This document shows positions 1 through 64,000 of a DNA stretch of 64,000 nt, piece after piece. The notes below the pieces were generated by a model. That model saw nothing but the letters and a program-made list of their open reading frames with translations. It was not told where the DNA came from and did not search any database. Origin of the DNA: Thermoflavifilum thermophilum (GTDB lineage Bacteria; Bacteroidota; Bacteroidia; Chitinophagales; Chitinophagaceae); assembly GCF_900116565.1 (NCBI RefSeq), contig NZ_FPCJ01000001.1, forward strand, positions 1,776,540 through 1,840,539, in the 5' to 3' direction. Made by a program: the position numbers and the translations under genes. The stretch's first letter is position 1; each line of letters opens with the position of its first letter.

Positions 1-336
1 TAAACGCTCATGGTGAATAATTTTCCTTAGTATGATACCCACAAATATGGCTCCTGTAAGAAACTCTCCACCAGTACTAACAGGAATACTTAGATTCAAT
101 AACCTGATGAAAAAATAGGTCAGAAAGCCATACAGAATATCTAAATAATAAGCAATTCCAGGATAAGCTATGCTGATAAATAAAACTATTAGAGAAACAA
201 TTACTAAAAATAATAACCCTCCAGTCTGCAAGGAGAGCGAATAAGCATAAGAGATCAAGACTACTGCCAGCAGTAGCACCGATATTATTATAGAAGTGTA
301 TTGCTTTTTATGATATATTTTGTTGGCTGTTATCAT
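1..336 (-). CDS. Membrane protein fragment, possible O-antigen ligase/polymerase
   Basis: Reading leftward from an ATG at 336, an open frame of 112 codons runs off the window edge without a stop. It starts MITANKIYHKK and contains at least two strongly hydrophobic segments (about residues 13-31 and 36-56), followed by a third hydrophobic stretch and a loop with STGGEF near residue 90. Polytopic proteins of this kind beside a Wzc-like protein and acyltransferases are often Wzy polymerases or WaaL-type ligases. The fragment is too short to show the diagnostic periplasmic loop. It is the last visible gene of the leftward group after the acyltransferase at 447-1580, with about 110 bases between them. 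The reading frame is clear, but the function is an inference from context. Confidence 0.55.
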   Translation of the reverse strand, partial: MITANKIYHKKQYTSIIISVLLLAVVLISYAYSLSLQTGGLLFLVIVSLIVLFISIAYPGIAYYLDILYGFLTYFFIRLLNLSIPVSTGGEFLTGAIFVGIILRKIIHHERL

Positions 337-446
337 TTAGATCCTAAAAAAATTCTATTTTCAGAAATATTATAATTATCCAAATGATAATAAAAATGGT
401 CATGATTATTTCCAGAATTTCTTCGTTTGAATGCCTTCTGCTCATT

Positions 447-1580
447 TTAGTTATATAATGAGAATGTTACTTTATTTGCATTTTCTAACTTTATGGGTTG
501 TTTTTCCTGATTTATGCTATTATTTATTCTTTTTTTGTCTAATATAAAAATAAACCATCCACCATTTCTTATAATTAGGTTGTATAGCATGATGCTGAGC
601 GTGATTGACAGAATCAGGTTAATAGGAAGTAGAAGATTTGTGTTTCTGATTTCTAAACCATGTGTGAATAACACTCTGAATAATGAGGCTATTCCTACAT
701 GGAGTATGTATATATATAATGAATGGTATCCGACTATCTTCAGAAAATTCAGTTTATCATATTTCCCCAAGATAAAACATATATTTAACATAAAGGCACA
801 TCCAATCAATGCCACTCCAGCAAATTGGAAGATGTGGGTATATTCTATATTCTCATGTTGTAAGAAATACCATTGTGAAATTATAAAAGCAGGAAGAATC
901 CCAAAAAACAAACCATGCGATCTATAAATAGGATAGAACTTCTTATTTAGCAGATAGCTTGAAACCAGATCACCTAAGGCAAAAAAAGGATAAAAATAGA
1001 GAAGATCTCTTATGGGGCCACTGTTATACTTTGTCGATAAATAATAAAATATTATTCCTACCCCCAATTGAATTAATGCTGGTATTTTTAACAGATATTT
1101 TAATATAATGTAAAGTACAGACACATTAAATAGTGCAAATAGATACCACATTTGATCAAGTGCATCCGGGTTAGTTATGATGTATGTAAAATCATGAAGA
1201 GTTCGATCTGAGTTTGTATATTTGGAAAATAAGATTTGCAATGTGATCTGTATGGTGCACCAAAGAATATAGGGATAAAGCAATGTTTGTGATTTAACTT
1301 TAATCAGATTAAGCCATCCTCTTTTTTCAAGGCTTTTGCTGATAAATATTCCGGATAAAATAAAGAATAAGGGCATCCGGAAGCTGAAGAACATTTCATT
1401 TGCTTTTAACAGTATGATGTGTATGGGTAACCCGGCCCTTTCAAATCCGATAAGGATATGGCGATAAGCTACCAGAATCAGGGCAATTCCTTTTGCATAA
1501 TCAACCCATGACAGCCTGCTTTGGGTTGCATGGGAGATGTTAAAAAAATATTCAATCCAATATTTAATTTTCAGTTTCAT
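447..1580 (-). CDS. Acyltransferase 3 family membrane protein
   Basis: This 377-residue polytopic membrane protein has the hallmarks of the acyltransferase 3 (OafA/WecH-like) family. Near residue 26 it has WVDYAKGIALILVAYRH, containing the conserved early His, and near residue 68 RMPLFFILSGIFISKSL. About ten hydrophobic segments follow. Members usually move O-acetyl or succinyl groups from acyl-CoA to polysaccharide at the inner membrane, so O-acylation of the surface glycan made here is the likely role. The start ATG lies one base past the stop of the Wzc-like gene, so the two are probably co-transcribed and translationally coupled. The acyl group and acceptor cannot be told from sequence. 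Confidence 0.85.
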   Translation of the reverse strand: MKLKIKYWIEYFFNISHATQSRLSWVDYAKGIALILVAYRHILIGFERAGLPIHIILLKANEMFFSFRMPLFFILSGIFISKSLEKRGWLNLIKVKSQTLLYPYILWCTIQITLQILFSKYTNSDRTLHDFTYIITNPDALDQMWYLFALFNVSVLYIILKYLLKIPALIQLGVGIIFYYLSTKYNSGPIRDLLYFYPFFALGDLVSSYLLNKKFYPIYRSHGLFFGILPAFIISQWYFLQHENIEYTHIFQFAGVALIGCAFMLNICFILGKYDKLNFLKIVGYHSLYIYILHVGIASLFRVLFTHGLEIRNTNLLLPINLILSITLSIMLYNLIIRNGGWFIFILDKKRINNSINQEKQPIKLENANKVTFSLYN

Positions 1581-1581
1581 G

Positions 1582-3747
1582 TTAGCGGTCTAAATTCTCA
1601 AACTCTACCTTGTTTAAGATAGCTCCGTTGAATTTCCCGTTCAGACTTTTCAGGTAATTAATGCCTTCCTGGTCATCTTCTTTTATTATGGCTTCAGATG
1701 AGAAAACAGCTATAATCCCATCTACGTATTCTACCATTTCTTTGGTATCTGTATATTCATTCATGGGTGCAGCTTCCAGGAATATGTAATCATACCAATC
1801 CAGTAAGTCTTTTAAGTGTTCAAGAAGATTTCCATCTGGCAAAATTTCATTAGGAGTATAATCACCTCCCTCACAACCAATGACATCTACGAGCGGAATG
1901 GATGTATGAGTTACAACCTGCTCGAGCTCTTCACGCGATATTTTGATATTTTGAGTAGAAAATTGTTCGAGTGTGGGTTTCGCTCCTGTTAGTACAGTTA
2001 GATCATTATTACAGAAATTCGTATCAATCATCAGTACCTTCTTTTTACTTAAGCTAAAACTGAAGGCAAGTGCTTGAATTAATGTGGTTTTTCCCTGTTG
2101 TGGTTCTGTACTTGTGAATAATATGATTCTGTTTCCTGATTTTTCAATTTGGTGTCTTACTTTTCGAATAAGTTCGCGAATTGTATTTTGTCGTTTTTCA
2201 GATTTGGGGGAGGCCTGGGATAACAATTCCCATATTTTATTTTTCTTCAAATTTACTCTATTAATAGGACTTAGTATAGGTAAGCCAGTTTGTTTCACAA
2301 AGAAGGATGGTGTTTTAATAGAAAGATCAATATATTCAATAAACACGATTAAGAATATGGTGAAGCAAACAGCTGTAAAGCCGGATAGACCCATGATAAT
2401 AAAACGATGAGAAGGAAGAGGATTAACTGCAGGTTGGGCAATTAGGATTTGTTTAAATCCTGCATCTTTTGCTCCCTGATTGATAATGTTATTATATTTA
2501 TCTTGTGCATTTAAATAATCAGCACGGGCTCGGTCTACTTCTTTCTGAAGTGCATCAATAATTACATTCCTACTTGCTGATGAACGGATATTTGCTGATA
2601 GAGTGCGTATTGAATTCTGTAAATTCTGGATATCGGCCTGGTCTGATTGGATTTCTACCTGAAGATCTGATTGTTTCTGAATCAGGGTAGCTTTTGGTGG
2701 TAAATCACTAAGAGAGTTTTGCGCGTTTTCCGATAATTTATCTTGTAGCTGTCTCCGCAAAGATGCAATTTTGTTGGCGAGATCAGGTGATGGATTATTG
2801 TCATACTGAGCTTGCAAGTCACTGATTTGTCGATTCAGCTGAATTATGGATGTATTATTTTCGAATATGGTTTTTTGCAACTGGTCATATTGTGCAATCT
2901 GCTTTTCTACCTCTTTTAGTGCGATTTGTGCATTGTTTAGATCACTTTGTTTTTGTTGAAGTTTGGTTTGATAATCCTGAATCAGGGAAATGTTTGCATC
3001 TGCAATTGCAGCATCCCCACCTCGAAGCACATTGTTAAGCCGATTTTCCTGAGAGTCAAGGAAAGCCTTTTTTTGTGCAATCATCGTATCCAGCAACTGA
3101 ATGTTTTCAGCTGAGCGTTGTATCAGATAACTGGTATAAAACCTGTTGAATTGCTTGCAAAGAGTGTTTGCGATAAATGCAGAGAGTAATGGATTCTCAG
3201 TCGTGCAATCAATATCCACATAATCAGTTTGTTCCAGCCTATATACCTGAATATCAGCAAGCAATGATTCTTCGTCGTATCCATATGTTTTCAATAATTC
3301 AATTAACTTTCTTTCTGTACTATCAAATGAAGAAAGCATCTTCATTTGCTCTAACTTTTCGGAGAAAATTTTGATGGCTTCACTTCTGGGAATCTGGGAG
3401 AATATTTGCTGAAGATCTGCTTCATTGGGATTTCGAAAGACGGTTTGTGATGGATTGAGGTCGTGAAGGATTAAGCTGTAGGACAGCAGGCTAATCACCT
3501 GAGGGGATGTGAATGTTTTTACGATATTGTCGAATTTCAGGTTGATGGTATAAATATCGAATCCCTGATCGTTACCCAGCCTTACCTGATCATTCATGGT
3601 AAATCCAGTAGCAATTTCCGCCTTGGAGAAATATTTCTTTTTTTCATGCAGTGTAAAGAAATAGGCTGCAATCAAAGTAATCAGGAATATGATGATAATC
3701 AGCCATTTGCGTTTCCATACGGCTCGAATGAAATAAACGATATCCAT
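1582..3747 (-). CDS. Wzc-like polysaccharide co-polymerase with BY-kinase-type ATPase domain
   Basis: The 721-residue protein has a Wzz/Wzc layout. There is an N-terminal transmembrane helix (about residues 14-33), a long periplasmic part rich in Gln, Asn and charged residues that reads as coiled coil (about 200-430), a second membrane helix (about 440-465) and a C-terminal P-loop ATPase domain. The P-loop reads TSTEPQQGKTT (Lys553), Walker A' is VLMIDTNF (Asp575), and the Walker B position reads YIFLEAAP, with Glu658 where Asp is usual. The last 20 residues contain no tyrosine, unlike classical BY-kinases, which carry a C-terminal Tyr cluster. It probably controls chain length and export of the polymer. 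Whether it is an active tyrosine kinase is doubtful. A terminator-like hairpin lies just upstream of its start. Confidence 0.88.
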   Translation of the reverse strand: MDIVYFIRAVWKRKWLIIIIFLITLIAAYFFTLHEKKKYFSKAEIATGFTMNDQVRLGNDQGFDIYTINLKFDNIVKTFTSPQVISLLSYSLILHDLNPSQTVFRNPNEADLQQIFSQIPRSEAIKIFSEKLEQMKMLSSFDSTERKLIELLKTYGYDEESLLADIQVYRLEQTDYVDIDCTTENPLLSAFIANTLCKQFNRFYTSYLIQRSAENIQLLDTMIAQKKAFLDSQENRLNNVLRGGDAAIADANISLIQDYQTKLQQKQSDLNNAQIALKEVEKQIAQYDQLQKTIFENNTSIIQLNRQISDLQAQYDNNPSPDLANKIASLRRQLQDKLSENAQNSLSDLPPKATLIQKQSDLQVEIQSDQADIQNLQNSIRTLSANIRSSASRNVIIDALQKEVDRARADYLNAQDKYNNIINQGAKDAGFKQILIAQPAVNPLPSHRFIIMGLSGFTAVCFTIFLIVFIEYIDLSIKTPSFFVKQTGLPILSPINRVNLKKNKIWELLSQASPKSEKRQNTIRELIRKVRHQIEKSGNRIILFTSTEPQQGKTTLIQALAFSFSLSKKKVLMIDTNFCNNDLTVLTGAKPTLEQFSTQNIKISREELEQVVTHTSIPLVDVIGCEGGDYTPNEILPDGNLLEHLKDLLDWYDYIFLEAAPMNEYTDTKEMVEYVDGIIAVFSSEAIIKEDDQEGINYLKSLNGKFNGAILNKVEFENLDR

Positions 3748-3776
3748 AACAGGATTTCTTTGCTGTGTAAGATAAT

Positions 3777-3813
3777 AAAAAATCCGGTCCTCCCGAAAGA
3801 GGACCAGATTTTT
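3777..3813 (-). terminator. Rho-independent terminator after the giant esterase gene
   Basis: An inverted repeat has arms at 3777-3791 and 3799-3813 with about seven bases between them. The core is GGTCCTC pairing with GAGGACC, extended by an A/T tract on each side with one G-U pair. On the minus strand it sits 11 bases after the stop of the 2263-residue protein and ends in a T run. Because the flanking tracts are A on one side and T on the other, it could also work on the plus strand. Confidence 0.8.
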
Positions 3814-3823
3814 GACCTTCAGT

Positions 3824-6800
3824 TTATCTCCGGATGAGTTTCAGGGTTTGGTTGTGTTGACCGGAGCCTGACTGAATATTGAGCAAATACATACCATCAG
3901 ACAATTGCTGTCGTGATAAATCCAGCAGGACATCATTCCATCCCGAGGGAAGGGTTCCCAGTTGCCTTGTATAGATTATCTGGCCGCTCACGTCCATAAG
4001 GCGAATCTGGTAATCTTCTCCTGCTTTCTGAACAGGGATCCCCACATGGATCACATTATGGAAAGGATTCGGATAGGCAATGGCATCATGTTGGTTTGTA
4101 TTCAGGATCGAATTCGACATTTTAAGATACATATATGGGCTGCCCGGTTGTGTTGCCTTCAACTGACCATTATCATCATAGTCATCATAAGCCTGAATAA
4201 CCATTGCGCCCAATATTGCAAACTGTGTACCATAAGCATTGATAATTTTGATTGTTATTTTCCCGTCCTGATCGGGAGAAATATTATCTATTTCTGTAGT
4301 CTGGGTTGAATTGTATGCTACACTAAGAGTAGTCATCTTATCATTAATCAAGAATGCGCTGATGCTATTCCATCCGAATCCAACCAGGCTTCCGAAAAAC
4401 ACTATGTTATATTTCATGGAAACATTCAAATTGCTCAATACCATAACAACAGTATCCAGTCCATTATCGAGATAATATTCACCTAGCATTACCTGATCAG
4501 GGAAGATTCCTGAGTTATTACCTGTAACTACTCCAACGTTGTTTTCGCTTTCAAAGTTTTGCGGAATACTTAGAATTAAATTAGATAGATTCCCATTTGC
4601 ATCTTTTAAGTTGGTATAAGTATCTCCGTTGTTAGGAAAACGATTTGCATTGTTCCATGGCTTACCTGCGCCGGCTTCCCTAGCATTGAAGTTCAAGAAA
4701 ATTGCGTAAGAAGGCGTAGTTACACTGGCAACATTACTGAAATCTGATGTTCCATTATTATTTTGCGCCTGTACTTTATAGAAATATCGTGTATCTCCTG
4801 CTACCAGACTGTCTATATAAGTTTTTGAATTAGCTGGTAAACTTGCAATCTGGGAATATGTTCCGTTCTTACTCAGCGAGCGCCATATGGTATAACCAGT
4901 TTCATTCCATGCCTGATCTCTCCATTTTAGGACAACTTGTTTTGCATTAGATGGATTTATGCTTGCCGTGAGATCAGTAGGTGGTATAATAACCTGGGAG
5001 CTACTGTCATATTCTTCAACAACGATTGCATTTAATATGGAATTAGTAGAATTTGCTCCTGCTTTTACGCTAACAGTGATATTTCCATTTTGATCCGGTA
5101 GAATACCATTCAATTGAACTGTTGCCGATCTGTTGCGATATGCATTCAGGCTATCTATCTGATTGCCGATTCTGAATGTGGTAGTGTAGTCGATTGCAGT
5201 ATTGCTTGCATTATACAATGAGCTATTGAAGAATATGAAGTTATACCTTTTCGATGGATTTAAGTTTGAAAACAGCAAATGACGTGTACTAGTATCAGTT
5301 TGTACATAAAAATACTGGATCACAGCGTCAGGGAAAATCCCTGAATTATTATAGGTAATATTTCCAAATCCGGCAGAACCACTCCATGTTTCCACATTTG
5401 TCAATGAATAACCAGTTGGCTTGTTGGTGTTATCAACAAGTGGAATTGTTGTATTTCCAAAAGCCCAGTTTGCCAGGTTATTCCATGGTGAAGGTGCCAG
5501 ACTATATGAGTTTGTGACATTTACAAGTATGGTGCGGAAATACTTGTTATTCACTTGCACATTTATAGTAGTTGACGACTTTCCGCCATGATTGGTAGTT
5601 GCTGCAATGGTAAATGAATAACTTCCGATATCATTTTGAGAAGATGGTGCAATAATAAGCGATCCTTTATTATTACCGGAATCAATCAATGTAACAAATG
5701 CAGGTAAACTAACTCCGGTAAATTTTATGCTGTCAATATTGTCTGCTGTTCCTGCAAAGTTAACGGTATCAGCTGAACCATAAGCAAGAATCAGATTATT
5801 TGGGATTCCACTTATTATTGGATTGATGGTGGTAGTTGTAATAGAAACAGTATCTGAAAATGCTGAATATCCGTGTTGATTCACTGCCCGGATGGTATAA
5901 GCATAGGTAGTGTTTCCATGAATATTGGGATCAGTAAATGTAGTATCTTCACCGTTTGTTGGATTAGGATTCAGAAGAATAAATCCGGTATCAGCAGGTC
6001 CTTTCCGATAAACCTCAAATCCTTTGGCTGTATTAAATGCATTGGTTTGCCAACTTAAAATATTGGCATTATTACCGCTCCTGACAGACAAATTATACGG
6101 TTTTGCTGGCGGCATTCCATTATCATAAATGGATGATAAAACAAGTGCATTAATATAGCCAACAGGCGCATCTGATCCTTTTTTCATCATAAAATGAAGG
6201 GTACCATCACTTTGCGGGATTAGATTCTGGAAGCTAATAGTTCTGCTGGTATTGTTCTGTACGTAAATGGAATCGATTTTATTACCTACCCTAAATACTG
6301 TATGTCCATTATCACTTACGCCATTCCATATACTGCTAGCAAAAAAGGTAAGTTTATAACTCTGAGTTGTATCAAGACCTGTAAAGATACCTTCCACAGA
6401 ATCCGGTGCTCCGAATATACCGAAATAGTAATATTCTCTCATCACATTATCAGGATAAACTCCTGAATTATTGCCTGTGGTTGCTCCCCCATTATAGGCG
6501 TTCCACACAGCCGGATTCAGATGGAATCCTATGGATGATACATTTCCCTGGTCATCTTTTATGTTGGATATTTGTGGGCTTGTAATGTTATTCCAGGGAG
6601 CAGGAGCAAGTGTTTGATAGCTAAAGTTTAGGTAATAATTCTTGTTCGGATCTACATAATTTACCTTTAGGTTAAAGAATGCTGAACTCTGTAGTCCATA
6701 TTTATCGGTTACGGTTACGCTGATGGTATAGTTTCCTGCGTCGCCATAATTAGGTTTGAGGTGCAGAATGGCTTGCCGTCCATTAATGGTATCTAACTTC

Positions 6801-9800
6801 ATAAATGGCAGCATCGGATTCACGGTAAAGTACACATAATCGCGCGGTGTGGGGATGTTGGCATTCAGGGTATCATCTACTGTGGTAGCCACGTTCATGG
6901 TAATTTGATTTTGAATCACCGGGGTGGCGGCATATATATCATTCACAGCAAGATTCATGATGGAAGTATCTGTGCCACCATGATTATCGTGCACAGTGAT
7001 TTTAATACCCGGATAAGGTCCTCTTTGATTCATGGTAGGATTGGTGAAAGTAATGATGCCCGTACCATCGCCATTATCCTGGAAACTGCCAAATGAAGGT
7101 AAGTTGAGTACACCCAGTGTGAGTGGATCGTCATCTGCATCGGTAGCCTTCACAGGTATTTGTGAAACTGTATTGGGGTTAATGAGTTGATATTGATTGG
7201 AACTAGCGGGTTGCAGAATTTTGGGTGCATGATTTCCTGTCGTAGCCGTATCCCAGCTGCTGTATCCGGCATCCAGTCCAAGCGTATTTTCAGCAGCTAT
7301 TCGGTAAGTGTATAAAGTATTGGCATATAATCCACTATCCACGAATTGATACGATTGTGCCTGGCCATTGCCATTCACAAAAGCTAATAGTTGGAAATGC
7401 ACAGTGTCTCCTACAGCACGATAGATGCGGAAACGAGTACTACCTGTATCAGCATGCCAGCTCAGGGTAATCTGATTGGGATTATTGGCGGTGGCTATGA
7501 CCTGTGTGGGTATTGCTGGTATAGCTGGTGCTGCCAGCGTAGTTGCATACATGTTGGGATTGGCAAACACACTATCGGGAATCAGTTTTCGGTTGTTTGA
7601 GGGTCCCCAGAGTACCTGCATGCCCGATCCACCACCAGCCTGGAAGTAAGTGATGGTAATCAAATGCCTGCCAGCAGTGAGATTTACTGTTCCAGACTTA
7701 TAAGTCATGCCATGAAGTCCGTCATTATTCACGAGTGCGGTTGCATTGAATCGATATGGTGTATCAATATATAGTTTACTTCCGTCGTCTGAATAGGTCC
7801 AGAAGGTATAAGAACCGGATGTGGGAATGCGGATGTAACCCGTCCACATAAATCCATAATTGGAAGACTGTGTTGCCGGGCTTAAGGTTACGTTACTTAC
7901 TGCACCAGTGGCAACTGGCTTTAAGCTATCAAAATTAGGTAAGGTGCTCCACGCACTGGTGGTTGTGTAATATTTGTACTGCAATCCACTCAAATCAGCC
8001 AGATTAAAGCCAGATGCACCATTGTTATTAATGGCTTGTATTTTATAATAATAAGTTGTGGCGGGTTGCAATGTGCTGTCTATGAATTGTGTTGTATTTG
8101 CAGGTGCCGTGAAGACAATTGAATAAGGACCACCTAAGCTGGTCGCCCTATAAATTTCAAATCCGGTTTCGTCGTTGCTATTATCTTGCCATTGTACTTT
8201 TATGCTTCGATACGACAGAGCGGTGGCCAGAATATTGCTGGGCGCGGCTGGTAATGTACCCGAAGGACTTACAGATTCCATGAATGCACTGTCTGGAATC
8301 GGTGATTTTGCAAAGCTACCTGTACCACTACTCTTTGCCCATGACACCGTTAAAGAAGCTCCGCCTGTTTGCTGGTAATACCATACTGTGATGGGATACC
8401 AACCTGGTTGGTTGAATGTATAAGTACCGCTTTTTTCCGTAGCACTATGCAATCCGTCGTTATTCACAACCAGGGTGTTGCTAATGAATAATTGACTTCC
8501 ATCATCGGAATTTGTGTAAAAAGTATAGGTACCAGAGTAGGGGATATGAATGTACCCATTCCAGGCAAAGGCATAGTTTGTACTTTGGGTAGCAGGAGAA
8601 AGAGAGAAATTGGTGGATATCCCTGAAAAGACGGGATTCATGTTACTGAGGTTGGGCAAATTACTCCAACTGCCCGTGTATGTATAAAAATTATAAGTTA
8701 ATCCATAATATCTGGGAATAGCTGTTAGCTGATTACTTGGGCTTGATACATTTCCTGCGGCATCCAGTGCTTTCACCTGTATACTATAGGTGCTGTCGTG
8801 TTGCAGGTTGGTGAGCATAAAACTTGTATCTGTAGAAATATAAGATTTTACGCCATTCACATAAATCCAATATTTTACTACCCCTACATTATCGGTGGCT
8901 CCACTCCATTTGATGGAAATGCTGTTGACGGTTACGTTGACAAGTTGTAATGTAGGAGGTGTGGGTGGAATATGATCTGATAGAGTGGTTACACTTACAG
9001 GAGCTGTAGTGGTACTGCCAGCGGTAGAATCAACAGCCCGGATTCGATAATAGTAAGTAGTATTGGGGTTTACCGTGCTGTCAATAAACACCGTGGAATC
9101 AGCGGGATTGATGGCAATGAGTTGATAGCCAGTATCTTTTTGCAGACTGCGATAAATCTCAAATCCGGTTTCGTTGTAAACTGGATTGGGTTTTTGACTC
9201 CAGGAAAGTTGCACTTTAGTTTGTGATAGCGCGATGGCGATAGGATTGGATGCCGGATCAGGAGGATTCGGACCATTGGCATTAATCACCGTAAAAGGTG
9301 CAGAAGGCAGAGAGGAGCATCCACCGGCTTCTGTAACCAGTGCGACATATTTGCCGGGTGTACTGGTAGTGAAATTTTGTTGGGTGCTCACCACTGAATC
9401 TGTACCATATTTTTTCCAGGTATAGCTCACATATCCGGAAGGTAGGGTTAGCGTAACAGACGTATTTCCATCTGGAGCAGGAATCACCGCACTCATATGA
9501 GGAGCTACCTGAATGTTGGGCGTTTGGGTGGGTGGTTTCACGCCAATCACAACAGGCGTAGGTGACCAGTATGACCAGGTGTTACCCCGCTTAATTCGGG
9601 CATCATAGGTGCCCAAGGAAGTTACCAGTAAAGTGTTTCCAGTATCAGGCAACAATACACCGTTTTTTCGCCATTGATACCCATCAAATCCAGGAGAAAT
9701 TCCCAATGTGACATGAATGTTGTTGGTGTCCTGAGGACAAAATAAAGTTTGACCGTAAAACACAACCGGATTGGTTTTATTTGCGCGATTGTAATAGGGA

Positions 9801-10615
9801 AATGCATCAGGTTCAGCATAATGCAAATCCCACACACCATGGCCCACATTCGGATATACGGTATAGGTAATCGGTGCACCTGCTTGTTGCAACAGGTTCA
9901 CAATTTGTTGTGAAGTGTATGGCGATGGATTACCATCTAACGCACCTTGCGAAAGCCAAATAGGGATGTATTTTAAAGTATCTATGTAATTAGCTAACTC
10001 TGTATAAGCAGCACTAATAATCTCTGCACAGGCAAAATAGGTCGGATAGCTGGTTAGAAATGCCCAGTCGCCCGATCCGCCAGCAGATAGTCCGGATAAA
10101 TAGACCCTGTTCAGATCCAGCTTGGAATTGACGGACATGTATTTGATGATGTTAATTAAATTGCTATATATGGGCTCTCCCCAAAATCCATTCTGACTTT
10201 GAGGATAAAGTACAAATCCATCATATTCACCATTATTCACTGCATTCAGAAATCTTTGTCCTTCCCATTTTAATTGCAATTCATTATCATATATGGTTCC
10301 TCTTTCTCCTAATCCATGCAGGAAAATCACCATAGGGTATTTCTTGGTAGAAGTATCGGTCCAGGTTTTAGGGAACAACAGGCGAAATGCCATATTCCTA
10401 TAGATATAACACTTGTACTGGTTCGTATTCCAGTTCATGCGAACCGTGCGCACCCATTTCCCGATGGAATCCCAGGGTGGTAAGGTGGGTGGATGGTTTG
10501 AATCGTAGGTAATGACAGAGTCTTTGGGGTTAAGTACCTGGGCATGCAATTGACTGGCGCTAAAGCTGATGCTAATGCCCAGGATCAGGATGAAAGATAA
10601 GTAAAACTTTTTCAT
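3824..10615 (-). CDS. Giant secreted esterase-like protein with FN3, PA14 and T9SS sorting domains
   Basis: This 2263-residue protein begins with a signal peptide (about 1-25). An alpha/beta-hydrolase of the feruloyl-esterase/PHB-depolymerase type spans about 70-275, with nucleophile motif GLSAGG (Ser177) and likely Asp227 and His259. Two Ig-like segments follow (about 290-445), then fibronectin III modules near 455-545, 550-635, 788-866, 1033-1125, 1503-1595 and 1875-1967. Two PA14-type modules sit at about 638-785 and 877-1025, each with a DDGS motif. Cadherin- or Ig-like segments lie at about 1130-1320 and 1598-1690. A repeated module of about 170 residues occurs three times (about 1327-1497, 1694-1869, 1970-2144). 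A T9SS C-terminal sorting domain (YPNPFHN near 2181, ending KLIRR) closes the protein. PA14 and the repeats suggest glycan binding; the esterase may de-acylate a polysaccharide. The substrate is unknown. Confidence 0.85.
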   Translation of the reverse strand: MKKFYLSFILILGISISFSASQLHAQVLNPKDSVITYDSNHPPTLPPWDSIGKWVRTVRMNWNTNQYKCYIYRNMAFRLLFPKTWTDTSTKKYPMVIFLHGLGERGTIYDNELQLKWEGQRFLNAVNNGEYDGFVLYPQSQNGFWGEPIYSNLINIIKYMSVNSKLDLNRVYLSGLSAGGSGDWAFLTSYPTYFACAEIISAAYTELANYIDTLKYIPIWLSQGALDGNPSPYTSQQIVNLLQQAGAPITYTVYPNVGHGVWDLHYAEPDAFPYYNRANKTNPVVFYGQTLFCPQDTNNIHVTLGISPGFDGYQWRKNGVLLPDTGNTLLVTSLGTYDARIKRGNTWSYWSPTPVVIGVKPPTQTPNIQVAPHMSAVIPAPDGNTSVTLTLPSGYVSYTWKKYGTDSVVSTQQNFTTSTPGKYVALVTEAGGCSSLPSAPFTVINANGPNPPDPASNPIAIALSQTKVQLSWSQKPNPVYNETGFEIYRSLQKDTGYQLIAINPADSTVFIDSTVNPNTTYYYRIRAVDSTAGSTTTAPVSVTTLSDHIPPTPPTLQLVNVTVNSISIKWSGATDNVGVVKYWIYVNGVKSYISTDTSFMLTNLQHDSTYSIQVKALDAAGNVSSPSNQLTAIPRYYGLTYNFYTYTGSWSNLPNLSNMNPVFSGISTNFSLSPATQSTNYAFAWNGYIHIPYSGTYTFYTNSDDGSQLFISNTLVVNNDGLHSATEKSGTYTFNQPGWYPITVWYYQQTGGASLTVSWAKSSGTGSFAKSPIPDSAFMESVSPSGTLPAAPSNILATALSYRSIKVQWQDNSNDETGFEIYRATSLGGPYSIVFTAPANTTQFIDSTLQPATTYYYKIQAINNNGASGFNLADLSGLQYKYYTTTSAWSTLPNFDSLKPVATGAVSNVTLSPATQSSNYGFMWTGYIRIPTSGSYTFWTYSDDGSKLYIDTPYRFNATALVNNDGLHGMTYKSGTVNLTAGRHLITITYFQAGGGSGMQVLWGPSNNRKLIPDSVFANPNMYATTLAAPAIPAIPTQVIATANNPNQITLSWHADTGSTRFRIYRAVGDTVHFQLLAFVNGNGQAQSYQFVDSGLYANTLYTYRIAAENTLGLDAGYSSWDTATTGNHAPKILQPASSNQYQLINPNTVSQIPVKATDADDDPLTLGVLNLPSFGSFQDNGDGTGIITFTNPTMNQRGPYPGIKITVHDNHGGTDTSIMNLAVNDIYAATPVIQNQITMNVATTVDDTLNANIPTPRDYVYFTVNPMLPFMKLDTINGRQAILHLKPNYGDAGNYTISVTVTDKYGLQSSAFFNLKVNYVDPNKNYYLNFSYQTLAPAPWNNITSPQISNIKDDQGNVSSIGFHLNPAVWNAYNGGATTGNNSGVYPDNVMREYYYFGIFGAPDSVEGIFTGLDTTQSYKLTFFASSIWNGVSDNGHTVFRVGNKIDSIYVQNNTSRTISFQNLIPQSDGTLHFMMKKGSDAPVGYINALVLSSIYDNGMPPAKPYNLSVRSGNNANILSWQTNAFNTAKGFEVYRKGPADTGFILLNPNPTNGEDTTFTDPNIHGNTTYAYTIRAVNQHGYSAFSDTVSITTTTINPIISGIPNNLILAYGSADTVNFAGTADNIDSIKFTGVSLPAFVTLIDSGNNKGSLIIAPSSQNDIGSYSFTIAATTNHGGKSSTTINVQVNNKYFRTILVNVTNSYSLAPSPWNNLANWAFGNTTIPLVDNTNKPTGYSLTNVETWSGSAGFGNITYNNSGIFPDAVIQYFYVQTDTSTRHLLFSNLNPSKRYNFIFFNSSLYNASNTAIDYTTTFRIGNQIDSLNAYRNRSATVQLNGILPDQNGNITVSVKAGANSTNSILNAIVVEEYDSSSQVIIPPTDLTASINPSNAKQVVLKWRDQAWNETGYTIWRSLSKNGTYSQIASLPANSKTYIDSLVAGDTRYFYKVQAQNNNGTSDFSNVASVTTPSYAIFLNFNAREAGAGKPWNNANRFPNNGDTYTNLKDANGNLSNLILSIPQNFESENNVGVVTGNNSGIFPDQVMLGEYYLDNGLDTVVMVLSNLNVSMKYNIVFFGSLVGFGWNSISAFLINDKMTTLSVAYNSTQTTEIDNISPDQDGKITIKIINAYGTQFAILGAMVIQAYDDYDDNGQLKATQPGSPYMYLKMSNSILNTNQHDAIAYPNPFHNVIHVGIPVQKAGEDYQIRLMDVSGQIIYTRQLGTLPSGWNDVLLDLSRQQLSDGMYLLNIQSGSGQHNQTLKLIRR

Positions 10616-10788
10616 ATATCGAACAGCTTGATAGTAAACATTTTTTCAGAAAACTGGTTTTTATTTAGGAGTAGGTTTGGTATTAAAATTTCAGTAAAGC
10701 TATTCAGATGTTATCTTTTGAATGTGTGGGAATTGGTAAATGCTTTAAAAAATCTGGTAATCGCAAAAAATCATCCCTTTATTGTGAA

Positions 10789-11985
10789 TCAGAATATTTT
10801 GCTTGTGATTTCTGATTGTATTTGCAGGTTTTGAGAAGTTTTCTTTTCCGACGAAGGAGAAAAGTACTTTTTTAAACTTAAAAATGGCTTCTCCCATAAG
10901 TGGTAGCTTATCCAGCTGATTCCAATGCTGAGCCCGATGATTACGATACCTAAAGTGAGTTTATTCATCGGGTTGGTCTCTGGAATCCCATTTACGGGGC
11001 TCATTTTAAAAAAATGCATGCCTATCATCTGATAAAGCAAATAATGATAAACATAAATTCCGTAAGAATATTTGCCCAGGAATCTAAGTAATGGTGAACG
11101 AAATAATAGCGAAAAAACATGTGTTTTGGTGTGTAAGCTATAGATGAGTAAGCAACCAAAAAAAATATCTATGATTGTATAAACGGATGATAGGTTTAAA
11201 AAATTAGCACTTCTGATGATGAAAAGGCTGATGAGCATTCCCGAAACTGACAAAAGGAAAAAATATTTTGTGTTTTGAACCAGAAATGATTTTTTAAATC
11301 GGATCAAATAGGCAATTAATCCCCCTATCAGCAAAGCATCCATTCTGGATAAAGTGGAAAGATACGGGTAGGTATATCCTAATCCGATTAAAGATCCTAA
11401 TCTGAGTCTAAACAAAATAGCAAAGGCCATCAGGATCAATATGCTGGTGGGAATCCATCTTTTAGGGACCAACCAGATAATAATTGGCCAGAAAATATAA
11501 AATTGCTCTTCTACAGCCAGCGACCAGAAATGGACCAGGGCGTGGTTGGATGGGAATCCTTGGAGCGAATACAGCCAGTTTTGCATGTACAACCAGAACC
11601 ATTTCTGATGGGTTTGATAAAAATCAAACTGATGCCCTCTAACTTCATCTAATCCAAATAAGGGAATGAAAATAAACAACACGCACAATACCAGATAATA
11701 AAGTGGGAAGATTCTCAGTACACGCCTGATGATAAAATTTTTATAATATCCTTTCTCATGTTTGGTATCCAGCAAAATACCAGTAATCAAAAATCCGGAA
11801 AGCACAAAAAATAAATCTACCCCTGTCCATCCCAGTTTAGTGATGAGAAATGGGAAACAATGATAAAGCAAAACCAGCAAAATTGCCATGCCCCTTAGTC
11901 CATCAAGCGCAGGAATATGCGAAGGAAGCCGATCTGGCAGTTGTAAGGGAGAGAATATTTTGGAGAATATTTTGTTTTTGCTCAT
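10789..11985 (-). CDS. Acyltransferase 3 family membrane protein (OafA/YrhL-like)
   Basis: This 398-residue polytopic protein has a clear acyltransferase 3 signature: ALDGLRGMAILLVLLYHC with the conserved His near residue 42, and GVDLFFVLSGFLITGILL near residue 56. FWSLAVEEQFYIFWP follows in the middle, then further membrane segments. Such enzymes add O-acetyl groups to lipid-linked or exported polysaccharide. It is the second acyltransferase in the left-hand polysaccharide group and is closer to the OafA type than the one at 447-1580. Its start lies three bases after the stop of the GT2 gene, so both are probably one transcript. A basic C-terminal tail follows the last helix. Confidence 0.9.
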   Translation of the reverse strand: MSKNKIFSKIFSPLQLPDRLPSHIPALDGLRGMAILLVLLYHCFPFLITKLGWTGVDLFFVLSGFLITGILLDTKHEKGYYKNFIIRRVLRIFPLYYLVLCVLFIFIPLFGLDEVRGHQFDFYQTHQKWFWLYMQNWLYSLQGFPSNHALVHFWSLAVEEQFYIFWPIIIWLVPKRWIPTSILILMAFAILFRLRLGSLIGLGYTYPYLSTLSRMDALLIGGLIAYLIRFKKSFLVQNTKYFFLLSVSGMLISLFIIRSANFLNLSSVYTIIDIFFGCLLIYSLHTKTHVFSLLFRSPLLRFLGKYSYGIYVYHYLLYQMIGMHFFKMSPVNGIPETNPMNKLTLGIVIIGLSIGISWISYHLWEKPFLSLKKYFSPSSEKKTSQNLQIQSEITSKIF

Positions 11986-11988
11986 TTT

Positions 11989-13188
11989 TTACATCATATA
12001 TTCAGAAACCCATGATTGACTCCTTTTTGCTTTTTCCCATTTTACTTCCTGTTTTCCTTTTATCCATCTCCATAAGCCTGCATATACCGCAACATTCATA
12101 AAAACAAAATAGTAAATTGGATATATGCCTTTGATTTTTTTTCCCTGCAGGGCAAATCCATATCCCAAGCAGGCTGTGGCATAAAACAACATCTGCGCAT
12201 AACCAGTCAGATGATATACAAGAGATGCATGCACATGCATCATTCCCATATTTAGTAAAAAAATTGCAGGGAGTACAAAAGGTACCACTGCCCAGCGTAG
12301 CACACGGTGCGAAATGTATTGAAACGATGCGAGTTTATATTTAAAGATATTGAGCAGTGGGAGTAGCCGGCTCATGGCCTGAAATCCACCTGCACAGATT
12401 CTGATTTTTCGTTTTTGCTCTTCTCGCAAGGATGCAGAAGGAGCTTCCATGCTTCTGGCTTCTGGTGCATAAGCAAATCGGTAGCCTTTTCGTACAATAT
12501 TGAGCGATAAAACAAAGTCGTCCAGAATGGTATCTTCAGGCAGGGGTTCATAAAGCTGGGTGCGAATGGAATATAATTCTCCAGCCGCCCCTACCACGGT
12601 ATTGAGTTTGCCATCGTTTCGCTTCAGCCACGACTCATAGCGCCAGTAAAGGCTTTCGCCCTGCCCGGCAGCATACTGAGCATCGGCAAGCACTTGTTTT
12701 TCCCCGGCCACTCCGCCCACTCGTGGATCTGCATAAGAGGCCACCAGCTGAAGCAATGCATCAATTCGCAACAGCGTATTGGCATCTGTAAATACCACAA
12801 TTTCTGTGTTTACAAATGCCATGGCATGATTCATGGCTGCAGTTTTCCCCTTGCGTTCAGGTTCATGCAATACCTGAATGCCTTCAAATTTCCGGGCTAT
12901 TTCAGGCGTGCCATCAGTGGATCCGTCCGTGACGACCAGAATTTGCTTTTTGTTTTCCGGGTATGCAAGCTCCAGGCTGTTTTTGATTTTTTCTTCGATA
13001 CAAAATGCCTCATTGTAGGCAAATATGATCAGTGTCAGTTCCGGTAGATCGTCGGCTGAGGTTGAGGGAAAAGGCTTTCCTAAAAGATTTTTTACCCAAA
13101 TCATCAGCATGACGAGTAAGCCGTATCCGATATAGGCGTAGAAAATGACAGCAGCGAGAATCCAGAATATAATTTCAATTGCTCTCAT
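11989..13188 (-). CDS. Membrane-bound GT2 glycosyltransferase, polysaccharide-synthase type
   Basis: The preferred ATG at 13188 gives 399 residues beginning MRAIEIIFW and leading directly into a membrane helix. The alternative ATG at 13245 adds 19 residues that do not look like part of the domain. The GT-A domain shows IIFAYNEA, DGSTDGT, the metal-binding FTDAN, a TILDDF acceptor/catalytic motif and an EEQKRKI segment in the place of the QxxRW motif. C-terminal helices follow. This is the arrangement of processive or membrane-associated GT2 enzymes (cellulose/hyaluronan-synthase-like and related). The sugar is not predictable. It is the first gene of a leftward pair with the acyltransferase. 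Confidence 0.85.
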   Translation of the reverse strand: MRAIEIIFWILAAVIFYAYIGYGLLVMLMIWVKNLLGKPFPSTSADDLPELTLIIFAYNEAFCIEEKIKNSLELAYPENKKQILVVTDGSTDGTPEIARKFEGIQVLHEPERKGKTAAMNHAMAFVNTEIVVFTDANTLLRIDALLQLVASYADPRVGGVAGEKQVLADAQYAAGQGESLYWRYESWLKRNDGKLNTVVGAAGELYSIRTQLYEPLPEDTILDDFVLSLNIVRKGYRFAYAPEARSMEAPSASLREEQKRKIRICAGGFQAMSRLLPLLNIFKYKLASFQYISHRVLRWAVVPFVLPAIFLLNMGMMHVHASLVYHLTGYAQMLFYATACLGYGFALQGKKIKGIYPIYYFVFMNVAVYAGLWRWIKGKQEVKWEKAKRSQSWVSEYMM

Positions 13189-13645
13189 GGAATAAATCAA
13201 AAACTGACACGGCCAAGGTAATAGTTTTCCTGTAAGGTCCGGCATGTGAATGGGTTATCTGTCCATTCTAATTGGTGAACCACGGTTTTTTTCTATTCAA
13301 GAAAACGGAACAAAACTGATTAATATAAAAAATATTCCATATTTGAATATTATCTACATTGTTTTTTGCTGATTTTAAGTATATTATTTTTTAAAAATGA
13401 GTTCCATAAAAAGCTTTCGTTGGAGTGAGTCGGCTGGATAGGGTTGAACTTCCAAGCAGACCAGGGCTTTACCTTTTTAATCTGTGCATTTACCAAGATT
13501 TTTCAACCGTTTACCAACTTTGAAATTTATATTGAAAAAGCACTCTCTATTTTTACATTGTTCTTTTACAGAAAGGTTGCCATTCCTGAAAAGCTATCGA
13601 TGATTCAGTTGTATTTTTTGTTTTACTAAAATAAATATTTGAACC
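13189..13645 (+). other. Divergent intergenic region upstream of the EPS cluster
   Basis: About 400-460 AT-rich bases separate the leftward GT2 gene from the rightward exopolysaccharide cluster. I find no exact TAnnTTTG box well placed for either side. A TTG-initiated frame of 61 codons (13444-13629) looks like chance. Promoters for both directions are expected here, but I cannot point to one. Confidence 0.4.
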
Positions 13646-13774
13646 ATGAAACATACAGCTACTAAATCGCAACATTCTCAGATGAAATGGATCTCAAATC
13701 CGGTGGTATTGGCTCTGGGAGTTATTATTTTGTCGTTTGTATTATTTTATGTGTTAGAACGTTTGTTCAGCTAA
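13646..13774 (+). CDS. 42-residue single-pass membrane peptide at the head of the EPS cluster
   Basis: ATG at 13646 opens a 42-codon frame that closes with TAA. The peptide starts MKHTATKSQHSQMKW and then has one hydrophobic helix of about 22 residues (VVLALGVIILSFVLFYVL), ending ERLFS. The start is preceded by an A/T-rich stretch as in other Bacteroidota genes. It lies 39 bases before the receiver-protein gene in the same direction, so they may share a transcript. I do not recognise the family. A hydrophilic N-terminus plus one helix would suit a small membrane anchor or regulator. The regular helix and the position argue for a real gene, but there is no homology evidence. Confidence 0.5.
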   Translation: MKHTATKSQHSQMKWISNPVVLALGVIILSFVLFYVLERLFS

Positions 13775-13813
13775 AATCTTCATCACATTGTTTGTTAACC
13801 TAAAAATAAATAT

Positions 13814-14350
13814 ATGTGGAATGTTTACACACCCTTCTCCTCACTTTCTTCAGCTGCTAACAAGCGGCAGGAAAGCAGCAACCCGTCGGGTTCTGTTATG
13901 GTACAGCAAAGTTCCACAAAAACCCATAGAGTAATGAAAAAGATACTGATTATTGACGACAGCAAGCCCATTCGATATTTGTTGGATACCATTATCAGCA
14001 AATATTATCAGGTGATTACGGCTTCGGATGGATATGAAGCGATGTATTGGCTTTCACAGGGAAACAGGCCCGATGTGATTATATCTGACTTGCAAATGCC
14101 TAATATCAATGGATGGGATCTGGTGAAGAATCTCACTAGCAGTGCAATTTACGGTAACATTCCTATCATCATTTTATCGGGATCTTCCAGTGAAGAAATA
14201 GATCAAAAATGTGAAGAATATGGTGTAGCCGATTTTCTGGTAAAACCCTTTAATCCTTCTCGTCTTTTAGAAGCAATAAAAAAAGCGCTTGAGAAAAAAG
14301 CAGATTTGTCGGAAGATGTATCCGGCAGGCGTGCTGGTATGCATGGTTAA
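13814..14350 (+). CDS. Single-domain response regulator (receiver protein)
   Basis: The protein is 178 residues from the ATG at 13814, or 138 from the internal ATG at 13934. The first 40 residues are low-complexity and poorly conserved in character, so either start is possible. The receiver domain (about 42-165) keeps all key residues: acidic pair Asp48/Asp49 in ILIIDDS, phospho-acceptor Asp92 in IISDLQMP, Ser122 in ILSGSS and Lys144 in FLVKPF. There is no DNA-binding or enzymatic output domain, only a short charged tail. It therefore probably acts by protein-protein contact. The next gene encodes an initiating sugar-phosphate transferase with a degenerate receiver-like N-terminus, which is an attractive partner. 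No histidine kinase is in the window. Confidence 0.9.
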   Translation: MWNVYTPFSSLSSAANKRQESSNPSGSVMVQQSSTKTHRVMKKILIIDDSKPIRYLLDTIISKYYQVITASDGYEAMYWLSQGNRPDVIISDLQMPNINGWDLVKNLTSSAIYGNIPIIILSGSSSEEIDQKCEEYGVADFLVKPFNPSRLLEAIKKALEKKADLSEDVSGRRAGMHG

Positions 14351-14474
14351 CAAGATTTCGCGAAACGCTATTTAACCATCATTGAAATAACATATGTCAT
14401 TCGTATAGAAGTAAAAATGTGGTGAAGGAACTGTGTGATATATTTTCATCCATTAACCCCACAATTCTGATATC

Positions 14475-15626
14475 ATGGAAATTTATACAACCTTCACCAG
14501 GCCAGCAGATATTCCTGCATCCGTATCCAGCAACAGAAAAATGTTGTTGTTTATAGGAACCTGCAAGCCTGAGCTTATGAACAAACTCTCTGCTTTTGGC
14601 TACGTGGGTACATGGGTAGAAAATCTCTTCATGGCAAGAGAAGAATTGCTCAAATGGGCTTGCGAAGTTACCCATGCTCCGTTTTCTGAACGAGTTCCCC
14701 TGTCTGCTATTTTTTGTGATATTCATTTCCCTGTCCAGGAAATAAAGAGCTTTTTAAACGACATTCAGCAAATTTCTATTTTTCAAGAGGTGCCATTTTT
14801 CCTGATGCTAAAAAAGCAGCATTCAATCAAGGAAGCACATCACTATCAATTTCGGATTCAACAGATTAATGATTCGATTTATACCGATTCTAATCCATTT
14901 GTGATAGATCATAAAATCCGCTTTTATCAGCATTTTAACAAGATTCGTTTGCAGCATCCAGGCGTGGTGATGGGGGTGGAGCCTGAGTCTTTGAAATTGA
15001 AAATTGATAATGCTTTTAAACGTATATTCGATATTGCAGGGGGATTTTTGTTATTGTTGATACTTTCTCCTTTGTTTTTGCTCATTGCAATTGCTATTAA
15101 ACTGGATTCGCCCGGTCCTGTTTTTTATGTTTCTTTGCGTGCTGGTAAAGGTTTTCGGCTATTTAAATTTTATAAATTCAGGACAATGGTGCGTGATGCA
15201 GATCTGCGACTTTCTGAGATTGAAAAACTTAATAAATATCAGAGTGATCAACAGCAATCTCCCAAGTTTGTGAAAGTCAAAAATGATCCGCGAGTAACAC
15301 GGGTAGGTCGCCTGCTTCGAAAAACCAGCCTGGATGAGTTGCCGCAGTTGTTCAACGTTATTAAGGGGGATATGTCGCTTGTTGGCAACAGACCTTTACC
15401 AGTTTATGAGGCTGTTACGTTGACTACGGATCTTTATTCGACAAGGTTTATTGCTCCAGCTGGCATTACAGGCTTATGGCAAATTAGAAAAAACAAAAAA
15501 CCTGATATGTCTGTTGAAGAGCGCACCAATTTAGATGTGTACTACGCCCGGAAACGAAATTTTATATCAGATGTAAGGATTCTTTTCTCAACCCCTTTTG
15601 CTATGATTCAAAAGGAAGAACTATAG
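14475..15626 (+). CDS. Initiating phosphoglycosyl transferase with pseudo-receiver N-terminus
   Basis: The C-terminal half (about 180-383) is a bacterial sugar transferase of the WcaJ/PglC type: one membrane segment (about 188-208), [19 protein letters not shown] with Asp287/Glu288, SLVGNRP, and GLWQI near the end. These enzymes transfer a sugar-1-phosphate to undecaprenyl phosphate and start repeat-unit assembly. The four or five N-terminal helices of full-length WbaP/WcaJ are missing. Instead, residues about 22-160 show alternating strands and helices like a receiver: KMLLFIGT, then AIFCDIHFP with Asp82 where the phospho-acceptor would be, then EVPFFLML. The acidic pair, the Thr/Ser and the Lys are absent, so it would be a pseudo-receiver. 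The catalytic part is certain; the N-terminal assignment is a fold guess. Confidence 0.88.
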
Positions 15627-15651
15627 CCTTATCTGTATTAACCCAATTCAT

Positions 15652-16875
15652 ATGTTTCTGTTGTATCTTATTTTTTCTTTGTTGTTAATTTATTTAGGAT
15701 ATTGCGTTAGCTATCTTCTTTTATTATCAGTATCCGGAAAAATATATCAAAGAAAGTTTTCCCGTGCCACATTGCCTGTAGCTCACAGCTATCGCAAAAT
15801 TGCGATTCTGATTCCTGCATATAAAGAAGATGCAGTTATCGTTTCGTCTGTATTAAGCTATGAGAAGATGAGATATCCAAAAGATTATTTTGATGTGTAT
15901 GTAATAGCTGATCAGTTGCAATCTGAGACTCTGGAAAAACTGCGTATGACGAAATCGAAAGTGATTCCTGTGAGTTTTGAAAAAAGTAGCAAGGCAAAAG
16001 CCATCAATGCAGCTTTTCAGCAGATTTCTGATGATTATGATATCGCATTGATTTGCGATGCTGATAATGTGCTTCATCCTGATTTTCTTTCACACATTAA
16101 TATTTGTTTTTCGAATGGGTATCTTGCTGTGCAAGGACAAAGAGTAGCAAAAAACCTGAACACACCGTATGCCATACTTGATGCAGCGAGTGAAATGATT
16201 AACAATCATTTGTTCCGGATGGGTAACAGAGCTTTGGGATTCAGTTCAGCTGTGATTGGATCGGGCATGGCCTTTGATTTTCAATTGCTGAAAGAAATAT
16301 TTCTGCAGATTGACACCCTGGGGGGATTTGATAAACAACTACAATTGCTACTTACCCAATCCGGAATTAAAATTTTTTACGAACCAAGAGCAATCGTATT
16401 TGATGAAAAGGTGACTCATTCTTCACAGTTTACAATACAGCGTAAAAGATGGTTGTTTAGCCACGTCCATTTTTTGCAAAACGACATTGGAAATGGATTT
16501 CTGCAACTCCTGAAAGGGAACATTGATTATTTCAATTTATCTGTACTTCAGGCACTTATTCCACCCCGGTTTTTATTGGGGGTCTGTATTCTCGCTTTTA
16601 CCATACTTTCCGGTGCAGCTTCCTTATTGTTTTCTGTACTGACCCCAGTCTGGATTGTATTTCTTATTCTGGGATTATTTTATTTGTTTTCCTTGTTATT
16701 AGCCATGCCATCCGGATTTTTATTCGGATATTTTGTTCCAAACCTGTCTCATGTTCCTTATATTTTCTTGTCTATGTTCTTAGCTTTATTTTCTGCAAGG
16801 GAGGCTAAACGCAATTTTTTACATACGGTTCATTTTCAACATCAGGTAAATAATCCTTTGTATGAGTATGAATAA
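15652..16875 (+). CDS. Membrane GT2 glycosyltransferase
   Basis: A 407-residue enzyme with an N-terminal membrane helix (MFLLYLIFSLLLIYLGY), a GT-A catalytic domain and three or so C-terminal helices. Visible motifs are ILIPAYKED, the metal site ICDADN, GGFDKQ in the place of the catalytic acid motif, and QRKRW (Q/RxxRW motif) near residue 263. That set is typical of polysaccharide-synthase-like GT2 enzymes that elongate at the inner membrane. It follows the initiating transferase by 25 bases and overlaps the next gene by 14 bases, so it belongs to the same transcription unit. Donor and linkage are not predictable. Confidence 0.88.
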   Translation: MFLLYLIFSLLLIYLGYCVSYLLLLSVSGKIYQRKFSRATLPVAHSYRKIAILIPAYKEDAVIVSSVLSYEKMRYPKDYFDVYVIADQLQSETLEKLRMTKSKVIPVSFEKSSKAKAINAAFQQISDDYDIALICDADNVLHPDFLSHINICFSNGYLAVQGQRVAKNLNTPYAILDAASEMINNHLFRMGNRALGFSSAVIGSGMAFDFQLLKEIFLQIDTLGGFDKQLQLLLTQSGIKIFYEPRAIVFDEKVTHSSQFTIQRKRWLFSHVHFLQNDIGNGFLQLLKGNIDYFNLSVLQALIPPRFLLGVCILAFTILSGAASLLFSVLTPVWIVFLILGLFYLFSLLLAMPSGFLFGYFVPNLSHVPYIFLSMFLALFSAREAKRNFLHTVHFQHQVNNPLYEYE

Positions 16876-17758
16876 TTTACCTCTTGTTTCCATAATTACG
16901 GTAAATTACAACAATCCGCATCACACTGTTGAATTGTTGGAATCAATTAAGAAATTATCGTACCCGAATATTGAAGTTATTGTTGTAGATAATGCATCCG
17001 TACAAAATCCATTTCATATTTTTAAAGAAATTTATCCAGGCACTATATTTATCAGAAATGATAGAAATCTTGGGTTTGCAGGTGGCAACAACGTTGGGAT
17101 AAGGTATGCGAAGGGTGATTACTTATTTTTGGTAAATAACGATACAGAATTAACTAAAAATATTATTGAAGGATTATTGGATGTATTTACCTGTTTTCCT
17201 GATGCAGGCATTGTGTGTCCAAAATTCAGGTATTATTATCATAAAGATATTATTGAATACGCTGGATATACCAAAGTAAATGTATTTACGGGTAGAAATA
17301 AAATGATCGGATGCGGGGAAGTTGATAAAGGTCAACATGACGAAATAAGAGAAACCTATTATGCACACGGTGGAGGAATGATGATTTCCAGAGATGTGAT
17401 AAATAAAATTGGGTATTTACCAGAAATTTATTTTCTATACTATGAAGAATTTGATTGGTGTGAAAAATTGCGGGAAGCAGGATATAAGATATATTATCAG
17501 TATCGTTCACTGATCTTCCATAAGGAATCGATGACTACAGGAAAAAATAGCGTTCTGAAGACATATTATATTAACCGTAATCGTTTGCTGTTTATGAGAA
17601 GAAACAATAGATTTCCTATATTTTTGTTTTTTATGCTCTATTTTGTATTATTTACTATTCCCAAGAATACTTTCCATTTTCTCTTAAAGAAACAATTTGC
17701 TCACCTTTCGGCTTTCTGGAAGGCTATATACTGGAATGTTTTCAACCCGGTTTTTTAA
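16862..17758 (+). CDS. GT2 glycosyltransferase, rhamnosyltransferase-like
   Basis: A 298-residue GT2 enzyme starting MSMNNLPLVSIITVNYNN. It carries VIVVDNAS, NLGFAGGNNVGI and LVNNDTEL, the usual motif set of WbbL/RfbF-type transferases, which often use dTDP-rhamnose. YYEEFDWCEKLREAG near residue 200 is the usual acceptor-side motif. A hydrophobic stretch occurs near residue 255. The start overlaps the end of the preceding GT2 gene by 14 bases, a sign of coupling. The rhamnose assignment is only a family tendency. Confidence 0.88.
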   Translation: MSMNNLPLVSIITVNYNNPHHTVELLESIKKLSYPNIEVIVVDNASVQNPFHIFKEIYPGTIFIRNDRNLGFAGGNNVGIRYAKGDYLFLVNNDTELTKNIIEGLLDVFTCFPDAGIVCPKFRYYYHKDIIEYAGYTKVNVFTGRNKMIGCGEVDKGQHDEIRETYYAHGGGMMISRDVINKIGYLPEIYFLYYEEFDWCEKLREAGYKIYYQYRSLIFHKESMTTGKNSVLKTYYINRNRLLFMRRNNRFPIFLFFMLYFVLFTIPKNTFHFLLKKQFAHLSAFWKAIYWNVFNPVF

Positions 17759-17771
17759 TAATGTTATTTCT

Positions 17772-19664
17772 ATGTGCGGCATTTCCGGATTTTGTGATTT
17801 TCAGTCTTCTTCATCTCCGGATATTTTACGGAGAATGACGGACATTTTGCAACATCGTGGACCGGATGATGCCGGATATGCATGGTTTCAAACAGCCAAT
17901 GCTTCTGTGGGACTGGGTCATAGGCGCCTTTCCATTCTGGATCTTTCACAGAGCGGGCATCAACCTATGCAGTTTCAGCATTTAACTATTATTTTCAATG
18001 GAGAAATATACAATTTTCTTGAAATAAGAGATATTCTCGAAAAAAAAGGATACAGTTTTCAATCGAGAAGTGATACGGAGGTTTTGCTAAAAGGGTTTCA
18101 TTGTTGGGGAACAGATGTCCTCCGGTATTGCATAGGTATGTATGCATTTGCAATCTTAGATGAACATGCACAAAGATTATATCTTGTTCGAGACAGGGTT
18201 GGTGTAAAGCCTTTATATTATTATTGGGATGATCGTTTGTTGCTTTTTGCTTCTGAATTGAAAAGTTTTCATACCCATCCGAGTTTTCATCCTGAAATTG
18301 ATCCCAATACTCTTGCCTTGTTTTTAGAATATAGTTACATTCCTGCTCCTTATACAATATTTAAAAATACCTATAAGCTTTTACCAGGGCATTTCTTTTC
18401 TATAAATCTTGCTACCAAAGAGACTTCTCTTTCCTGCTACTGGGATGTTTCTTCCTATTACAGGTCTGAAACTTTGGATTTATCTCCCGAGGAGATTTTG
18501 CAACACACCGAGGAATTAATGCTTTCATCCTATCAATACCGGATGGTTGCTGATGTTCCGGTGGGAGTATTTCTGAGTGGTGGATATGATAGTACAAGTG
18601 TGGCTGCATTGCTGCAGACTCATTCATCCAATCAGATGAAAACATTCACAATAGGTTTTGATGAACAGGCATTTAATGAAGCTGCTGATGCAAAGGCAAT
18701 TGCTTCTTACCTGGGAACAGACCATCACGAATGGTATGTAACAGCAGCAGATGCTGAAGGTATCTTACCTCAAATTCCCGACATTTATGATGAACCCTTT
18801 GCTGATAATTCTGTAGTACCCACCATACTTGTTAGCCAGTTTGCATCGCGGGAAGTAAAAGTGGTTTTGTCAGCTGACGGAGGAGATGAAATTTTCGGGG
18901 GCTATAGAAAATTCAATCAGTCTTTATATTATACCCATGCCTTTCCACGATGGCTGCAGCTTTCTCTATCGGGTATCATGAAATGGATTTCTCCCGAATT
19001 AATTCCGGTATTGAGAGATCAGTACAACTTTCCAACTCGATACCAGAAAATGCTTCAGATTTGGAAAGAAGGGAAGCCGAGGAATGCTCTTAAATTGATT
19101 AGCCAATATATGACCGAAAAAGAGGTTAAAACTATATTGGCTGGAGAAATTGAAACATATTCAACAGCTTTTGATGTAAATGGATTTGCTTTTTCTGACC
19201 CTATTAATGAGTTGCTAAACATAGATATTCAAACATTTCTTGTTGATAATAATCTGGTTAAAGTTGACAGGGCTACTATGTCAGTCAGCATAGAAGGACG
19301 TGAGCCTATGCTGGATCATAGGCTTATCGAATGGCTTGCCCGGATACCTGGAAATATGAAGATCTCTAATGGAATAAATAAATATTTGCTTAAACAAATA
19401 GTACATAAATATGTTCCTATGCATTTGATGGATAGGCCTAAGCGTCCGTTTATTGCACCTCTGACTATATGGTTTAAAAAGCAATTGTCCGATAAGTTAA
19501 TTGAATTTGTAAATGAAGATGCTTTGAATAAAACTGGCCTTTTCCATTCTCGTCCAATTATTCAACTAAGAGACGCTTATTTAGCGGGTAAAAAGATAAA
19601 TTATCAAAAGATTTGGCAGATTCTGGTTTTTCAGATGTGGTATCAAAAGTGGATGGCGAGGTAA
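17772..19664 (+). CDS. asnB: Asparagine synthase (glutamine-hydrolysing) homologue in the EPS cluster
   Basis: The start was set at ATG 17772 because the mature enzyme must begin Met-Cys. The protein then opens MCGISGF with the N-terminal nucleophile Cys2 of class II glutamine amidotransferases. The longer frame from 17697 overlaps the previous gene and would bury that Cys. The protein is 630 residues: a glutaminase domain (about 1-200, with RGPDD and GHRRLSI) and an ATP-pyrophosphatase synthetase domain with PP-loop FLSGGYDST. It keeps the catalytic parts of AsnB. In polysaccharide clusters such enzymes are often thought to amidate uronic acids or other carboxyl groups rather than make free asparagine. 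Which applies here is not decidable from sequence. It begins 13 bases after the GT2 gene. Confidence 0.9.
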   Translation: MCGISGFCDFQSSSSPDILRRMTDILQHRGPDDAGYAWFQTANASVGLGHRRLSILDLSQSGHQPMQFQHLTIIFNGEIYNFLEIRDILEKKGYSFQSRSDTEVLLKGFHCWGTDVLRYCIGMYAFAILDEHAQRLYLVRDRVGVKPLYYYWDDRLLLFASELKSFHTHPSFHPEIDPNTLALFLEYSYIPAPYTIFKNTYKLLPGHFFSINLATKETSLSCYWDVSSYYRSETLDLSPEEILQHTEELMLSSYQYRMVADVPVGVFLSGGYDSTSVAALLQTHSSNQMKTFTIGFDEQAFNEAADAKAIASYLGTDHHEWYVTAADAEGILPQIPDIYDEPFADNSVVPTILVSQFASREVKVVLSADGGDEIFGGYRKFNQSLYYTHAFPRWLQLSLSGIMKWISPELIPVLRDQYNFPTRYQKMLQIWKEGKPRNALKLISQYMTEKEVKTILAGEIETYSTAFDVNGFAFSDPINELLNIDIQTFLVDNNLVKVDRATMSVSIEGREPMLDHRLIEWLARIPGNMKISNGINKYLLKQIVHKYVPMHLMDRPKRPFIAPLTIWFKKQLSDKLIEFVNEDALNKTGLFHSRPIIQLRDAYLAGKKINYQKIWQILVFQMWYQKWMAR

Positions 19665-19759
19665 TAATATTGTGTAATCAATCTGCTGTTGTGTAAATAA
19701 TTTTTAATTATCAACTCAGACCAAGATTTTTCAGAAAATTTATTAATTTTCATTCATCC

Positions 19760-20911
19760 ATGCCTAATGATAAGATACATATTCTCCATGCTATCCGACA
19801 AGGGAAAATCGGTGGCGGGGAAACTTATATTCTTCAATTGATAGATGGCATGGATTCTTCTATATATCAGCACTCAGTATTGAGTTTCACAGATGGACCA
19901 ATGATACATGCCCTCATGGATAAGGGTATTCAATGTATCATTATTCCGATACGTAAGGCTTTTCATTTTTCTTCTTTTTCATGTTTATTACGGCTGTTGA
20001 ACAGTATACGTCCGGATATCATTCATGTGCATGGTTCAAGAGCTGCCAGCAATCTCGTACCTGTTGCCAGATTGCTTAAAATTCCTGTTTTGTATACTAT
20101 TCATGGCTGGTCATTTCATCCAGGTCAATCCCGAATTTACTTTCACTTGAGGCGAATAGCCGAAAACTGGATTACACGTCATACAACTCTCAATATCAAT
20201 GTTTCTTATGCCGATCAGCAATCAGGGCAATATTATCTGAATAAATTTAATTCAGTTGTGGTAAGGAACGGGGTTGATCTGAACAAGTTTACTAGAAAAT
20301 ATGTTACTTCTCACATACGCCCAGAATTGGCTATCCCCGATGATGCAGTGGTAATTTCCTTTGTGGCAAGGATGACTACCCAAAAAAATCCTTTTCTTCT
20401 TTTAAATGCTTTTGAAAAAGCATTGTATAAAATAGATCATCAGATATTCTTGATTTTAGTCGGGGATGGTGAACTCATGTCCGATATTTCGGCCTGGCTG
20501 GCCAGTCATAATCTCCTTTCGTATGTGCGTCTGCTTGGCTTCCGGCAAGATATTCCCGATATACTTGCAGCTACTGATATTTATTGTTTACCTTCCCTCT
20601 GGGAAGGACTGCCAATAGGCTTGCTGGAAGCCATGGCTATGGAGAATGCAATTGTAGTTTCTGATATTCCACCTCATCGTGAAGTAATTAAGAACGGTCA
20701 TAACGGCTTATTATTTGCTCCTCAGGATCATAACTCATTAGCCTCACTTCTTTTGCAATTATGTTCTTCACGTGATTTAAGATCCAGATTGCAAATGGCT
20801 GCAAGACATACAGTTGAAACAGAATTCAATGTAATTCATATGATTCATCAAATGGAGGATATTTATGAACGCATTGTCGACCCAACTAAGTCCATCGTAC
20901 ATATTGCCTGA
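19760..20911 (+). CDS. GT4 family glycosyltransferase
   Basis: A 383-residue GT-B fold enzyme. The N-terminal half opens HILHAIRQGKIGGGET, the usual glycine-rich acceptor-side start, and has IHVHGSRAA. The C-terminal half has SFVARMTTQKNP, LVGDGEL and the EGLPIGLLEAMAMENA block, which is the E-x7-E nucleotide-sugar signature of GT4. It is a retaining, cytosolic transferase acting on a lipid-linked oligosaccharide. About 95 AT-rich bases separate it from asnB, so a promoter or processing site could lie there, though I see none with a good box. Its 3' end overlaps the methyltransferase gene by 47 bases. Confidence 0.9.
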   Translation: MPNDKIHILHAIRQGKIGGGETYILQLIDGMDSSIYQHSVLSFTDGPMIHALMDKGIQCIIIPIRKAFHFSSFSCLLRLLNSIRPDIIHVHGSRAASNLVPVARLLKIPVLYTIHGWSFHPGQSRIYFHLRRIAENWITRHTTLNINVSYADQQSGQYYLNKFNSVVVRNGVDLNKFTRKYVTSHIRPELAIPDDAVVISFVARMTTQKNPFLLLNAFEKALYKIDHQIFLILVGDGELMSDISAWLASHNLLSYVRLLGFRQDIPDILAATDIYCLPSLWEGLPIGLLEAMAMENAIVVSDIPPHREVIKNGHNGLLFAPQDHNSLASLLLQLCSSRDLRSRLQMAARHTVETEFNVIHMIHQMEDIYERIVDPTKSIVHIA

Positions 20912-21659
20912 GAAATACGAGTATGATCGCATAGTTGATGTGAAACGGCTGTACTTTATCAGACAGCAGGTTGAGTACCTGCCTATATACTCAACAATAC
21001 TGGATGTGGGATGTGGCAATGGAGTGATTAGTAGGTTCCTTGGTGGAATGGGTTTTCGTGTATTAGGTGTGGATATCAGTGAAAAAGCTATTGATCAAGC
21101 TCGTAAATTGAATATGTGGGAACATGTACGATTTGAAGTCATGCATGCAGAAAAATTAACTATGGAAGGGGTACAGTTTGATGTGATTATATGCAGTGAG
21201 GTGTTGGAACATCTGGAGCATCCGGAAGTTTTACTCCAGCAAATAAATAAACTTCTGAAAGAAAATGGCAAACTGATTGTTACGGTTCCAAATGGCTATG
21301 GTCCCAGAGAATTGTTGGTTACAAGACCTACTTTGTATATTCGGAATCATCAACCTATGTTATGGAAATTTCTTCTGAAAGTTAAAAAGACTATGGGTTA
21401 TAGTGGAACAACTGTTCAATCTGCCGCCGACCGGCTGGATCATGTACAGTTTTTTACCAGAAGAAAATTGAAGAATCTGGCTAAAGGTCAGGGATTTGTG
21501 ATTACCCGATGGGGCAAGTCCAATTTCATAGAAGATGTTTTTCCTTTATCTTATTTTACAAAAAGAATTCCTTTTTTGCAGAAACTGGATTGCGATTTGG
21601 CAAATTTACTTCCTTACTTTTGTACAGGTGGTTTTTTCATGGTCTGGGAAAAGAGATAG
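20865..21659 (+). CDS. Class I SAM-dependent methyltransferase
   Basis: A 264-residue protein with SAM-binding motif I TILDVGCGNGVISRFLGG (about residues 44-61), an acidic end of strand 2 (VLGVDIS) and ICSEVLEHLEHPE in the motif II-III region, the pattern of UbiG/UbiE-like and sugar O-methyltransferases. The start overlaps the GT4 gene by 47 bases in another frame. The first residues look plausible as protein and no nearer ATG is better. Its place at the end of the cluster suggests methylation of a sugar or a terminal cap of the glycan. Confidence 0.85.
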   Translation: MNALSTQLSPSYILPEKYEYDRIVDVKRLYFIRQQVEYLPIYSTILDVGCGNGVISRFLGGMGFRVLGVDISEKAIDQARKLNMWEHVRFEVMHAEKLTMEGVQFDVIICSEVLEHLEHPEVLLQQINKLLKENGKLIVTVPNGYGPRELLVTRPTLYIRNHQPMLWKFLLKVKKTMGYSGTTVQSAADRLDHVQFFTRRKLKNLAKGQGFVITRWGKSNFIEDVFPLSYFTKRIPFLQKLDCDLANLLPYFCTGGFFMVWEKR

Positions 21660-21740
21660 TAATTCATTGTTATACAAATTTATTGACCAACATTACTTCT
21701 TTTATGTAAAATCTTAATACTATTCTAATTTAACCCGTAA

Positions 21741-22598
21741 TTACTGAATTATCTGATCAATCTGATTCAATATTTCCTTGTCTTTGTTCATGTCAAATTT
21801 TCTTGCCCATAATTTGCTGGAATTCTTTAGCTTTTCAAAATCTTCCCGTGTTAGTATCTTGGGGTTTGCGGCTTTTGGGTTTGTAATTTTTGTTGACCAA
21901 TCTACATACCTGAGATCGTCGTTCACTATCTTTTCTGCAAAGGGTGAATGATGCGCAATTGTACAGAAGAATATTTCATCTCCGCATGTTGTATATTTAA
22001 AAAATCTTACATACTCCGGATGGTTATCTATAAAATTCAGCATATATTCGGCTAGGTTGGTTGTTATGGAAAACCATCTGGAATAACCATAGGGTTTCCA
22101 TCCATAAGGGAACTTACGTTTTGGAAGAATTCGTTTCAGGATAAAGCTCAGGCGATATTTTCCTTTTATTTTCCAGTCTTCGAAATGGTAATACTCTATT
22201 TTAGGCAATGCTTCTATCCATTCATCATAAATTGATTTATACATCATGAATTCTTTTCCTGCGTTTTCCCTAAAATAATTTACGATGTATTCATTCGACT
22301 TGATAGGGTAATCCTGTCCACTAATTACATGAATATAATCATAATTTATTTTAGTAGAAATGATTTCTCTTAATCCATTTACTGTTGCAAGGGCATTGCT
22401 GAATCCTGCCCATCTGACATCTACTCTTTTTTGGATAAAATGCACCTCATCATTTTTTAAGAATTTTCTGAAAATGCTTTCATCTGCCTTTCTATCGACA
22501 TGTATATAAATATCCATTGATGGATGAGCAATCCGTTTCACTAAACGGGCTACCTGTTCCGGATATTTATGAACCTGTATTAAATAGCACATGCGCAT
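21741..22598 (-). CDS. GT14-type (core-2/I-branching-like) glycosyltransferase
   Basis: A 285-residue protein resembling the bacterial beta-1,6-N-acetylglucosaminyltransferase family (GT14). The visible signature is YLIQVHKYPEQVARLV at the start, DIYIHVDRKAD near residue 30, VRWAGFSNALATVNGL near 62 and HVISGQDYPI near 90, followed by the GDEIFF segment near 207. Family members add GlcNAc or xylose to acceptors. The bacterial ones occur in capsule and lipopolysaccharide loci. It forms a two-gene leftward unit with the HAD phosphatase three bases upstream, and is convergent with the methyltransferase gene. ATGs at 22598 and 22592 are both possible starts. Confidence 0.85.
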   Translation of the reverse strand: MRMCYLIQVHKYPEQVARLVKRIAHPSMDIYIHVDRKADESIFRKFLKNDEVHFIQKRVDVRWAGFSNALATVNGLREIISTKINYDYIHVISGQDYPIKSNEYIVNYFRENAGKEFMMYKSIYDEWIEALPKIEYYHFEDWKIKGKYRLSFILKRILPKRKFPYGWKPYGYSRWFSITTNLAEYMLNFIDNHPEYVRFFKYTTCGDEIFFCTIAHHSPFAEKIVNDDLRYVDWSTKITNPKAANPKILTREDFEKLKNSSKLWARKFDMNKDKEILNQIDQIIQ

Positions 22599-22601
22599 AT
22601 T

Positions 22602-23198
22602 TCAAAAGCTTTTGTAATGTGGGTGAGTGGCTATGCTTAATAATTCTTTATCTCCTTTGCTGTCACCATACACATGTATCTCTTCAAACTGTTTTAAGTC
22701 GATCGTTTCCAGCAGCCTTCGTAATTTTTCTTCCCCATAGCAATTTTTTCCTTCTATTTTCCCGGTGATTTTTTCTTCCTTAATTTCCAATTGAGTAGCA
22801 ATGCAAAGAATAGCGTGCTGGTCGCACCATTGAGCAATCCATTCCCTAGCAGAGGCTGTTATTACAATAATCTGGTTATTTTTTTTCTGATGAAGAGATA
22901 AAGCTTCCATAGCTTCTTTACGTAACATGCCCGGCAAAATATTCTCCTGAAATGCCATTCCATACTTTGCGAATTCTCTTGCATTCATTCCCCCGAAGAA
23001 GTGGGTTAGTACTTTTTCCTTAGCCTTTTGGTTGTTCATCAGATGCAGCTTATACAATATTAATGTGGGAGATAGCCTGAGTAATCCGGATATAAATTTA
23101 TTCTTTCCTTTTACAAACCGAATAAAAGCCAGGAGCGTGTCGCCTGTAGTGAGGGTATGATCAAAATCAAAGATTGCAAGTGCCTGTTTTTCCTCCAT
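22602..23198 (-). CDS. HAD-IB family phosphatase
   Basis: A 198-residue HAD-superfamily subfamily IB hydrolase (SerB-like fold). Motif I is AIFDFDHTLTTGD with nucleophile Asp11 and Asp13, motif II is VITAS near residue 114, and motif III/IV includes VYGDSKGDKELL near residue 178. The helical cap between about 30 and 90 is typical of the IB group. The substrate is not shown by sequence. Because UbiA-type phosphoribosyltransferases in other bacteria are sometimes fused or adjacent to HAD domains, this protein is a candidate to dephosphorylate a polyprenyl-phosphoryl-phosphoribose made by the operon at 30649-39859, although it lies about 7-15 kb away. The alternative is an unrelated sugar-phosphate phosphatase. 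Confidence 0.85.
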   Translation of the reverse strand: MEEKQALAIFDFDHTLTTGDTLLAFIRFVKGKNKFISGLLRLSPTLILYKLHLMNNQKAKEKVLTHFFGGMNAREFAKYGMAFQENILPGMLRKEAMEALSLHQKKNNQIIVITASAREWIAQWCDQHAILCIATQLEIKEEKITGKIEGKNCYGEEKLRRLLETIDLKQFEEIHVYGDSKGDKELLSIATHPHYKSF

Positions 23199-23537
23199 GG
23201 ATAGTATTTTTTCAATTTTTTGGTAATTCTTTAGATAAATTCAAATTTTGTTTGTTCATAAATTTTTTTATTCATAATTTAAAATAATTATTCATGTGTA
23301 AGATTTTAGGTATTCAAAAAATTATTCAGAAATGGACTTTGCTTATAGACATTTCGCAAAAAGCGTAGGAACTCACGACTTGTATACATGAAAATTTTAG
23401 CATTATTTTTGGGTATAATTTAGCGATTTTTTGATATTTCCCATATTTATGGAAAAATAATTCATTTTTGAAATATCTTATGAACATCCAGATAACTGTT
23501 ACGGAGTACTTGCAACCTTTATAAACGTCCGTTGCCT
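23199..23537 (+). other. AT-rich divergent intergenic region
   Basis: This region separates the leftward HAD/GT14 pair from the rightward giant secreted protein. It is very AT-rich and holds no open frame that I trust. A well-formed promoter for the rightward gene lies inside it and is listed separately. That promoter would leave a leader of about 115-120 bases before the ATG at 23538, long enough to hold regulatory structure, but I see no clear hairpin. Confidence 0.45.
23380..23411 (+). promoter_or_regulatory. Promoter for the 1791-residue secreted protein
   Basis: TTG at 23380-23382, a 21-base spacer, then TATTTTTG at 23404-23411 match the Bacteroidota primary-sigma consensus (TTG, 17-23 bases, TAnnTTTG). 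The predicted start point is about 23418. Confidence 0.6.
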
Positions 23538-26500
23538 ATGAAAAAAACCAGCTTTGAAAGCAAGATATGTGATAGTTGGCATTCTTGCTTTCGTATGTCG
23601 GTTCTATATGTCCCCTGGAAGATGTTGATAGCAGTAATGCTTTTTCAGCCATTTATTTCACTAGCCCAGGGTGATCAATCTGCCATTCAGGTACCTATCA
23701 ATCAATACGGTTCCACAGAAGGGGCTTTGCTTCATTTGCCGGATGATTATGCCTCTACCACTTACACTTATCCGTTGTTGGTATTTTTTCATGGAACCGG
23801 AGAGTCAGGAACTGATTTAAGCAAAATATACAACAGCTCAGGTGCAGGAGGCCCAGCTTATTTTATCGCACATAATCAGTGGCCTAGCTACTTTATAAAT
23901 CCTAAAGATGGTCGGTCATATAAATTTATTGTGGTTTCACCACAAGCTGGTTCGTGGAGTACTGATTATAAAGCAGTACCTTACATTCTTGCATTTTTAG
24001 TCCAAAAGTATCGGGTAGATACGAACAGAATTTATTTAACGGGATTGAGTGCGGGTGGATGGACCACATGGAATTATTCTGCGCATTATCAGGTTACACC
24101 TAATTTTAAGGCAGCTGCCATTGTTCCCATGAGTATGGCCACCGTACCCAGTTATCCGGATGCCTACCACATTGCTTCAGATAGTATCTATGCTTGGGGA
24201 TTTGGAGATCCGAGCGGCGATATCTGGGGTTTAAGAACAAAGCAAGGTATGGATAGCATCAATGCTTATGCACCCGGTCACGCCAGATTTACCTCTTATT
24301 CAGGTGGGCATTGTTGCTGGAATCGATATTACGATCCCAATTACCGGGAAACTATCAACGGTAAACCCATGAATATTTACGAGTGGATGTTGCAGTATGC
24401 CAGAGGTGCTGTGGACTCTTTGCCTCCCTCTGCCAATCAGCCTCCGATAGTGAAATTATCATCGAAAAATATCACTGTTACTTTGCCAGTGGATAGTGTG
24501 CAAGTGGATGGCAGCGGATCTTATGATCCGGACGGAACCATTACGAATTATCAATGGAAACAAATCAGCGGTCCCAGTCAGGCCAAAATCATTACTCCCA
24601 ATCAGCCGAAAACCTGGTTGGATAGTTTACAGGCGGGTAACTATCGTTTCACTCTAACTCTTACAGACAATGGAGGTTTGCAAGGGGTGGATACTGTTTC
24701 AATTCAGGTAAATCCTGCACCTCCTAAACCACCTGTCGTAAAATTAGCATCTCGTTTTATTACCATCACATTGCCAACAGACAGTATATACCTGGATGCA
24801 TCGGCATCAACGGATCCGGATGGTATAATTGTGCAGTATCAATGGACGCAAATCAGCGGCAATACTGCACGTATCCTTTCTCCTGCTCAGGCTGTTACCT
24901 GGATCACGGGTTTGCAGACCGGCAATGCAGCCTTTTTAATTACCATAACAGATAATAATGGCTTGAGTTCGGCTGATACTGTATTTGTTACGGTTAATCC
25001 GGCTCCGAATCAGCCACCCGTAGTAAAATTAAATTCGCGTTCCATTTCGGTGACTTTACCTGTTGATAGTGTGCTGGCAGATGGATCTGGTTCTTATGAT
25101 CCCGATGGTAGTATTACAAGTTATGCATGGGTTCAGCTAAACGGGCCGGTAGGAGCTAACATAGCTTCACCCACGCAAGCCAGAACCTGGATTGGGGCAT
25201 TAAAGACAGGAACTTATCAGTTTACACTCTCCGTAACAGATAACAATGGAGCGAAGGCAACCGATACGTTGACTGTCATTGTATATCCGGCTCCTGCTCA
25301 GTATCCGCCAGTGATTGTATTGAATACAAAAAATATATCCATTTCTCTTCCCCTTGATAGTGTATACCTGGATGCATCTGGTTCATATGATTCATTACAT
25401 GCCATTACAGCTTATCATTGGGCTTTGAGTCAGGGTGATACATCTGCGGTCATAGTTTCTCCTGCTCGGGCAAGTACGATCGTAAAAAATTTAAAGGCGG
25501 GAACATATGTATTTACCATCACAGTAACCGATGATGCAGGATTGCAGGCTACGGATACGGTGAAAGTGTATGTGCAGAATTCCCCCAATCAACCTCCTGT
25601 AGCCAATATACGTACATCATCTGATTCTGTTTATTTACCCGTTGACTCCATTTTCCTGGATGGGGATGGATCTTATGATCCCGAAGGAGGCAGGCTCACA
25701 TATCTATGGCAGCAAATCAGCGGGCCTTCACCTGCAGTTATTCGCAGCAGCAACCAGGCTCAGACATGGATTTCACAGCTTATTGCCGGTACCTATCGGT
25801 TTTCATTAACTGTTGCAGATAGCACGGGTGCTACAGCGGTCGATTCAGTATTAATTCAAGTAATATCACCAGCGGTTACACACAAACGCATTATCTTACC
25901 TGTTTGGAATCAACTTTGGTATCCAAATATTGACAGCCAATTTAATATTCAACCCGGTGATACGATTTGCATACCGGCTGGTGATTATCCAAATCTATCT
26001 ATTGAACATCTGAACGGAAGCCCGGAAGCCCCTATAATAATTCAAAACTGTGGAGGTGTAGTAAGAATTGGTGTAAACAACACCGAAGGCTATACATTTA
26101 TTATTGGAAAGCATTCCAGTTATTTTGAGATAAACGGTTCTGGTACCCCTGGAATTGAATATGGATTTGAACTTGTTGGTACACCGGCTAGCGAAGGAGG
26201 AGGTGCAGTAAATGGAATCATTTTACAGGAACATACGGATCACTTTAAGGTTCATAATGTTTTTATTAATCATGTAAGAGGTTCAGGAATTGTATGTTTG
26301 ACGAGAGCAGTGTGTAATGATCCTTCAACCTGGCGCCAGAATTATGTTATGGAAGATATTAAATTTTACCATATAAAAGTAGTGGGTACAGGTTACGAAG
26401 GCTTCTATATCGGTCGTACGGCTGACTATCAGGTAGATAATGCTTGCACACCAGATACATTGTATAATCCATTGATAAAGGATATAGAAATCTATGATAA

Positions 26501-28913
26501 TACTTTTGATTCTACGGGAAATGATGCGATTCAGTTAGCACTAGCTTATTATGGGACAAACTTAATTCATGATAATTACATCAATTATCCAGGTATAAAT
26601 GGTGGTTACGGGCAAGGAATGGGTATTTTGATTGGTGGGAATACACGTGCAGAAGTATATAATAATGTGATTAACCATGCACAATCATTACCAGTTCAGA
26701 TTTTAGGAGCTGGATTAACTAAATTCTATAATAATGTTATCTGCAACAGCAATACAGATGGAATGCAGATTGGAGGTGGAAATCTGTATATAGAACCCAC
26801 TGCTGTATGGGTATTTAATAATACTTTTGTCAATATCAAAGGTAATGGTATTATTGTTTGGGGTACTACCACCGATACTATAAATCGGTTTTACAACAAT
26901 CTTCTGGTGAATATTCAAAAACCGCTTTACGATAAACCCGATTCTGGATTTTATATTCCTCCTGCAGTTTCTATTGGTTATCAAATCAAATACGATATCC
27001 GCAACAACCTGTTCATATCCGATATTAACAAAGCAGGTTTCGTGAATCCTGCTGCAGACAATTATCATTTGCTGCCCGGCTCACCGGCTGTAAATGCCGG
27101 CATGGATCTTAGAAGTTATGGCATCACAACTGATCTGGATGGGAATGCAAGACCATACGGTACTGCTTTTGATATAGGGGCATACGAATATGCGCCTCAT
27201 CCCAACAAACCCCCGGTGGCAAAAGCATTGGCGAGTGTTGATACCATTCGTTTTCCTGCTGACTCTGTATTATTGGACGGAAGCCTTTCTTCCGATCCGG
27301 ATGGATACATCACCACTTATTTTTGGCAACTTAAGCAGGGGCCTGCTGGTTGGAAAATAGACAGTGCATCTTCACGAAAAACTTTGGTACATTTTTCAAA
27401 ACCTGGAAATTATCTTTTCCAGCTAACTGTTACTGATAATGCCGGAGCCACAGCAACGGATACCGTTTGGATTGTTGTACTTCCAGCAACCAATCGTCCG
27501 CCTGTGGCTGTTACCAACCGAAACATTATCATTTATCTTCCAGTTGATTCTGCTTTGCTGGATGGTTCTGCATCCTATGATCCGGATGACAGTGATTTTA
27601 CGCATCTGCATTTTAACTGGACTAATGTAAAAAGTCCTGGCACCTATTTCATTATGGACAGTTTATCAGCCAAAACCTGGGTAAAAGGATTAACAGTCGG
27701 CCAATATATTTTTAAACTCACAGTAACAGATGCTCAGGGAGCAACAGATAGCGGATATGTTACCGTGAATGTTAATCCGTATAATACACAGGCTCCTATT
27801 GCAAATGCGGGCCCTGACCGAACGATTCAGTTGCCTCAGGATACCGTTTGGCTGGATGCAAGTCGCTCCTCAGATTCATCAGGGATCATTATCTATTATC
27901 AATGGCAAATCCTTGCTGCGCCTCCGGCCAGCCATGCATCTTTCAGCGATTCTTTATCATCACAAACCGTTTTACAAAATCTTACAGCGGGTAAATATAT
28001 CATTCAGCTCACTGTGGCTGACAGCAATCATCTCTCTGCTTCTGATCAAATCACGATTATCGTTCTTCCGCCTGTCAATAAGCTACCAATTGCCAATGCC
28101 GGTGCAGATGTAACCATTGTCCTACCCTACAATACAGCAACTTTAAATGGTTCGGCTTCTTATGATCCGGACGGGACAATAGTTTCCTACAACTGGTCCT
28201 ACGTCTCAGGGCCAAATATTTATACAATTACAGGAGCCAATACACCTAAGCCAACTTTATATGGTTTGGTAGAAGGTACATACGTCTTTCAATTGACAGT
28301 AACAGATAACAATGGAGCTACTGCATCAGATACTGTGCGAATCATTGTAAAACCCAGGCCCAATATCCCACCAGTAGCGGATATCCGAGGTGATACCCTG
28401 GTTATGTTCCCCAACAATGCTTTGGTTTTGGATGGTAGTCAATCCTATGATCCGGATGGCAGCATTGTATCCTATCAGTGGAATCAGATTACAGGCCCTA
28501 CTGATATTACTGTTCAGGGATGGGATTCATCAGAGTTGTTCTTGCAAAATCTGGATGTGGGTACTTATACATTTTCATTAACTGTAACAGATAATTCCGG
28601 TGCAAAGGCTACCTCACGCTTTAGCTTTACAGTACAAGCAAATGGTTCAAGCCAGAATTCTTCCCTGATTCTTTATCCTAATCCGGTAAGTAATATGCTT
28701 CATGTATTTTTCTATAGTCCAGATGATGGTCCGTTAGCTATTCGAATTTTTGACCTAACAGGTAAATTGATGTCTGTTTACCAGGCTAATAAGTCGCATA
28801 CCAATTCGTTTAGTCAAGATATTGATGTGCATAACCTTGTACCTGGCTTATATTTGCTAAATGTAACAGGGCTGAAAAACATTTCTGTAACGCAGAAGTT
28901 TATAAAATTGTAG
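23538..28913 (+). CDS. Giant secreted esterase / PKD / beta-helix protein with T9SS sorting domain
   Basis: The start was set at ATG 23538; the frame two codons earlier begins with TTG. The 1791-residue protein has a long signal region ending near ISLAQG (about residue 45). An alpha/beta-hydrolase spans about 55-290, with GLSAGG (Ser171), possible Asp224 and His258. Five PKD/Ig-like repeats of about 92 residues follow (about 302-776), each with a SYDPDG-type motif and a TVTDNNG-type end. Next comes a right-handed parallel beta-helix (about 783-1218), rich in short Asn turns (YNNVI, FNNTF, RNNLF) as in polysaccharide lyases, glycosidases or epimerases. Five more PKD-like repeats follow (about 1225-1700), then a T9SS sorting domain (YPNPVSN, ending KFIKL). 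It is probably surface-attached or secreted and acts on a polysaccharide. No lyase family can be named. Confidence 0.85.
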   Translation: MKKTSFESKICDSWHSCFRMSVLYVPWKMLIAVMLFQPFISLAQGDQSAIQVPINQYGSTEGALLHLPDDYASTTYTYPLLVFFHGTGESGTDLSKIYNSSGAGGPAYFIAHNQWPSYFINPKDGRSYKFIVVSPQAGSWSTDYKAVPYILAFLVQKYRVDTNRIYLTGLSAGGWTTWNYSAHYQVTPNFKAAAIVPMSMATVPSYPDAYHIASDSIYAWGFGDPSGDIWGLRTKQGMDSINAYAPGHARFTSYSGGHCCWNRYYDPNYRETINGKPMNIYEWMLQYARGAVDSLPPSANQPPIVKLSSKNITVTLPVDSVQVDGSGSYDPDGTITNYQWKQISGPSQAKIITPNQPKTWLDSLQAGNYRFTLTLTDNGGLQGVDTVSIQVNPAPPKPPVVKLASRFITITLPTDSIYLDASASTDPDGIIVQYQWTQISGNTARILSPAQAVTWITGLQTGNAAFLITITDNNGLSSADTVFVTVNPAPNQPPVVKLNSRSISVTLPVDSVLADGSGSYDPDGSITSYAWVQLNGPVGANIASPTQARTWIGALKTGTYQFTLSVTDNNGAKATDTLTVIVYPAPAQYPPVIVLNTKNISISLPLDSVYLDASGSYDSLHAITAYHWALSQGDTSAVIVSPARASTIVKNLKAGTYVFTITVTDDAGLQATDTVKVYVQNSPNQPPVANIRTSSDSVYLPVDSIFLDGDGSYDPEGGRLTYLWQQISGPSPAVIRSSNQAQTWISQLIAGTYRFSLTVADSTGATAVDSVLIQVISPAVTHKRIILPVWNQLWYPNIDSQFNIQPGDTICIPAGDYPNLSIEHLNGSPEAPIIIQNCGGVVRIGVNNTEGYTFIIGKHSSYFEINGSGTPGIEYGFELVGTPASEGGGAVNGIILQEHTDHFKVHNVFINHVRGSGIVCLTRAVCNDPSTWRQNYVMEDIKFYHIKVVGTGYEGFYIGRTADYQVDNACTPDTLYNPLIKDIEIYDNTFDSTGNDAIQLALAYYGTNLIHDNYINYPGINGGYGQGMGILIGGNTRAEVYNNVINHAQSLPVQILGAGLTKFYNNVICNSNTDGMQIGGGNLYIEPTAVWVFNNTFVNIKGNGIIVWGTTTDTINRFYNNLLVNIQKPLYDKPDSGFYIPPAVSIGYQIKYDIRNNLFISDINKAGFVNPAADNYHLLPGSPAVNAGMDLRSYGITTDLDGNARPYGTAFDIGAYEYAPHPNKPPVAKALASVDTIRFPADSVLLDGSLSSDPDGYITTYFWQLKQGPAGWKIDSASSRKTLVHFSKPGNYLFQLTVTDNAGATATDTVWIVVLPATNRPPVAVTNRNIIIYLPVDSALLDGSASYDPDDSDFTHLHFNWTNVKSPGTYFIMDSLSAKTWVKGLTVGQYIFKLTVTDAQGATDSGYVTVNVNPYNTQAPIANAGPDRTIQLPQDTVWLDASRSSDSSGIIIYYQWQILAAPPASHASFSDSLSSQTVLQNLTAGKYIIQLTVADSNHLSASDQITIIVLPPVNKLPIANAGADVTIVLPYNTATLNGSASYDPDGTIVSYNWSYVSGPNIYTITGANTPKPTLYGLVEGTYVFQLTVTDNNGATASDTVRIIVKPRPNIPPVADIRGDTLVMFPNNALVLDGSQSYDPDGSIVSYQWNQITGPTDITVQGWDSSELFLQNLDVGTYTFSLTVTDNSGAKATSRFSFTVQANGSSQNSSLILYPNPVSNMLHVFFYSPDDGPLAIRIFDLTGKLMSVYQANKSHTNSFSQDIDVHNLVPGLYLLNVTGLKNISVTQKFIKL

Positions 28914-28966
28914 TTTCCATCATTAGATTAGGTTATATTTTTATTTTAAACATCTTGATTATTGCT

Positions 28967-28974
28967 TAAATTTG
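28967..28974 (+). promoter_or_regulatory. Candidate -7 box for the pEtN-transferase-like gene
   Basis: TAAATTTG matches the TAnnTTTG consensus 48 bases before the ATG at 29023. No good TTG -33 element lies at the right distance, so this is a moderate call. Confidence 0.4.
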
Positions 28975-29022
28975 GTTTGGCAGGAACATTAATTTCTGCT
29001 TGGAGTTGTTTGTTTTTTTATA

Positions 29023-30666
29023 ATGTCATACAGTATGGGTAACCTTGTTAGATCATCCGTATCAATATTTGTTGCATTACTGATAATTACATTTCCAAAT
29101 TTATTTTTTTTGTTTTTGAACGGGCAGGGAATAAGGCTTATGATAAGCTGGGAAGGACTTTCTATAACTTTTATTTTAAGTTTCCTATTTTTTTTCTTCT
29201 GGAATGTTAGGCTATTTTTTAAGATTCTTTACCTCTTTGTATTTTTTGTCCCTTTTATTTGTTATTCAATATACCTATATAATTTAAATCTAAATCCTGA
29301 ACTCATTAGGTTGGTTTCACAAACAAGCTTACGTGAGGCGAGGGAATTAGTATCAGGATATGTTTTGGGGTATATCCTGGTATTAATTGCTCTAACTATA
29401 TTGTATTTTGTTGTAGTTAACAACATAAGAATTAAAAAGATTTCATTAACTTTTGCGTTAATCGTTTCTATTTTATGCGCTGGGTTATTTTGGTGGAAAA
29501 TCTTTCAATTGAAGAAAGACTTTAAAGTGAATTCCTTATACGGTATTCTTAACCAGTATTACCCTGTTTCAATTTTTAGCAGTATTATTCAGTCTATAGC
29601 AATAAAAAGAAATAGTCTTGATAGTACCAAGAACTTTCATTTTTCTACGTATTATTTATCTAGACCACCCGGAAGACAGGTTTATGTTTTTATTATAGGT
29701 GAATCTTCCCGGTATGATCACTGGCATATAAATGGATATGCCCGAAATACTTCCCCTATTTTGGATACCATGCATAATCTGATTTCATTTAAGAATGTTT
29801 TTTCTGGTGCTTATTTTACTTACCTATCCGTGCCTCAAATGATTACCCGTTCCAAGCCTGGAAGTATGGACAAACAATTCAAGGAGAAAAGCATTTTATC
29901 AATTTTTAAACAAATGGATTTTAAAACTGTATGGATTAGTAATCAGGATGAAGATTATTACACAGGTTCATTTACTTTACATGCTCAAACTGCAGACATA
30001 CATTTATTCCCAGATGATAAAAACGTTCCTGACAAAAGAAATAGATACGACGGGAAATACCTGCCGATCATAGATAGTATATTATACTCTACGAAAGAGA
30101 ATATTTTTTTGGTTTTTCATACATTAGGTAGTCATTGGAATTACGCAGAAAGGTATCCGGTAAATTTTGATATATTTCAGCCTTCAGGTAAGAAATACAA
30201 TATACAGAGGCCAAATTCTGGATTAAAACAGGTTATTATTAACTCGTATGATAATAGTGTCATTTATACGGATTATATAATTTCATCATTGATTCAAATG
30301 GTGGACAAACTAAAATCTATTTCATTTGTATGTTACTTATCTGATCATGGAGAAGATTTATTTGAAAAGGATAAAAATAAACTTGTCTTCCATTTATATC
30401 CTTCCTTTCAGACTCTACATGTTCCTTTGTTTATTTGGACATCTAAAACTTTTGATAGTTTATATTCTGATAAAGTCAAATATCTCCTAAGAAATAAGGA
30501 TTCAGTTATATCATCTTCTGATATTTTCTATACCTTGATTGGAATGAGTAATATAAGATTTATTGGTTTCGATTCAACGTTGGATATTAGTTCACCTTAT
30601 TTTAGGTCTTATCCGGTATATTATACAAACGATGGAGCTGATAAAACTTTATTTCATTATAAATAA
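29023..30666 (+). CDS. Phosphoethanolamine transferase-like membrane sulfatase-fold enzyme
   Basis: A 547-residue protein of the EptA/Cpt type: five hydrophobic segments in the first 165 residues, then a periplasmic alkaline-phosphatase/sulfatase-fold domain. The start of that domain reads VFIIGESSRYDHWHINGY, where EptA enzymes have a GET motif with the catalytic Thr. Here the aligned residue is Ser228. LSDHGEDLFE near residue 440 supplies metal ligands, and HTLGSHWNY supplies another His. The family transfers phosphoethanolamine from phosphatidylethanolamine to lipid A, core sugars or other glycans. Beside polysaccharide genes, the glycan made here is a possible acceptor. The last 18 bases overlap the oppositely oriented methyltransferase gene. 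Confidence 0.85.
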   Translation: MSYSMGNLVRSSVSIFVALLIITFPNLFFLFLNGQGIRLMISWEGLSITFILSFLFFFFWNVRLFFKILYLFVFFVPFICYSIYLYNLNLNPELIRLVSQTSLREARELVSGYVLGYILVLIALTILYFVVVNNIRIKKISLTFALIVSILCAGLFWWKIFQLKKDFKVNSLYGILNQYYPVSIFSSIIQSIAIKRNSLDSTKNFHFSTYYLSRPPGRQVYVFIIGESSRYDHWHINGYARNTSPILDTMHNLISFKNVFSGAYFTYLSVPQMITRSKPGSMDKQFKEKSILSIFKQMDFKTVWISNQDEDYYTGSFTLHAQTADIHLFPDDKNVPDKRNRYDGKYLPIIDSILYSTKENIFLVFHTLGSHWNYAERYPVNFDIFQPSGKKYNIQRPNSGLKQVIINSYDNSVIYTDYIISSLIQMVDKLKSISFVCYLSDHGEDLFEKDKNKLVFHLYPSFQTLHVPLFIWTSKTFDSLYSDKVKYLLRNKDSVISSSDIFYTLIGMSNIRFIGFDSTLDISSPYFRSYPVYYTNDGADKTLFHYK

Positions 30667-31386
30667 TTTGTTCTTTGTAAAAAGTTTAATAATATTTTTT
30701 GTAGCTGATATTGTTTTTATTAGTTCTTCTGCTTTATTTCTTTTTTTGAATACTCTTTCACATATTTCTATGTCCCATGGAGTTGTAAATACTCTTAAAT
30801 ACTCTTCATTATCAGGATTAATCAATATTTCAATACTATTTTCCCATTCATAATTTATAGTTAGTAGGTTGTTGATTGTTCTCTGTACTAGTTTAAATGG
30901 TAGTGAGTTTTTCGGTAAATAGTGGAGAAATAATTCTCCGAAATCAAACGTCTTTTTGAAGCCTATTTTTTCTTTCTCATACATAACAATCTTTTCATCA
31001 ATCTCAAGTGAGACCCATTTATGTGAATCCCTGGGTGCAAGATATTCCCCTATTAAAGATGGAGTTTCCAGATACCCTCTTGAAGCCACCCTAAATTGCT
31101 CTTTCATAAATTTATCTGGATGTTCTACATGTTCCAACACATGAATACATATTACATAATCAAATGAATTATCGCAAAAAGGCAATGATTCTCCATCAGC
31201 TTCAATAAATTGTTGATGTTTTAATATTTTAAGATTTCCGCTTCTGTGATAATTTTTATCACCAGAATATTTATCAACTATTACATTTGATCTCGGATGT
31301 GGATCATTTCCACCACCGACCTCTAGTACTTTATATTTTCTTTTTAATTTAAGGTCATATCTGCTTTCCGGATTTCTTATTTTCAT
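30649..31386 (-). CDS. SAM-dependent methyltransferase, last gene of the DprE operon
   Basis: A 245-residue class I methyltransferase. Motif I is KVLEVGGGNDPHPRSN near residue 19, unusually His/Pro-rich, and DYVICIHVLEHVEHPDKF near residue 76 is the methyltransferase 11-type motif. The start ATG overlaps the stop of the flippase gene by four bases, so it is the final member of the leftward operon. It converges on the phosphoethanolamine-transferase-like gene with an 18-base overlap of coding ends. It may methylate a sugar of the glycan or a capping residue. Base composition is very AT-rich, like the flippase next to it. Confidence 0.82.
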   Translation of the reverse strand: MKIRNPESRYDLKLKRKYKVLEVGGGNDPHPRSNVIVDKYSGDKNYHRSGNLKILKHQQFIEADGESLPFCDNSFDYVICIHVLEHVEHPDKFMKEQFRVASRGYLETPSLIGEYLAPRDSHKWVSLEIDEKIVMYEKEKIGFKKTFDFGELFLHYLPKNSLPFKLVQRTINNLLTINYEWENSIEILINPDNEEYLRVFTTPWDIEICERVFKKRNKAEELIKTISATKNIIKLFTKNKLFIMK

Positions 31387-32729
31387 ATTTTATTATTTTT
31401 AAATTTTTTGTACAAAATAGCATCTCTATAAATTGTAAGTGATCTGGACAGGATGCTCATTATACTTACATTCGCAAATCTTGATAGTGCCATTGTGGCT
31501 ACATTTGCACCAATAATTGTTACTACCATACTTCCTATAGCAGCACCCATGTAACCAAATGACAGAATAAATATATAATCACATAATATGTTTAGCAATA
31601 AAACAACTATATTTATTTTAAATGTAATTTGAGGTTTGTTAATTGAGTTCAGAACATTGCATGCCTGATTCTGTACTGGTCTTAAAAATGCGTATAACAT
31701 AGATATAATAATAATATTTGACGCCAGAATATAATTATTTCCGGCAAGTATTTTAATAATAAATTTATTAAATATCATTATCAGTATGCTTACAGGAATT
31801 AATATACACACAATTATAGCAGTTGTCATTTCAAATAGAAACTTAACTTTTTCTATTCCTTCTTTTCTCTCTGCGATTACACTTTTTGGAAATAGCACAT
31901 CAGCTAATGCAGATGTTGGTACGTCAATCATGTTGTTAATTCTGGCTGATAAATCATAATATGCAACATAGGTATTATTCATTAATCCAGCTATCATATA
32001 TCTGTCCAGGTTGCCAAATATATTTGAAAGTACTCCGGATGAAAAGATATATTTTCCGTAGTTAAATATTTTCTTTATCAGGACTAGCTTGGGATTAAAT
32101 GTAAAATTGAGATACTTTCTTGTGTAAAAGAATGATATAATTACGGAAATAAATATAGATATATTCTGAAAGAAAACGAGCTGATTTAGATTGATGTTGT
32201 TTCCTGAAATAAATGCTGTTAGAATTAATAAAAAAAATATTCCTTGCCTTGTCGTGTATGATATGAATGATCCTGTAAAATTTAAGTTTGATTGCTGAAT
32301 ATACTCAAAATGTGAAAAGTACACAAGAAAAAAAATACCAGCAATATAAATTTTTAGCATTATGTATAGATGTGGTGAATTCAAGTATTTAGCAATCATC
32401 TTACCAAAGAAAAGAATGATAATAGCAAAGATGATACTATATATTAAATTTATTACAAGTCCAGAAGATAATATCTCATTACTTTCTTCGTTTGAGTGAT
32501 AGAAAGTAATGATCCCATTTTTCAATAGTGCATTTTTGGTTAATTCAAAAGTCATGCTTATGCCGAGAAATAGAGACCATATACCTATGCTCTCCTTATT
32601 CAATATTCGTACTAGAATTACATAGCTACCTATGCCAAATAATACTGAACCCAACCTTTGCATAATGGTTAGTAAGGATGATTTTATCCAATAATTCTCA
32701 AATAGTCTTACTAATTTTTTCTTTTTCAT
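31383..32729 (-). CDS. Polysaccharide flippase (Wzx/MOP superfamily)
   Basis: The preferred ATG at 32729 gives 448 residues starting MKKKKLVRLFENYW, preceded by a purine-rich stretch. An ATG at 32768 adds 13 residues inside the previous gene. There are 12 or so hydrophobic segments in the order seen in Wzx/RfbX proteins, with RLGSVLFGIGSYVILVRIL at the first helix and GNLDRYMIAGLMNN in the middle, a usual signature of the family. It flips undecaprenyl-diphosphate-linked oligosaccharides across the inner membrane. It overlaps the GT-C gene upstream and the methyltransferase gene downstream. One 60-base row of its sequence (31381-31440) has only 9 G or C by my count, far below the housekeeping genes. 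Confidence 0.9.
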   Translation of the reverse strand: MKKKKLVRLFENYWIKSSLLTIMQRLGSVLFGIGSYVILVRILNKESIGIWSLFLGISMTFELTKNALLKNGIITFYHSNEESNEILSSGLVINLIYSIIFAIIILFFGKMIAKYLNSPHLYIMLKIYIAGIFFLVYFSHFEYIQQSNLNFTGSFISYTTRQGIFFLLILTAFISGNNINLNQLVFFQNISIFISVIISFFYTRKYLNFTFNPKLVLIKKIFNYGKYIFSSGVLSNIFGNLDRYMIAGLMNNTYVAYYDLSARINNMIDVPTSALADVLFPKSVIAERKEGIEKVKFLFEMTTAIIVCILIPVSILIMIFNKFIIKILAGNNYILASNIIIISMLYAFLRPVQNQACNVLNSINKPQITFKINIVVLLLNILCDYIFILSFGYMGAAIGSMVVTIIGANVATMALSRFANVSIMSILSRSLTIYRDAILYKKFKNNKI

Positions 32730-33867
32730 GTTTTTGTTTTCTTCTGTTCCAAACTTCAAATATTGCATAGCCTGATGGTACGATTAAAAATGGTTCCATT
32801 GGGACTGTATATCTTGCTAAAGATAGCATCATAGTATGGATGAATGTAATGATGATTATAGGTAGAATCAGAACAATAATCATTTTATTTTTTCTTTGTA
32901 GACAAAACCCACATATTCCTGTTATTATCAAGAAAATATTTTCTACACCGATAATTATCCTTGAGATCAGGCTTCTGGAATCTCCAAGTGTGCTTGGAAT
33001 GGGCCCCCATAGCTGCCAAAGTGATGCTATTCTTTGTTTTAAAAAGTAAATAGGATGTTGTATGGCTTCACGAAAGTATGCAATTTTTGCATCTCGGCTT
33101 GTTTTTATTTCAGGATGTTTCTGTGGTGCGTCCCATGCAATATTTCCACCGAAAGTATATATGGAATATATGATATTGACCTTACTATTTCCTGCTATTG
33201 CAAACTCACCTGTTTTGATGTAGGAGTATGTACATGTAGAGAATATAATCAATGCCCCTCCCAGAATTAATCTTATCGGCAACCGTTTCTTTTGAATGAA
33301 ATCGAATATAAACATTGCAATCCATATTGGGAACAACGTAGGGCGCATAATAGCTGAAATTCCATAAAATATGCCTGATAAAAAATTTTTTTTCTGCAAA
33401 TAAAAATTACTTGCTGCGAGAATGAAAAATGTTGATGGAATTTCAGTTAGCAGCCATCTGGTATAGTTCAATTGGTTGGGGTATAGGCAAATGATAGCAC
33501 CAGATATAAACGCAGCTATTGAATTATTAAATAGATTCTTCGAGATGTTATATGTAAAGTAAATGCTTATTGTTCCAAGAATTATATTTAAACAAAGTAG
33601 AAGATTGATAAGTGTTTTCCCCGTAGATATGATGTGAAACAATGCTATGATAAAAGGATATCCGTTTGGCGCATAGTTGATATAGGATCCTTTTGATATG
33701 GCATTGGCCTGGTCGAAATACATGTATGTATCCGTATGCAGATTAGGCAATCCTGAGAAAAAGCATATAAAAATCCTTAGTATAAAGCCTGCACAAAGTA
33801 TTAAAATGAGATACTTTTTCTCTATTTCTTTGGTAATTTTAGAGTTACTGATAGATGATATTTCCAT
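32698..33867 (-). CDS. GT-C membrane glycosyltransferase (GT39/ArnT-like)
   Basis: A 389-residue polytopic protein with the layout of dolichyl- or polyprenyl-phosphate-dependent transferases. After the first helix comes a periplasmic loop NLHTDTYMYFDQANAISKG with the conserved acidic position (Asp46), then APNGYPFIIALF, and many further helices. RWLLTEIPSTFFILAASNF and IMRPTLFPIW follow the pattern of GT39 (PMT_2). Such enzymes use polyprenyl-phosphate sugars outside the inner membrane, which fits an operon making a polyprenyl-phospho-pentose. It lies two bases after the DprE2-like gene. Confidence 0.85.
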   Translation of the reverse strand: MEISSISNSKITKEIEKKYLILILCAGFILRIFICFFSGLPNLHTDTYMYFDQANAISKGSYINYAPNGYPFIIALFHIISTGKTLINLLLCLNIILGTISIYFTYNISKNLFNNSIAAFISGAIICLYPNQLNYTRWLLTEIPSTFFILAASNFYLQKKNFLSGIFYGISAIMRPTLFPIWIAMFIFDFIQKKRLPIRLILGGALIIFSTCTYSYIKTGEFAIAGNSKVNIIYSIYTFGGNIAWDAPQKHPEIKTSRDAKIAYFREAIQHPIYFLKQRIASLWQLWGPIPSTLGDSRSLISRIIIGVENIFLIITGICGFCLQRKNKMIIVLILPIIIITFIHTMMLSLARYTVPMEPFLIVPSGYAIFEVWNRRKQKHEKEKISKTI

Positions 33868-33869
33868 TT

Positions 33870-34601
33870 CTAAAGATTAAGTTTCTTAAAAATGGATTCA
33901 GGAATACATTTAATGATGAGCATGACCAACCACCATATTCTTTTTACATATAACGCATTCTTCTTTCTTCTGATTGCTCTACAAATATTCCGTGCAACCT
34001 TTTCAGGTGTGGTGGTTAGTATCTTGGGTAAATCCTTGTTCTCTGTCATCTTTGTGTTTACATATCCTGGTTTTACAGTTAATACGTGTACACCAGATGC
34101 ATATAATCGGTTTCTGAGGCCCGACAAATACGCTGTAAATCCTGCTTTTGCACTTCCATAGAGGTAATTGCTTTTTCTCCCTCGTTCTCCTGCTACAGAA
34201 CTGATTCCTACTATGATTCCCCGCTTTCGTTGCTCCATTTCCTGAGCGATCGGGTTAAGGATAGAAACGGCTCCGATATAATTTGTTGCGAGAATCTGAT
34301 AAGCTTCTTCCCAGTTTGCTTGAGCTGTTTTCTGTTCCCCTAAATATCCAAAGCAAACAATCACCAATTCAGGAATAACTTCGATTTGCCTGATGAAATC
34401 AGCATGTTGTTCGTAGGATGTGGCATCAAAATACATAGGTTTAACCCGCACACCGTATCTGATTTGAATATCTTTTTGAATTCTTTTTATGTAATTCATA
34501 TTTCTTGCAGCGAGTATCAGGTCATATTGACTGGCTGCCAGTTCCCTCGCAATAGCTTGTGCTATATCAGAAGTGGCTCCTAATATGAGTACTGTTGGCA
34601 T
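33870..34601 (-). CDS. dprE2: DprE2-like short-chain dehydrogenase
   Basis: A 243-residue SDR enzyme. The N-terminal cofactor motif is VLILGATSDIAQAIA. The catalytic region reads GISSVAGERGRKSNYLYGSAK, with Ser and YxxxK. From memory, mycobacterial DprE2 has a closely similar SSVAGxRGR-SN-x-YGS-K block, which is unusual among general SDRs. DprE2 reduces the 2-keto intermediate made by DprE1 to decaprenylphosphoryl-D-arabinose with NADH. The gene begins 35 bases inside the end of the DprE1-like gene, the same pairing as in mycobacteria, so function as the second half of a 2'-epimerase is likely. Confidence 0.88.
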   Translation of the reverse strand: MPTVLILGATSDIAQAIARELAASQYDLILAARNMNYIKRIQKDIQIRYGVRVKPMYFDATSYEQHADFIRQIEVIPELVIVCFGYLGEQKTAQANWEEAYQILATNYIGAVSILNPIAQEMEQRKRGIIVGISSVAGERGRKSNYLYGSAKAGFTAYLSGLRNRLYASGVHVLTVKPGYVNTKMTENKDLPKILTTTPEKVARNICRAIRRKKNALYVKRIWWLVMLIIKCIPESIFKKLNL

Positions 34602-35949
34602 AATTTTTTTTGTTTGCTGGAACGGTGATTTCTAATCTATCAGACTGAGATGACCGGAATTTATAGCTCTTATTATATTTTATCATAATTTCATACCATG
34701 ATTCAGCATTTGGGTAACCTTTCCAAAATATTTCAGGTTTCATACGTGCATCTTTAGTCAAATATAATCTGCCTCCATAGTCTAATACCACCTGATCTAA
34801 CTCATCCAGAAAAGGCAATAACCCTTGTTTCATTGGAAAATCCAGGGCCAATGTATATCCTTCCATGGGAAAGGAAAAGAAGCTTTCATCTTTTCCAAAT
34901 AGCTTTAATACTGCTAAGAAGGAACCTATGCCATATCGGTTGATTCGCTTTAATATATCTATCAATCCAATTTTGCTGTTTTCAATTGGCAACACAAATT
35001 GATATTGTATAAATCCTTTTTTTCCGTATCCCCTGTTCCAGTGCAGTATTTTATCCAAAGGATAAAAAAATGGATCATAATGAACGATATTATGAATCTC
35101 CTTTTTCCAATTTTTCATATAAAAAACTTGATTGAATGCTCTTACAGAGAATGGATTTAAGACAAATGAAGGCATATTTACAGGGAATGAAATATGCTTT
35201 TGTGGGTGAACACCCAATGCAGTTGCAATGTGTGATTGTTTTAAATGTTCACGTGTGGCCGTTTCTCCCATCATCATAATACTTCTTCCAACATGTTTTC
35301 CCTGTTTCAGACAATCAATCCATGCCATCGTATAAGGTTGACTCCTGTAGGTTTCGAATAAATCTAGGATTTCAAATAAATCACGTGCCTTGATTTGTGT
35401 TTGTTTTATATAGGATGTTTCAATTCTTTTTAAATAAAATTTTGCACGCAAGATGATACCCGTAAGTCCCATCCCACCGCAGGTAGCATGAAACAGGTCT
35501 GATTGTTGATAAGGCGTACATGTATAAATATTTCCATCGGCTGTGAGTACATCCATTTCAATTAAATGCCTACAGAATGTGCCGTCAATATGATGATTCT
35601 TTCCATGGATATTCGATGCAATGGCTCCGCCAACCGTAATGTATTTGGTACCCGGAGATACGGGCAGAAACCATCCTTTTGGAACGATGATCTGAAGGAT
35701 ATCGTCAAGAAGCATCCCGCCTTCACATTCAAAAATGCCGCTCTCCATATCAAATGATAGGGCTTTATTGAAATGCAGGGTAGAAAGTATGAAAGGTGCA
35801 AGCGACGAATCACCATAGCATCTGCCATTCCCCCTGGCAATAACTGAAGGTAAGCCAATAAGTTTTTTTAATTCTTCTTCTGTTCTGAAATGGTAAAGTT
35901 CTGATTCAACAGCAGGATAATTACCCCAGTTGGTAATTTTTCTTTTCAT
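34567..35949 (-). CDS. dprE1: DprE1-like FAD-dependent polyprenyl-phospho-ribose oxidase
   Basis: A 460-residue FAD_binding_4 oxidoreductase. FAD contacts include ARGNGRCYGDSSL near residue 38 and TVGGAIASNIHGKNHH near 106, the block seen in M. tuberculosis DprE1. The C-terminal part has FLAVLKLFG, GYTLALDFP and GGRLYLTKDAR; Lys399 aligns with catalytic Lys418 of the mycobacterial enzyme. Ala368 falls where that enzyme has the benzothiazinone-reactive Cys387. Length matches the family (about 461). The reaction would be oxidation of the 2-hydroxyl of polyprenylphosphoryl-ribose. It is followed by the DprE2-like gene with a 35-base overlap and preceded by a GT-C gene three bases away. The alignment comes from memory of the mycobacterial sequence. 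Confidence 0.9.
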   Translation of the reverse strand: MKRKITNWGNYPAVESELYHFRTEEELKKLIGLPSVIARGNGRCYGDSSLAPFILSTLHFNKALSFDMESGIFECEGGMLLDDILQIIVPKGWFLPVSPGTKYITVGGAIASNIHGKNHHIDGTFCRHLIEMDVLTADGNIYTCTPYQQSDLFHATCGGMGLTGIILRAKFYLKRIETSYIKQTQIKARDLFEILDLFETYRSQPYTMAWIDCLKQGKHVGRSIMMMGETATREHLKQSHIATALGVHPQKHISFPVNMPSFVLNPFSVRAFNQVFYMKNWKKEIHNIVHYDPFFYPLDKILHWNRGYGKKGFIQYQFVLPIENSKIGLIDILKRINRYGIGSFLAVLKLFGKDESFFSFPMEGYTLALDFPMKQGLLPFLDELDQVVLDYGGRLYLTKDARMKPEIFWKGYPNAESWYEIMIKYNKSYKFRSSQSDRLEITVPANKKNYANSTHIRSHF

Positions 35950-35952
35950 ATA

Positions 35953-37626
35953 TCATGGATGATTATTAGACAAATAGGAGTTTTTATTTTCAGGACTTAC
36001 GAATACTTCTATCATGCTGTACATGCCTCGTCTGGGTCCTGAAAAACTATCGACAGGTACGTAATATTTGTATAATTCATCACGAATGGAAAATGGATAA
36101 AAATTATTTAGTCTCGGAATATATTCAAACATCACCAGATCATATACATGTTGTTGTATTTTGCTTTGGTAATCCTGAATCTGGCTGTCAAACATGGCTA
36201 CTCCTTTATGGTACCAAAGTGGAATATTGGAGCCAGTTTCTAAACGGTATCCGATAGCTTCAGCCAGGGGTGTGAGTTCGGTCATATTCAGTACTTTCAG
36301 CTTTTTTCCATTTTCTTTTATCCATGCATTTTGTATTAACCTGTTTACGCCTTCAGCTGTGGATACAGGCATGTAAATACCCTTAAAAATAGGTTCCTTA
36401 CAGAATATCCAGGTGGTCATATCCGGGTTTGTTTCAAGCGTATCCGATGGATCGGGAAGCATATAGGTATGCATAGATACGATGTTGTAGTTTAACTCCT
36501 GGTTGATATGAAATGCTTTTCTGACAATCCTGTTTGTATATTTCCAGCCTGTAGCCGACCACCAGAGTAGGATGCATATCATGGCGGCTACAATTGCAAA
36601 TGCGTTTAATGAAAGTGCCTGTTTCAAAGAAGGTAAATGGCTGAATATAAAAGCAAATGCAAATGCATGGAAGAAAATATTATTATCCGGAGGGGTATAG
36701 CTGGTTACCTGGAAAATAATGGCTTCAGCAAGTATTCCCAGTGTAAGTAAAGCAAATATAAATTCTTTCGGGTCATTGTAGAATATTTTCCACGAAGATA
36801 TCTTTGGAATGAGCTGGACAACTATGATAAATAAATAAAATTTAATCCAGGTTGACTCACCTAAAAATACATCCACTACATCATACAATGATAAGCGAGC
36901 ATTGTGTGGAGGCTGACCGTAATTAAACCAGTATGCAAATCCGTAGGGAAGAAAGGGTAATATCACCAATAATGCAATTACAATATAAAATATGCAGAAA
37001 AGAATCAGATATCGGAATTTTCCTGTTTGCAGGCTATGGTAAAAAAGAATGGATAGAGCGATGAGCAGAGCCATGCCGCCCCCATCTTGTTTGGTGAAAA
37101 ACGACCAGAATAAAAACACTGCAGAAAGAGCAAGATGAATCAATTTCCATTTTAGCTCTGCACTTTGAAACAAATGTTTGAGTAGGAATGCCAAACCGAT
37201 GATTTCGAAAACAATGACCGATTGATCGTACCATGGCCAGAAGTTGAAAAAAGAATATGATATCACATAAACCAGTACAGACAACAATCTCACTGAAGGA
37301 TTTACAGATAATGAAATCAAAATACTTCTAAAAGCTAATCCAGAAATGATATTTATGAATACCTGTGCTTTGACCAGTGTAATCAGATAAGGTCCGAATA
37401 ATTTAAAAAACAAAGCAGGGATCACCCAGAAACCGAAACCCATGGGTAATCCAAAGTCTCTGTAAGGGATCTGCCCAAGATATAAACGATAAGCACCTTC
37501 CCAGGAAAGAAAAATATTAACCCGGTAAGGAAAGTTCATGAAAAGAGGTATAATGGCAAATCCGATGATAATAATCCATTCCAGACGATTGATCCATTTT
37601 TCCTGGACTCCCATATGACTTATCAT
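35953..37626 (-). CDS. GT-C-type polytopic membrane protein, probable glycosyltransferase
   Basis: A 557-residue protein with about ten membrane helices and a soluble C-terminal region of about 180 residues. The first loop is FLSWEGAYRLYLGQIPYRD, with acidic residues (Glu43, Asp57) where GT-C enzymes place a catalytic acid. YRDFGLPMGFGFWVIPALF follows, reminiscent of GT39/GT83 membrane transferases. There is no close family that I can name. Its position between the UbiA-like and DprE1-like genes, three and eleven bases from each, makes it the leading candidate to transfer the polyprenyl-phospho-pentose to an acceptor. Donor and acceptor are inferences from context. Confidence 0.75.
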   Translation of the reverse strand: MISHMGVQEKWINRLEWIIIIGFAIIPLFMNFPYRVNIFLSWEGAYRLYLGQIPYRDFGLPMGFGFWVIPALFFKLFGPYLITLVKAQVFINIISGLAFRSILISLSVNPSVRLLSVLVYVISYSFFNFWPWYDQSVIVFEIIGLAFLLKHLFQSAELKWKLIHLALSAVFLFWSFFTKQDGGGMALLIALSILFYHSLQTGKFRYLILFCIFYIVIALLVILPFLPYGFAYWFNYGQPPHNARLSLYDVVDVFLGESTWIKFYLFIIVVQLIPKISSWKIFYNDPKEFIFALLTLGILAEAIIFQVTSYTPPDNNIFFHAFAFAFIFSHLPSLKQALSLNAFAIVAAMICILLWWSATGWKYTNRIVRKAFHINQELNYNIVSMHTYMLPDPSDTLETNPDMTTWIFCKEPIFKGIYMPVSTAEGVNRLIQNAWIKENGKKLKVLNMTELTPLAEAIGYRLETGSNIPLWYHKGVAMFDSQIQDYQSKIQQHVYDLVMFEYIPRLNNFYPFSIRDELYKYYVPVDSFSGPRRGMYSMIEVFVSPENKNSYLSNNHP

Positions 37627-37637
37627 AGCTTGTACAT

Positions 37638-38585
37638 TTACCGATCGAAAATGTGAATATCCGGGAAATATATCAGAAAATAAAAACTCAATAACCAGAG
37701 CATAATGGTGATTTGCAAAAACCGATCTTTATACAGAATTTTAGTAGGTGATCCACTGCTGTTTTGCACATAGGTAATCTGTAAGTAACGTAAGATACCT
37801 GCCACCACAAATAATCCGGTATAATATAATCGGTAGGTGCCGAAGCGGTGTTCCACTTCAGGAGAAAGTGTATACATTAAATACGCCACAATGATAATGG
37901 CACTCACCAATGCCAGGCTCACATTCATGAAATCCAGATTATATCCACCAATTGACTTTCGCATCTCTTTTCCTGTGGAAGCTTTGATCAGCAGATCATC
38001 TCTTCTTTTGGCAATAGCCATTAGCAATGCCAGCAGAAATACCATGATCATGAGCCATTCGGATACACCAATATCAGCTGCTACGCCTCCGGCCTTGATG
38101 CGCAGGTTAAATCCTGCTGAAAGCAGCAGAATATCAAGAATGGAAATATTTTTTAATCCGAACGAATAAAGAATATTTACTATCAGATACAGACCAACAA
38201 TAAATAAAAACTTTAAGGAGATGAAGTATGAAATAACAAAGCCGGCGATTAGACTCACAGACATCAACATAATGGCATGTGGGATAGATACCTTACCTGC
38301 AGGAAGCGGACGAAAACGCTTTTCGGGATGGATGCGATCAGATTCTATGTCTTTGATATCATTTAAAATGTAAATGCTGCTTGCAGCCAGGCTAAAAGCA
38401 CACCAACCCACACATACATCATAAATTTTCTGCAGATTCAGGAGTTCACCGGCAAAAAACAATGGAATGAATAGAAAAAGATTCTTGATCCAGTGAGCTG
38501 GCCGCAGAAGAAGGATATGTGAGATAAAAATATCAAGTTTTGATGTTTCCCTTTTTTCCCCGGTTTTAAAGTAAACAATAGACAT
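37638..38585 (-). CDS. UbiA-family polyprenyl-phosphate phosphoribosyltransferase (Rv3806c-like)
   Basis: A 315-residue UbiA prenyltransferase with eight or nine helices. The first Asp-rich motif reads NDIKDIESDRIHPEKR (Asn75, Asp76, Asp79, Asp83), followed by RPLPAG. The second region reads NISILDILLLSAGFNLRIKAGG. This is the motif form of decaprenyl-phosphate phosphoribosyltransferase (mycobacterial Rv3806c), not of ubiquinone or menaquinone prenyltransferases. It would couple PRPP to a polyprenyl phosphate, giving polyprenylphosphoryl-5-phosphoribose at the cytoplasmic membrane face. Eleven bases separate it from the GT-C gene downstream. With the DprE1 and DprE2 homologues it defines a pentose-donor pathway. 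The phosphatase that must act next is not in this operon. Confidence 0.88.
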   Translation of the reverse strand: MSIVYFKTGEKRETSKLDIFISHILLLRPAHWIKNLFLFIPLFFAGELLNLQKIYDVCVGWCAFSLAASSIYILNDIKDIESDRIHPEKRFRPLPAGKVSIPHAIMLMSVSLIAGFVISYFISLKFLFIVGLYLIVNILYSFGLKNISILDILLLSAGFNLRIKAGGVAADIGVSEWLMIMVFLLALLMAIAKRRDDLLIKASTGKEMRKSIGGYNLDFMNVSLALVSAIIIVAYLMYTLSPEVEHRFGTYRLYYTGLFVVAGILRYLQITYVQNSSGSPTKILYKDRFLQITIMLWLLSFYFLIYFPDIHIFDR

Positions 38586-38620
38586 GTGAATGGAAATTTA
38601 ATGAACAATAAGCATATCAA

Positions 38621-39859
38621 TCAACTCTTACTTTCTGTTGATTTGGTTGGGTGTTTTAATATATGATTCTCCGTCAAAATAATGTATTCAGATATCATAG
38701 ATACAGTATTTTCCCAGGTGTGCTTTCTGGCAAAGGATTTTCTTTCTTCTTCAAGAAGAGCATTATTTTCATGCAAAGCCTGCTTAATTAATACCGGAAA
38801 ATCTTCCTTCTTCTCAGCAAGATAGCAATATGTTTCAAACATTTTCATGGCATGTGTTTGGGTTGCTACGACCGGTTTTCCCATTGCCAGATATTCATCA
38901 ACCTTCAACGGATAATTGCCAATTGTTAACTCATTTATCCGCTGCGGATTTAGGCAAACATCAATTGATTGTATGTAGGCAGGAAGACTTTCCAATGGTT
39001 TTTTACCCAGGAAATGCACATTTGTCAGATCATGCAGCTTACTTTTTCTGAACGATTCATCTTCCGGTCCGATCAGGATGATTTGCCAGTCCTGATTATA
39101 TTTTGCAATTGTGAAGAAGATTTCTTCATCAAGCCTCAGTCCATAGAGATTCCCCACATACCCGATTCTGGGATGAGGAATGTGCTTTATATCATCAGGA
39201 GTATCAAACACTTTGTATCCGTTGAACAACTCAATGTTGCAACCCTGACCGGTGAAGAAACTATTTGAATTGAATTCTTTTAAATAATCTTCGAGATAAT
39301 GCGAATTGGAAAGAGCAAGATCAGCTTTTCTGATATGAAGCGGTTCTATTCTATTTGCATGATAGCTGAAATAAGGAACCGCACGCAAAAAATCTCTGCA
39401 ATAGTAAATATACATTTCAGGATGCAGCAGTTCTTTCAGATAATACCCTCTGAAAATATCATTATCATTAAACAACAAATAATTTTTAAACCCCAGTTCT
39501 GTAACTGCCCAATGAATGTCCTTCGCCAATCGTTTGTTATTCAAAAAATTTAATTTATCAAATGCATAAGCCGACCGAATCCAGTTGATAGATTCGTGTA
39601 TGGTAGGGGGATAGAAATTCCAGAAGTGATCATCTATTTGCACTAATGCGGGTTTGGTACCACGAGCTACTTCAAAGTGATAGGCAAGTTCCGGATATCT
39701 TTTTTTGAACAGAAGGAGTTTTCTATTGAGTGGAATATTCACATAGAGCACTTGATTCGCTGTTGCCAGAGTAGTAGCAATGTGTTTGCAGTTGCTTCCG
39801 ATATCGGTATACCAGGGCTGGAGGCCGATAATGACAATATTTCTGCCGGAGATTAACAT
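38621..39859 (-). CDS. GT1/GT4-like glycosyltransferase, first gene of the DprE operon
   Basis: ATG at 39859 was chosen; the frame from 39883 starts with TTG. The protein is 412 residues and opens MLISGRNIVIIGLQPWYTDIG. Its N-terminal domain resembles TuaH-type transferases of teichuronic-acid and related clusters, with LLFNDNDIFRGY and YYCRDFLRAVPYF in the middle. The C-terminal GT-B half has IGYVGNLYG, LIGPEDE and KVDEYLAMGKPVVAT, a nucleotide-sugar-binding pattern. It would add a sugar to a lipid-linked acceptor in the cytosol. It heads the leftward operon, with 35 bases before the UbiA-like gene and a TAnnTTTG box 37 bases upstream of its start. Confidence 0.82.
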   Translation of the reverse strand: MLISGRNIVIIGLQPWYTDIGSNCKHIATTLATANQVLYVNIPLNRKLLLFKKRYPELAYHFEVARGTKPALVQIDDHFWNFYPPTIHESINWIRSAYAFDKLNFLNNKRLAKDIHWAVTELGFKNYLLFNDNDIFRGYYLKELLHPEMYIYYCRDFLRAVPYFSYHANRIEPLHIRKADLALSNSHYLEDYLKEFNSNSFFTGQGCNIELFNGYKVFDTPDDIKHIPHPRIGYVGNLYGLRLDEEIFFTIAKYNQDWQIILIGPEDESFRKSKLHDLTNVHFLGKKPLESLPAYIQSIDVCLNPQRINELTIGNYPLKVDEYLAMGKPVVATQTHAMKMFETYCYLAEKKEDFPVLIKQALHENNALLEEERKSFARKHTWENTVSMISEYIILTENHILKHPTKSTESKS

Positions 39860-39895
39860 GCTTCTGTGTTTCGAGTTAAGCAAACTGCTTTTTCA

Positions 39896-39903
39896 CAAAG
39901 CTA
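39896..39903 (-). promoter_or_regulatory. Candidate -7 box of the DprE operon
   Basis: On the minus strand TAGCTTTG matches TAnnTTTG. Its centre is about 40 bases upstream of the ATG at 39859. The nearest TTG upstream is 27 bases away, longer than usual, so only the -7 element is well supported. Confidence 0.4.
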
Positions 39904-40018
39904 ATGGGAAGCGGGGTTGATGCAGCCGCTCAATTGGCATATACTGTAAAAAATTCAGGGAACGAGAAGAAGTGTGCGAGAAATATCCAATGAAAAGAGC
40001 AAACTGGTGTTAACCTTG

Positions 40019-40090
40019 TACCGCGTACGGGAGTCGAACCCGTCATTCCTCCGTGAAAGAGAGGCGTCTTAGCCGATTGACCAACGCGGC
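40019..40090 (-). tRNA. tRNA-Glu (anticodon UUC)
   Basis: Read on the minus strand, the 72-base sequence folds as a full cloverleaf. The acceptor stem is GCCGCGT/ACGCGGT (first pair G-U). A short D stem is GTC/GAC. The anticodon stem is CCTCT/GGAGG around loop CTTTCAC with anticodon TTC. The T stem is ACGGG/CCCGT around TTCGACT. The discriminator base is A and CCA is not encoded. The UUC anticodon reads Glu codons. Confidence 0.95.
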
Positions 40091-40102
40091 AGAAACGGAT
40101 TG

Positions 40103-40134
40103 CAAAGTTAAGTGCCATGCAGAAATCTGCCAAA
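40103..40134 (-). promoter_or_regulatory. Promoter of tRNA-Glu
   Basis: On the minus strand TTTG (40131-40134), a 20-base spacer and TAACTTTG (40103-40110) match the Bacteroidota consensus exactly. The box ends 12 bases before the tRNA 5' end, the expected distance for a start point just upstream of the mature tRNA. Confidence 0.75.
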
Positions 40135-40193
40135 TAATTTCCGCATGCTCAGTTCGGTCAGTTCGGTTATAAAAGAAGTATGGCATTAATTTG

Positions 40194-40201
40194 TACTTTT
40201 G
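40194..40201 (+). promoter_or_regulatory. Candidate -7 box of gapA
   Basis: TACTTTTG matches TAnnTTTG. The predicted start point near 40207 gives a leader of about 30 bases to the ATG at 40237. The longer frame from 40180 would begin upstream of this promoter, which supports the shorter protein. No clear -33 TTG was found. Confidence 0.5.
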
Positions 40202-40236
40202 CGACTGATTTTTTCACATATAAAATCCCTTCAACA

Positions 40237-41253
40237 ATGGCGCAAAAAGTTAAAATCGGCATCAATGGCTTTGGACGCATTGGCCGTCTGGCTTTCCGGC
40301 AAATCTACAAGATGGAAGATGTGGACGTGGTGGCTATAAATGATCTAACCAGCCCGGCTGTGCTGGCTCATTTGCTGAAATACGATACTGCTCAGGGACG
40401 TTTTCACGAGGAAGTGAAATCAACAGATCAGTCCATTATTGTCAACGGCGAAGAAATCATGATTTATGCCCAGAAAGATCCTTCGCAAATACCCTGGGGT
40501 AAACATGAGGTGGATGTAGTATTGGAATGCACCGGACATTTTACCGATAAAACCAAGGCCGAAGCCCATTTGAAAGGCGGGGCCAGGAAAGTGGTTATCT
40601 CCGCTCCAGCAACGGGTGACCTGAAGACCATTGTATTTAATGTCAATCATCATATTCTGGACGGTTCGGAAACCATTATCAGCTGTGCATCCTGTACAAC
40701 CAATTGTCTGGCGCCCATGGCGCAGGTACTGGATGAAAAATTCGGCATTGTGGCCGGATTGATGACCACGATTCACGCCTATACCAATGATCAGAATACC
40801 CAGGATGCCCCCCATCCCAAAGGTGATTTGCGGCGTGCCCGCGCGGCTGCCATGAACATTGTGCCCAACAAAACGGGTGCAGCCAAAGCAATAGGCCTGG
40901 TATTGCCCAACCTCAACGGCAAACTCGATGGCGTTGCCCAACGCGTGCCCACCATCACCGGCTCGCTGACTGAACTGATCACCATTCTGAAGAAAAAGGT
41001 TACGGTGGAAGAGGTAAATGCAGCCATGAAAGCTGCTTCCAATGAGAGCTTTGGCTATACGGAAGATGAAATCGTCAGCAGCGATATCATCGGCATGACC
41101 TATGGTTCGTTGTTCGATGCTACGCAAACCAAAGTGCTGACCCAGGGTGACCAGCAACTGGTAAAAACCGTGGCATGGTACGATAATGAAATGAGCTATG
41201 TGTCACAGCTGGTGCGTACACTGAAATATTTTGCCCGGCTGATCAAGCAGTAA
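40237..41253 (+). CDS. gapA: Glyceraldehyde-3-phosphate dehydrogenase
   Basis: The ATG at 40237 gives 338 residues starting [17 protein letters not shown], the canonical N-terminal NAD-binding motif. The 19 extra residues of the longer frame do not fit the family. The catalytic Cys153 lies in [12 protein letters not shown], and HAYTNDQ follows with the catalytic His. [20 protein letters not shown] and the C-terminal [16 protein letters not shown] are standard. INDL with Asp36 points to NAD rather than NADP. It oxidises glyceraldehyde-3-phosphate to 1,3-bisphosphoglycerate in glycolysis and works in reverse in gluconeogenesis. pgk follows after 36 bases, so the two successive steps are probably one operon. 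Confidence 0.98.
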
Positions 41254-41289
41254 ATATTTTGTATTTTTTGTTTTCCAATATGATGGAGT

Positions 41290-42495
41290 ATGCCGGATTT
41301 TCAATCGTTTTCTTTTCGCAACCATAAAGCCCTTGTCCGGGTTGATTTCAACGTCCCGCTGGATGAGCATTTTCAGATTACCGATGATACCCGCATGCGT
41401 GCGGCTGTGCCCACTATCCAGAAAATTCGCCAGGATGGAGGTGCTGTGATTCTAATGTCACACCTGGGCAGGCCTAAAAAGGGGCCAGAAGATAAATATT
41501 CTTTACGGCATCTGGTTGGACATTTGTCTGAGTTGTTAGGCACAAGGGTTGAATTCTCGGAGGATTGTGTGGGGGATGTGGCTTTGCAAAAAGCAAAGGC
41601 GCTTCAGCCTGGTGAGGTACTGTTGTTAGAGAATCTGCGCTTTCATCCGGAGGAGGAAAAAGGTGATGCCGTATTTGCCCAGCAACTGGCGCAATTAGGT
41701 GACGTGTATGTGAACGATGCTTTTGGCACGGCTCATCGGGCGCATGCTTCCACGGCTGTGATTGCCCAATTTTTTCCTCCCGACCGCAAGATGTTTGGCC
41801 TGTTGATGGAAGCCGAGGTGAAAAATGCCGAGCGCGTGCTGCATCATGCAGAAAAGCCTTTTGTGGCAGTGCTTGGCGGAGCAAAGGTTTCTGATAAAAT
41901 AGGGATCATCACCAATCTTTTGCCTCGTGTAAATGGTTTGGTGATCGGCGGTGGAATGGCATATACCTTTCTGAAAGCCCAGGGTCAGGAAATTGGCAAA
42001 TCTCTTTGTGAAACAGATAAGCTTGAGCTAGCTGCAGATATTTTACAAAAAGCCCGCAAACAGGGTGTAGAAGTTTATTTGCCTGTGGATTCTGTTGTTG
42101 CACCTCAGGTGGCGGCTGACGCACCTACGCAAGTAGTAGATCATGATCATTTTCCAGTCGATCAGATGGGGCTTGATATTGGCCCGCAAACCATAGAAAA
42201 GTATAAACAGGCCATCCTGCAAGCCAAAACCATTCTTTGGAACGGGCCTATGGGCGTATTTGAGCTTTCTCCGTTTCAGCGTGGCACACAAGCCATCGCA
42301 GAAGCTGTAGTACAGGCCACGCAGGCGGGTGCATTTTCACTGGTGGGCGGAGGTGATTCTGTTGCCGCCCTGCACCAATTTGGCCTGGAAGATAAAGTAA
42401 GTTATGTTTCTACCGGTGGCGGAGCTTTGCTGGAATATTTTGAAGGAAGGGTACTCCCTGGCATTGCAGCTATTCGAGAAAGCCAAAAGGTTTAG
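41290..42495 (+). CDS. pgk: Phosphoglycerate kinase
   Basis: A 401-residue protein of normal length. The N-terminal signature is [14 protein letters not shown], followed by [11 protein letters not shown] and the substrate-site block [27 protein letters not shown] and [11 protein letters not shown] begin the nucleotide-binding half, WNGPMGVFE and GGGDSVAAL complete it. It transfers phosphate from 1,3-bisphosphoglycerate to ADP. It is the second gene after gapA and is closed by a strong terminator 31 bases past its stop. Confidence 0.98.
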
Positions 42496-42526
42496 TAGTA
42501 GGCTTTGAACTTGCACTTTATAAAAT

Positions 42527-42556
42527 AAAAAAGCCTCCGTTTCAGGAGGCTTTTTT
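42527..42556. terminator. Bidirectional terminator between pgk and the convergent transglycosylase gene
   Basis: A perfect hairpin AAAAAAGCCTCC-GTTTCA-GGAGGCTTTTTT has an A tract on one side and a T tract on the other, so it can end transcripts from both sides. Its right arm covers the last codons (Lys-Lys-Ala-Ser-stop) of the convergent lytic transglycosylase gene. Confidence 0.9.
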
Positions 42557-43708
42557 GTGTGTATGGGATGATGCACTTGATCTGCTTATCCTTCCTTTTA
42601 CCTTGGTGGGGCTTTTTCGAGTCGTTGGGTGTACTTGTTTTCGAGTATCCGTGTATGCTTGCTTTGCATTCATTTCAAGCCTGTTGTTTTCCAGAAACAG
42701 TTGCTGTGATTCGTTCAGAATTGTTTGCTGTCGGGCTTTAAACAAACTTATTTTATCGGCCGGGAGGTTTAGGCTTAAGGTGTTATTGGCTGATTGTTTG
42801 TCCCAATCAGGATTCAGTCGTTTTAAAGTATTAATGTCTATTTCAAGGAATTGTGCAATCACCGGCAAGGCATACCGGCCTGTAAGGGATAGGCTTTGAA
42901 TATCTGTAACTGCATTCCTATCGGATGACAGCTCATCACCATCTGGTTGAGCTTCATCCAATCCGAAGAAGGAAGAAACACGTCCTAAGGTGTAGGCCGT
43001 TGCCAGAAAACGCATAACATGGCTGCGGGTTTCAGATGGAAGATATTTTTCGAGATCGAAAAAATTACTGCTACCGCTTTTCTGCATAGCATCCAGTACA
43101 GCCACAGGTCCGCAATTATAGGCAGCTACAACCAGAATCCAGTCATGAAAGGTGTCATACAAATCGGCAAGATATTTCGCAGCCGCAACGGTGGATTTGT
43201 ACACATTTCTCCGATCATCCCGATGCCTGTTTACCGTCAGGCCCAGCAGCCGGGCTGTTCCAGCCATCAGTTGCCACAAGCCCACAGCGCCCACTCTTGA
43301 GACGGCGTTGGGATTTAATTCTGATTCAATTACGGCCAAATAACGTAATTCTTTCGGAATGCCGTATTTGGAAAAAATCTGGTCAATCACCTTGAAATAA
43401 GGCGGACTCTTGAGCTGAATAGCCTGCAGATGGTTGCGATTTTCAGCCCAATACCGGGAAATGAAGCGTGAGACATAACTGTTCAGATTGCTGGTAAGAA
43501 TACTGGCACCGGCTGAAAGAGGCGTAGCCAGACTGATGATATCTGGTTGATCATCTGAAGCAGCTTTCGCATCGCTGTATTCATTTAATGAAATTACGGT
43601 GTCTTTTTTCATGGAATTCCCGGTGGTATCTACCAGCGAAGGCATGCTCCGGGCTGTGAGGCCGGGCAGCATCAACACAAACAGGAGATTCATTTTCCAT
43701 ACATGCAT
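42542..43708 (-). CDS. Lytic transglycosylase, MltD-like, with LysM-like tail
   Basis: A 388-residue secreted protein. A hydrophobic signal lies in the first 20 residues (start at Met1 or Met6). The SLT domain spans about 104-245: GIPKELRYLAVIESELNPNA contains catalytic Glu128, followed by GLWQLM and AYNCGP, the family 1 set. The region about 270-325 (ALPVIAQFLEIDINTLKRLNP) resembles a degenerate LysM peptidoglycan-binding module. The basic tail is low complexity. It cleaves peptidoglycan glycan strands to 1,6-anhydro ends in the periplasm. It is convergent with pgk, and its final codons lie in the shared terminator. Confidence 0.9.
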   Translation of the reverse strand: MHVWKMNLLFVLMLPGLTARSMPSLVDTTGNSMKKDTVISLNEYSDAKAASDDQPDIISLATPLSAGASILTSNLNSYVSRFISRYWAENRNHLQAIQLKSPPYFKVIDQIFSKYGIPKELRYLAVIESELNPNAVSRVGAVGLWQLMAGTARLLGLTVNRHRDDRRNVYKSTVAAAKYLADLYDTFHDWILVVAAYNCGPVAVLDAMQKSGSSNFFDLEKYLPSETRSHVMRFLATAYTLGRVSSFFGLDEAQPDGDELSSDRNAVTDIQSLSLTGRYALPVIAQFLEIDINTLKRLNPDWDKQSANNTLSLNLPADKISLFKARQQTILNESQQLFLENNRLEMNAKQAYTDTRKQVHPTTRKSPTKVKGRISRSSASSHTHKKAS

Positions 43709-43752
43709 AATTCAACTTTTAATGAAACCATATTTAACCAGCACAAAGACAT

Positions 43753-45198
43753 TCAGATTGTTGACCCATGTGACAACAAATAAGCTGCTGTTTCCAGTAA
43801 TTTTTTTTCCTGAAACCTGCCTGCAACCAGTTGTAAGCCGAAGGGCAGGCCATTGCTGTGCCTGAACAACGGTATGGAAATGGCTGGTAGCCCGGCCAGG
43901 TTTGCAAAAACGGTATATAAATCGCCCAGATACATTTTTACAGGGTCGTCCATATTTTCTCCGAGCCGGAAGGCGGTAGTGGGAAAGGTAGGCATCAGCA
44001 AACAGGTGTATTCATGCAATATCCGATAAGCCTCCTCAGCCACCAAGCGCCTTACCTGCTGGGCTTTGGTGTAATAAGCGTCGTAATATCCTTCACTCAG
44101 CACATAGGTGCCGAGCAGGATTCGACGTTTTACTTCTTTTCCGAATCCTTCGGAGCGGGTTTTCTGGTAGCAGATATCAAGTGAGGCACCCTCTTCCGTT
44201 GATGCCCTGTATCCGTATCGCACGCCGTCGTATCTGGCCAGATTTGCCGAAGCTTCGGCAGTGGTCAGCACATAATAGGCGGGTGCAATGACGTCAAGAT
44301 AGTTAAAATGTACGGCATCTACAATATGTCCCTTCTGAATGAGCCAGTCGATGAGCTTTTCAATGTTTGATTTCATTTCTCGATCCAGGCTGGGATGATC
44401 CAGGGCTTCTTTCATATAAGCCAGTTTCATGCTTGGTGGCTCTGGATTGTTAACAGGTTGATAGGATTCAACCGGCAATGGGCTGGCAGTGCTATCAAAC
44501 TCATCGGGACCGGCAATTACTTCCAATGTTGTCGCCACATCAGCAATATCCTTGCCAAAAATTCCTATCTGATCAAAAGAAGAAGCATACGCAATCAATC
44601 CATGTCTGGAGATCCTTCCGTAGGTAGGTTTCAAGCCAATGATGCCGCAAAAATCAGCCGGTTGTCTGACCGATCCTCCCGTGTCACTGCCCAATGCAAG
44701 CATACACAAATCGGCACTAACGGCCGCCGCACTGCCTCCGGATGATCCTCCGGGAACATAATCAGGGTTGAGGGGGTGCAGGGTGGGTCCAAACCATGAG
44801 TTTTCCGTGCTGGAACCCATGGCAAATTCGTCGCAATTCAGCGAGCCGATGATGATGGCTTCTTCCTGAAGCAGGCGCTCTACAGCCGTAGCAGAATACA
44901 CTGATCTGAAATCCTTCAGCATGCGGGATGCTGCAGTAAGCGGATGATGGGCATAGGCAATGACATCCTTGATACCAAACACAACGCCTGTAAGGCGTTT
45001 TAGCGTACGCTCACGTTGAATGCGGGCATCAATAGCTCGGGCACGATGAAGCGCTTCCTCGGCATATAGGTGGATAAATGCGTTGAGGTGCTTATGTAAT
45101 GCGATGCGGTCGAGATAGGCAGAAACAACCTGTTCGCAGGTAACATCCCCTACCAGTAAATGCGCATGATATTCCTGTACATTTCTGAATACAGACAA
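43753..45198 (-). CDS. gatA: Asp/Glu-tRNA(Asn/Gln) amidotransferase subunit A
   Basis: A 481-residue amidase-signature protein. The Ser-cisSer-Lys triad is visible: Lys77 in FGIKDVI, Ser152 in PGGSSGGSAAAV and Ser176 in GSDTGGSVRQP. The following GIIGLKPTYGRISRHGL is typical of GatA as opposed to other amidases. Length agrees with the family. It releases ammonia from glutamine for GatB to amidate misacylated tRNA. The gatB and gatC genes are not in the window. It lies downstream of the TatA-type gene on the same strand, 53 bases away. Confidence 0.95.
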   Translation of the reverse strand: MSVFRNVQEYHAHLLVGDVTCEQVVSAYLDRIALHKHLNAFIHLYAEEALHRARAIDARIQRERTLKRLTGVVFGIKDVIAYAHHPLTAASRMLKDFRSVYSATAVERLLQEEAIIIGSLNCDEFAMGSSTENSWFGPTLHPLNPDYVPGGSSGGSAAAVSADLCMLALGSDTGGSVRQPADFCGIIGLKPTYGRISRHGLIAYASSFDQIGIFGKDIADVATTLEVIAGPDEFDSTASPLPVESYQPVNNPEPPSMKLAYMKEALDHPSLDREMKSNIEKLIDWLIQKGHIVDAVHFNYLDVIAPAYYVLTTAEASANLARYDGVRYGYRASTEEGASLDICYQKTRSEGFGKEVKRRILLGTYVLSEGYYDAYYTKAQQVRRLVAEEAYRILHEYTCLLMPTFPTTAFRLGENMDDPVKMYLGDLYTVFANLAGLPAISIPLFRHSNGLPFGLQLVAGRFQEKKLLETAAYLLSHGSTI

Positions 45199-45251
45199 TG
45201 TGCGGGCATTTGGTGAAAAAATACCTCTTCCTAATCAGGTATAAGGATAGA

Positions 45252-45530
45252 TTATTGCCCCGAAGAGGGATTGGTCGAGCTCACCGTGGGATTGCTGGTC
45301 GGCTGTGACGAGGTAGGAGTAGCCGTAGCATCTTTTCGAATGCTGTCTTCTATTTCACGACGAACATTGTTTTTAGCATCGTTGAATTCACGAATTCCAG
45401 TACCCAGCCCACGCATGAGTTCAGGGATTTTTTTGCCACCAAACAGCAATAAAGCTATCAGTGCAATCACAAACAGATGGCCTTCGCTGAACAGCATCAG
45501 CAAATCCCCGTGTGCAAAATTGTGTAACAT
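45252..45530 (-). CDS. tatA: TatA/TatE family twin-arginine translocase subunit
   Basis: A 92-residue protein with the TatA pattern: a short hydrophobic helix (LFVIALIALLLFG), the turn GGKKIPEL, then the amphipathic helix MRGLGTGIREFNDAKN and a hydrophilic Ser/Thr/Pro-rich tail. It oligomerises to form the pore for folded protein export. The start could be Met1 or Met12 (45497). A minus-strand TATATTTG box at 45573-45580 may be its promoter. TatA and TatB are hard to separate; the short length favours TatA/E. No tatC is in the window. Confidence 0.9.
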   Translation of the reverse strand: MLHNFAHGDLLMLFSEGHLFVIALIALLLFGGKKIPELMRGLGTGIREFNDAKNNVRREIEDSIRKDATATPTSSQPTSNPTVSSTNPSSGQ

Positions 45531-45695
45531 AAACTCACTGTTTTTAGTGAACCAAATAAACCATTACCACCACAAATATATAAGCAATATACGAGAAAAA
45601 CCTACCCCCAGACGATAAAGATGTGGAAAAATTTAGTTAATCTTTGCTTTGAAGCCCAAAAAAAACCTGGCAGCTAAAAGCAGAGAAGCAATCCA

Positions 45696-46040
45696 TCAGC
45701 GCTTTTCACGAATACGGGCTGATTTTCCGGAACGTTCGCGCAGGTAATAGAGCTTAGCCCTTCTAACCTTACCGGTCTTGTTCAACACAATGGATTCAAT
45801 GTTAGGAGAATAGAGCGGGAAGGTTCTTTCCACGCCAATACCATCCGATACTTTCCTGACCGTAAAGGTAGCCGTGTATCCGCGGCCTTGTCGCTTAATC
45901 ACATCACCTTTGAAAGACTGGGTTCTTTCTTTATTTCCTTCCACAATCCGATAGGTAACGGTGATATTATCGCCCGGCTTAAAAGGAGGAAATTCCTTGG
46001 CGGGAGTCAGTTGCTGATGAACAAAGCTAATCGGATCCAT
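45696..46040 (-). CDS. rplS: 50S ribosomal protein L19
   Basis: A 114-residue protein with the L19 signature [18 protein letters not shown], the middle [31 protein letters not shown], and [19 protein letters not shown] near the end. It sits at the interface of the subunits. It is the last gene of the conserved rpsP-rimM-trmD-rplS order, but 58 bases of spacing and a well-formed box in front suggest that it also has its own promoter. Confidence 0.98.
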
Positions 46041-46064
46041 AGCTGTGAGCTTTTAAAGAGTGTG

Positions 46065-46096
46065 CAAAGATAAAAAAAGATTTTGGTGCCGAACAA
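46065..46096 (-). promoter_or_regulatory. Promoter in front of rplS
   Basis: On the minus strand TTG (46094-46096), 21 bases, then TATCTTTG (46065-46072). It lies between trmD and rplS and would allow L19 expression independent of the upstream genes. Confidence 0.6.
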
Positions 46097-46098
46097 TT

Positions 46099-46800
46099 TT
46101 AGGTTGTTTTTTCCGGGTCTTCGGAATGAGAAAGCAGCTGCGGGCGACGTTGCCGGGTGCGTTCAAGTGCTTTTTCATAGCGCCACCGGGCAATTTTTTC
46201 ATGGTCCCCGCTCAATAAAATTTCAGGCACTTTCCACCCGCGGAAGTCGGCCGGCCGGGTGTAAACAGGAGGGGAGAGCAGCTGATCCTGAAATGAATCG
46301 CTGAGAGCCGAAGTTTCATCGTTTAGTACGCCGGGTATGAGCCGGGCAACTGCATCGGTAACAACGGCAGCCGCAAGCTCACCTCCTGAAATGACATAGT
46401 CCCCTATGGAGAGTTCCATGGTTACAAAATGTTCCCGGATGCGTTCATCAATGCCTTTGTAATGGCCGCAAATCAGCATCAGGGTCTGTTTAAGAGAGAG
46501 CCGGTTGGCAACAGCCTGGGTAAAGGGCTCGCCATCGGGTGTCAGGAAAATGATTTCATCGTATGCACGTTGTGCTTTCAGGCTTTCAATGGCCCTGGCC
46601 AGTGGTTCGGGCATCAGTACCATACCAGCTCCTCCACCGTAGGGATAATCATCAATCTGCTTGTGTGAATAAGGTGTATAATCGCGCAGATTGTGTACCT
46701 GGATATGCAGCAAACCCTTATCCTGTGCTCTTTTCAGGATGGAATGGCTGAAAGGACTTTCCAGTAGCTGGGGTACTGCGCTGATAATATCAATTCGCAT
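46099..46800 (-). CDS. trmD: tRNA (guanine37-N1)-methyltransferase
   Basis: The ATG at 46800 ([13 protein letters not shown]) was chosen over the TTG two codons earlier. The 233-residue SPOUT enzyme has the TrmD knot motif [17 protein letters not shown] and the PYGGGAGMV loop. [22 protein letters not shown] is the conserved C-terminal linker. It methylates N1 of G37 in tRNAs with a G at position 36, which prevents +1 frameshifting. It follows rimM by 12 bases. Confidence 0.97.
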
Positions 46801-46812
46801 AGCCAATAATCC

Positions 46813-47361
46813 TTAAAGATACACATCCAGAAGACCTTCCGGAAGACGAAGATGAAGTTGCCTTTTCCTGGAATCAGTAGCCACCCATGTCTGTTCATTG
46901 AGCGGAATCAATATTTCTTTTTGCTGGTAGAAAGTTTTTAAAATCAGCTGGGTCGGGGCTTCGATGATTTCTTCCACCAGACCCAGGCACCCCGGGGATG
47001 ATTTGTCTTGGATGTGAATTTCATAACCCAACAGTTGAAACGGAGAATGCGGGGCGCGGGCCCGAAATTCTTCCTCTGGAAGGTAAAGTTGTTTGTGAAT
47101 GAGAGGAAGGGCCTGTTCCCGGGTTTGGATTTCCTGAAGCTGAAGCCACAATTCGTGGGTGTTGGGCAACTGGGCAGATTGGATGAAATACGGGATAAAG
47201 CTATGCTTCCTCAATTCAATAAAAACCACTTCCCATTGGTCCAGCACCGGATCTTCGCCCATGGTGTGCTGTACCACCATTTCACCCCTGATCCCCCTGA
47301 CTCCCACTATTTTTCCGACGGGATAATAATTTTCAGCATATCCCGTGACCAGACGAGCCAA
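46813..47361 (-). CDS. rimM: 16S rRNA processing protein RimM
   Basis: A 182-residue protein opening with the RimM core YYPVGKIVGVRGIRGEMVV. The PRC-barrel half includes ELLGYEIHIQDKS-like sequence (residues about 107-120) and ILIPLNEQTWV near 150, then a C-terminal DVYL. The frame has no ATG before the conserved core. The start at 47361 is TTG and could be another non-ATG codon a little upstream. It binds S19 and assists 30S head assembly. Its place between rpsP and trmD is the conserved order. Confidence 0.93.
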   Translation of the reverse strand: MARLVTGYAENYYPVGKIVGVRGIRGEMVVQHTMGEDPVLDQWEVVFIELRKHSFIPYFIQSAQLPNTHELWLQLQEIQTREQALPLIHKQLYLPEEEFRARAPHSPFQLLGYEIHIQDKSSPGCLGLVEEIIEAPTQLILKTFYQQKEILIPLNEQTWVATDSRKRQLHLRLPEGLLDVYL

Positions 47362-47408
47362 TGGATATTGGTTTAGGATGAATGGATGCTGTTCCGAAAG
47401 ATACGCGG

Positions 47409-47876
47409 CTATTCAGCTGCAGGCTTTGCATCCGGATTGGAAGAGGATGCCGATTTCGCTTCATCCTCTACTTTTTTCACAACCGGGGTAGCCTGTTGCA
47501 TTCTGGCTTTTTTGTGATATTCCCTCCGGGCAGCAATTTTCTTTTCATGTTCTGCGTTCCATTTTTCAAAACGCTCCCAGGCTGTTTGTTCATCGAACAA
47601 GCCCAGTTTTACACCTCTGAGCAGGTGCTTCAGGTAGAGGATGCCCTTGAAGGACAGAATGCGCCGTACTGTATCGGTAGGTTGAGCCCCTTTCTGCAGC
47701 CAGTGCAAGGCCTTGTTTCGGTCAATGGAAATGGTGGCCGGAACGGTTAAGGGGTTGTAGATTCCGATTTTCTGGATGAACTTCCCATCGCGTGGAGCCC
47801 TGGAATCGGCCACTACAATGAAATAATATGGTTTCTTTTTGGCTCCGTGGCGTTGTAATCTGATTTTTACTGGCAT
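47409..47876 (-). CDS. rpsP: 30S ribosomal protein S16 with extended tail
   Basis: The start [31 protein letters not shown] is standard S16, and IGIYNPL and [12 protein letters not shown] follow. The protein is 155 residues, while many S16 proteins are 80-90. The extra 70 residues are Ala/Lys/Glu-rich and probably disordered, as in other Bacteroidota S16 proteins I remember. It binds the 5' domain of 16S rRNA. It is the first gene of the rpsP-rimM-trmD-rplS group. Confidence 0.97.
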
Positions 47877-47911
47877 AAATAAACGAATTATTTTTTTGCG
47901 AGTATCGCGTG

Positions 47912-47919
47912 CAAAACTA
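47912..47919 (-). promoter_or_regulatory. Candidate -7 box of rpsP
   Basis: TAGTTTTG on the minus strand, 35 bases before the rpsP start, matches TAnnTTTG. No good -33 element is seen. Confidence 0.4.
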
Positions 47920-47977
47920 CAAGATTCCTCAAGAAAAATCTATTATCTCTCAGGAAAATTTTATAGATATCCGGATT

Positions 47978-49297
47978 TTAATTTTTTCTGATGTGTAAAG
48001 GGTTAATCGATCCCATTTTATTCATCATCTTCATCATCTGGCGCATTTGTTCGAACTGTTTGAGGAATTGGTTGACTTCCTGAATGTCGCGTCCGGATCC
48101 TTGTGCAATTCTGCGACGCCGGCTGCCGTCGATGATGTCGGGGTTGGCCCGTTCCTCCGGTGTCATGGAATTGATGATGGCTTCAATGCCCTTAAAGGCA
48201 TCGTCGTTCAGGTCCAAATTTTTCAGTTGTTTGCCCATGCCCGGGATCATGGCGAGCAGATCTTTCAGGTTACCCATTTTTCGGATCTGCGCCAGTTGTT
48301 CTTTAAAATCGTTTAAGTCAAACTGGTTTTTGCGGATCTTTTTTTCCAGGCGTTTGGCCATTTCGGCATCGTACTGTTCCTGGGCTTTTTCCACCAGGGA
48401 AACAATATCGCCCATGCCCAGGATGCGCTGAGCCATCCGGTCGGGGTAAAATATATCGAGTGTATCGGGCTTTTCTCCCGCACTTACAAATTTGATAGGC
48501 TTTTGAATGGTGTATTTAATGGAAAGTGCGGCGCCACCGCGGGTGTCTCCGTCCATTTTGGTCAGGACTACACCCGTAAAAGCCAGCCGGTCGTGGAAGG
48601 CTTTTGCCGTGTTAACGGCATCTTGGCCGGTCATGGCATCTGCCACAAACAGAATTTCTTCCGGATTCACAGCTGCTTTGATATCGGCTACTTCCTGCAT
48701 CATGGCTTCATCGATAGCCAACCGTCCGGCCGTATCGATAATCACCACCTGATAACCGTGATTTTTGGCTTCTGTAACGGCTTTTCGGGCAATTTCCACA
48801 GCCGGAAGACCTTCTTCAGAAAAAACGGGAACCTGGATTTGCTGGCCGATGACCTTGAGCTGTTCGATGGCTGCGGGTCGGTAAATATCGGCAGCTACGA
48901 GCAAGGGTGATTTATGCAACTTTTGGCGGATGAAATAAGCCAGTTTCCCGGAAAATGTGGTTTTACCAGACCCTTGCAGGCCCACAACCAATATCACGGA
49001 TGGCTTTTGCTCCAGGGAAAGAGAGGCAGCTTGGCCGCCCATTAACGCAGTGAGTTCATCCTGCACAAGCTTTACCATGAGCTGCCCGGGCGACACAGCT
49101 TGCAAGACCTTCGCACCGAGGGCTTTTTCTTTGACCCGATCTGTGAATTCTTTGGCAATCTTGTAGTGCACATCTGCATCCACCAGGGCGCGGCGAATTT
49201 CCTTCAATGTGGATGCTACATTGATTTCTGTGATGCGGCCCTGGCCTTTAAGCTGTTTAAAAGCCGATTCCAGCCTTTCCGATAAAGATTCAAACAT
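47978..49297 (-). CDS. ffh: Signal recognition particle protein Ffh
   Basis: A 439-residue SRP54 GTPase. The N domain leads to G1 GLQGSGKTTFSGKLA, then IDTAGRLAIDEAMM, TKMDGDTRGGAALS and the closing GMGDI. The M domain (about 325-439) is Met-rich (FEQMRQMMKMMNKMG) and has the RNA-binding SGRDIQEVNQFL segment. It targets nascent membrane proteins to FtsY. It lies upstream of rpsP on the same strand with 101 bases between, where a promoter box for rpsP is seen. Confidence 0.98.
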   Translation of the reverse strand: MFESLSERLESAFKQLKGQGRITEINVASTLKEIRRALVDADVHYKIAKEFTDRVKEKALGAKVLQAVSPGQLMVKLVQDELTALMGGQAASLSLEQKPSVILVVGLQGSGKTTFSGKLAYFIRQKLHKSPLLVAADIYRPAAIEQLKVIGQQIQVPVFSEEGLPAVEIARKAVTEAKNHGYQVVIIDTAGRLAIDEAMMQEVADIKAAVNPEEILFVADAMTGQDAVNTAKAFHDRLAFTGVVLTKMDGDTRGGAALSIKYTIQKPIKFVSAGEKPDTLDIFYPDRMAQRILGMGDIVSLVEKAQEQYDAEMAKRLEKKIRKNQFDLNDFKEQLAQIRKMGNLKDLLAMIPGMGKQLKNLDLNDDAFKGIEAIINSMTPEERANPDIIDGSRRRRIAQGSGRDIQEVNQFLKQFEQMRQMMKMMNKMGSINPLHIRKN

Positions 49298-49318
49298 CTG
49301 ATTTGCACATTAGGTGTG

Positions 49319-49326
49319 CAAAATTA
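49319..49326 (-). promoter_or_regulatory. Candidate -7 box of ffh
   Basis: TAATTTTG on the minus strand, 21 bases before the ffh ATG, matches TAnnTTTG. A TTTG upstream lies only 13 bases away, so the -33 element is uncertain. Confidence 0.4.
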
Positions 49327-49362
49327 TGCGCTTTCCGGCCAAAACGAAAGGAGAGGCTCAGT

Positions 49363-50238
49363 CTATGCACCCAGAAAATGGCGCAGATGCTTGCACCGCG
49401 AAGCCGTACGCAGTTTATTGATGGCTTTGTCTTTGATTTGGCGTACCCGTTCGCGAGTAAGGCCGAATTTTTCTCCGATATCTTCCAGCGACATGGGATG
49501 TTCCACTCCTATCCCGAAATACAATTTCACCACATCTTTCTGGCGTTCGGTAAGGGTGGAAAGGGAACGTTCAATTTCCCGCCGCAGTGATTCATGATAG
49601 GTTAAGGCTAAATCAGCACTTTCGGAGTTGGGATTTTCCAGAATATCCAGCAGGGAGCCCTCTTCCCCTTCGGCAAACGGAGCATCCACAGAAACGGGTC
49701 TTCCAGAAAGCCCCAGGGTGGCTTCTACTTCTTCCGGCTGAATATCCAGGACTTCGGCCAATTCCTCTGCAGATGGCTCCCGTTCGTACTCCTGTTCCAG
49801 CTGGCAATAGGTTTTGCTGATTTTGTTCGAAAGGCCAACCTTGTTCAATGGAAGCCTTACAATGCGCGATTGCTCGGCCAATGCCTGCAGAATGGATTGG
49901 CGGATCCACCAGACAGCGTAGGAAATAAACTTAAATCCCCGTGTTTCATCAAATCGCTGAGCTGCTTTGATAAGCCCCAGATTGCCTTCGTTGATCAGAT
50001 CGCAGAGAGAAAGCCCCTGGTTCTGGTATTGCTTGGCAACCGATACCACAAAGCGTAAATTGGCCTTGGTAAGCTTTTCCAGCGCTTTTTGATCGCCCTG
50101 TTTAATGCGGATGGCTAATTCCACTTCTTCTTCGGGGCTCAGCAAATCTACTTTTCCAATTTCCTGCAGGTACTTTTCAAGGGACTGTGATTCACGGTTG
50201 GTAATGGATTTGGTAATCTTCAGCTGACGCATCGACAT
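49363..50238 (-). CDS. rpoD: Primary sigma factor RpoD (short Bacteroidota type)
   Basis: A 291-residue sigma-70 factor beginning MSMRQLKI (Met1 or Met3). Region 1.2 is at about 18-50. Region 2 has [19 protein letters not shown] and [18 protein letters not shown]. The -10 recognition part is [15 protein letters not shown]. Region 3 follows at VRLPLNKVG. Region 4 has [19 protein letters not shown] as the helix-turn-helix. Region 1.1 and the non-conserved insert of proteobacterial RpoD are absent, as in Bacteroidota primary sigma factors, which recognise TAnnTTTG. A very good promoter of that kind precedes the gene itself. Confidence 0.97.
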
Positions 50239-50288
50239 GGTAGTGGGTGGATTTTTGTAGGTTAAAAAAAATGTTAAAAGCGTGCAGC

Positions 50289-50319
50289 CAAATATATATA
50301 TTTTTTTGATTGTTTCAAA
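50289..50319 (-). promoter_or_regulatory. Promoter of rpoD
   Basis: On the minus strand TTTG (50316-50319), 19 bases, then TATATTTG (50289-50296). Both elements match the consensus. The leader would be about 45 bases. Confidence 0.7.
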
Positions 50320-50399
50320 AAATTAAAAAAATACTTTGCTTTTTTCTTTTTCAGGGTCGGATCCAGGAGGGAAACAGGTGTAGGGTATTTGAAAAATAT

Positions 50400-50429
50400 T
50401 TTGAGGGATATATTATTTTTCTATACTTG
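50400..50429 (+). promoter_or_regulatory. Promoter of the START-like gene
   Basis: TTTG (50400-50403), 18 bases, then TATACTTG (50422-50429), one mismatch from TAnnTTTG. The start point near 50435 gives a leader of about 25 bases to the ATG at 50460. The longer frame from 50310 would start upstream of this promoter. Confidence 0.6.
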
Positions 50430-50459
50430 CATGTTGAGAAGATTGTTAAATTCTTGAGC

Positions 50460-50843
50460 ATGACCAAGCGCATTCAATACACGCTGGAGTATCCTGTACG
50501 GTGTTCGCCGGCTATTTTGTATGAATTTTTGGCAACACCAGCGGGTCTGCAGGAATGGTTTGCAGATAAGGTGGATTTGCGGGATAATGTATTTTCTTTT
50601 TCCTGGAACGGATCTGTAGAAAAAGCTCAGATCGTCGAACAAAAGCCCGAAGAGTATATTCGCCTGCGGTGGCTTAACAGCCAGAAAGATGAATATTTTG
50701 AATTCCGCATTCAGAAATCAGAGGTTACCAACGAAACTGTTCTGGTTGTAAAAGATTTTGCAGATAAAAAAGAAATTCAGGATCAATCAAGGCTTTGGGA
50801 TTATCAGATAAAAGAACTTTTACATCGTATCGGAAGTTTATGA
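50460..50843 (+). CDS. START-like (SRPBCC) domain protein
   Basis: The ATG at 50460 was chosen because a promoter lies directly upstream and the protein then opens MTKRIQYTLEYPVRCSP, the normal start of AHSA1/START-like proteins. It is 127 residues. The first strand is followed by ILYEFLATPAGLQEWFADKV, the hallmark helix of the family, and by FSFSWNG, IRLRWL and a C-terminal long helix (LWDYQIKELLHRI). The fold is a hydrophobic-cavity helix-grip. Ligand and role are unknown. Many Bacteroidota carry such a gene next to rpoD or nearby, from memory. Its last six bases overlap the convergent gene. Confidence 0.85.
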   Translation: MTKRIQYTLEYPVRCSPAILYEFLATPAGLQEWFADKVDLRDNVFSFSWNGSVEKAQIVEQKPEEYIRLRWLNSQKDEYFEFRIQKSEVTNETVLVVKDFADKKEIQDQSRLWDYQIKELLHRIGSL

Positions 50844-51479
50844 ATAGATAGAATCCGGAGCCATCCCCAGACATCTGAGCAACTGGCTGTAATTTTCCAC
50901 CGCAAAAGAAACAAAACCATTCCATTCCTGCAGGGGATAGCTTTTTACCAGCTTCAGAAATCGTCGCTCTTGCAGAAGGGACTGATAGGTATCGTGTGAA
51001 AGTTGTGCAAGAGCTTGATAGTCAGCACTCCCGTGCAGTTGATGGGTCCATTCTTCCTCACCACAACTCACCCACCAGCCTTGTTGCTTGCAATTTTCAA
51101 AACTGGCAAGCAGGAGCGGACGATATTGGATGAGAAAATTTCCTGAGATATGCAAGGTACAGGTAAAATAATGTCCCCACCAAAACAGACTTCTGCAGGC
51201 CAGCACATCATGCTGGCTGAAGAAACGCGGATAATCGAGTATCACATAGGGCAAGCCCTGATAATGTTCGCCCCTGGATATTTTAGCACCGGGCTGCAGC
51301 CATACTTCGGGCAGATGCCACCCTTCCAGAGTCTGCCGCAGGGCCTCATGCAATTGCCCCATCAGGGCTACGGCTTTTTGCATGATCTGGTTTTTCATCA
51401 GTATCCATTCGCTGTTTAGTACCAACTCCAGTTCCTGTGGTGAAAGCCCTAAATTTGCTGCTGATTCGCGACCTTTCAT
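50838..51479 (-). CDS. Conserved-looking hypothetical protein
   Basis: A 213-residue soluble protein without signal peptide or membrane helix. It is rich in Trp, Gln, His and Leu. Sequence features are a helical N-terminus (about 12-55), LPYVILDYPRFFSQHDVLACRS near residue 92, FWWGHYFTCTLHISGNFLIQY near 115, and a long C-terminal helix ending RCLGMAPDSIYS. I do not recognise a family. The reading frame is free of stops, has housekeeping-like composition, and sits between two well-supported genes. It is divergent from LptF, 69 bases away. Confidence 0.75.
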   Translation of the reverse strand: MKGRESAANLGLSPQELELVLNSEWILMKNQIMQKAVALMGQLHEALRQTLEGWHLPEVWLQPGAKISRGEHYQGLPYVILDYPRFFSQHDVLACRSLFWWGHYFTCTLHISGNFLIQYRPLLLASFENCKQQGWWVSCGEEEWTHQLHGSADYQALAQLSHDTYQSLLQERRFLKLVKSYPLQEWNGFVSFAVENYSQLLRCLGMAPDSIYS

Positions 51480-51548
51480 GTGTATGATTTTCGGTTATCT
51501 GTATCTATTTGGCAACAAAGATGAAGCAAAAAACAAAATCGGGCAGGG

Positions 51549-53000
51549 ATGAAAAAACTGGATAAGCTCATCATCAAGGCCTTTCTCGGACCCTTTGTGG
51601 TTACTTTTTTCATCACCCTGTTTGTGCTGATCATGCAATTTCTGTGGAAATATATTGATGATCTGGTGGGAAAAGGATTGGAGATGGGCATTATTTTGAA
51701 ATTGCTGGGCTACATGAGCACGCAAATGGTTCCCCTTGCGCTTCCGCTGGCTATTTTGCTTTCCTCCATTATGACGTTTGGGAATTTGGGTGAAAACTTT
51801 GAATTGGTTGCATTGAAATCGGCCGGTATTTCCCTGATGCGTTTTATGCAGCCCTTGATCATCTTAAGCGGTTGCATTGCCATTCTTGCTTTTTTGTTTT
51901 CCAATTATGTCATTCCATGGGCTAACCTGCATGGAGATTCCTTGTTGTACGATATCCGCAATCTCAAACATGGATTTAACATTAAACCAGGAGTGTTTTT
52001 CAATCAGCTGGAAGGTTATGCTATCCGCGTAGGGGATAAGGATCCCGACGGTAAAACCATATATCATGTGGTGATTTACGATCGCAGCATCAGCACCAGT
52101 GATAAGCTCATTCTGGCTGAGAGAGGTATCATGGAACAATCACCCAACAAGCGGTATGTGGTGTTCACTTTATTCAACGGTTGGGAATATGAAGAACGAG
52201 GCTTTAGGCCTGCAGTATCGAATGATTTCGTACGCGTACATTTTCATCGCTTTCAGAAAATCTTTGACCTGAGCTCATTTGCTTTTACACGCACACCCAT
52301 TCAATTGTTTGCTGGATCCTATCAGATGTTGAATGTAAAACAGCTCAATCAGGCGATTGATTCCATTCGCTTGCAGCTGGAAGATCCGGGACGCCGGGTG
52401 AGGTCAGAAATCACACCGCACTACGCTTTTTATGCGTGGAAAGACACAGGCTGGCTGGCACATCAGGTGCCGGTACCTACGCATGTTCAGCATTTTATAG
52501 AAACCATACCCGACTCTGCGTTGAGCTATGTATTGCAAAGAATTCAGATGAATGTGGAACAGGATGATAACATGGTGCTGCAAATTGCGGCTCAGAATTA
52601 TCAAGATCTGGCTGATAGCATCCGCAAACACCAGATTGAATGGCATCGCAAGTTTACCTTGTCATTTGCCTGCATGGTGCTGTTTTTAATCGGCGCTCCC
52701 CTGGGTTCTATTATTCGCAAGGGCGGATTGGGTACTCCGTTGGTATTTGCCGTAGGATTTTTTGTGGTGTATAATGTGATATCGACCATTGGCGAAAAAC
52801 TGGCCCGAAACGGGGTTTTAGCTCCCTGGTTGGGCATGTGGCTGGCTACCATGGTGCTGGTGCCGATTGCCGTATTCCTGGTGTATAAAGCGCTGAACGA
52901 TTCTCAGTTGTTTAATAAAGAATTTTACTATCGCCTGGGGAAACAGATACGGACATCGGTTCGACGATTTATGGGCTGGTGGCCTTTTTCAAAAGGCTAA
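51549..53000 (+). CDS. LptF/LptG family permease (YjgP/YjgQ), longer paralogue
   Basis: A 483-residue protein starting MKKLDKLIIKAFLGPFVVTF. Three helices lie in the first 120 residues, with LGENFELVALKSAGISLMR as the conserved cytoplasmic loop. A large periplasmic jellyroll-like part spans about 130-370, and three C-terminal helices follow from about 372 with GAPLGSIIRKGG. It is a permease of the LptB2FG exporter that pulls lipopolysaccharide from the inner membrane. The periplasmic part is longer than in the second copy at 58478. Which copy is F and which is G is not clear from sequence. Confidence 0.9.
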   Translation: MKKLDKLIIKAFLGPFVVTFFITLFVLIMQFLWKYIDDLVGKGLEMGIILKLLGYMSTQMVPLALPLAILLSSIMTFGNLGENFELVALKSAGISLMRFMQPLIILSGCIAILAFLFSNYVIPWANLHGDSLLYDIRNLKHGFNIKPGVFFNQLEGYAIRVGDKDPDGKTIYHVVIYDRSISTSDKLILAERGIMEQSPNKRYVVFTLFNGWEYEERGFRPAVSNDFVRVHFHRFQKIFDLSSFAFTRTPIQLFAGSYQMLNVKQLNQAIDSIRLQLEDPGRRVRSEITPHYAFYAWKDTGWLAHQVPVPTHVQHFIETIPDSALSYVLQRIQMNVEQDDNMVLQIAAQNYQDLADSIRKHQIEWHRKFTLSFACMVLFLIGAPLGSIIRKGGLGTPLVFAVGFFVVYNVISTIGEKLARNGVLAPWLGMWLATMVLVPIAVFLVYKALNDSQLFNKEFYYRLGKQIRTSVRRFMGWWPFSKG

Positions 53001-53007
53001 AGCATGT

Positions 53008-53661
53008 TTAAACAGGAACAAACAAAAGATATTTTTCCTGAAAATAATCTCTCTGCAACAAAGGATACAAGGCATGAATCACCGGCTTGCAGCCACAATC
53101 GCGAATTTCTGCAGATAAATCTCCTCCTTTCAGGCAAATCAATCCGTTTTCCTTTCCGGCTCTGAGCATACGGCGGGCCCATTGCCACAATACAGGCAAA
53201 GGAGCAACAGCCCGACTCACGGCATAATCACAGCAGGCTGCAGGCATCTTTTCTGCCCGCTGTTGACGCGCTTCTACATGGCTTAGTTTCAGTTGATGTA
53301 TGATATCCTGCACCACATGAATTTTTTTCCCAATAGAATCAATGAGAATAAATTGGGTTTCGGGAAATAAGATTGCCAGCGGAATGCCCGGAAATCCGCC
53401 GCCGGTGCCAATATCCACAACCTGTTGTCCGGGCTGAAAGTGATAACACAATCCAATGCTTAAGGAATGTAACACATGTCGTTCATACAAAGCATGGATA
53501 TCTTTTCTGGAAATCACATTGATGCGTTGATTCCAGAAATGATACAGTTCTGCCAATGCAGCAAATTGGGCTTTTTGTGCAGGGGTAAGATCTGGGAAAT
53601 ATGCCGATATCAGTTCTGCTGAATTCTGTATATCCTGTTCAGGCATGTAAGACAAAATCAT
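53008..53661 (-). CDS. rsmG: 16S rRNA (guanine527-N7)-methyltransferase
   Basis: A 217-residue Rossmann methyltransferase. The N-terminal helix region includes LYHFWNQRINVISRKDI, typical of GidB/RsmG. Motif I is QVVDIGTGGGFPGIPLAI, then FILIDSIGKKIHVVQDI. The conserved Arg of the late motif is in YAVSRAVAPL. It methylates N7 of G527 in 16S rRNA. It follows the GT2 gene by three bases on the same strand and converges on the LptF-type gene. Confidence 0.96.
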   Translation of the reverse strand: MILSYMPEQDIQNSAELISAYFPDLTPAQKAQFAALAELYHFWNQRINVISRKDIHALYERHVLHSLSIGLCYHFQPGQQVVDIGTGGGFPGIPLAILFPETQFILIDSIGKKIHVVQDIIHQLKLSHVEARQQRAEKMPAACCDYAVSRAVAPLPVLWQWARRMLRAGKENGLICLKGGDLSAEIRDCGCKPVIHALYPLLQRDYFQEKYLLFVPV

Positions 53662-53664
53662 GAA

Positions 53665-54885
53665 TTATGACCACTGGCTGCTTACTTTGCGTTTGAAAGC
53701 CAGTGGTGTAAAAATAAGGTAATACAAACAATAAGCGATATCAAACAACAGATAATAAGGCTTTAAATCATGTTCCTGCAATACCTTCATACTTTTGCGC
53801 AGAATGATGTGTTGAATCATCCACCTGCATAGCACCACACCCAGCGTAATACCCCAGAACCAAACAGGTGGCAGATGAGCAGGTGGCAACAACAAAGTCA
53901 GCAGCAACAGCCCATAAAACCCGATATGTGAAGCAGCATATAAGCCTAAGCGCAGCTGATCAGAGCGGCGATAATATTTACCCGTGGTCAGATGTCGCTT
54001 TTTCTGCATCCACCACGATTTCCAGCAGTTGCGTGCAGGGGTATAGGTAAATGCATCTGGATGTAGTACCACGGCCACGTTGCGACGGTTAGCTGCCTGG
54101 TTTACAAACAAATCATCATCGCCGGAAGGAATATGTTGATGCGATACAAAACCTTTATGGCGGAAAAATAAGGCTTTCTGATAAGCCAGGTTGCGGCCTA
54201 CGCCCATATAGGGATATCCGGCAAGTGCAAAAGACAAATATTGCAAGGCGCTGAAAAAGGCATCGTATCTAATTACTTTGTTCAGCCATCCAGGTTGTTT
54301 TTCATAGGCACCATATCCCAATACAATTTCTTTTCCGGGCTGAAAGCCCTGGCTCATGCGGGCAGCCCACCATACAGAAGCAGGCCTGCAATCGGCATCT
54401 GTCAACAGCACATGTTCATACGCTGCGCTTTTGATGCCTATAGAAAGCGGAAATTTTTTTCCGGGGATCCCTTTGGCATGCTGGTAAAGCCTGATCAGAC
54501 GCAGATGCGGATAAGCACCCGCAAGTTCATGCACATAACGCGCGGTATCGTCTTCAGAGCAATGATCTACGATCAACAATTCATAATTGGGTGTTCCCTC
54601 AGCTTTCAAATATCGTTGCTGCAGCCAGTAATGCATGTTTTTGCGAAGCAGATGTTCTGCATCCCGCGCACAGATGATGATGCTTAATGGAAAAGAATTG
54701 GGAATTTGTGCAATGGCTTCATCTGTTTTGTAAAATGCCAGACGTCTGAAAAAAAATAAGTAATAAAACAATTGCAAGCCGGCAACCAGCAAAAAACCAA
54801 TCCAGATCAGCAGGGATACATCTATGGGTGGCATATCAGGCAACAGTCGCTCAAGAGCGGATGCAAACCTACTAAATTTATGCAT
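53665..54885 (-). CDS. GT2 glycosyltransferase, membrane-associated
   Basis: A 406-residue protein with an N-terminal helix (SLLIWIGFLLVAGLQLFYYLF, about 24-45), a GT-A domain with SIIICARDAE, LLIVDHCSEDDT and the metal motif LLTDADCRP, and a late SGDDDLFVN acceptor motif. A QKKRH segment in the place of QxxRW and three C-terminal helices follow. It belongs to the wide GT2 group beside housekeeping rsmG in Bacteroidota. Its sugar and acceptor are unknown. It has no linked EPS genes, so a conserved cell-envelope role is possible. It is divergent from tgt, only 50 bases away. Confidence 0.87.
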   Translation of the reverse strand: MHKFSRFASALERLLPDMPPIDVSLLIWIGFLLVAGLQLFYYLFFFRRLAFYKTDEAIAQIPNSFPLSIIICARDAEHLLRKNMHYWLQQRYLKAEGTPNYELLIVDHCSEDDTARYVHELAGAYPHLRLIRLYQHAKGIPGKKFPLSIGIKSAAYEHVLLTDADCRPASVWWAARMSQGFQPGKEIVLGYGAYEKQPGWLNKVIRYDAFFSALQYLSFALAGYPYMGVGRNLAYQKALFFRHKGFVSHQHIPSGDDDLFVNQAANRRNVAVVLHPDAFTYTPARNCWKSWWMQKKRHLTTGKYYRRSDQLRLGLYAASHIGFYGLLLLTLLLPPAHLPPVWFWGITLGVVLCRWMIQHIILRKSMKVLQEHDLKPYYLLFDIAYCLYYLIFTPLAFKRKVSSQWS

Positions 54886-54918
54886 CTGGAAACAAAAGCA
54901 TCTACGGTAAATTCCGGA

Positions 54919-54926
54919 TAACTTTG
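54919..54926 (+). promoter_or_regulatory. -7 box very close to the tgt start
   Basis: TAACTTTG matches TAnnTTTG and ends nine bases before the ATG at 54936. Transcription would begin at about 54931-54934, leaving a leader of only a few bases. The -33 element is weak. Confidence 0.5.
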
Positions 54927-54935
54927 CAGCCGTTT

Positions 54936-56069
54936 ATGGCTATTGGTTTTCATATTGTTCGGGAAGATGTACATAGCCGAGCACGGGCGGGATGTATTAC
55001 CACAGATCATGGGGTAATTGAAACACCCATTTTTATGCCGGTAGGTACTGCCGGTGCGGTGAAGACACTTTTGCAGCAACAGCTCGATCAGGATTTGCAG
55101 GCACCCATTATTTTAGGCAATACCTATCATTTGTATTTGCGGCCGGGTACAGATATACTCCAGCAAGCGGGAGGTCTGCATCGGTTTATGCACTGGAACC
55201 GGGCTTTGCTTACTGATAGCGGCGGATATCAGGTTTTTTCCCTTGCCAAAATCAGAAAGATTACCGAAGAAGGCGTGTGGTTTCAGTCGCATATTGATGG
55301 TTCCAGGCATTTTTTTTCTCCTCAGCGTGTGATGGAAATCCAGCGCCGGATCGGAGCCGATATTGTCATGGCATTTGATGAATGCACGCCTTATCCCTGC
55401 ACGCATGCTTATGCCCGCAATTCTTTGCAGCTTACCCATCGCTGGCTGGATATCTGCCTCGCATGTTTTCAGGAACAGGGTTTATATGGTTATTCGCAAA
55501 CGCTTTTCCCGATTGTGCAAGGAAGTGTATATGCTGATCTGCGTAGGGCTTCAGCTGAATATATTGCAGCAAAAGAAACGGCCGGTTATGCCATTGGCGG
55601 ATTGAGTGTGGGTGAGCCGGAACAAATGATGTATGAAATGACGGCATTGGTGAATGAGATTTTGCCTCCAACCAAACCTCGATATTTGATGGGAGTGGGT
55701 ACGCCCTGGAATATTCTGGAAAGCATTGCTTTGGGTGTGGATATGTTTGATTGTGTGATGCCCACCCGCAACGGACGCAATGGCATGTTGTTTACCTGGC
55801 AAGGTATCATCAATATCCGCAATAAAAAATGGGCAACCGATTTTTCTGTGATTGATGAAAATACCACAGGCCCCGTAAGCACGTATTATTCAAAAGCCTA
55901 TTTGCGTCATCTGTTTGTATCTAATGAAATCACGGGCCTGCAAATCGCAACCCTGCATAATCTCAGCTTTTACCTGCAATTGGTGAGGGAAGCCCGCAAA
56001 CATATCCTGCAGGGCGATTTTCTTTCCTGGAAAAATGAAATCATCCCCCGTTTGAAATCAAGATTGTAA
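54936..56069 (+). CDS. tgt: Queuine/preQ1 tRNA-ribosyltransferase lacking the zinc cysteines
   Basis: The ATG at 54936 gives 377 residues (MAIGFHIVRED); the longer frame begins at TTG. The substrate pocket is present: TDSGGYQVFSL with catalytic-base Asp, FDECTPYP, and nucleophile Asp in FDCVMPTRNGRNGMLF. The zinc site is not. E. coli Tgt has a CxCxxC motif just before RAYLHHL; here, at about residues 308-320, the aligned stretch reads ENTTGPVSTYYSKAYLRHL and has no Cys. The His in ATLHNL (about 341) remains. The enzyme exchanges G34 for preQ1 in GUN-anticodon tRNAs. Bacteroidota Tgt proteins may share this change, so it need not be inactive. Its end overlaps the PAP2 gene by 12 bases. Confidence 0.95.
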   Translation: MAIGFHIVREDVHSRARAGCITTDHGVIETPIFMPVGTAGAVKTLLQQQLDQDLQAPIILGNTYHLYLRPGTDILQQAGGLHRFMHWNRALLTDSGGYQVFSLAKIRKITEEGVWFQSHIDGSRHFFSPQRVMEIQRRIGADIVMAFDECTPYPCTHAYARNSLQLTHRWLDICLACFQEQGLYGYSQTLFPIVQGSVYADLRRASAEYIAAKETAGYAIGGLSVGEPEQMMYEMTALVNEILPPTKPRYLMGVGTPWNILESIALGVDMFDCVMPTRNGRNGMLFTWQGIINIRNKKWATDFSVIDENTTGPVSTYYSKAYLRHLFVSNEITGLQIATLHNLSFYLQLVREARKHILQGDFLSWKNEIIPRLKSRL

Positions 56070-56711
56070 ATCCGGTGGATCAGACTTTACGATATTATAT
56101 TTCCACATATTATCCTGATAGCGCTGAAATGCTTTTTTGAAAAAAATATAATTCAGGCCCACAACAAGTGCTGCTATGCAAATTCCGCCCAATATATCTG
56201 ATGGATAGTGTACACCCAGATCCATCCGGGAATAGCCTACCACAGAGGCCCATCCCAGCAATACAGGCATCATCCAGCGTTTTCTGCGAAAGGCAATACT
56301 CATGGAAAATGCTACAGCAAATGCACCCGTGGTGTGTCCGGAAGGAAATGACCAACCGCCACCACTCGTCTTTTTCTCAATGAAAGCATAAGTATGCCAT
56401 GGCCTTGGCCGCTGTACTATATTTTTAAGACTCCATGAACATAGGCTGGCAGTAACTAAGCAAGAAATTACGAACCAGGCCTTTATTCGTATATAAGCAT
56501 CTTTCTGACGAAAAGCAACATAAAAGCAAATCAGTGGAATCAATATGCTCACATAAGCAGCACTGTAGGTGATTATATTCATAGCAGCATCCCAGGTGGG
56601 AGCATGATGGAGGTTTAATTTCTCCAAAAGATGAAGGTCCCAGCGCGGAAAATCAAGTAAAAAACTTTTAATGAAGTTGTGAACCAGGAAAATTTCATGT
56701 TTCATATTCAC
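56058..56711 (-). CDS. PAP2 family membrane phosphatase
   Basis: A 217-residue protein with five or six helices and the three PAP2 motifs: KNIVQRPRP (KxxxxxxRP) near residue 95, FPSGH near 123, and SRMDLGVHYPSD near 163. Members dephosphorylate lipid phosphates such as undecaprenyl diphosphate, phosphatidate, or lipid A. In mycobacteria a PAP2 protein (Rv3807c) is the proposed phosphatase of the decaprenyl-phospho-arabinose pathway, so it is a second candidate for that step here, though it is about 17 kb from the operon. Its end overlaps tgt by 12 bases. Confidence 0.92.
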   Translation of the reverse strand: MNMKHEIFLVHNFIKSFLLDFPRWDLHLLEKLNLHHAPTWDAAMNIITYSAAYVSILIPLICFYVAFRQKDAYIRIKAWFVISCLVTASLCSWSLKNIVQRPRPWHTYAFIEKKTSGGGWSFPSGHTTGAFAVAFSMSIAFRRKRWMMPVLLGWASVVGYSRMDLGVHYPSDILGGICIAALVVGLNYIFFKKAFQRYQDNMWKYNIVKSDPPDLQS

Positions 56712-56815
56712 TATCAGTCTTGGTTGATAGGTTATCTGTGCTTGCTGTTTTTCTATATCGATGCTAAGTTTAAAAAAGATGCTGAAGAAAATTTGAAAAG
56801 GAAATTAATTTTTAG

Positions 56816-58357
56816 TTAATGTAGGGTTTGGAAATGATGCAGGCGGTAAATAAAGAATTTTCGGGCAAGCCGACCTCCCCGATATTGAGGGATTACCATT
56901 GGAGTATCAATATGCTGAAATAAAGGACCATAAGTAGCATACACGTCGAAATAATAGTTGGAAGGCACGATGCAATATGCATCATCACCAGGTTTTAGCT
57001 GCCTGGGTTGAGGACGCCAGATGGCATATTCATGTAAATCATCTATCGCTCCTATTCCCTGCATGGGCTGATGCGTATAATAGCTGATGTAGAATTGTTC
57101 ATGTGCCAGAGGGAACCATTTGCCGGCAACGATAAAAGCATCTTTGGGCATACGTCCTTCTTGTACGTCATGCTGATAAACCTGCTGAAACTGCTGACTG
57201 ATTTTGCGCCATCCGTACATATCGAGTGTAAAATCTCCCGAACCGTATTCCATCGGATCATGGCTGCCGACCGTGCCGGGATAATCCATAATCATCCAGC
57301 ATCCTCCGAGGATGATAACCAGAAATATGCTCATCACCCATCTTATCACAACAGGAAATTTTTTCTCTGATACATGGCGTGCATCTATGTAAGCCGCTAC
57401 CAGCAAAAGCAGGCTGCTGTATGCCGGTCCGCTCCAGTGTGGCAAAATGCTACGAAAAAGAGATATGCCAAGCAAAATACCGATCAGCGGCAAGCTGCAA
57501 GAAAGCAATATGCGGATGGTTTGTGGTGTAAGGGCTTGAAATTTTTTCCGGAAAATCTGTATCAAGCAAATCCAGGTAAGTATATACAGCAATGGATGAT
57601 GGTAAAAACATTCGCCTAAAATTTCCGTTACAAAATAATTCAAGTGAATGTGCGATTGTGCTACATCTACCCGCTGGCTGTGATAGGTATAGGTGATGAA
57701 ATGATGTTGTACATTCCAGATCAGGATAGGTATGATGCAAATGAGGGTGATACCTGCAGCAACGTAAACATATGGATTCTTCAGGGTTTTCCGGCGAAAC
57801 AGCAGCAGATACAAAGCAGCTCCCATCCAAAGAAAAATTCCATGAATCTTGCTCAGGGTAGCCAGGCCTGTCCATATTCCGAAAGCCAGCCATGCAAGCG
57901 GTTTATCGGTATCATCATTTGCTATGCGCAGCAGGCTTCGCAAGGCCAGCCACCAGAAGAGGATCTGCGGCGAATCGGGCAGTATGAATACGCCCGCCAG
58001 GATGCTGCTGTACAAAGCACATGCATAGCATAGAGCAGCTATCCACCCGGTACGTTCATTGCGTACCATGCGGCCAGTATCATATACCACATACATCGTG
58101 AGGGCTGAACACAGCACGGCACCCAGCCGCACAAACAATTCCTGATGCAGGTGCGTACCCAGCGTGGTAAGCCATATCAACCAACCTACCATAGGTGGAT
58201 GATCAAAATAACTCCATGCCGGATGCAAGGCATAGGTCCAGTAGTACACTTCATCGTTTCCTAACGGCAGTACAAATGCAAGAACGAGATGCAGAAGTGT
58301 GGTGATAAAAATCAGCAAAGCAATGGAGCCTGCATATGGTTTTGCAGAAAAGCGCAT
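56816..58357 (-). CDS. GT39/ArnT-like membrane glycosyltransferase
   Basis: The preferred ATG at 58357 gives 513 residues (MRFSAKPYAG). The frame to 58435 adds 26 residues overlapping the promoter region of the divergent gene. After helix 1 the periplasmic loop reads PLGNDEVYYWTYALHP and YFDHPPMVGWLI, the classic ArnT/PMT_2 signature with the catalytic Asp/Glu. About ten more helices and a soluble C-terminal domain of about 140 residues follow. It uses a polyprenyl-phosphate sugar at the outer face of the inner membrane, for example on lipid A or glycans. With the PAP2 gene (104 bases apart, same strand) it lies between tgt and an LptG-type gene. Confidence 0.88.
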   Translation of the reverse strand: MRFSAKPYAGSIALLIFITTLLHLVLAFVLPLGNDEVYYWTYALHPAWSYFDHPPMVGWLIWLTTLGTHLHQELFVRLGAVLCSALTMYVVYDTGRMVRNERTGWIAALCYACALYSSILAGVFILPDSPQILFWWLALRSLLRIANDDTDKPLAWLAFGIWTGLATLSKIHGIFLWMGAALYLLLFRRKTLKNPYVYVAAGITLICIIPILIWNVQHHFITYTYHSQRVDVAQSHIHLNYFVTEILGECFYHHPLLYILTWICLIQIFRKKFQALTPQTIRILLSCSLPLIGILLGISLFRSILPHWSGPAYSSLLLLVAAYIDARHVSEKKFPVVIRWVMSIFLVIILGGCWMIMDYPGTVGSHDPMEYGSGDFTLDMYGWRKISQQFQQVYQHDVQEGRMPKDAFIVAGKWFPLAHEQFYISYYTHQPMQGIGAIDDLHEYAIWRPQPRQLKPGDDAYCIVPSNYYFDVYATYGPLFQHIDTPMVIPQYRGGRLARKFFIYRLHHFQTLH

Positions 58358-58440
58358 GCAACGTGGTTTACGTGTAGCTAAAATAATGCAAAAACACAAC
58401 AGCTTCTGCTCGCAGATACCCGTGCCGATATGCAAAGCAT

Positions 58441-58448
58441 TATCTTTG
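58441..58448 (+). promoter_or_regulatory. Candidate -7 box of the LptG-type gene
   Basis: TATCTTTG matches TAnnTTTG 29 bases before the ATG at 58478. It lies inside the frame that extends to 58430, supporting the shorter start. No -33 TTG at the right distance. Confidence 0.45.
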
Positions 58449-58477
58449 CTGATTCATGGAACCAATGGATGTTGTAT

Positions 58478-59557
58478 ATGCGGAAACTCGACTGGTACAT
58501 TCTGCGTAAATTTCTGGGAACATTTTTTTATGCCATTGGTATTTTGATTGTTATTACCGTGGTGATTGATATTTCCGAGAAACTGGATGATTTTGTGAAG
58601 AGCCATCTTTCTATAAAACAACTGATTTTTGAATATTACATTGGATTTATTCCGCACATTGCGGCTTTGCTGTTTCCTTTGTTTGTATTTATTGCTGTTA
58701 TTTTTTTCACTTCCAGGCTGGCTTATCGTTCTGAAATCATTGCCATGCTAAGCGCTGGTATCAGTTTTCGACGCATGCTCCGCGCTTATTGGGTGGGGGG
58801 GGTGTTGTTATGTATATTGCTCTGGGCTGGCAACCGATGGGTGGTTCCGCGTGCTGACAGGATAAGGGATGCCTTTGAGGATAAATATGTGAATGATGTA
58901 GATGAAAGCAAGCAAATCAGCAATGTACATCTGCGCATCGATAGTTTCAGCTACGTGACGATGTATATTTATGATCCGATTTACAAATATGCTTCAGGGT
59001 TTAAGCTGGAAAAAATCCGCAACCAGGACTTGTATTACCGGCTGGAGGCGCAGAATGTACGCTGGGACTCCACGCATAAAACCTGGAATACGGGGCCTTG
59101 TGTCATCCGTACGTTCAATGGTTTGCAGGAAACAGCCCGGCAGATAGCCGATACCAGCCTGAAGATTCCACTATCGCCGGAAGATCTGATTCAACGAAGC
59201 AATATCACTGAAACCCTTACCACACCTGAGCTGAACGCCTATATTGCCCGTGAAAAATTACGTGGAAGCGAAGGCATCAATGCGTTGTACGTGGAAAAAT
59301 ATCGCCGGGATGCCTCAGCGGTAGCGGTTGTGATTCTAACCTTGATTGGTGTGGCCATTGCGAGCCGGAAGGTGAGGGGCGGTAGCGGTTTGCATCTGGC
59401 TATCGGAATTGTGATTGGTTCGGCTTATATAGTAGTGTTGCAGTTTTCCTATACCTTTTCTGTCAAAGGCAATCTTTCGCCTTTCGTAGCGGTATGGCTG
59501 CCCAATGTGCTGTTTGGAGCCGTTGCATTTGCTTTGTTACGCCGCGCGCCCAAGTGA
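58478..59557 (+). CDS. LptF/LptG family permease (YjgP/YjgQ), shorter paralogue
   Basis: The ATG at 58478 gives 359 residues starting MRKLDWYILRKFLGTFFYAIG, the usual family start; ATG 58469 adds three. Three helices lie in the first 110 residues with the loop AYRSEIIAMLSAGISFRRMLRAY, then a periplasmic jellyroll part (about 115-260) and three final helices with GVAIASRKVRGG. It is a permease of the lipopolysaccharide exporter LptB2FG, partner of the longer copy at 51549. From memory, tgt and this gene are neighbours in many Bacteroidota; here two opposite genes separate them. Confidence 0.9.
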   Translation: MRKLDWYILRKFLGTFFYAIGILIVITVVIDISEKLDDFVKSHLSIKQLIFEYYIGFIPHIAALLFPLFVFIAVIFFTSRLAYRSEIIAMLSAGISFRRMLRAYWVGGVLLCILLWAGNRWVVPRADRIRDAFEDKYVNDVDESKQISNVHLRIDSFSYVTMYIYDPIYKYASGFKLEKIRNQDLYYRLEAQNVRWDSTHKTWNTGPCVIRTFNGLQETARQIADTSLKIPLSPEDLIQRSNITETLTTPELNAYIAREKLRGSEGINALYVEKYRRDASAVAVVILTLIGVAIASRKVRGGSGLHLAIGIVIGSAYIVVLQFSYTFSVKGNLSPFVAVWLPNVLFGAVAFALLRRAPK

Positions 59558-59637
59558 TCAGACGATCATCGTCGTGCATACCTGGCAGCCTTGCAAATCA
59601 TCTTTCATCAGTTGCCTGTTGCCTGCCATGAAATCCC

Positions 59638-59645
59638 TAAATTTG
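59638..59645 (+). promoter_or_regulatory. Promoter box of citrate synthase
   Basis: TAAATTTG matches TAnnTTTG. TTG triplets lie 16 and 23 bases upstream (59619-59621, 59612-59614). The leader to the ATG at 59738 would be about 85 bases. The longer frame from 59591 starts before this box and is rejected. Confidence 0.5.
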
Positions 59646-59737
59646 TACAATTTAGAAGCATTGCTTTCCCGTTGTCTGTTGTCAAACAATCCGTCCGGGG
59701 GGAACATAATTGTTTATTCAGCAATAAAACTGGTAGT

Positions 59738-61093
59738 ATGAGTACTTTAAAAGAAAAATTCAAGGCCAAAGCCGATGAACAGGCTGCCCGCGTCAGGAAA
59801 TTAATGCAGGAATATGGTCATACCAAAATCGGTGAAATTACTTTATCGCAGGTATACCAGGGCATGCGTGGAGTGATTGGTTTGGTTACGGAAACTTCTT
59901 TGCTGGATCCCAATGAGGGCATCCGTTTTCGGGGTTATTCCATTCCGCAGTTGCGCAAACAATTGCCCAAAGCTCCCGGAGGGCATGAGCCCCTGCCAGA
60001 AGGATTATTTTATTTGATGCTTCTGGGTGAATTGCCCACTGAACAGGATGTAATTGATATGTCGAATGCATGGGGAAGGCGCTCCCATGTGCCCAATCAT
60101 GTGTTTGATGCTATTGATGCCTTACCCTTATCCACACATCCCATGACAATGTTTACAATAGGCATCATGGCTATGCAAACTGAATCCCGTTTTGCCAAAG
60201 CCTATGCTTCGGGTAAAATAGGAAAGGCCGACTATTGGGATTATACTTTTGAAGATGCCATGAACCTGATTGCCCGTCTGCCTCGTATTGCTGCTTATAT
60301 CTATCGTCGCAAATACAAGGGGGGTGATAATATACAACCCGATCATTCCCTTGACTGGGCGGCCAATTTCGCTCACATGCTGGGTTATGACGATGAAAGC
60401 TTCTATGAACTGATGCGGCTGTACATGACCATTCATGCCGATCATGAAGGAGGTAATGTAAGCGCACATACCGTGCATCTGGTAGGATCGGCCTTGAGCG
60501 ATCCCTATCTGGCTTTCTCGGCCGGGATGAATGGCCTGGCCGGGCCTTTGCATGGGCTTGCCAATCAGGAAGTCATCAAGTGGATTAAGAACATGCAGCA
60601 GGAACTGGGTGGTGGTTTGCCCGGCAAGGAACAAATTGCCGCATTTGTGCACAAAACCCTGAGCGAAGGCAAGGTAATACCCGGGTATGGGCACGCTGTG
60701 CTGCGGCAAACCGATCCTCGTTTTCTGGCTCAGATGGATTTTGCCAAAAAACATTTACCCGACGATGAACTGGTGAACCTGGTCTGGCGTATTTACGAAG
60801 TAGTGCCACCCATCTTGCAGGAACTGGGTAAGGTGAAAAACCCCTGGCCCAATGTAGATGCACACTCCGGTGCCTTGCTGGAGCATTATGGATTGGTTGA
60901 GTATGAGTTTTACACCGTTTTATTCGGCGTTTCCCGATCGTTGGGCGTACTGGCCTCTCTTTGCTGGGATCGTGCACTGGGGCTGCCTATCGAGCGACCC
61001 AAATCAGTAACCACCGAATGGCTGGAGCAGTTTGTAAAAGGGCAACTCCAGTCGGTGGAACATTCCACGCATGCGGGTAGTGAAGAATCCTGA
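59738..61093 (+). CDS. Citrate synthase of the eukaryotic (mitochondrial) type
   Basis: The ATG at 59738 gives 451 residues (MSTLKEKFKA). Catalytic residues are His272 in GPLHGLANQE, His319 in PGYGHAVLR and Asp374 in NVDAHSG. Many blocks match my memory of pig mitochondrial citrate synthase: LDPNEGIRFRGYSIP, HADHEGGNVSAHT, LVGSALSDPYL, KNPWPNVDAHSG and VLFGVSRSLGVLA. Typical bacterial GltA enzymes differ strongly in these places. It condenses acetyl-CoA and oxaloacetate at the entry of the TCA cycle. As a dimeric type I enzyme it would be expected to lack the NADH inhibition of hexameric GltA, but that is an inference. recG follows after 38 bases. Confidence 0.97.
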   Translation: MSTLKEKFKAKADEQAARVRKLMQEYGHTKIGEITLSQVYQGMRGVIGLVTETSLLDPNEGIRFRGYSIPQLRKQLPKAPGGHEPLPEGLFYLMLLGELPTEQDVIDMSNAWGRRSHVPNHVFDAIDALPLSTHPMTMFTIGIMAMQTESRFAKAYASGKIGKADYWDYTFEDAMNLIARLPRIAAYIYRRKYKGGDNIQPDHSLDWAANFAHMLGYDDESFYELMRLYMTIHADHEGGNVSAHTVHLVGSALSDPYLAFSAGMNGLAGPLHGLANQEVIKWIKNMQQELGGGLPGKEQIAAFVHKTLSEGKVIPGYGHAVLRQTDPRFLAQMDFAKKHLPDDELVNLVWRIYEVVPPILQELGKVKNPWPNVDAHSGALLEHYGLVEYEFYTVLFGVSRSLGVLASLCWDRALGLPIERPKSVTTEWLEQFVKGQLQSVEHSTHAGSEES

Positions 61094-61131
61094 TTCATGC
61101 TGTCCAGAATTATTTGATTGATATATCGGCC

Positions 61132-63246
61132 ATGCCGGCATATGCAACATCCATATGGAGTATTCCGGTGGAGTACATCAAAGGGGTTGGCCCCCAGCGG
61201 GCTGAGTTGTTGAAAAAAGAACTCCGGATTTTCACAGGCCGTGATTTGCTGATGCTTTTCCCTTACCGGTATTATGACCGTTCGGAAATTACTCCCATTG
61301 CCAGGTTGACGGCCGACCAGGAGTATGTCCAGGTGAAAGGTTTAATCACCCAGATTCATCAGACGGAAGGCACCCGATGGAGCAGTACAGCCCGACTGGT
61401 GGCAGAGTTGCACGATGACACTGGATTTGTGCAGCTGATTTGGTTTAATGGCTGGCAATGGGTGAAGAAAAGCCTTCTCACCGGCAAAACCTATCTGGTG
61501 TTTGGCCGGCTTTCCTTTTTCAACGGTATTCCGCAGATTGTTCATCCCGAACTGAGCGATCCACACCAGGCGCAGGCCGGATGGGCCTTTGAGCCGGTTT
61601 ATCCTTCTACGGAAAAACTCAGGGCACGAGGACTTAACAGCCGGGGCATGGCCCGTATCATGGCGGCATTCTGGGAAAAAATCCGGGAAAATGATATTCC
61701 GGAAAATATCCCTGTATCTGTGCGTGAGACCTACCAGCTTATGGATCGTGGCAAGGCTTTCCGGGCAATTCATTTTCCGGGGAGCTGGCAGGAAGCCGAA
61801 GTAGCGCGCCGTCGCCTGAAATTCGAAGAGCTTTTTCTGTCGCAGGTGCGCATAGCCATGCTGCGCAACACCCATCATCATGAGTCTAAGGGATGGGTAT
61901 TTCAACAGGTAGGTGAATTGTTCAACAGCTTGTATAACCGCCTGCCTTTTTCACTTACCGAAGCCCAAAAACGCGTAATCCGGGAAATCCGTCGCGACAC
62001 GCTTTCCGGTCACCAGATGAACCGGCTGCTCCAGGGTGATGTGGGCAGCGGTAAAACCATTGTGGCCTTGCTGGTTATGCTGCTGGCAGTAGATAATGGC
62101 TTTCAGGCCTGCCTGATGGCGCCCACAGAAATTCTTGCCCAGCAGCATTATCGTCATATCACAGAACTTCTGGAGGGTTTGCCTGTGGAAGTGGCTTTGC
62201 TTACCGGCAATGTTCGTGGGCAGCAGCGAAAGCAGATCCTGGAAGGTATAACCAGCGGAAGCATTCAGCTGTTAATTGGTACCCATGCTCTGATTGAAGA
62301 TACAGTGCAGTTTGCCCGGCTGGGGCTGGCTGTGATTGATGAACAACATCGGTTTGGAGTGGCTCAGCGGGCTGCACTTTGGGAAAAAAGCGAAATTCCT
62401 CCCCACGTACTGGTGATGACCGCCACACCCATACCGCGAACCCTGGCTATGACTGTGTACGGCGACCTGGATGTTTCTGTGATTGATCAGCTGCCACCGG
62501 GCAGAAAAAAAATCATTACAGTACACCGAACCAGCGACAGGCGCCATCAGGTAATGGACTTCGTAAAATCCCAGATCCGCCAGGGGCGCCAGGCTTATAT
62601 TGTATATCCATTGATAGAAGAATCAGAAAAGCTGGATTACGAAAACCTCATGCGGGGGTATGAAGAAGTAAAAGCCTATTTTCCCGAGCCGGATTTTCGC
62701 ATCAGCATGGTGCACGGCCAACAATCGCCTGAAGTAAGAAACACCAACATGCAACGTTTTGTGCAAGGCATCACTCATATTATGGTTGCCACCACGGTTA
62801 TTGAAGTGGGCGTGCACGTACCGAATGCTACCATCATGGTCATTGAAAGTGCAGAAAAATTCGGCCTTTCCCAGTTGCATCAGCTCAGGGGAAGGGTAGG
62901 ACGCGGCGAGCATGCATCATATTGTATTTTGCTCACAGCACCTGAAATAGGAAAGGAAGCCATGGAGCGAATCCGGGTGATGACCCAAACCGATAATGGC
63001 TTTCTGATAGCTGAAAAAGATTTGCAACTCAGAGGCCCGGGAGATATAGAAGGCACCCGGCAAAGTGGTGTGATGGAATTTAAACTGGCCGACGTGGTAA
63101 AGGATAACGATTTGCTGATGCAGGCCCGGGAAGCAGCCCTGCGGCTGGTGGAACAGGATCCCCTGCTAATGCAGCCAGAAAACCAGTGTTTGCTGAACTG
63201 GCTCCAGCAGGACCATAAAAAAAACAACTGGAGTAAAATTTCTTAA
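61132..63246 (+). CDS. recG: ATP-dependent DNA helicase RecG
   Basis: The ATG at 61132 gives 704 residues (MPAYATSIW); the longer frame starts at TTG. The N-terminal wedge/OB domain includes PVEYIKGVGPQRAELLKKEL and EYVQVKGLITQIH. The helicase part has LLQGDVGSGKTIVALLV (Walker A), LMAPTEILAQQHY, VIDEQHRFGVAQR (DEQH box), MTATPIPRTLA and, near the end, TVIEVGVHVPNATIMVIE and QLHQLRGRVGRG. It remodels stalled replication forks and Holliday junctions by branch migration. Length agrees with the family. It is probably co-transcribed with citrate synthase. Confidence 0.97.
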   Translation: MPAYATSIWSIPVEYIKGVGPQRAELLKKELRIFTGRDLLMLFPYRYYDRSEITPIARLTADQEYVQVKGLITQIHQTEGTRWSSTARLVAELHDDTGFVQLIWFNGWQWVKKSLLTGKTYLVFGRLSFFNGIPQIVHPELSDPHQAQAGWAFEPVYPSTEKLRARGLNSRGMARIMAAFWEKIRENDIPENIPVSVRETYQLMDRGKAFRAIHFPGSWQEAEVARRRLKFEELFLSQVRIAMLRNTHHHESKGWVFQQVGELFNSLYNRLPFSLTEAQKRVIREIRRDTLSGHQMNRLLQGDVGSGKTIVALLVMLLAVDNGFQACLMAPTEILAQQHYRHITELLEGLPVEVALLTGNVRGQQRKQILEGITSGSIQLLIGTHALIEDTVQFARLGLAVIDEQHRFGVAQRAALWEKSEIPPHVLVMTATPIPRTLAMTVYGDLDVSVIDQLPPGRKKIITVHRTSDRRHQVMDFVKSQIRQGRQAYIVYPLIEESEKLDYENLMRGYEEVKAYFPEPDFRISMVHGQQSPEVRNTNMQRFVQGITHIMVATTVIEVGVHVPNATIMVIESAEKFGLSQLHQLRGRVGRGEHASYCILLTAPEIGKEAMERIRVMTQTDNGFLIAEKDLQLRGPGDIEGTRQSGVMEFKLADVVKDNDLLMQAREAALRLVEQDPLLMQPENQCLLNWLQQDHKKNNWSKIS

Positions 63247-63324
63247 TCCCTCAAAAGCAACCGATCGAAGCGATATTTACGTTATTCCGTACAGGTGACT
63301 CAGACTGAAAGCATATTTCTTCAC

Positions 63325-64000
63325 ATGCCTGACCATATCCGTATCAGGAAGGTGTTTTTTGCACGCACAAATTCCCTTCTTGGCAGGGGATTGAGATATG
63401 GCTGGGCTTTATTCGCCTGTTTGTTGCTGGCCGGTTTGGCCAATGGTCAATCGTCTTTCGGGGATATCAGCTTTCAGACAAACAATGGGCAATGGCCTGC
63501 CGATGTGCTCTTCCGGGCTGATCTGGGATCAGGCCAGTATGTGGTGCTCAGCCGCCAGGGATTTGGTGTGGTGCTCTACGACACGGCAGATATGAAACAT
63601 TTCTGGTCATTATTTCATGGAGGTGCACCGGAAATTTCTTCTTCCCGCAACCCCGTTCACCGTCCGAGAAGCCGGTTCCCACAAGCAATTCCTTCTGCCG
63701 CTGCAGCATTTCCTGTCACCTTGCATGGCGTGTATTATCAGGTTCATTTCCTCAATAGTCAATCCCCCAGTAGTATACAATTTGATCATCCGAGTACGAC
63801 CTATTACAATTATTTCATTGGCAATGACCCTGCCCGTTGGGCTACCCATGTGGAGGGTTACGGGGGGATCACCTACGAACAGATTTATCCGGGTATTGAT
63901 GTGCGGTTTTATTTTGAAGCCGGCCGCCTGAAATATGACTGGATGCTTCAGCCCGGTGCCCAGATCAGCCAAATCAGCCTCCAGTATCAGGGCATTGAGA
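63325..64000 (+). CDS. Secreted protein, N-terminal part, cut by the window end
   Basis: ATG 63325 opens a frame of 225 codons with no stop before the window ends. The first 48 residues have a basic start (MPDHIRIRKVFFART) and a hydrophobic segment (WALFACLLLAGLANG), so a signal peptide is likely. The mature part has FQTNNGQWPADVLFRADLG and, near residue 168, YNYFIGNDPARWATHVEGYG followed by YEQIYPGIDVRFYFEAG. This block is the common N-terminal domain of large Bacteroidota surface proteins with beta-propeller (SBBP) repeats and a T9SS tail, as I remember them. The rest of the protein is outside the window, so this remains a likely, not proven, assignment. Confidence 0.7.
   Translation, partial: MPDHIRIRKVFFARTNSLLGRGLRYGWALFACLLLAGLANGQSSFGDISFQTNNGQWPADVLFRADLGSGQYVVLSRQGFGVVLYDTADMKHFWSLFHGGAPEISSSRNPVHRPRSRFPQAIPSAAAAFPVTLHGVYYQVHFLNSQSPSSIQFDHPSTTYYNYFIGNDPARWATHVEGYGGITYEQIYPGIDVRFYFEAGRLKYDWMLQPGAQISQISLQYQGIE

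Follow-up and report, generated by a model that had tools for sequence, protein, structure and literature searches.

A conserved gene pair of a single-domain receiver and a pseudo-receiver-bearing phosphoglycosyl transferase as a candidate phospho-controlled switch of polysaccharide initiation in Bacteroidota

The window considered here is a 64,000-nt stretch of the Thermoflavifilum thermophilum genome (GCF_900116565.1, NZ_FPCJ01000001.1, positions 1,776,540-1,840,539 of the forward strand). It contains a response regulator gene followed by the gene for a monotopic phosphoglycosyl transferase (PGT) whose N-terminal part is a pseudo-receiver (PsR) domain. The features of the locus, in window coordinates, are the following:

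13814..14350, + strand: single-domain response regulator, 178 aa (open reading frame; family alignment of partner receivers)
13943..14281, + strand: receiver domain of the regulator, residues 44-156 (PF00072)
14351..14474, + strand: intergenic gap of 124 bp between regulator and transferase (coordinates)
14475..15626, + strand: monotopic PGT with N-terminal PsR, 383 aa (open reading frame, Pfam)
14538..14954, + strand: PsR domain, transferase residues 22-160 ((beta-alpha)5 fold, profiles)
15018..15608, + strand: catalytic Bac_transf domain, transferase residues 182-378 (Pfam, motifs)
15652..16875, + strand: family-2 glycosyltransferase downstream of the transferase (neighbour gene)

The transferase gene is the sole Bac_transf gene found in the 2.86-Mb genome of T. 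thermophilum, and its surroundings form a polysaccharide cluster with glycosyltransferases, an acyltransferase, asparagine-synthase-like and methyltransferase genes, a Wzx-type flippase and a Wzz-type protein. In relatives, the two genes lie close together or overlap, the receiver ORF and the open frame of the transferase being a median of 4 nt apart.

The regulator is a complete receiver (Pfam Response_reg, 88.1 bits against a cut-off of 30.2), and all phosphorylation residues that the original prediction had assigned to it (Asp48/49, Asp92, Ser122 and Lys144) are found at exactly these positions. The 40 residues ahead of Met41 are kept in congeneric genomes (pattern MWN.Y.PFSSF...), which makes 13814 the probable start. 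When positions are numbered from Met41 as 1 and the partner receivers are set against 25 other T. thermophilum receivers, a set of family positions (W-L..G-N, Ser70 and K-P-F-N-P) emerges that is absent or rarer in the latter: S70 occurs in 88% versus 0%, G43-N44 and W39 in about 60-65% versus 0%, and P108 in 100% versus 28%. This pattern suggests a dedicated binding surface. Since the receiver carries no output domain, direct protein contact is the only obvious route by which it could act, and the enzyme encoded next to it, with its homologous domain, would be the simplest partner.

The catalytic domain of the transferase matches Bac_transf (PF02397) with 201 bits, and its PGT motifs are intact, as both the re-entrant helix motif D186-X12-P199 and the dyad D287-E288 are invariant in a 73-sequence alignment. 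It thereby resembles WbaP/WcaJ and PglC, whose catalytic domains share the DX12P helix and the DE dyad, and Foldseek retrieves PglC (7e-14) and WbaP (2.5e-11) for this part. At window positions 15381-15401 the domain reads VGNRPLP, in which N305 is invariant in the family alignment, whereas the small PGTs compared have VGPRP, that is, GPRP in place of GNRP. It also differs from these enzymes at the N-terminus: the PsR stands where WbaP has a membrane bundle and a DUF, while PglC is a bare catalytic domain.

AlphaFold2, Foldseek, hhalign and the Pfam matches of relatives together identify transferase residues 22-160 as a degenerate receiver. Residues 1-173 alone have no Pfam or NCBIfam match. 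In AlphaFold2 models built with 73 relatives, both at full length and for the domain alone, residues 22-160 adopt a (beta-alpha)5 arrangement, mostly with pLDDT above 90, consisting of b1 (22-27), a1 (33-41), b2 (43-48), a2 (51-67), b3 (76-82), a3 (87-98), b4 (108-112), a4 (118-127), b5 (133-136) and a5 (141-160). A Foldseek search of the PDB with the isolated domain returns almost exclusively receivers at probability 1.00, and the full-length model again yields receivers for its N-terminal part. Homology is supported by hhalign between the PsR profile and the neighbouring receivers (probability 99, E 2.4e-18, 117 columns) and by a search of PDB sequences with the same profile, in which E values reach 1.4e-13 and the matches listed are essentially all receivers. 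Furthermore, the less decayed PsR domains of some relatives exceed the Pfam Response_reg cut-off themselves (L095 with 43.8 bits, L085, L096 and L109). The PsR of L193 is the most receiver-like and reaches 75 bits with a receiver model that was built from matches to the receiver of the window and may contain a few PsR domains; the Pfam-passing relatives, the hhalign result and the PDB profile search therefore serve as independent evidence. As read from its sequence, the L193 domain has Glu at the aligned acceptor and retains Lys-Pro-Phe.

These results bear out the earlier proposals that about 140 N-terminal residues follow a receiver-like order of strands and helices and that they replace the usual membrane N-terminus. 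Residues 1-170 contain no hydrophobic segment (maximal 19-residue Kyte-Doolittle mean 0.91, versus 2.88 at the re-entrant helix), which rules out a membrane N-terminus, and the AlphaFold2 model shows none of the four-helix transmembrane bundle of large monotopic PGTs. The predicted fold of the N-terminus is that of a receiver and not CoA-binding-like, and fold and profile searches together rule out a CoA-binding or WbaP-DUF identity. In one relative (L094:9443-10603, Flavihumibacter sp. CACIAM 22H1), the PsR-like and catalytic parts lie in separate ORFs, possibly owing to an assembly frameshift.

The phosphorylation residues have had opposite fates in the two proteins. In the profile alignment, Ile27-Gly28 of the transferase occupy the site of the acidic pair, a residue other than Ser/Thr stands at the Ser position and Thr137 lies near the Lys position, in agreement with the original prediction that the acidic pair, Ser/Thr and Lys are all missing from this domain. 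Among 197 gene pairs, the partner receivers keep the acceptor Asp in 190/197, the Lys in 191/197 and the full set in 157/197, while no PsR (0/197) has the full set and only 11/197 have Lys at the aligned column. The phosphorylation residues are under selection in the receiver and not in the PsR. The prediction had also held that Asp82 is retained at the acceptor position; it does align with the acceptor Asp, but it is no conserved remnant, being Asp in only 66 of the 197 sequences, Glu in 59 and Gln, Arg, Tyr, Asn or His in others. A conserved phosphorylatable Asp82 is ruled out by this variability. Separately, an acidic pair near strand 5 (residues 132-133) is among the best conserved features of the PsR, with Asp in 134/197 at the first position and Asp/Glu in 190/197 at the second; the T. 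thermophilum domain has Asn-Asp there (window positions 14868-14873).

The pairing of the two genes is strongly conserved. A receiver lies directly upstream of the PsR-transferase in 206 of 210 cases in a pooled, non-redundant sample with duplicates removed, whose members are not phylogenetically independent, so that the proportion describes the sample. By comparison, no receiver adjoins other monotopic PGTs (0/12, comprising 0/10 ordinary ones in genomes of the same family and 0/2 others), and chance adjacency is ruled out. The same arrangement is seen in 29 of the first 30 relatives and, with few exceptions, across 80 loci from Chitinophagaceae, Cyclobacteriaceae, Saprospiraceae and other Bacteroidota. 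The four exceptions among the 210 are L022 (at a contig end), L057, L113 and L208, the last of which has a receiver and kinases further up the gene string. In L057:4920-7799 (Flexithrix dorotheae), the PsR-transferase forms the end of a 960-aa ORF with no receiver adjacent, and the first ~600 residues of this variant have no convincing Pfam match; the N-terminus is unrelated, and no natural fusion of receiver and transferase was found among the relatives. Class-wide, the transferase family had matches with E values no higher than 1e-95 in 59 of 395 genomes, including a few whose proteins lack the PsR.

Control of an initiating PGT by a phosphorylated receiver is already known from one myxobacterial system. 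In Myxococcus xanthus, EpsW~P activates EpsZ post-translationally, and a direct EpsW-EpsZ interaction has been proposed on the basis of proximity labelling, heterologous activity and modelling (PMC12802240, mBio 2025). The likeness is that a single-domain response regulator is paired with the monotopic PGT that starts a polysaccharide pathway. However, EpsZ belongs to the large PGTs and has a bundle of four transmembrane helices followed by a cytoplasmic DUF, whereas the T. thermophilum transferase has a PsR instead of the bundle. Orthology was rejected, as both proteins miss the NCBIfam equivalog cut-offs (NF041866, 54.7 bits versus 200 for the receiver; NF041877, 144.6 versus 800 for the transferase). 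The Bacteroidota pair is a separate version of this principle, with a PsR within the enzyme; no description of this receiver/PsR-transferase pair in Bacteroidota was found in the literature searched. PMC12802240, citing O'Toole 2021, mentions receiver domains fused to small monotopic PGTs, and, going by this mention, these proteins are possibly less degenerate members of the PsR-transferase family; relative to the fusions as cited there, the present proteins add a dedicated adjacent receiver, lost phosphorylation residues and gene strings with kinases. Pseudo-receivers that work with a partner response regulator are also represented by WhiI-BldM and CmrT-CmrR, for which heterodimers are known or proposed (PMC12632262), but these are DNA-binding regulators, whereas the PsR of T. 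thermophilum is attached to a membrane enzyme.

On balance, the gene pair is fairly likely to constitute a phospho-controlled initiation switch in which the receiver binds the transferase, most likely through the PsR. In this scheme, a putative sensor kinase, unlinked in the T. thermophilum genome, would phosphorylate Asp92 of the receiver, which would then bind the transferase by docking on the homologous N-terminal PsR, perhaps with the catalytic domain as an additional contact. Binding would change the activity or oligomeric state of the enzyme, so that the first sugar-phosphate transfer to undecaprenyl phosphate, and with it the entire polysaccharide pathway, would be controlled without transcription. 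Physical binding, the PsR as docking site, the geometry of a heterodimer and the identity of the kinase are all putative elements of this scheme, and activation rather than inhibition is assumed by analogy.

The strongest competing explanation, which nevertheless appears unlikely, holds that the PsR is a homodimerisation or scaffold domain replacing the cytoplasmic domain of WbaP-type enzymes and that the receiver targets the catalytic domain instead of the PsR, as EpsW partly does in EpsZ. Twelve PsR-less transferases belong to the same catalytic clade, and four of them have an adjacent receiver, five a receiver roughly 2-3 kb upstream and three none on the same strand. The PsR is therefore dispensable for the association between receiver and PGT, which is wider than the PsR itself; the almost invariable adjacency in its presence is nonetheless stricter than in these PsR-less members. 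Receiver distances track the catalytic domain at least as well as the PsR (partial correlation 0.35 versus 0.26), covariation (mean-field DCA, 197 pairs, effective number 168) is no stronger between receiver and PsR than between receiver and catalytic domain, and tree correlation gives no signal specific to receiver and PsR. In addition, EpsW as modelled touches both the DUF and the catalytic domain of EpsZ. Against an action on the catalytic domain alone, the PsR domains match the partner receivers better than other T. thermophilum receivers in most comparisons, although the comparison set favours this outcome. This resemblance fits an origin of the PsR by duplication of the partner receiver, without amounting to proof. 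A more far-reaching form of the docking model, in which a copy of the partner receiver was joined to a small monotopic PGT, ceased to be phosphorylated and, as the PsR, serves phospho-dependent heterodimer docking in much of the Bacteroidia, is plausible but commands slightly less than even confidence.

It is improbable that the receiver regulates another product of the operon, such as the chain-length protein or the glycosyltransferase encoded downstream, or that it acts as a phosphate sink, with adjacency reflecting operon order only. Downstream genes are likewise conserved, the gene after the transferase falling into two main similarity clusters (33 and 30 of 75 loci); because the downstream glycosyltransferase genes are conserved too, part of the linkage between receiver and transferase is ordinary operon conservation. 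Yet the type of gene that follows the transferase varies whereas the receiver does not, the adjacency extends over several Bacteroidota families and a receiver-derived domain lies inside the transferase itself. That the PsR alone senses a ligand or the membrane state, with a separate role for the receiver, is very improbable: direct, phosphorylation-independent regulation is among the possible PsR mechanisms (PMC12632262), but no invariant ligand pocket is apparent in the PsR, and strong conservation is confined to a Pro and the acidic pair close to strand 5.

The pair bears on the question of when bacteria commit undecaprenyl phosphate to exported polysaccharide; myxobacteria provided one demonstrated case of a phospho-controlled PGT in 2025. 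In many Bacteroidota, polysaccharide production is probably switched at the initiating enzyme itself, and the module, being common in this phylum, offers many natural receiver-transferase pairs. For pseudo-receivers, whose mode of activation a 2025 review described as a mystery, it also serves as a test case, as the candidate partner receiver is encoded by the adjacent gene and a kinase lies nearby in some relatives.

Regarding the signal input, none of the 26 HATPase_c matches in T. thermophilum lies inside the 64-kb window by their listed coordinates, and only 5 of 80 relatives with wide flanks have a kinase that passes an H-box/G-box filter. Where kinases do occur, they take several forms. 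In L092, an HK-REC-HPt kinase identified by Pfam belongs to the same gene string as the pair. The PsR-less loci L219, L221 and L223 share the order hybrid kinase, single-domain receiver and small PGT, with the HK-REC-HPt architecture confirmed by Pfam in L219 and L223 (HisKA, HATPase, REC and Hpt), and L221, L323, L324 and L330 contain candidate kinases by sequence similarity. In L208 and L316, the genes immediately ahead of the transferase encode a FIST-domain protein and a histidine kinase, with the receiver several kb further up the string. Finally, Pfam assignments at L086:5582-10984 reveal an H-NOX (haem-NO-binding) protein, a HNOBA-PAS hybrid kinase with a receiver, two receivers and the PsR-transferase, a gene string hinting at gas-sensing control of polysaccharide initiation.
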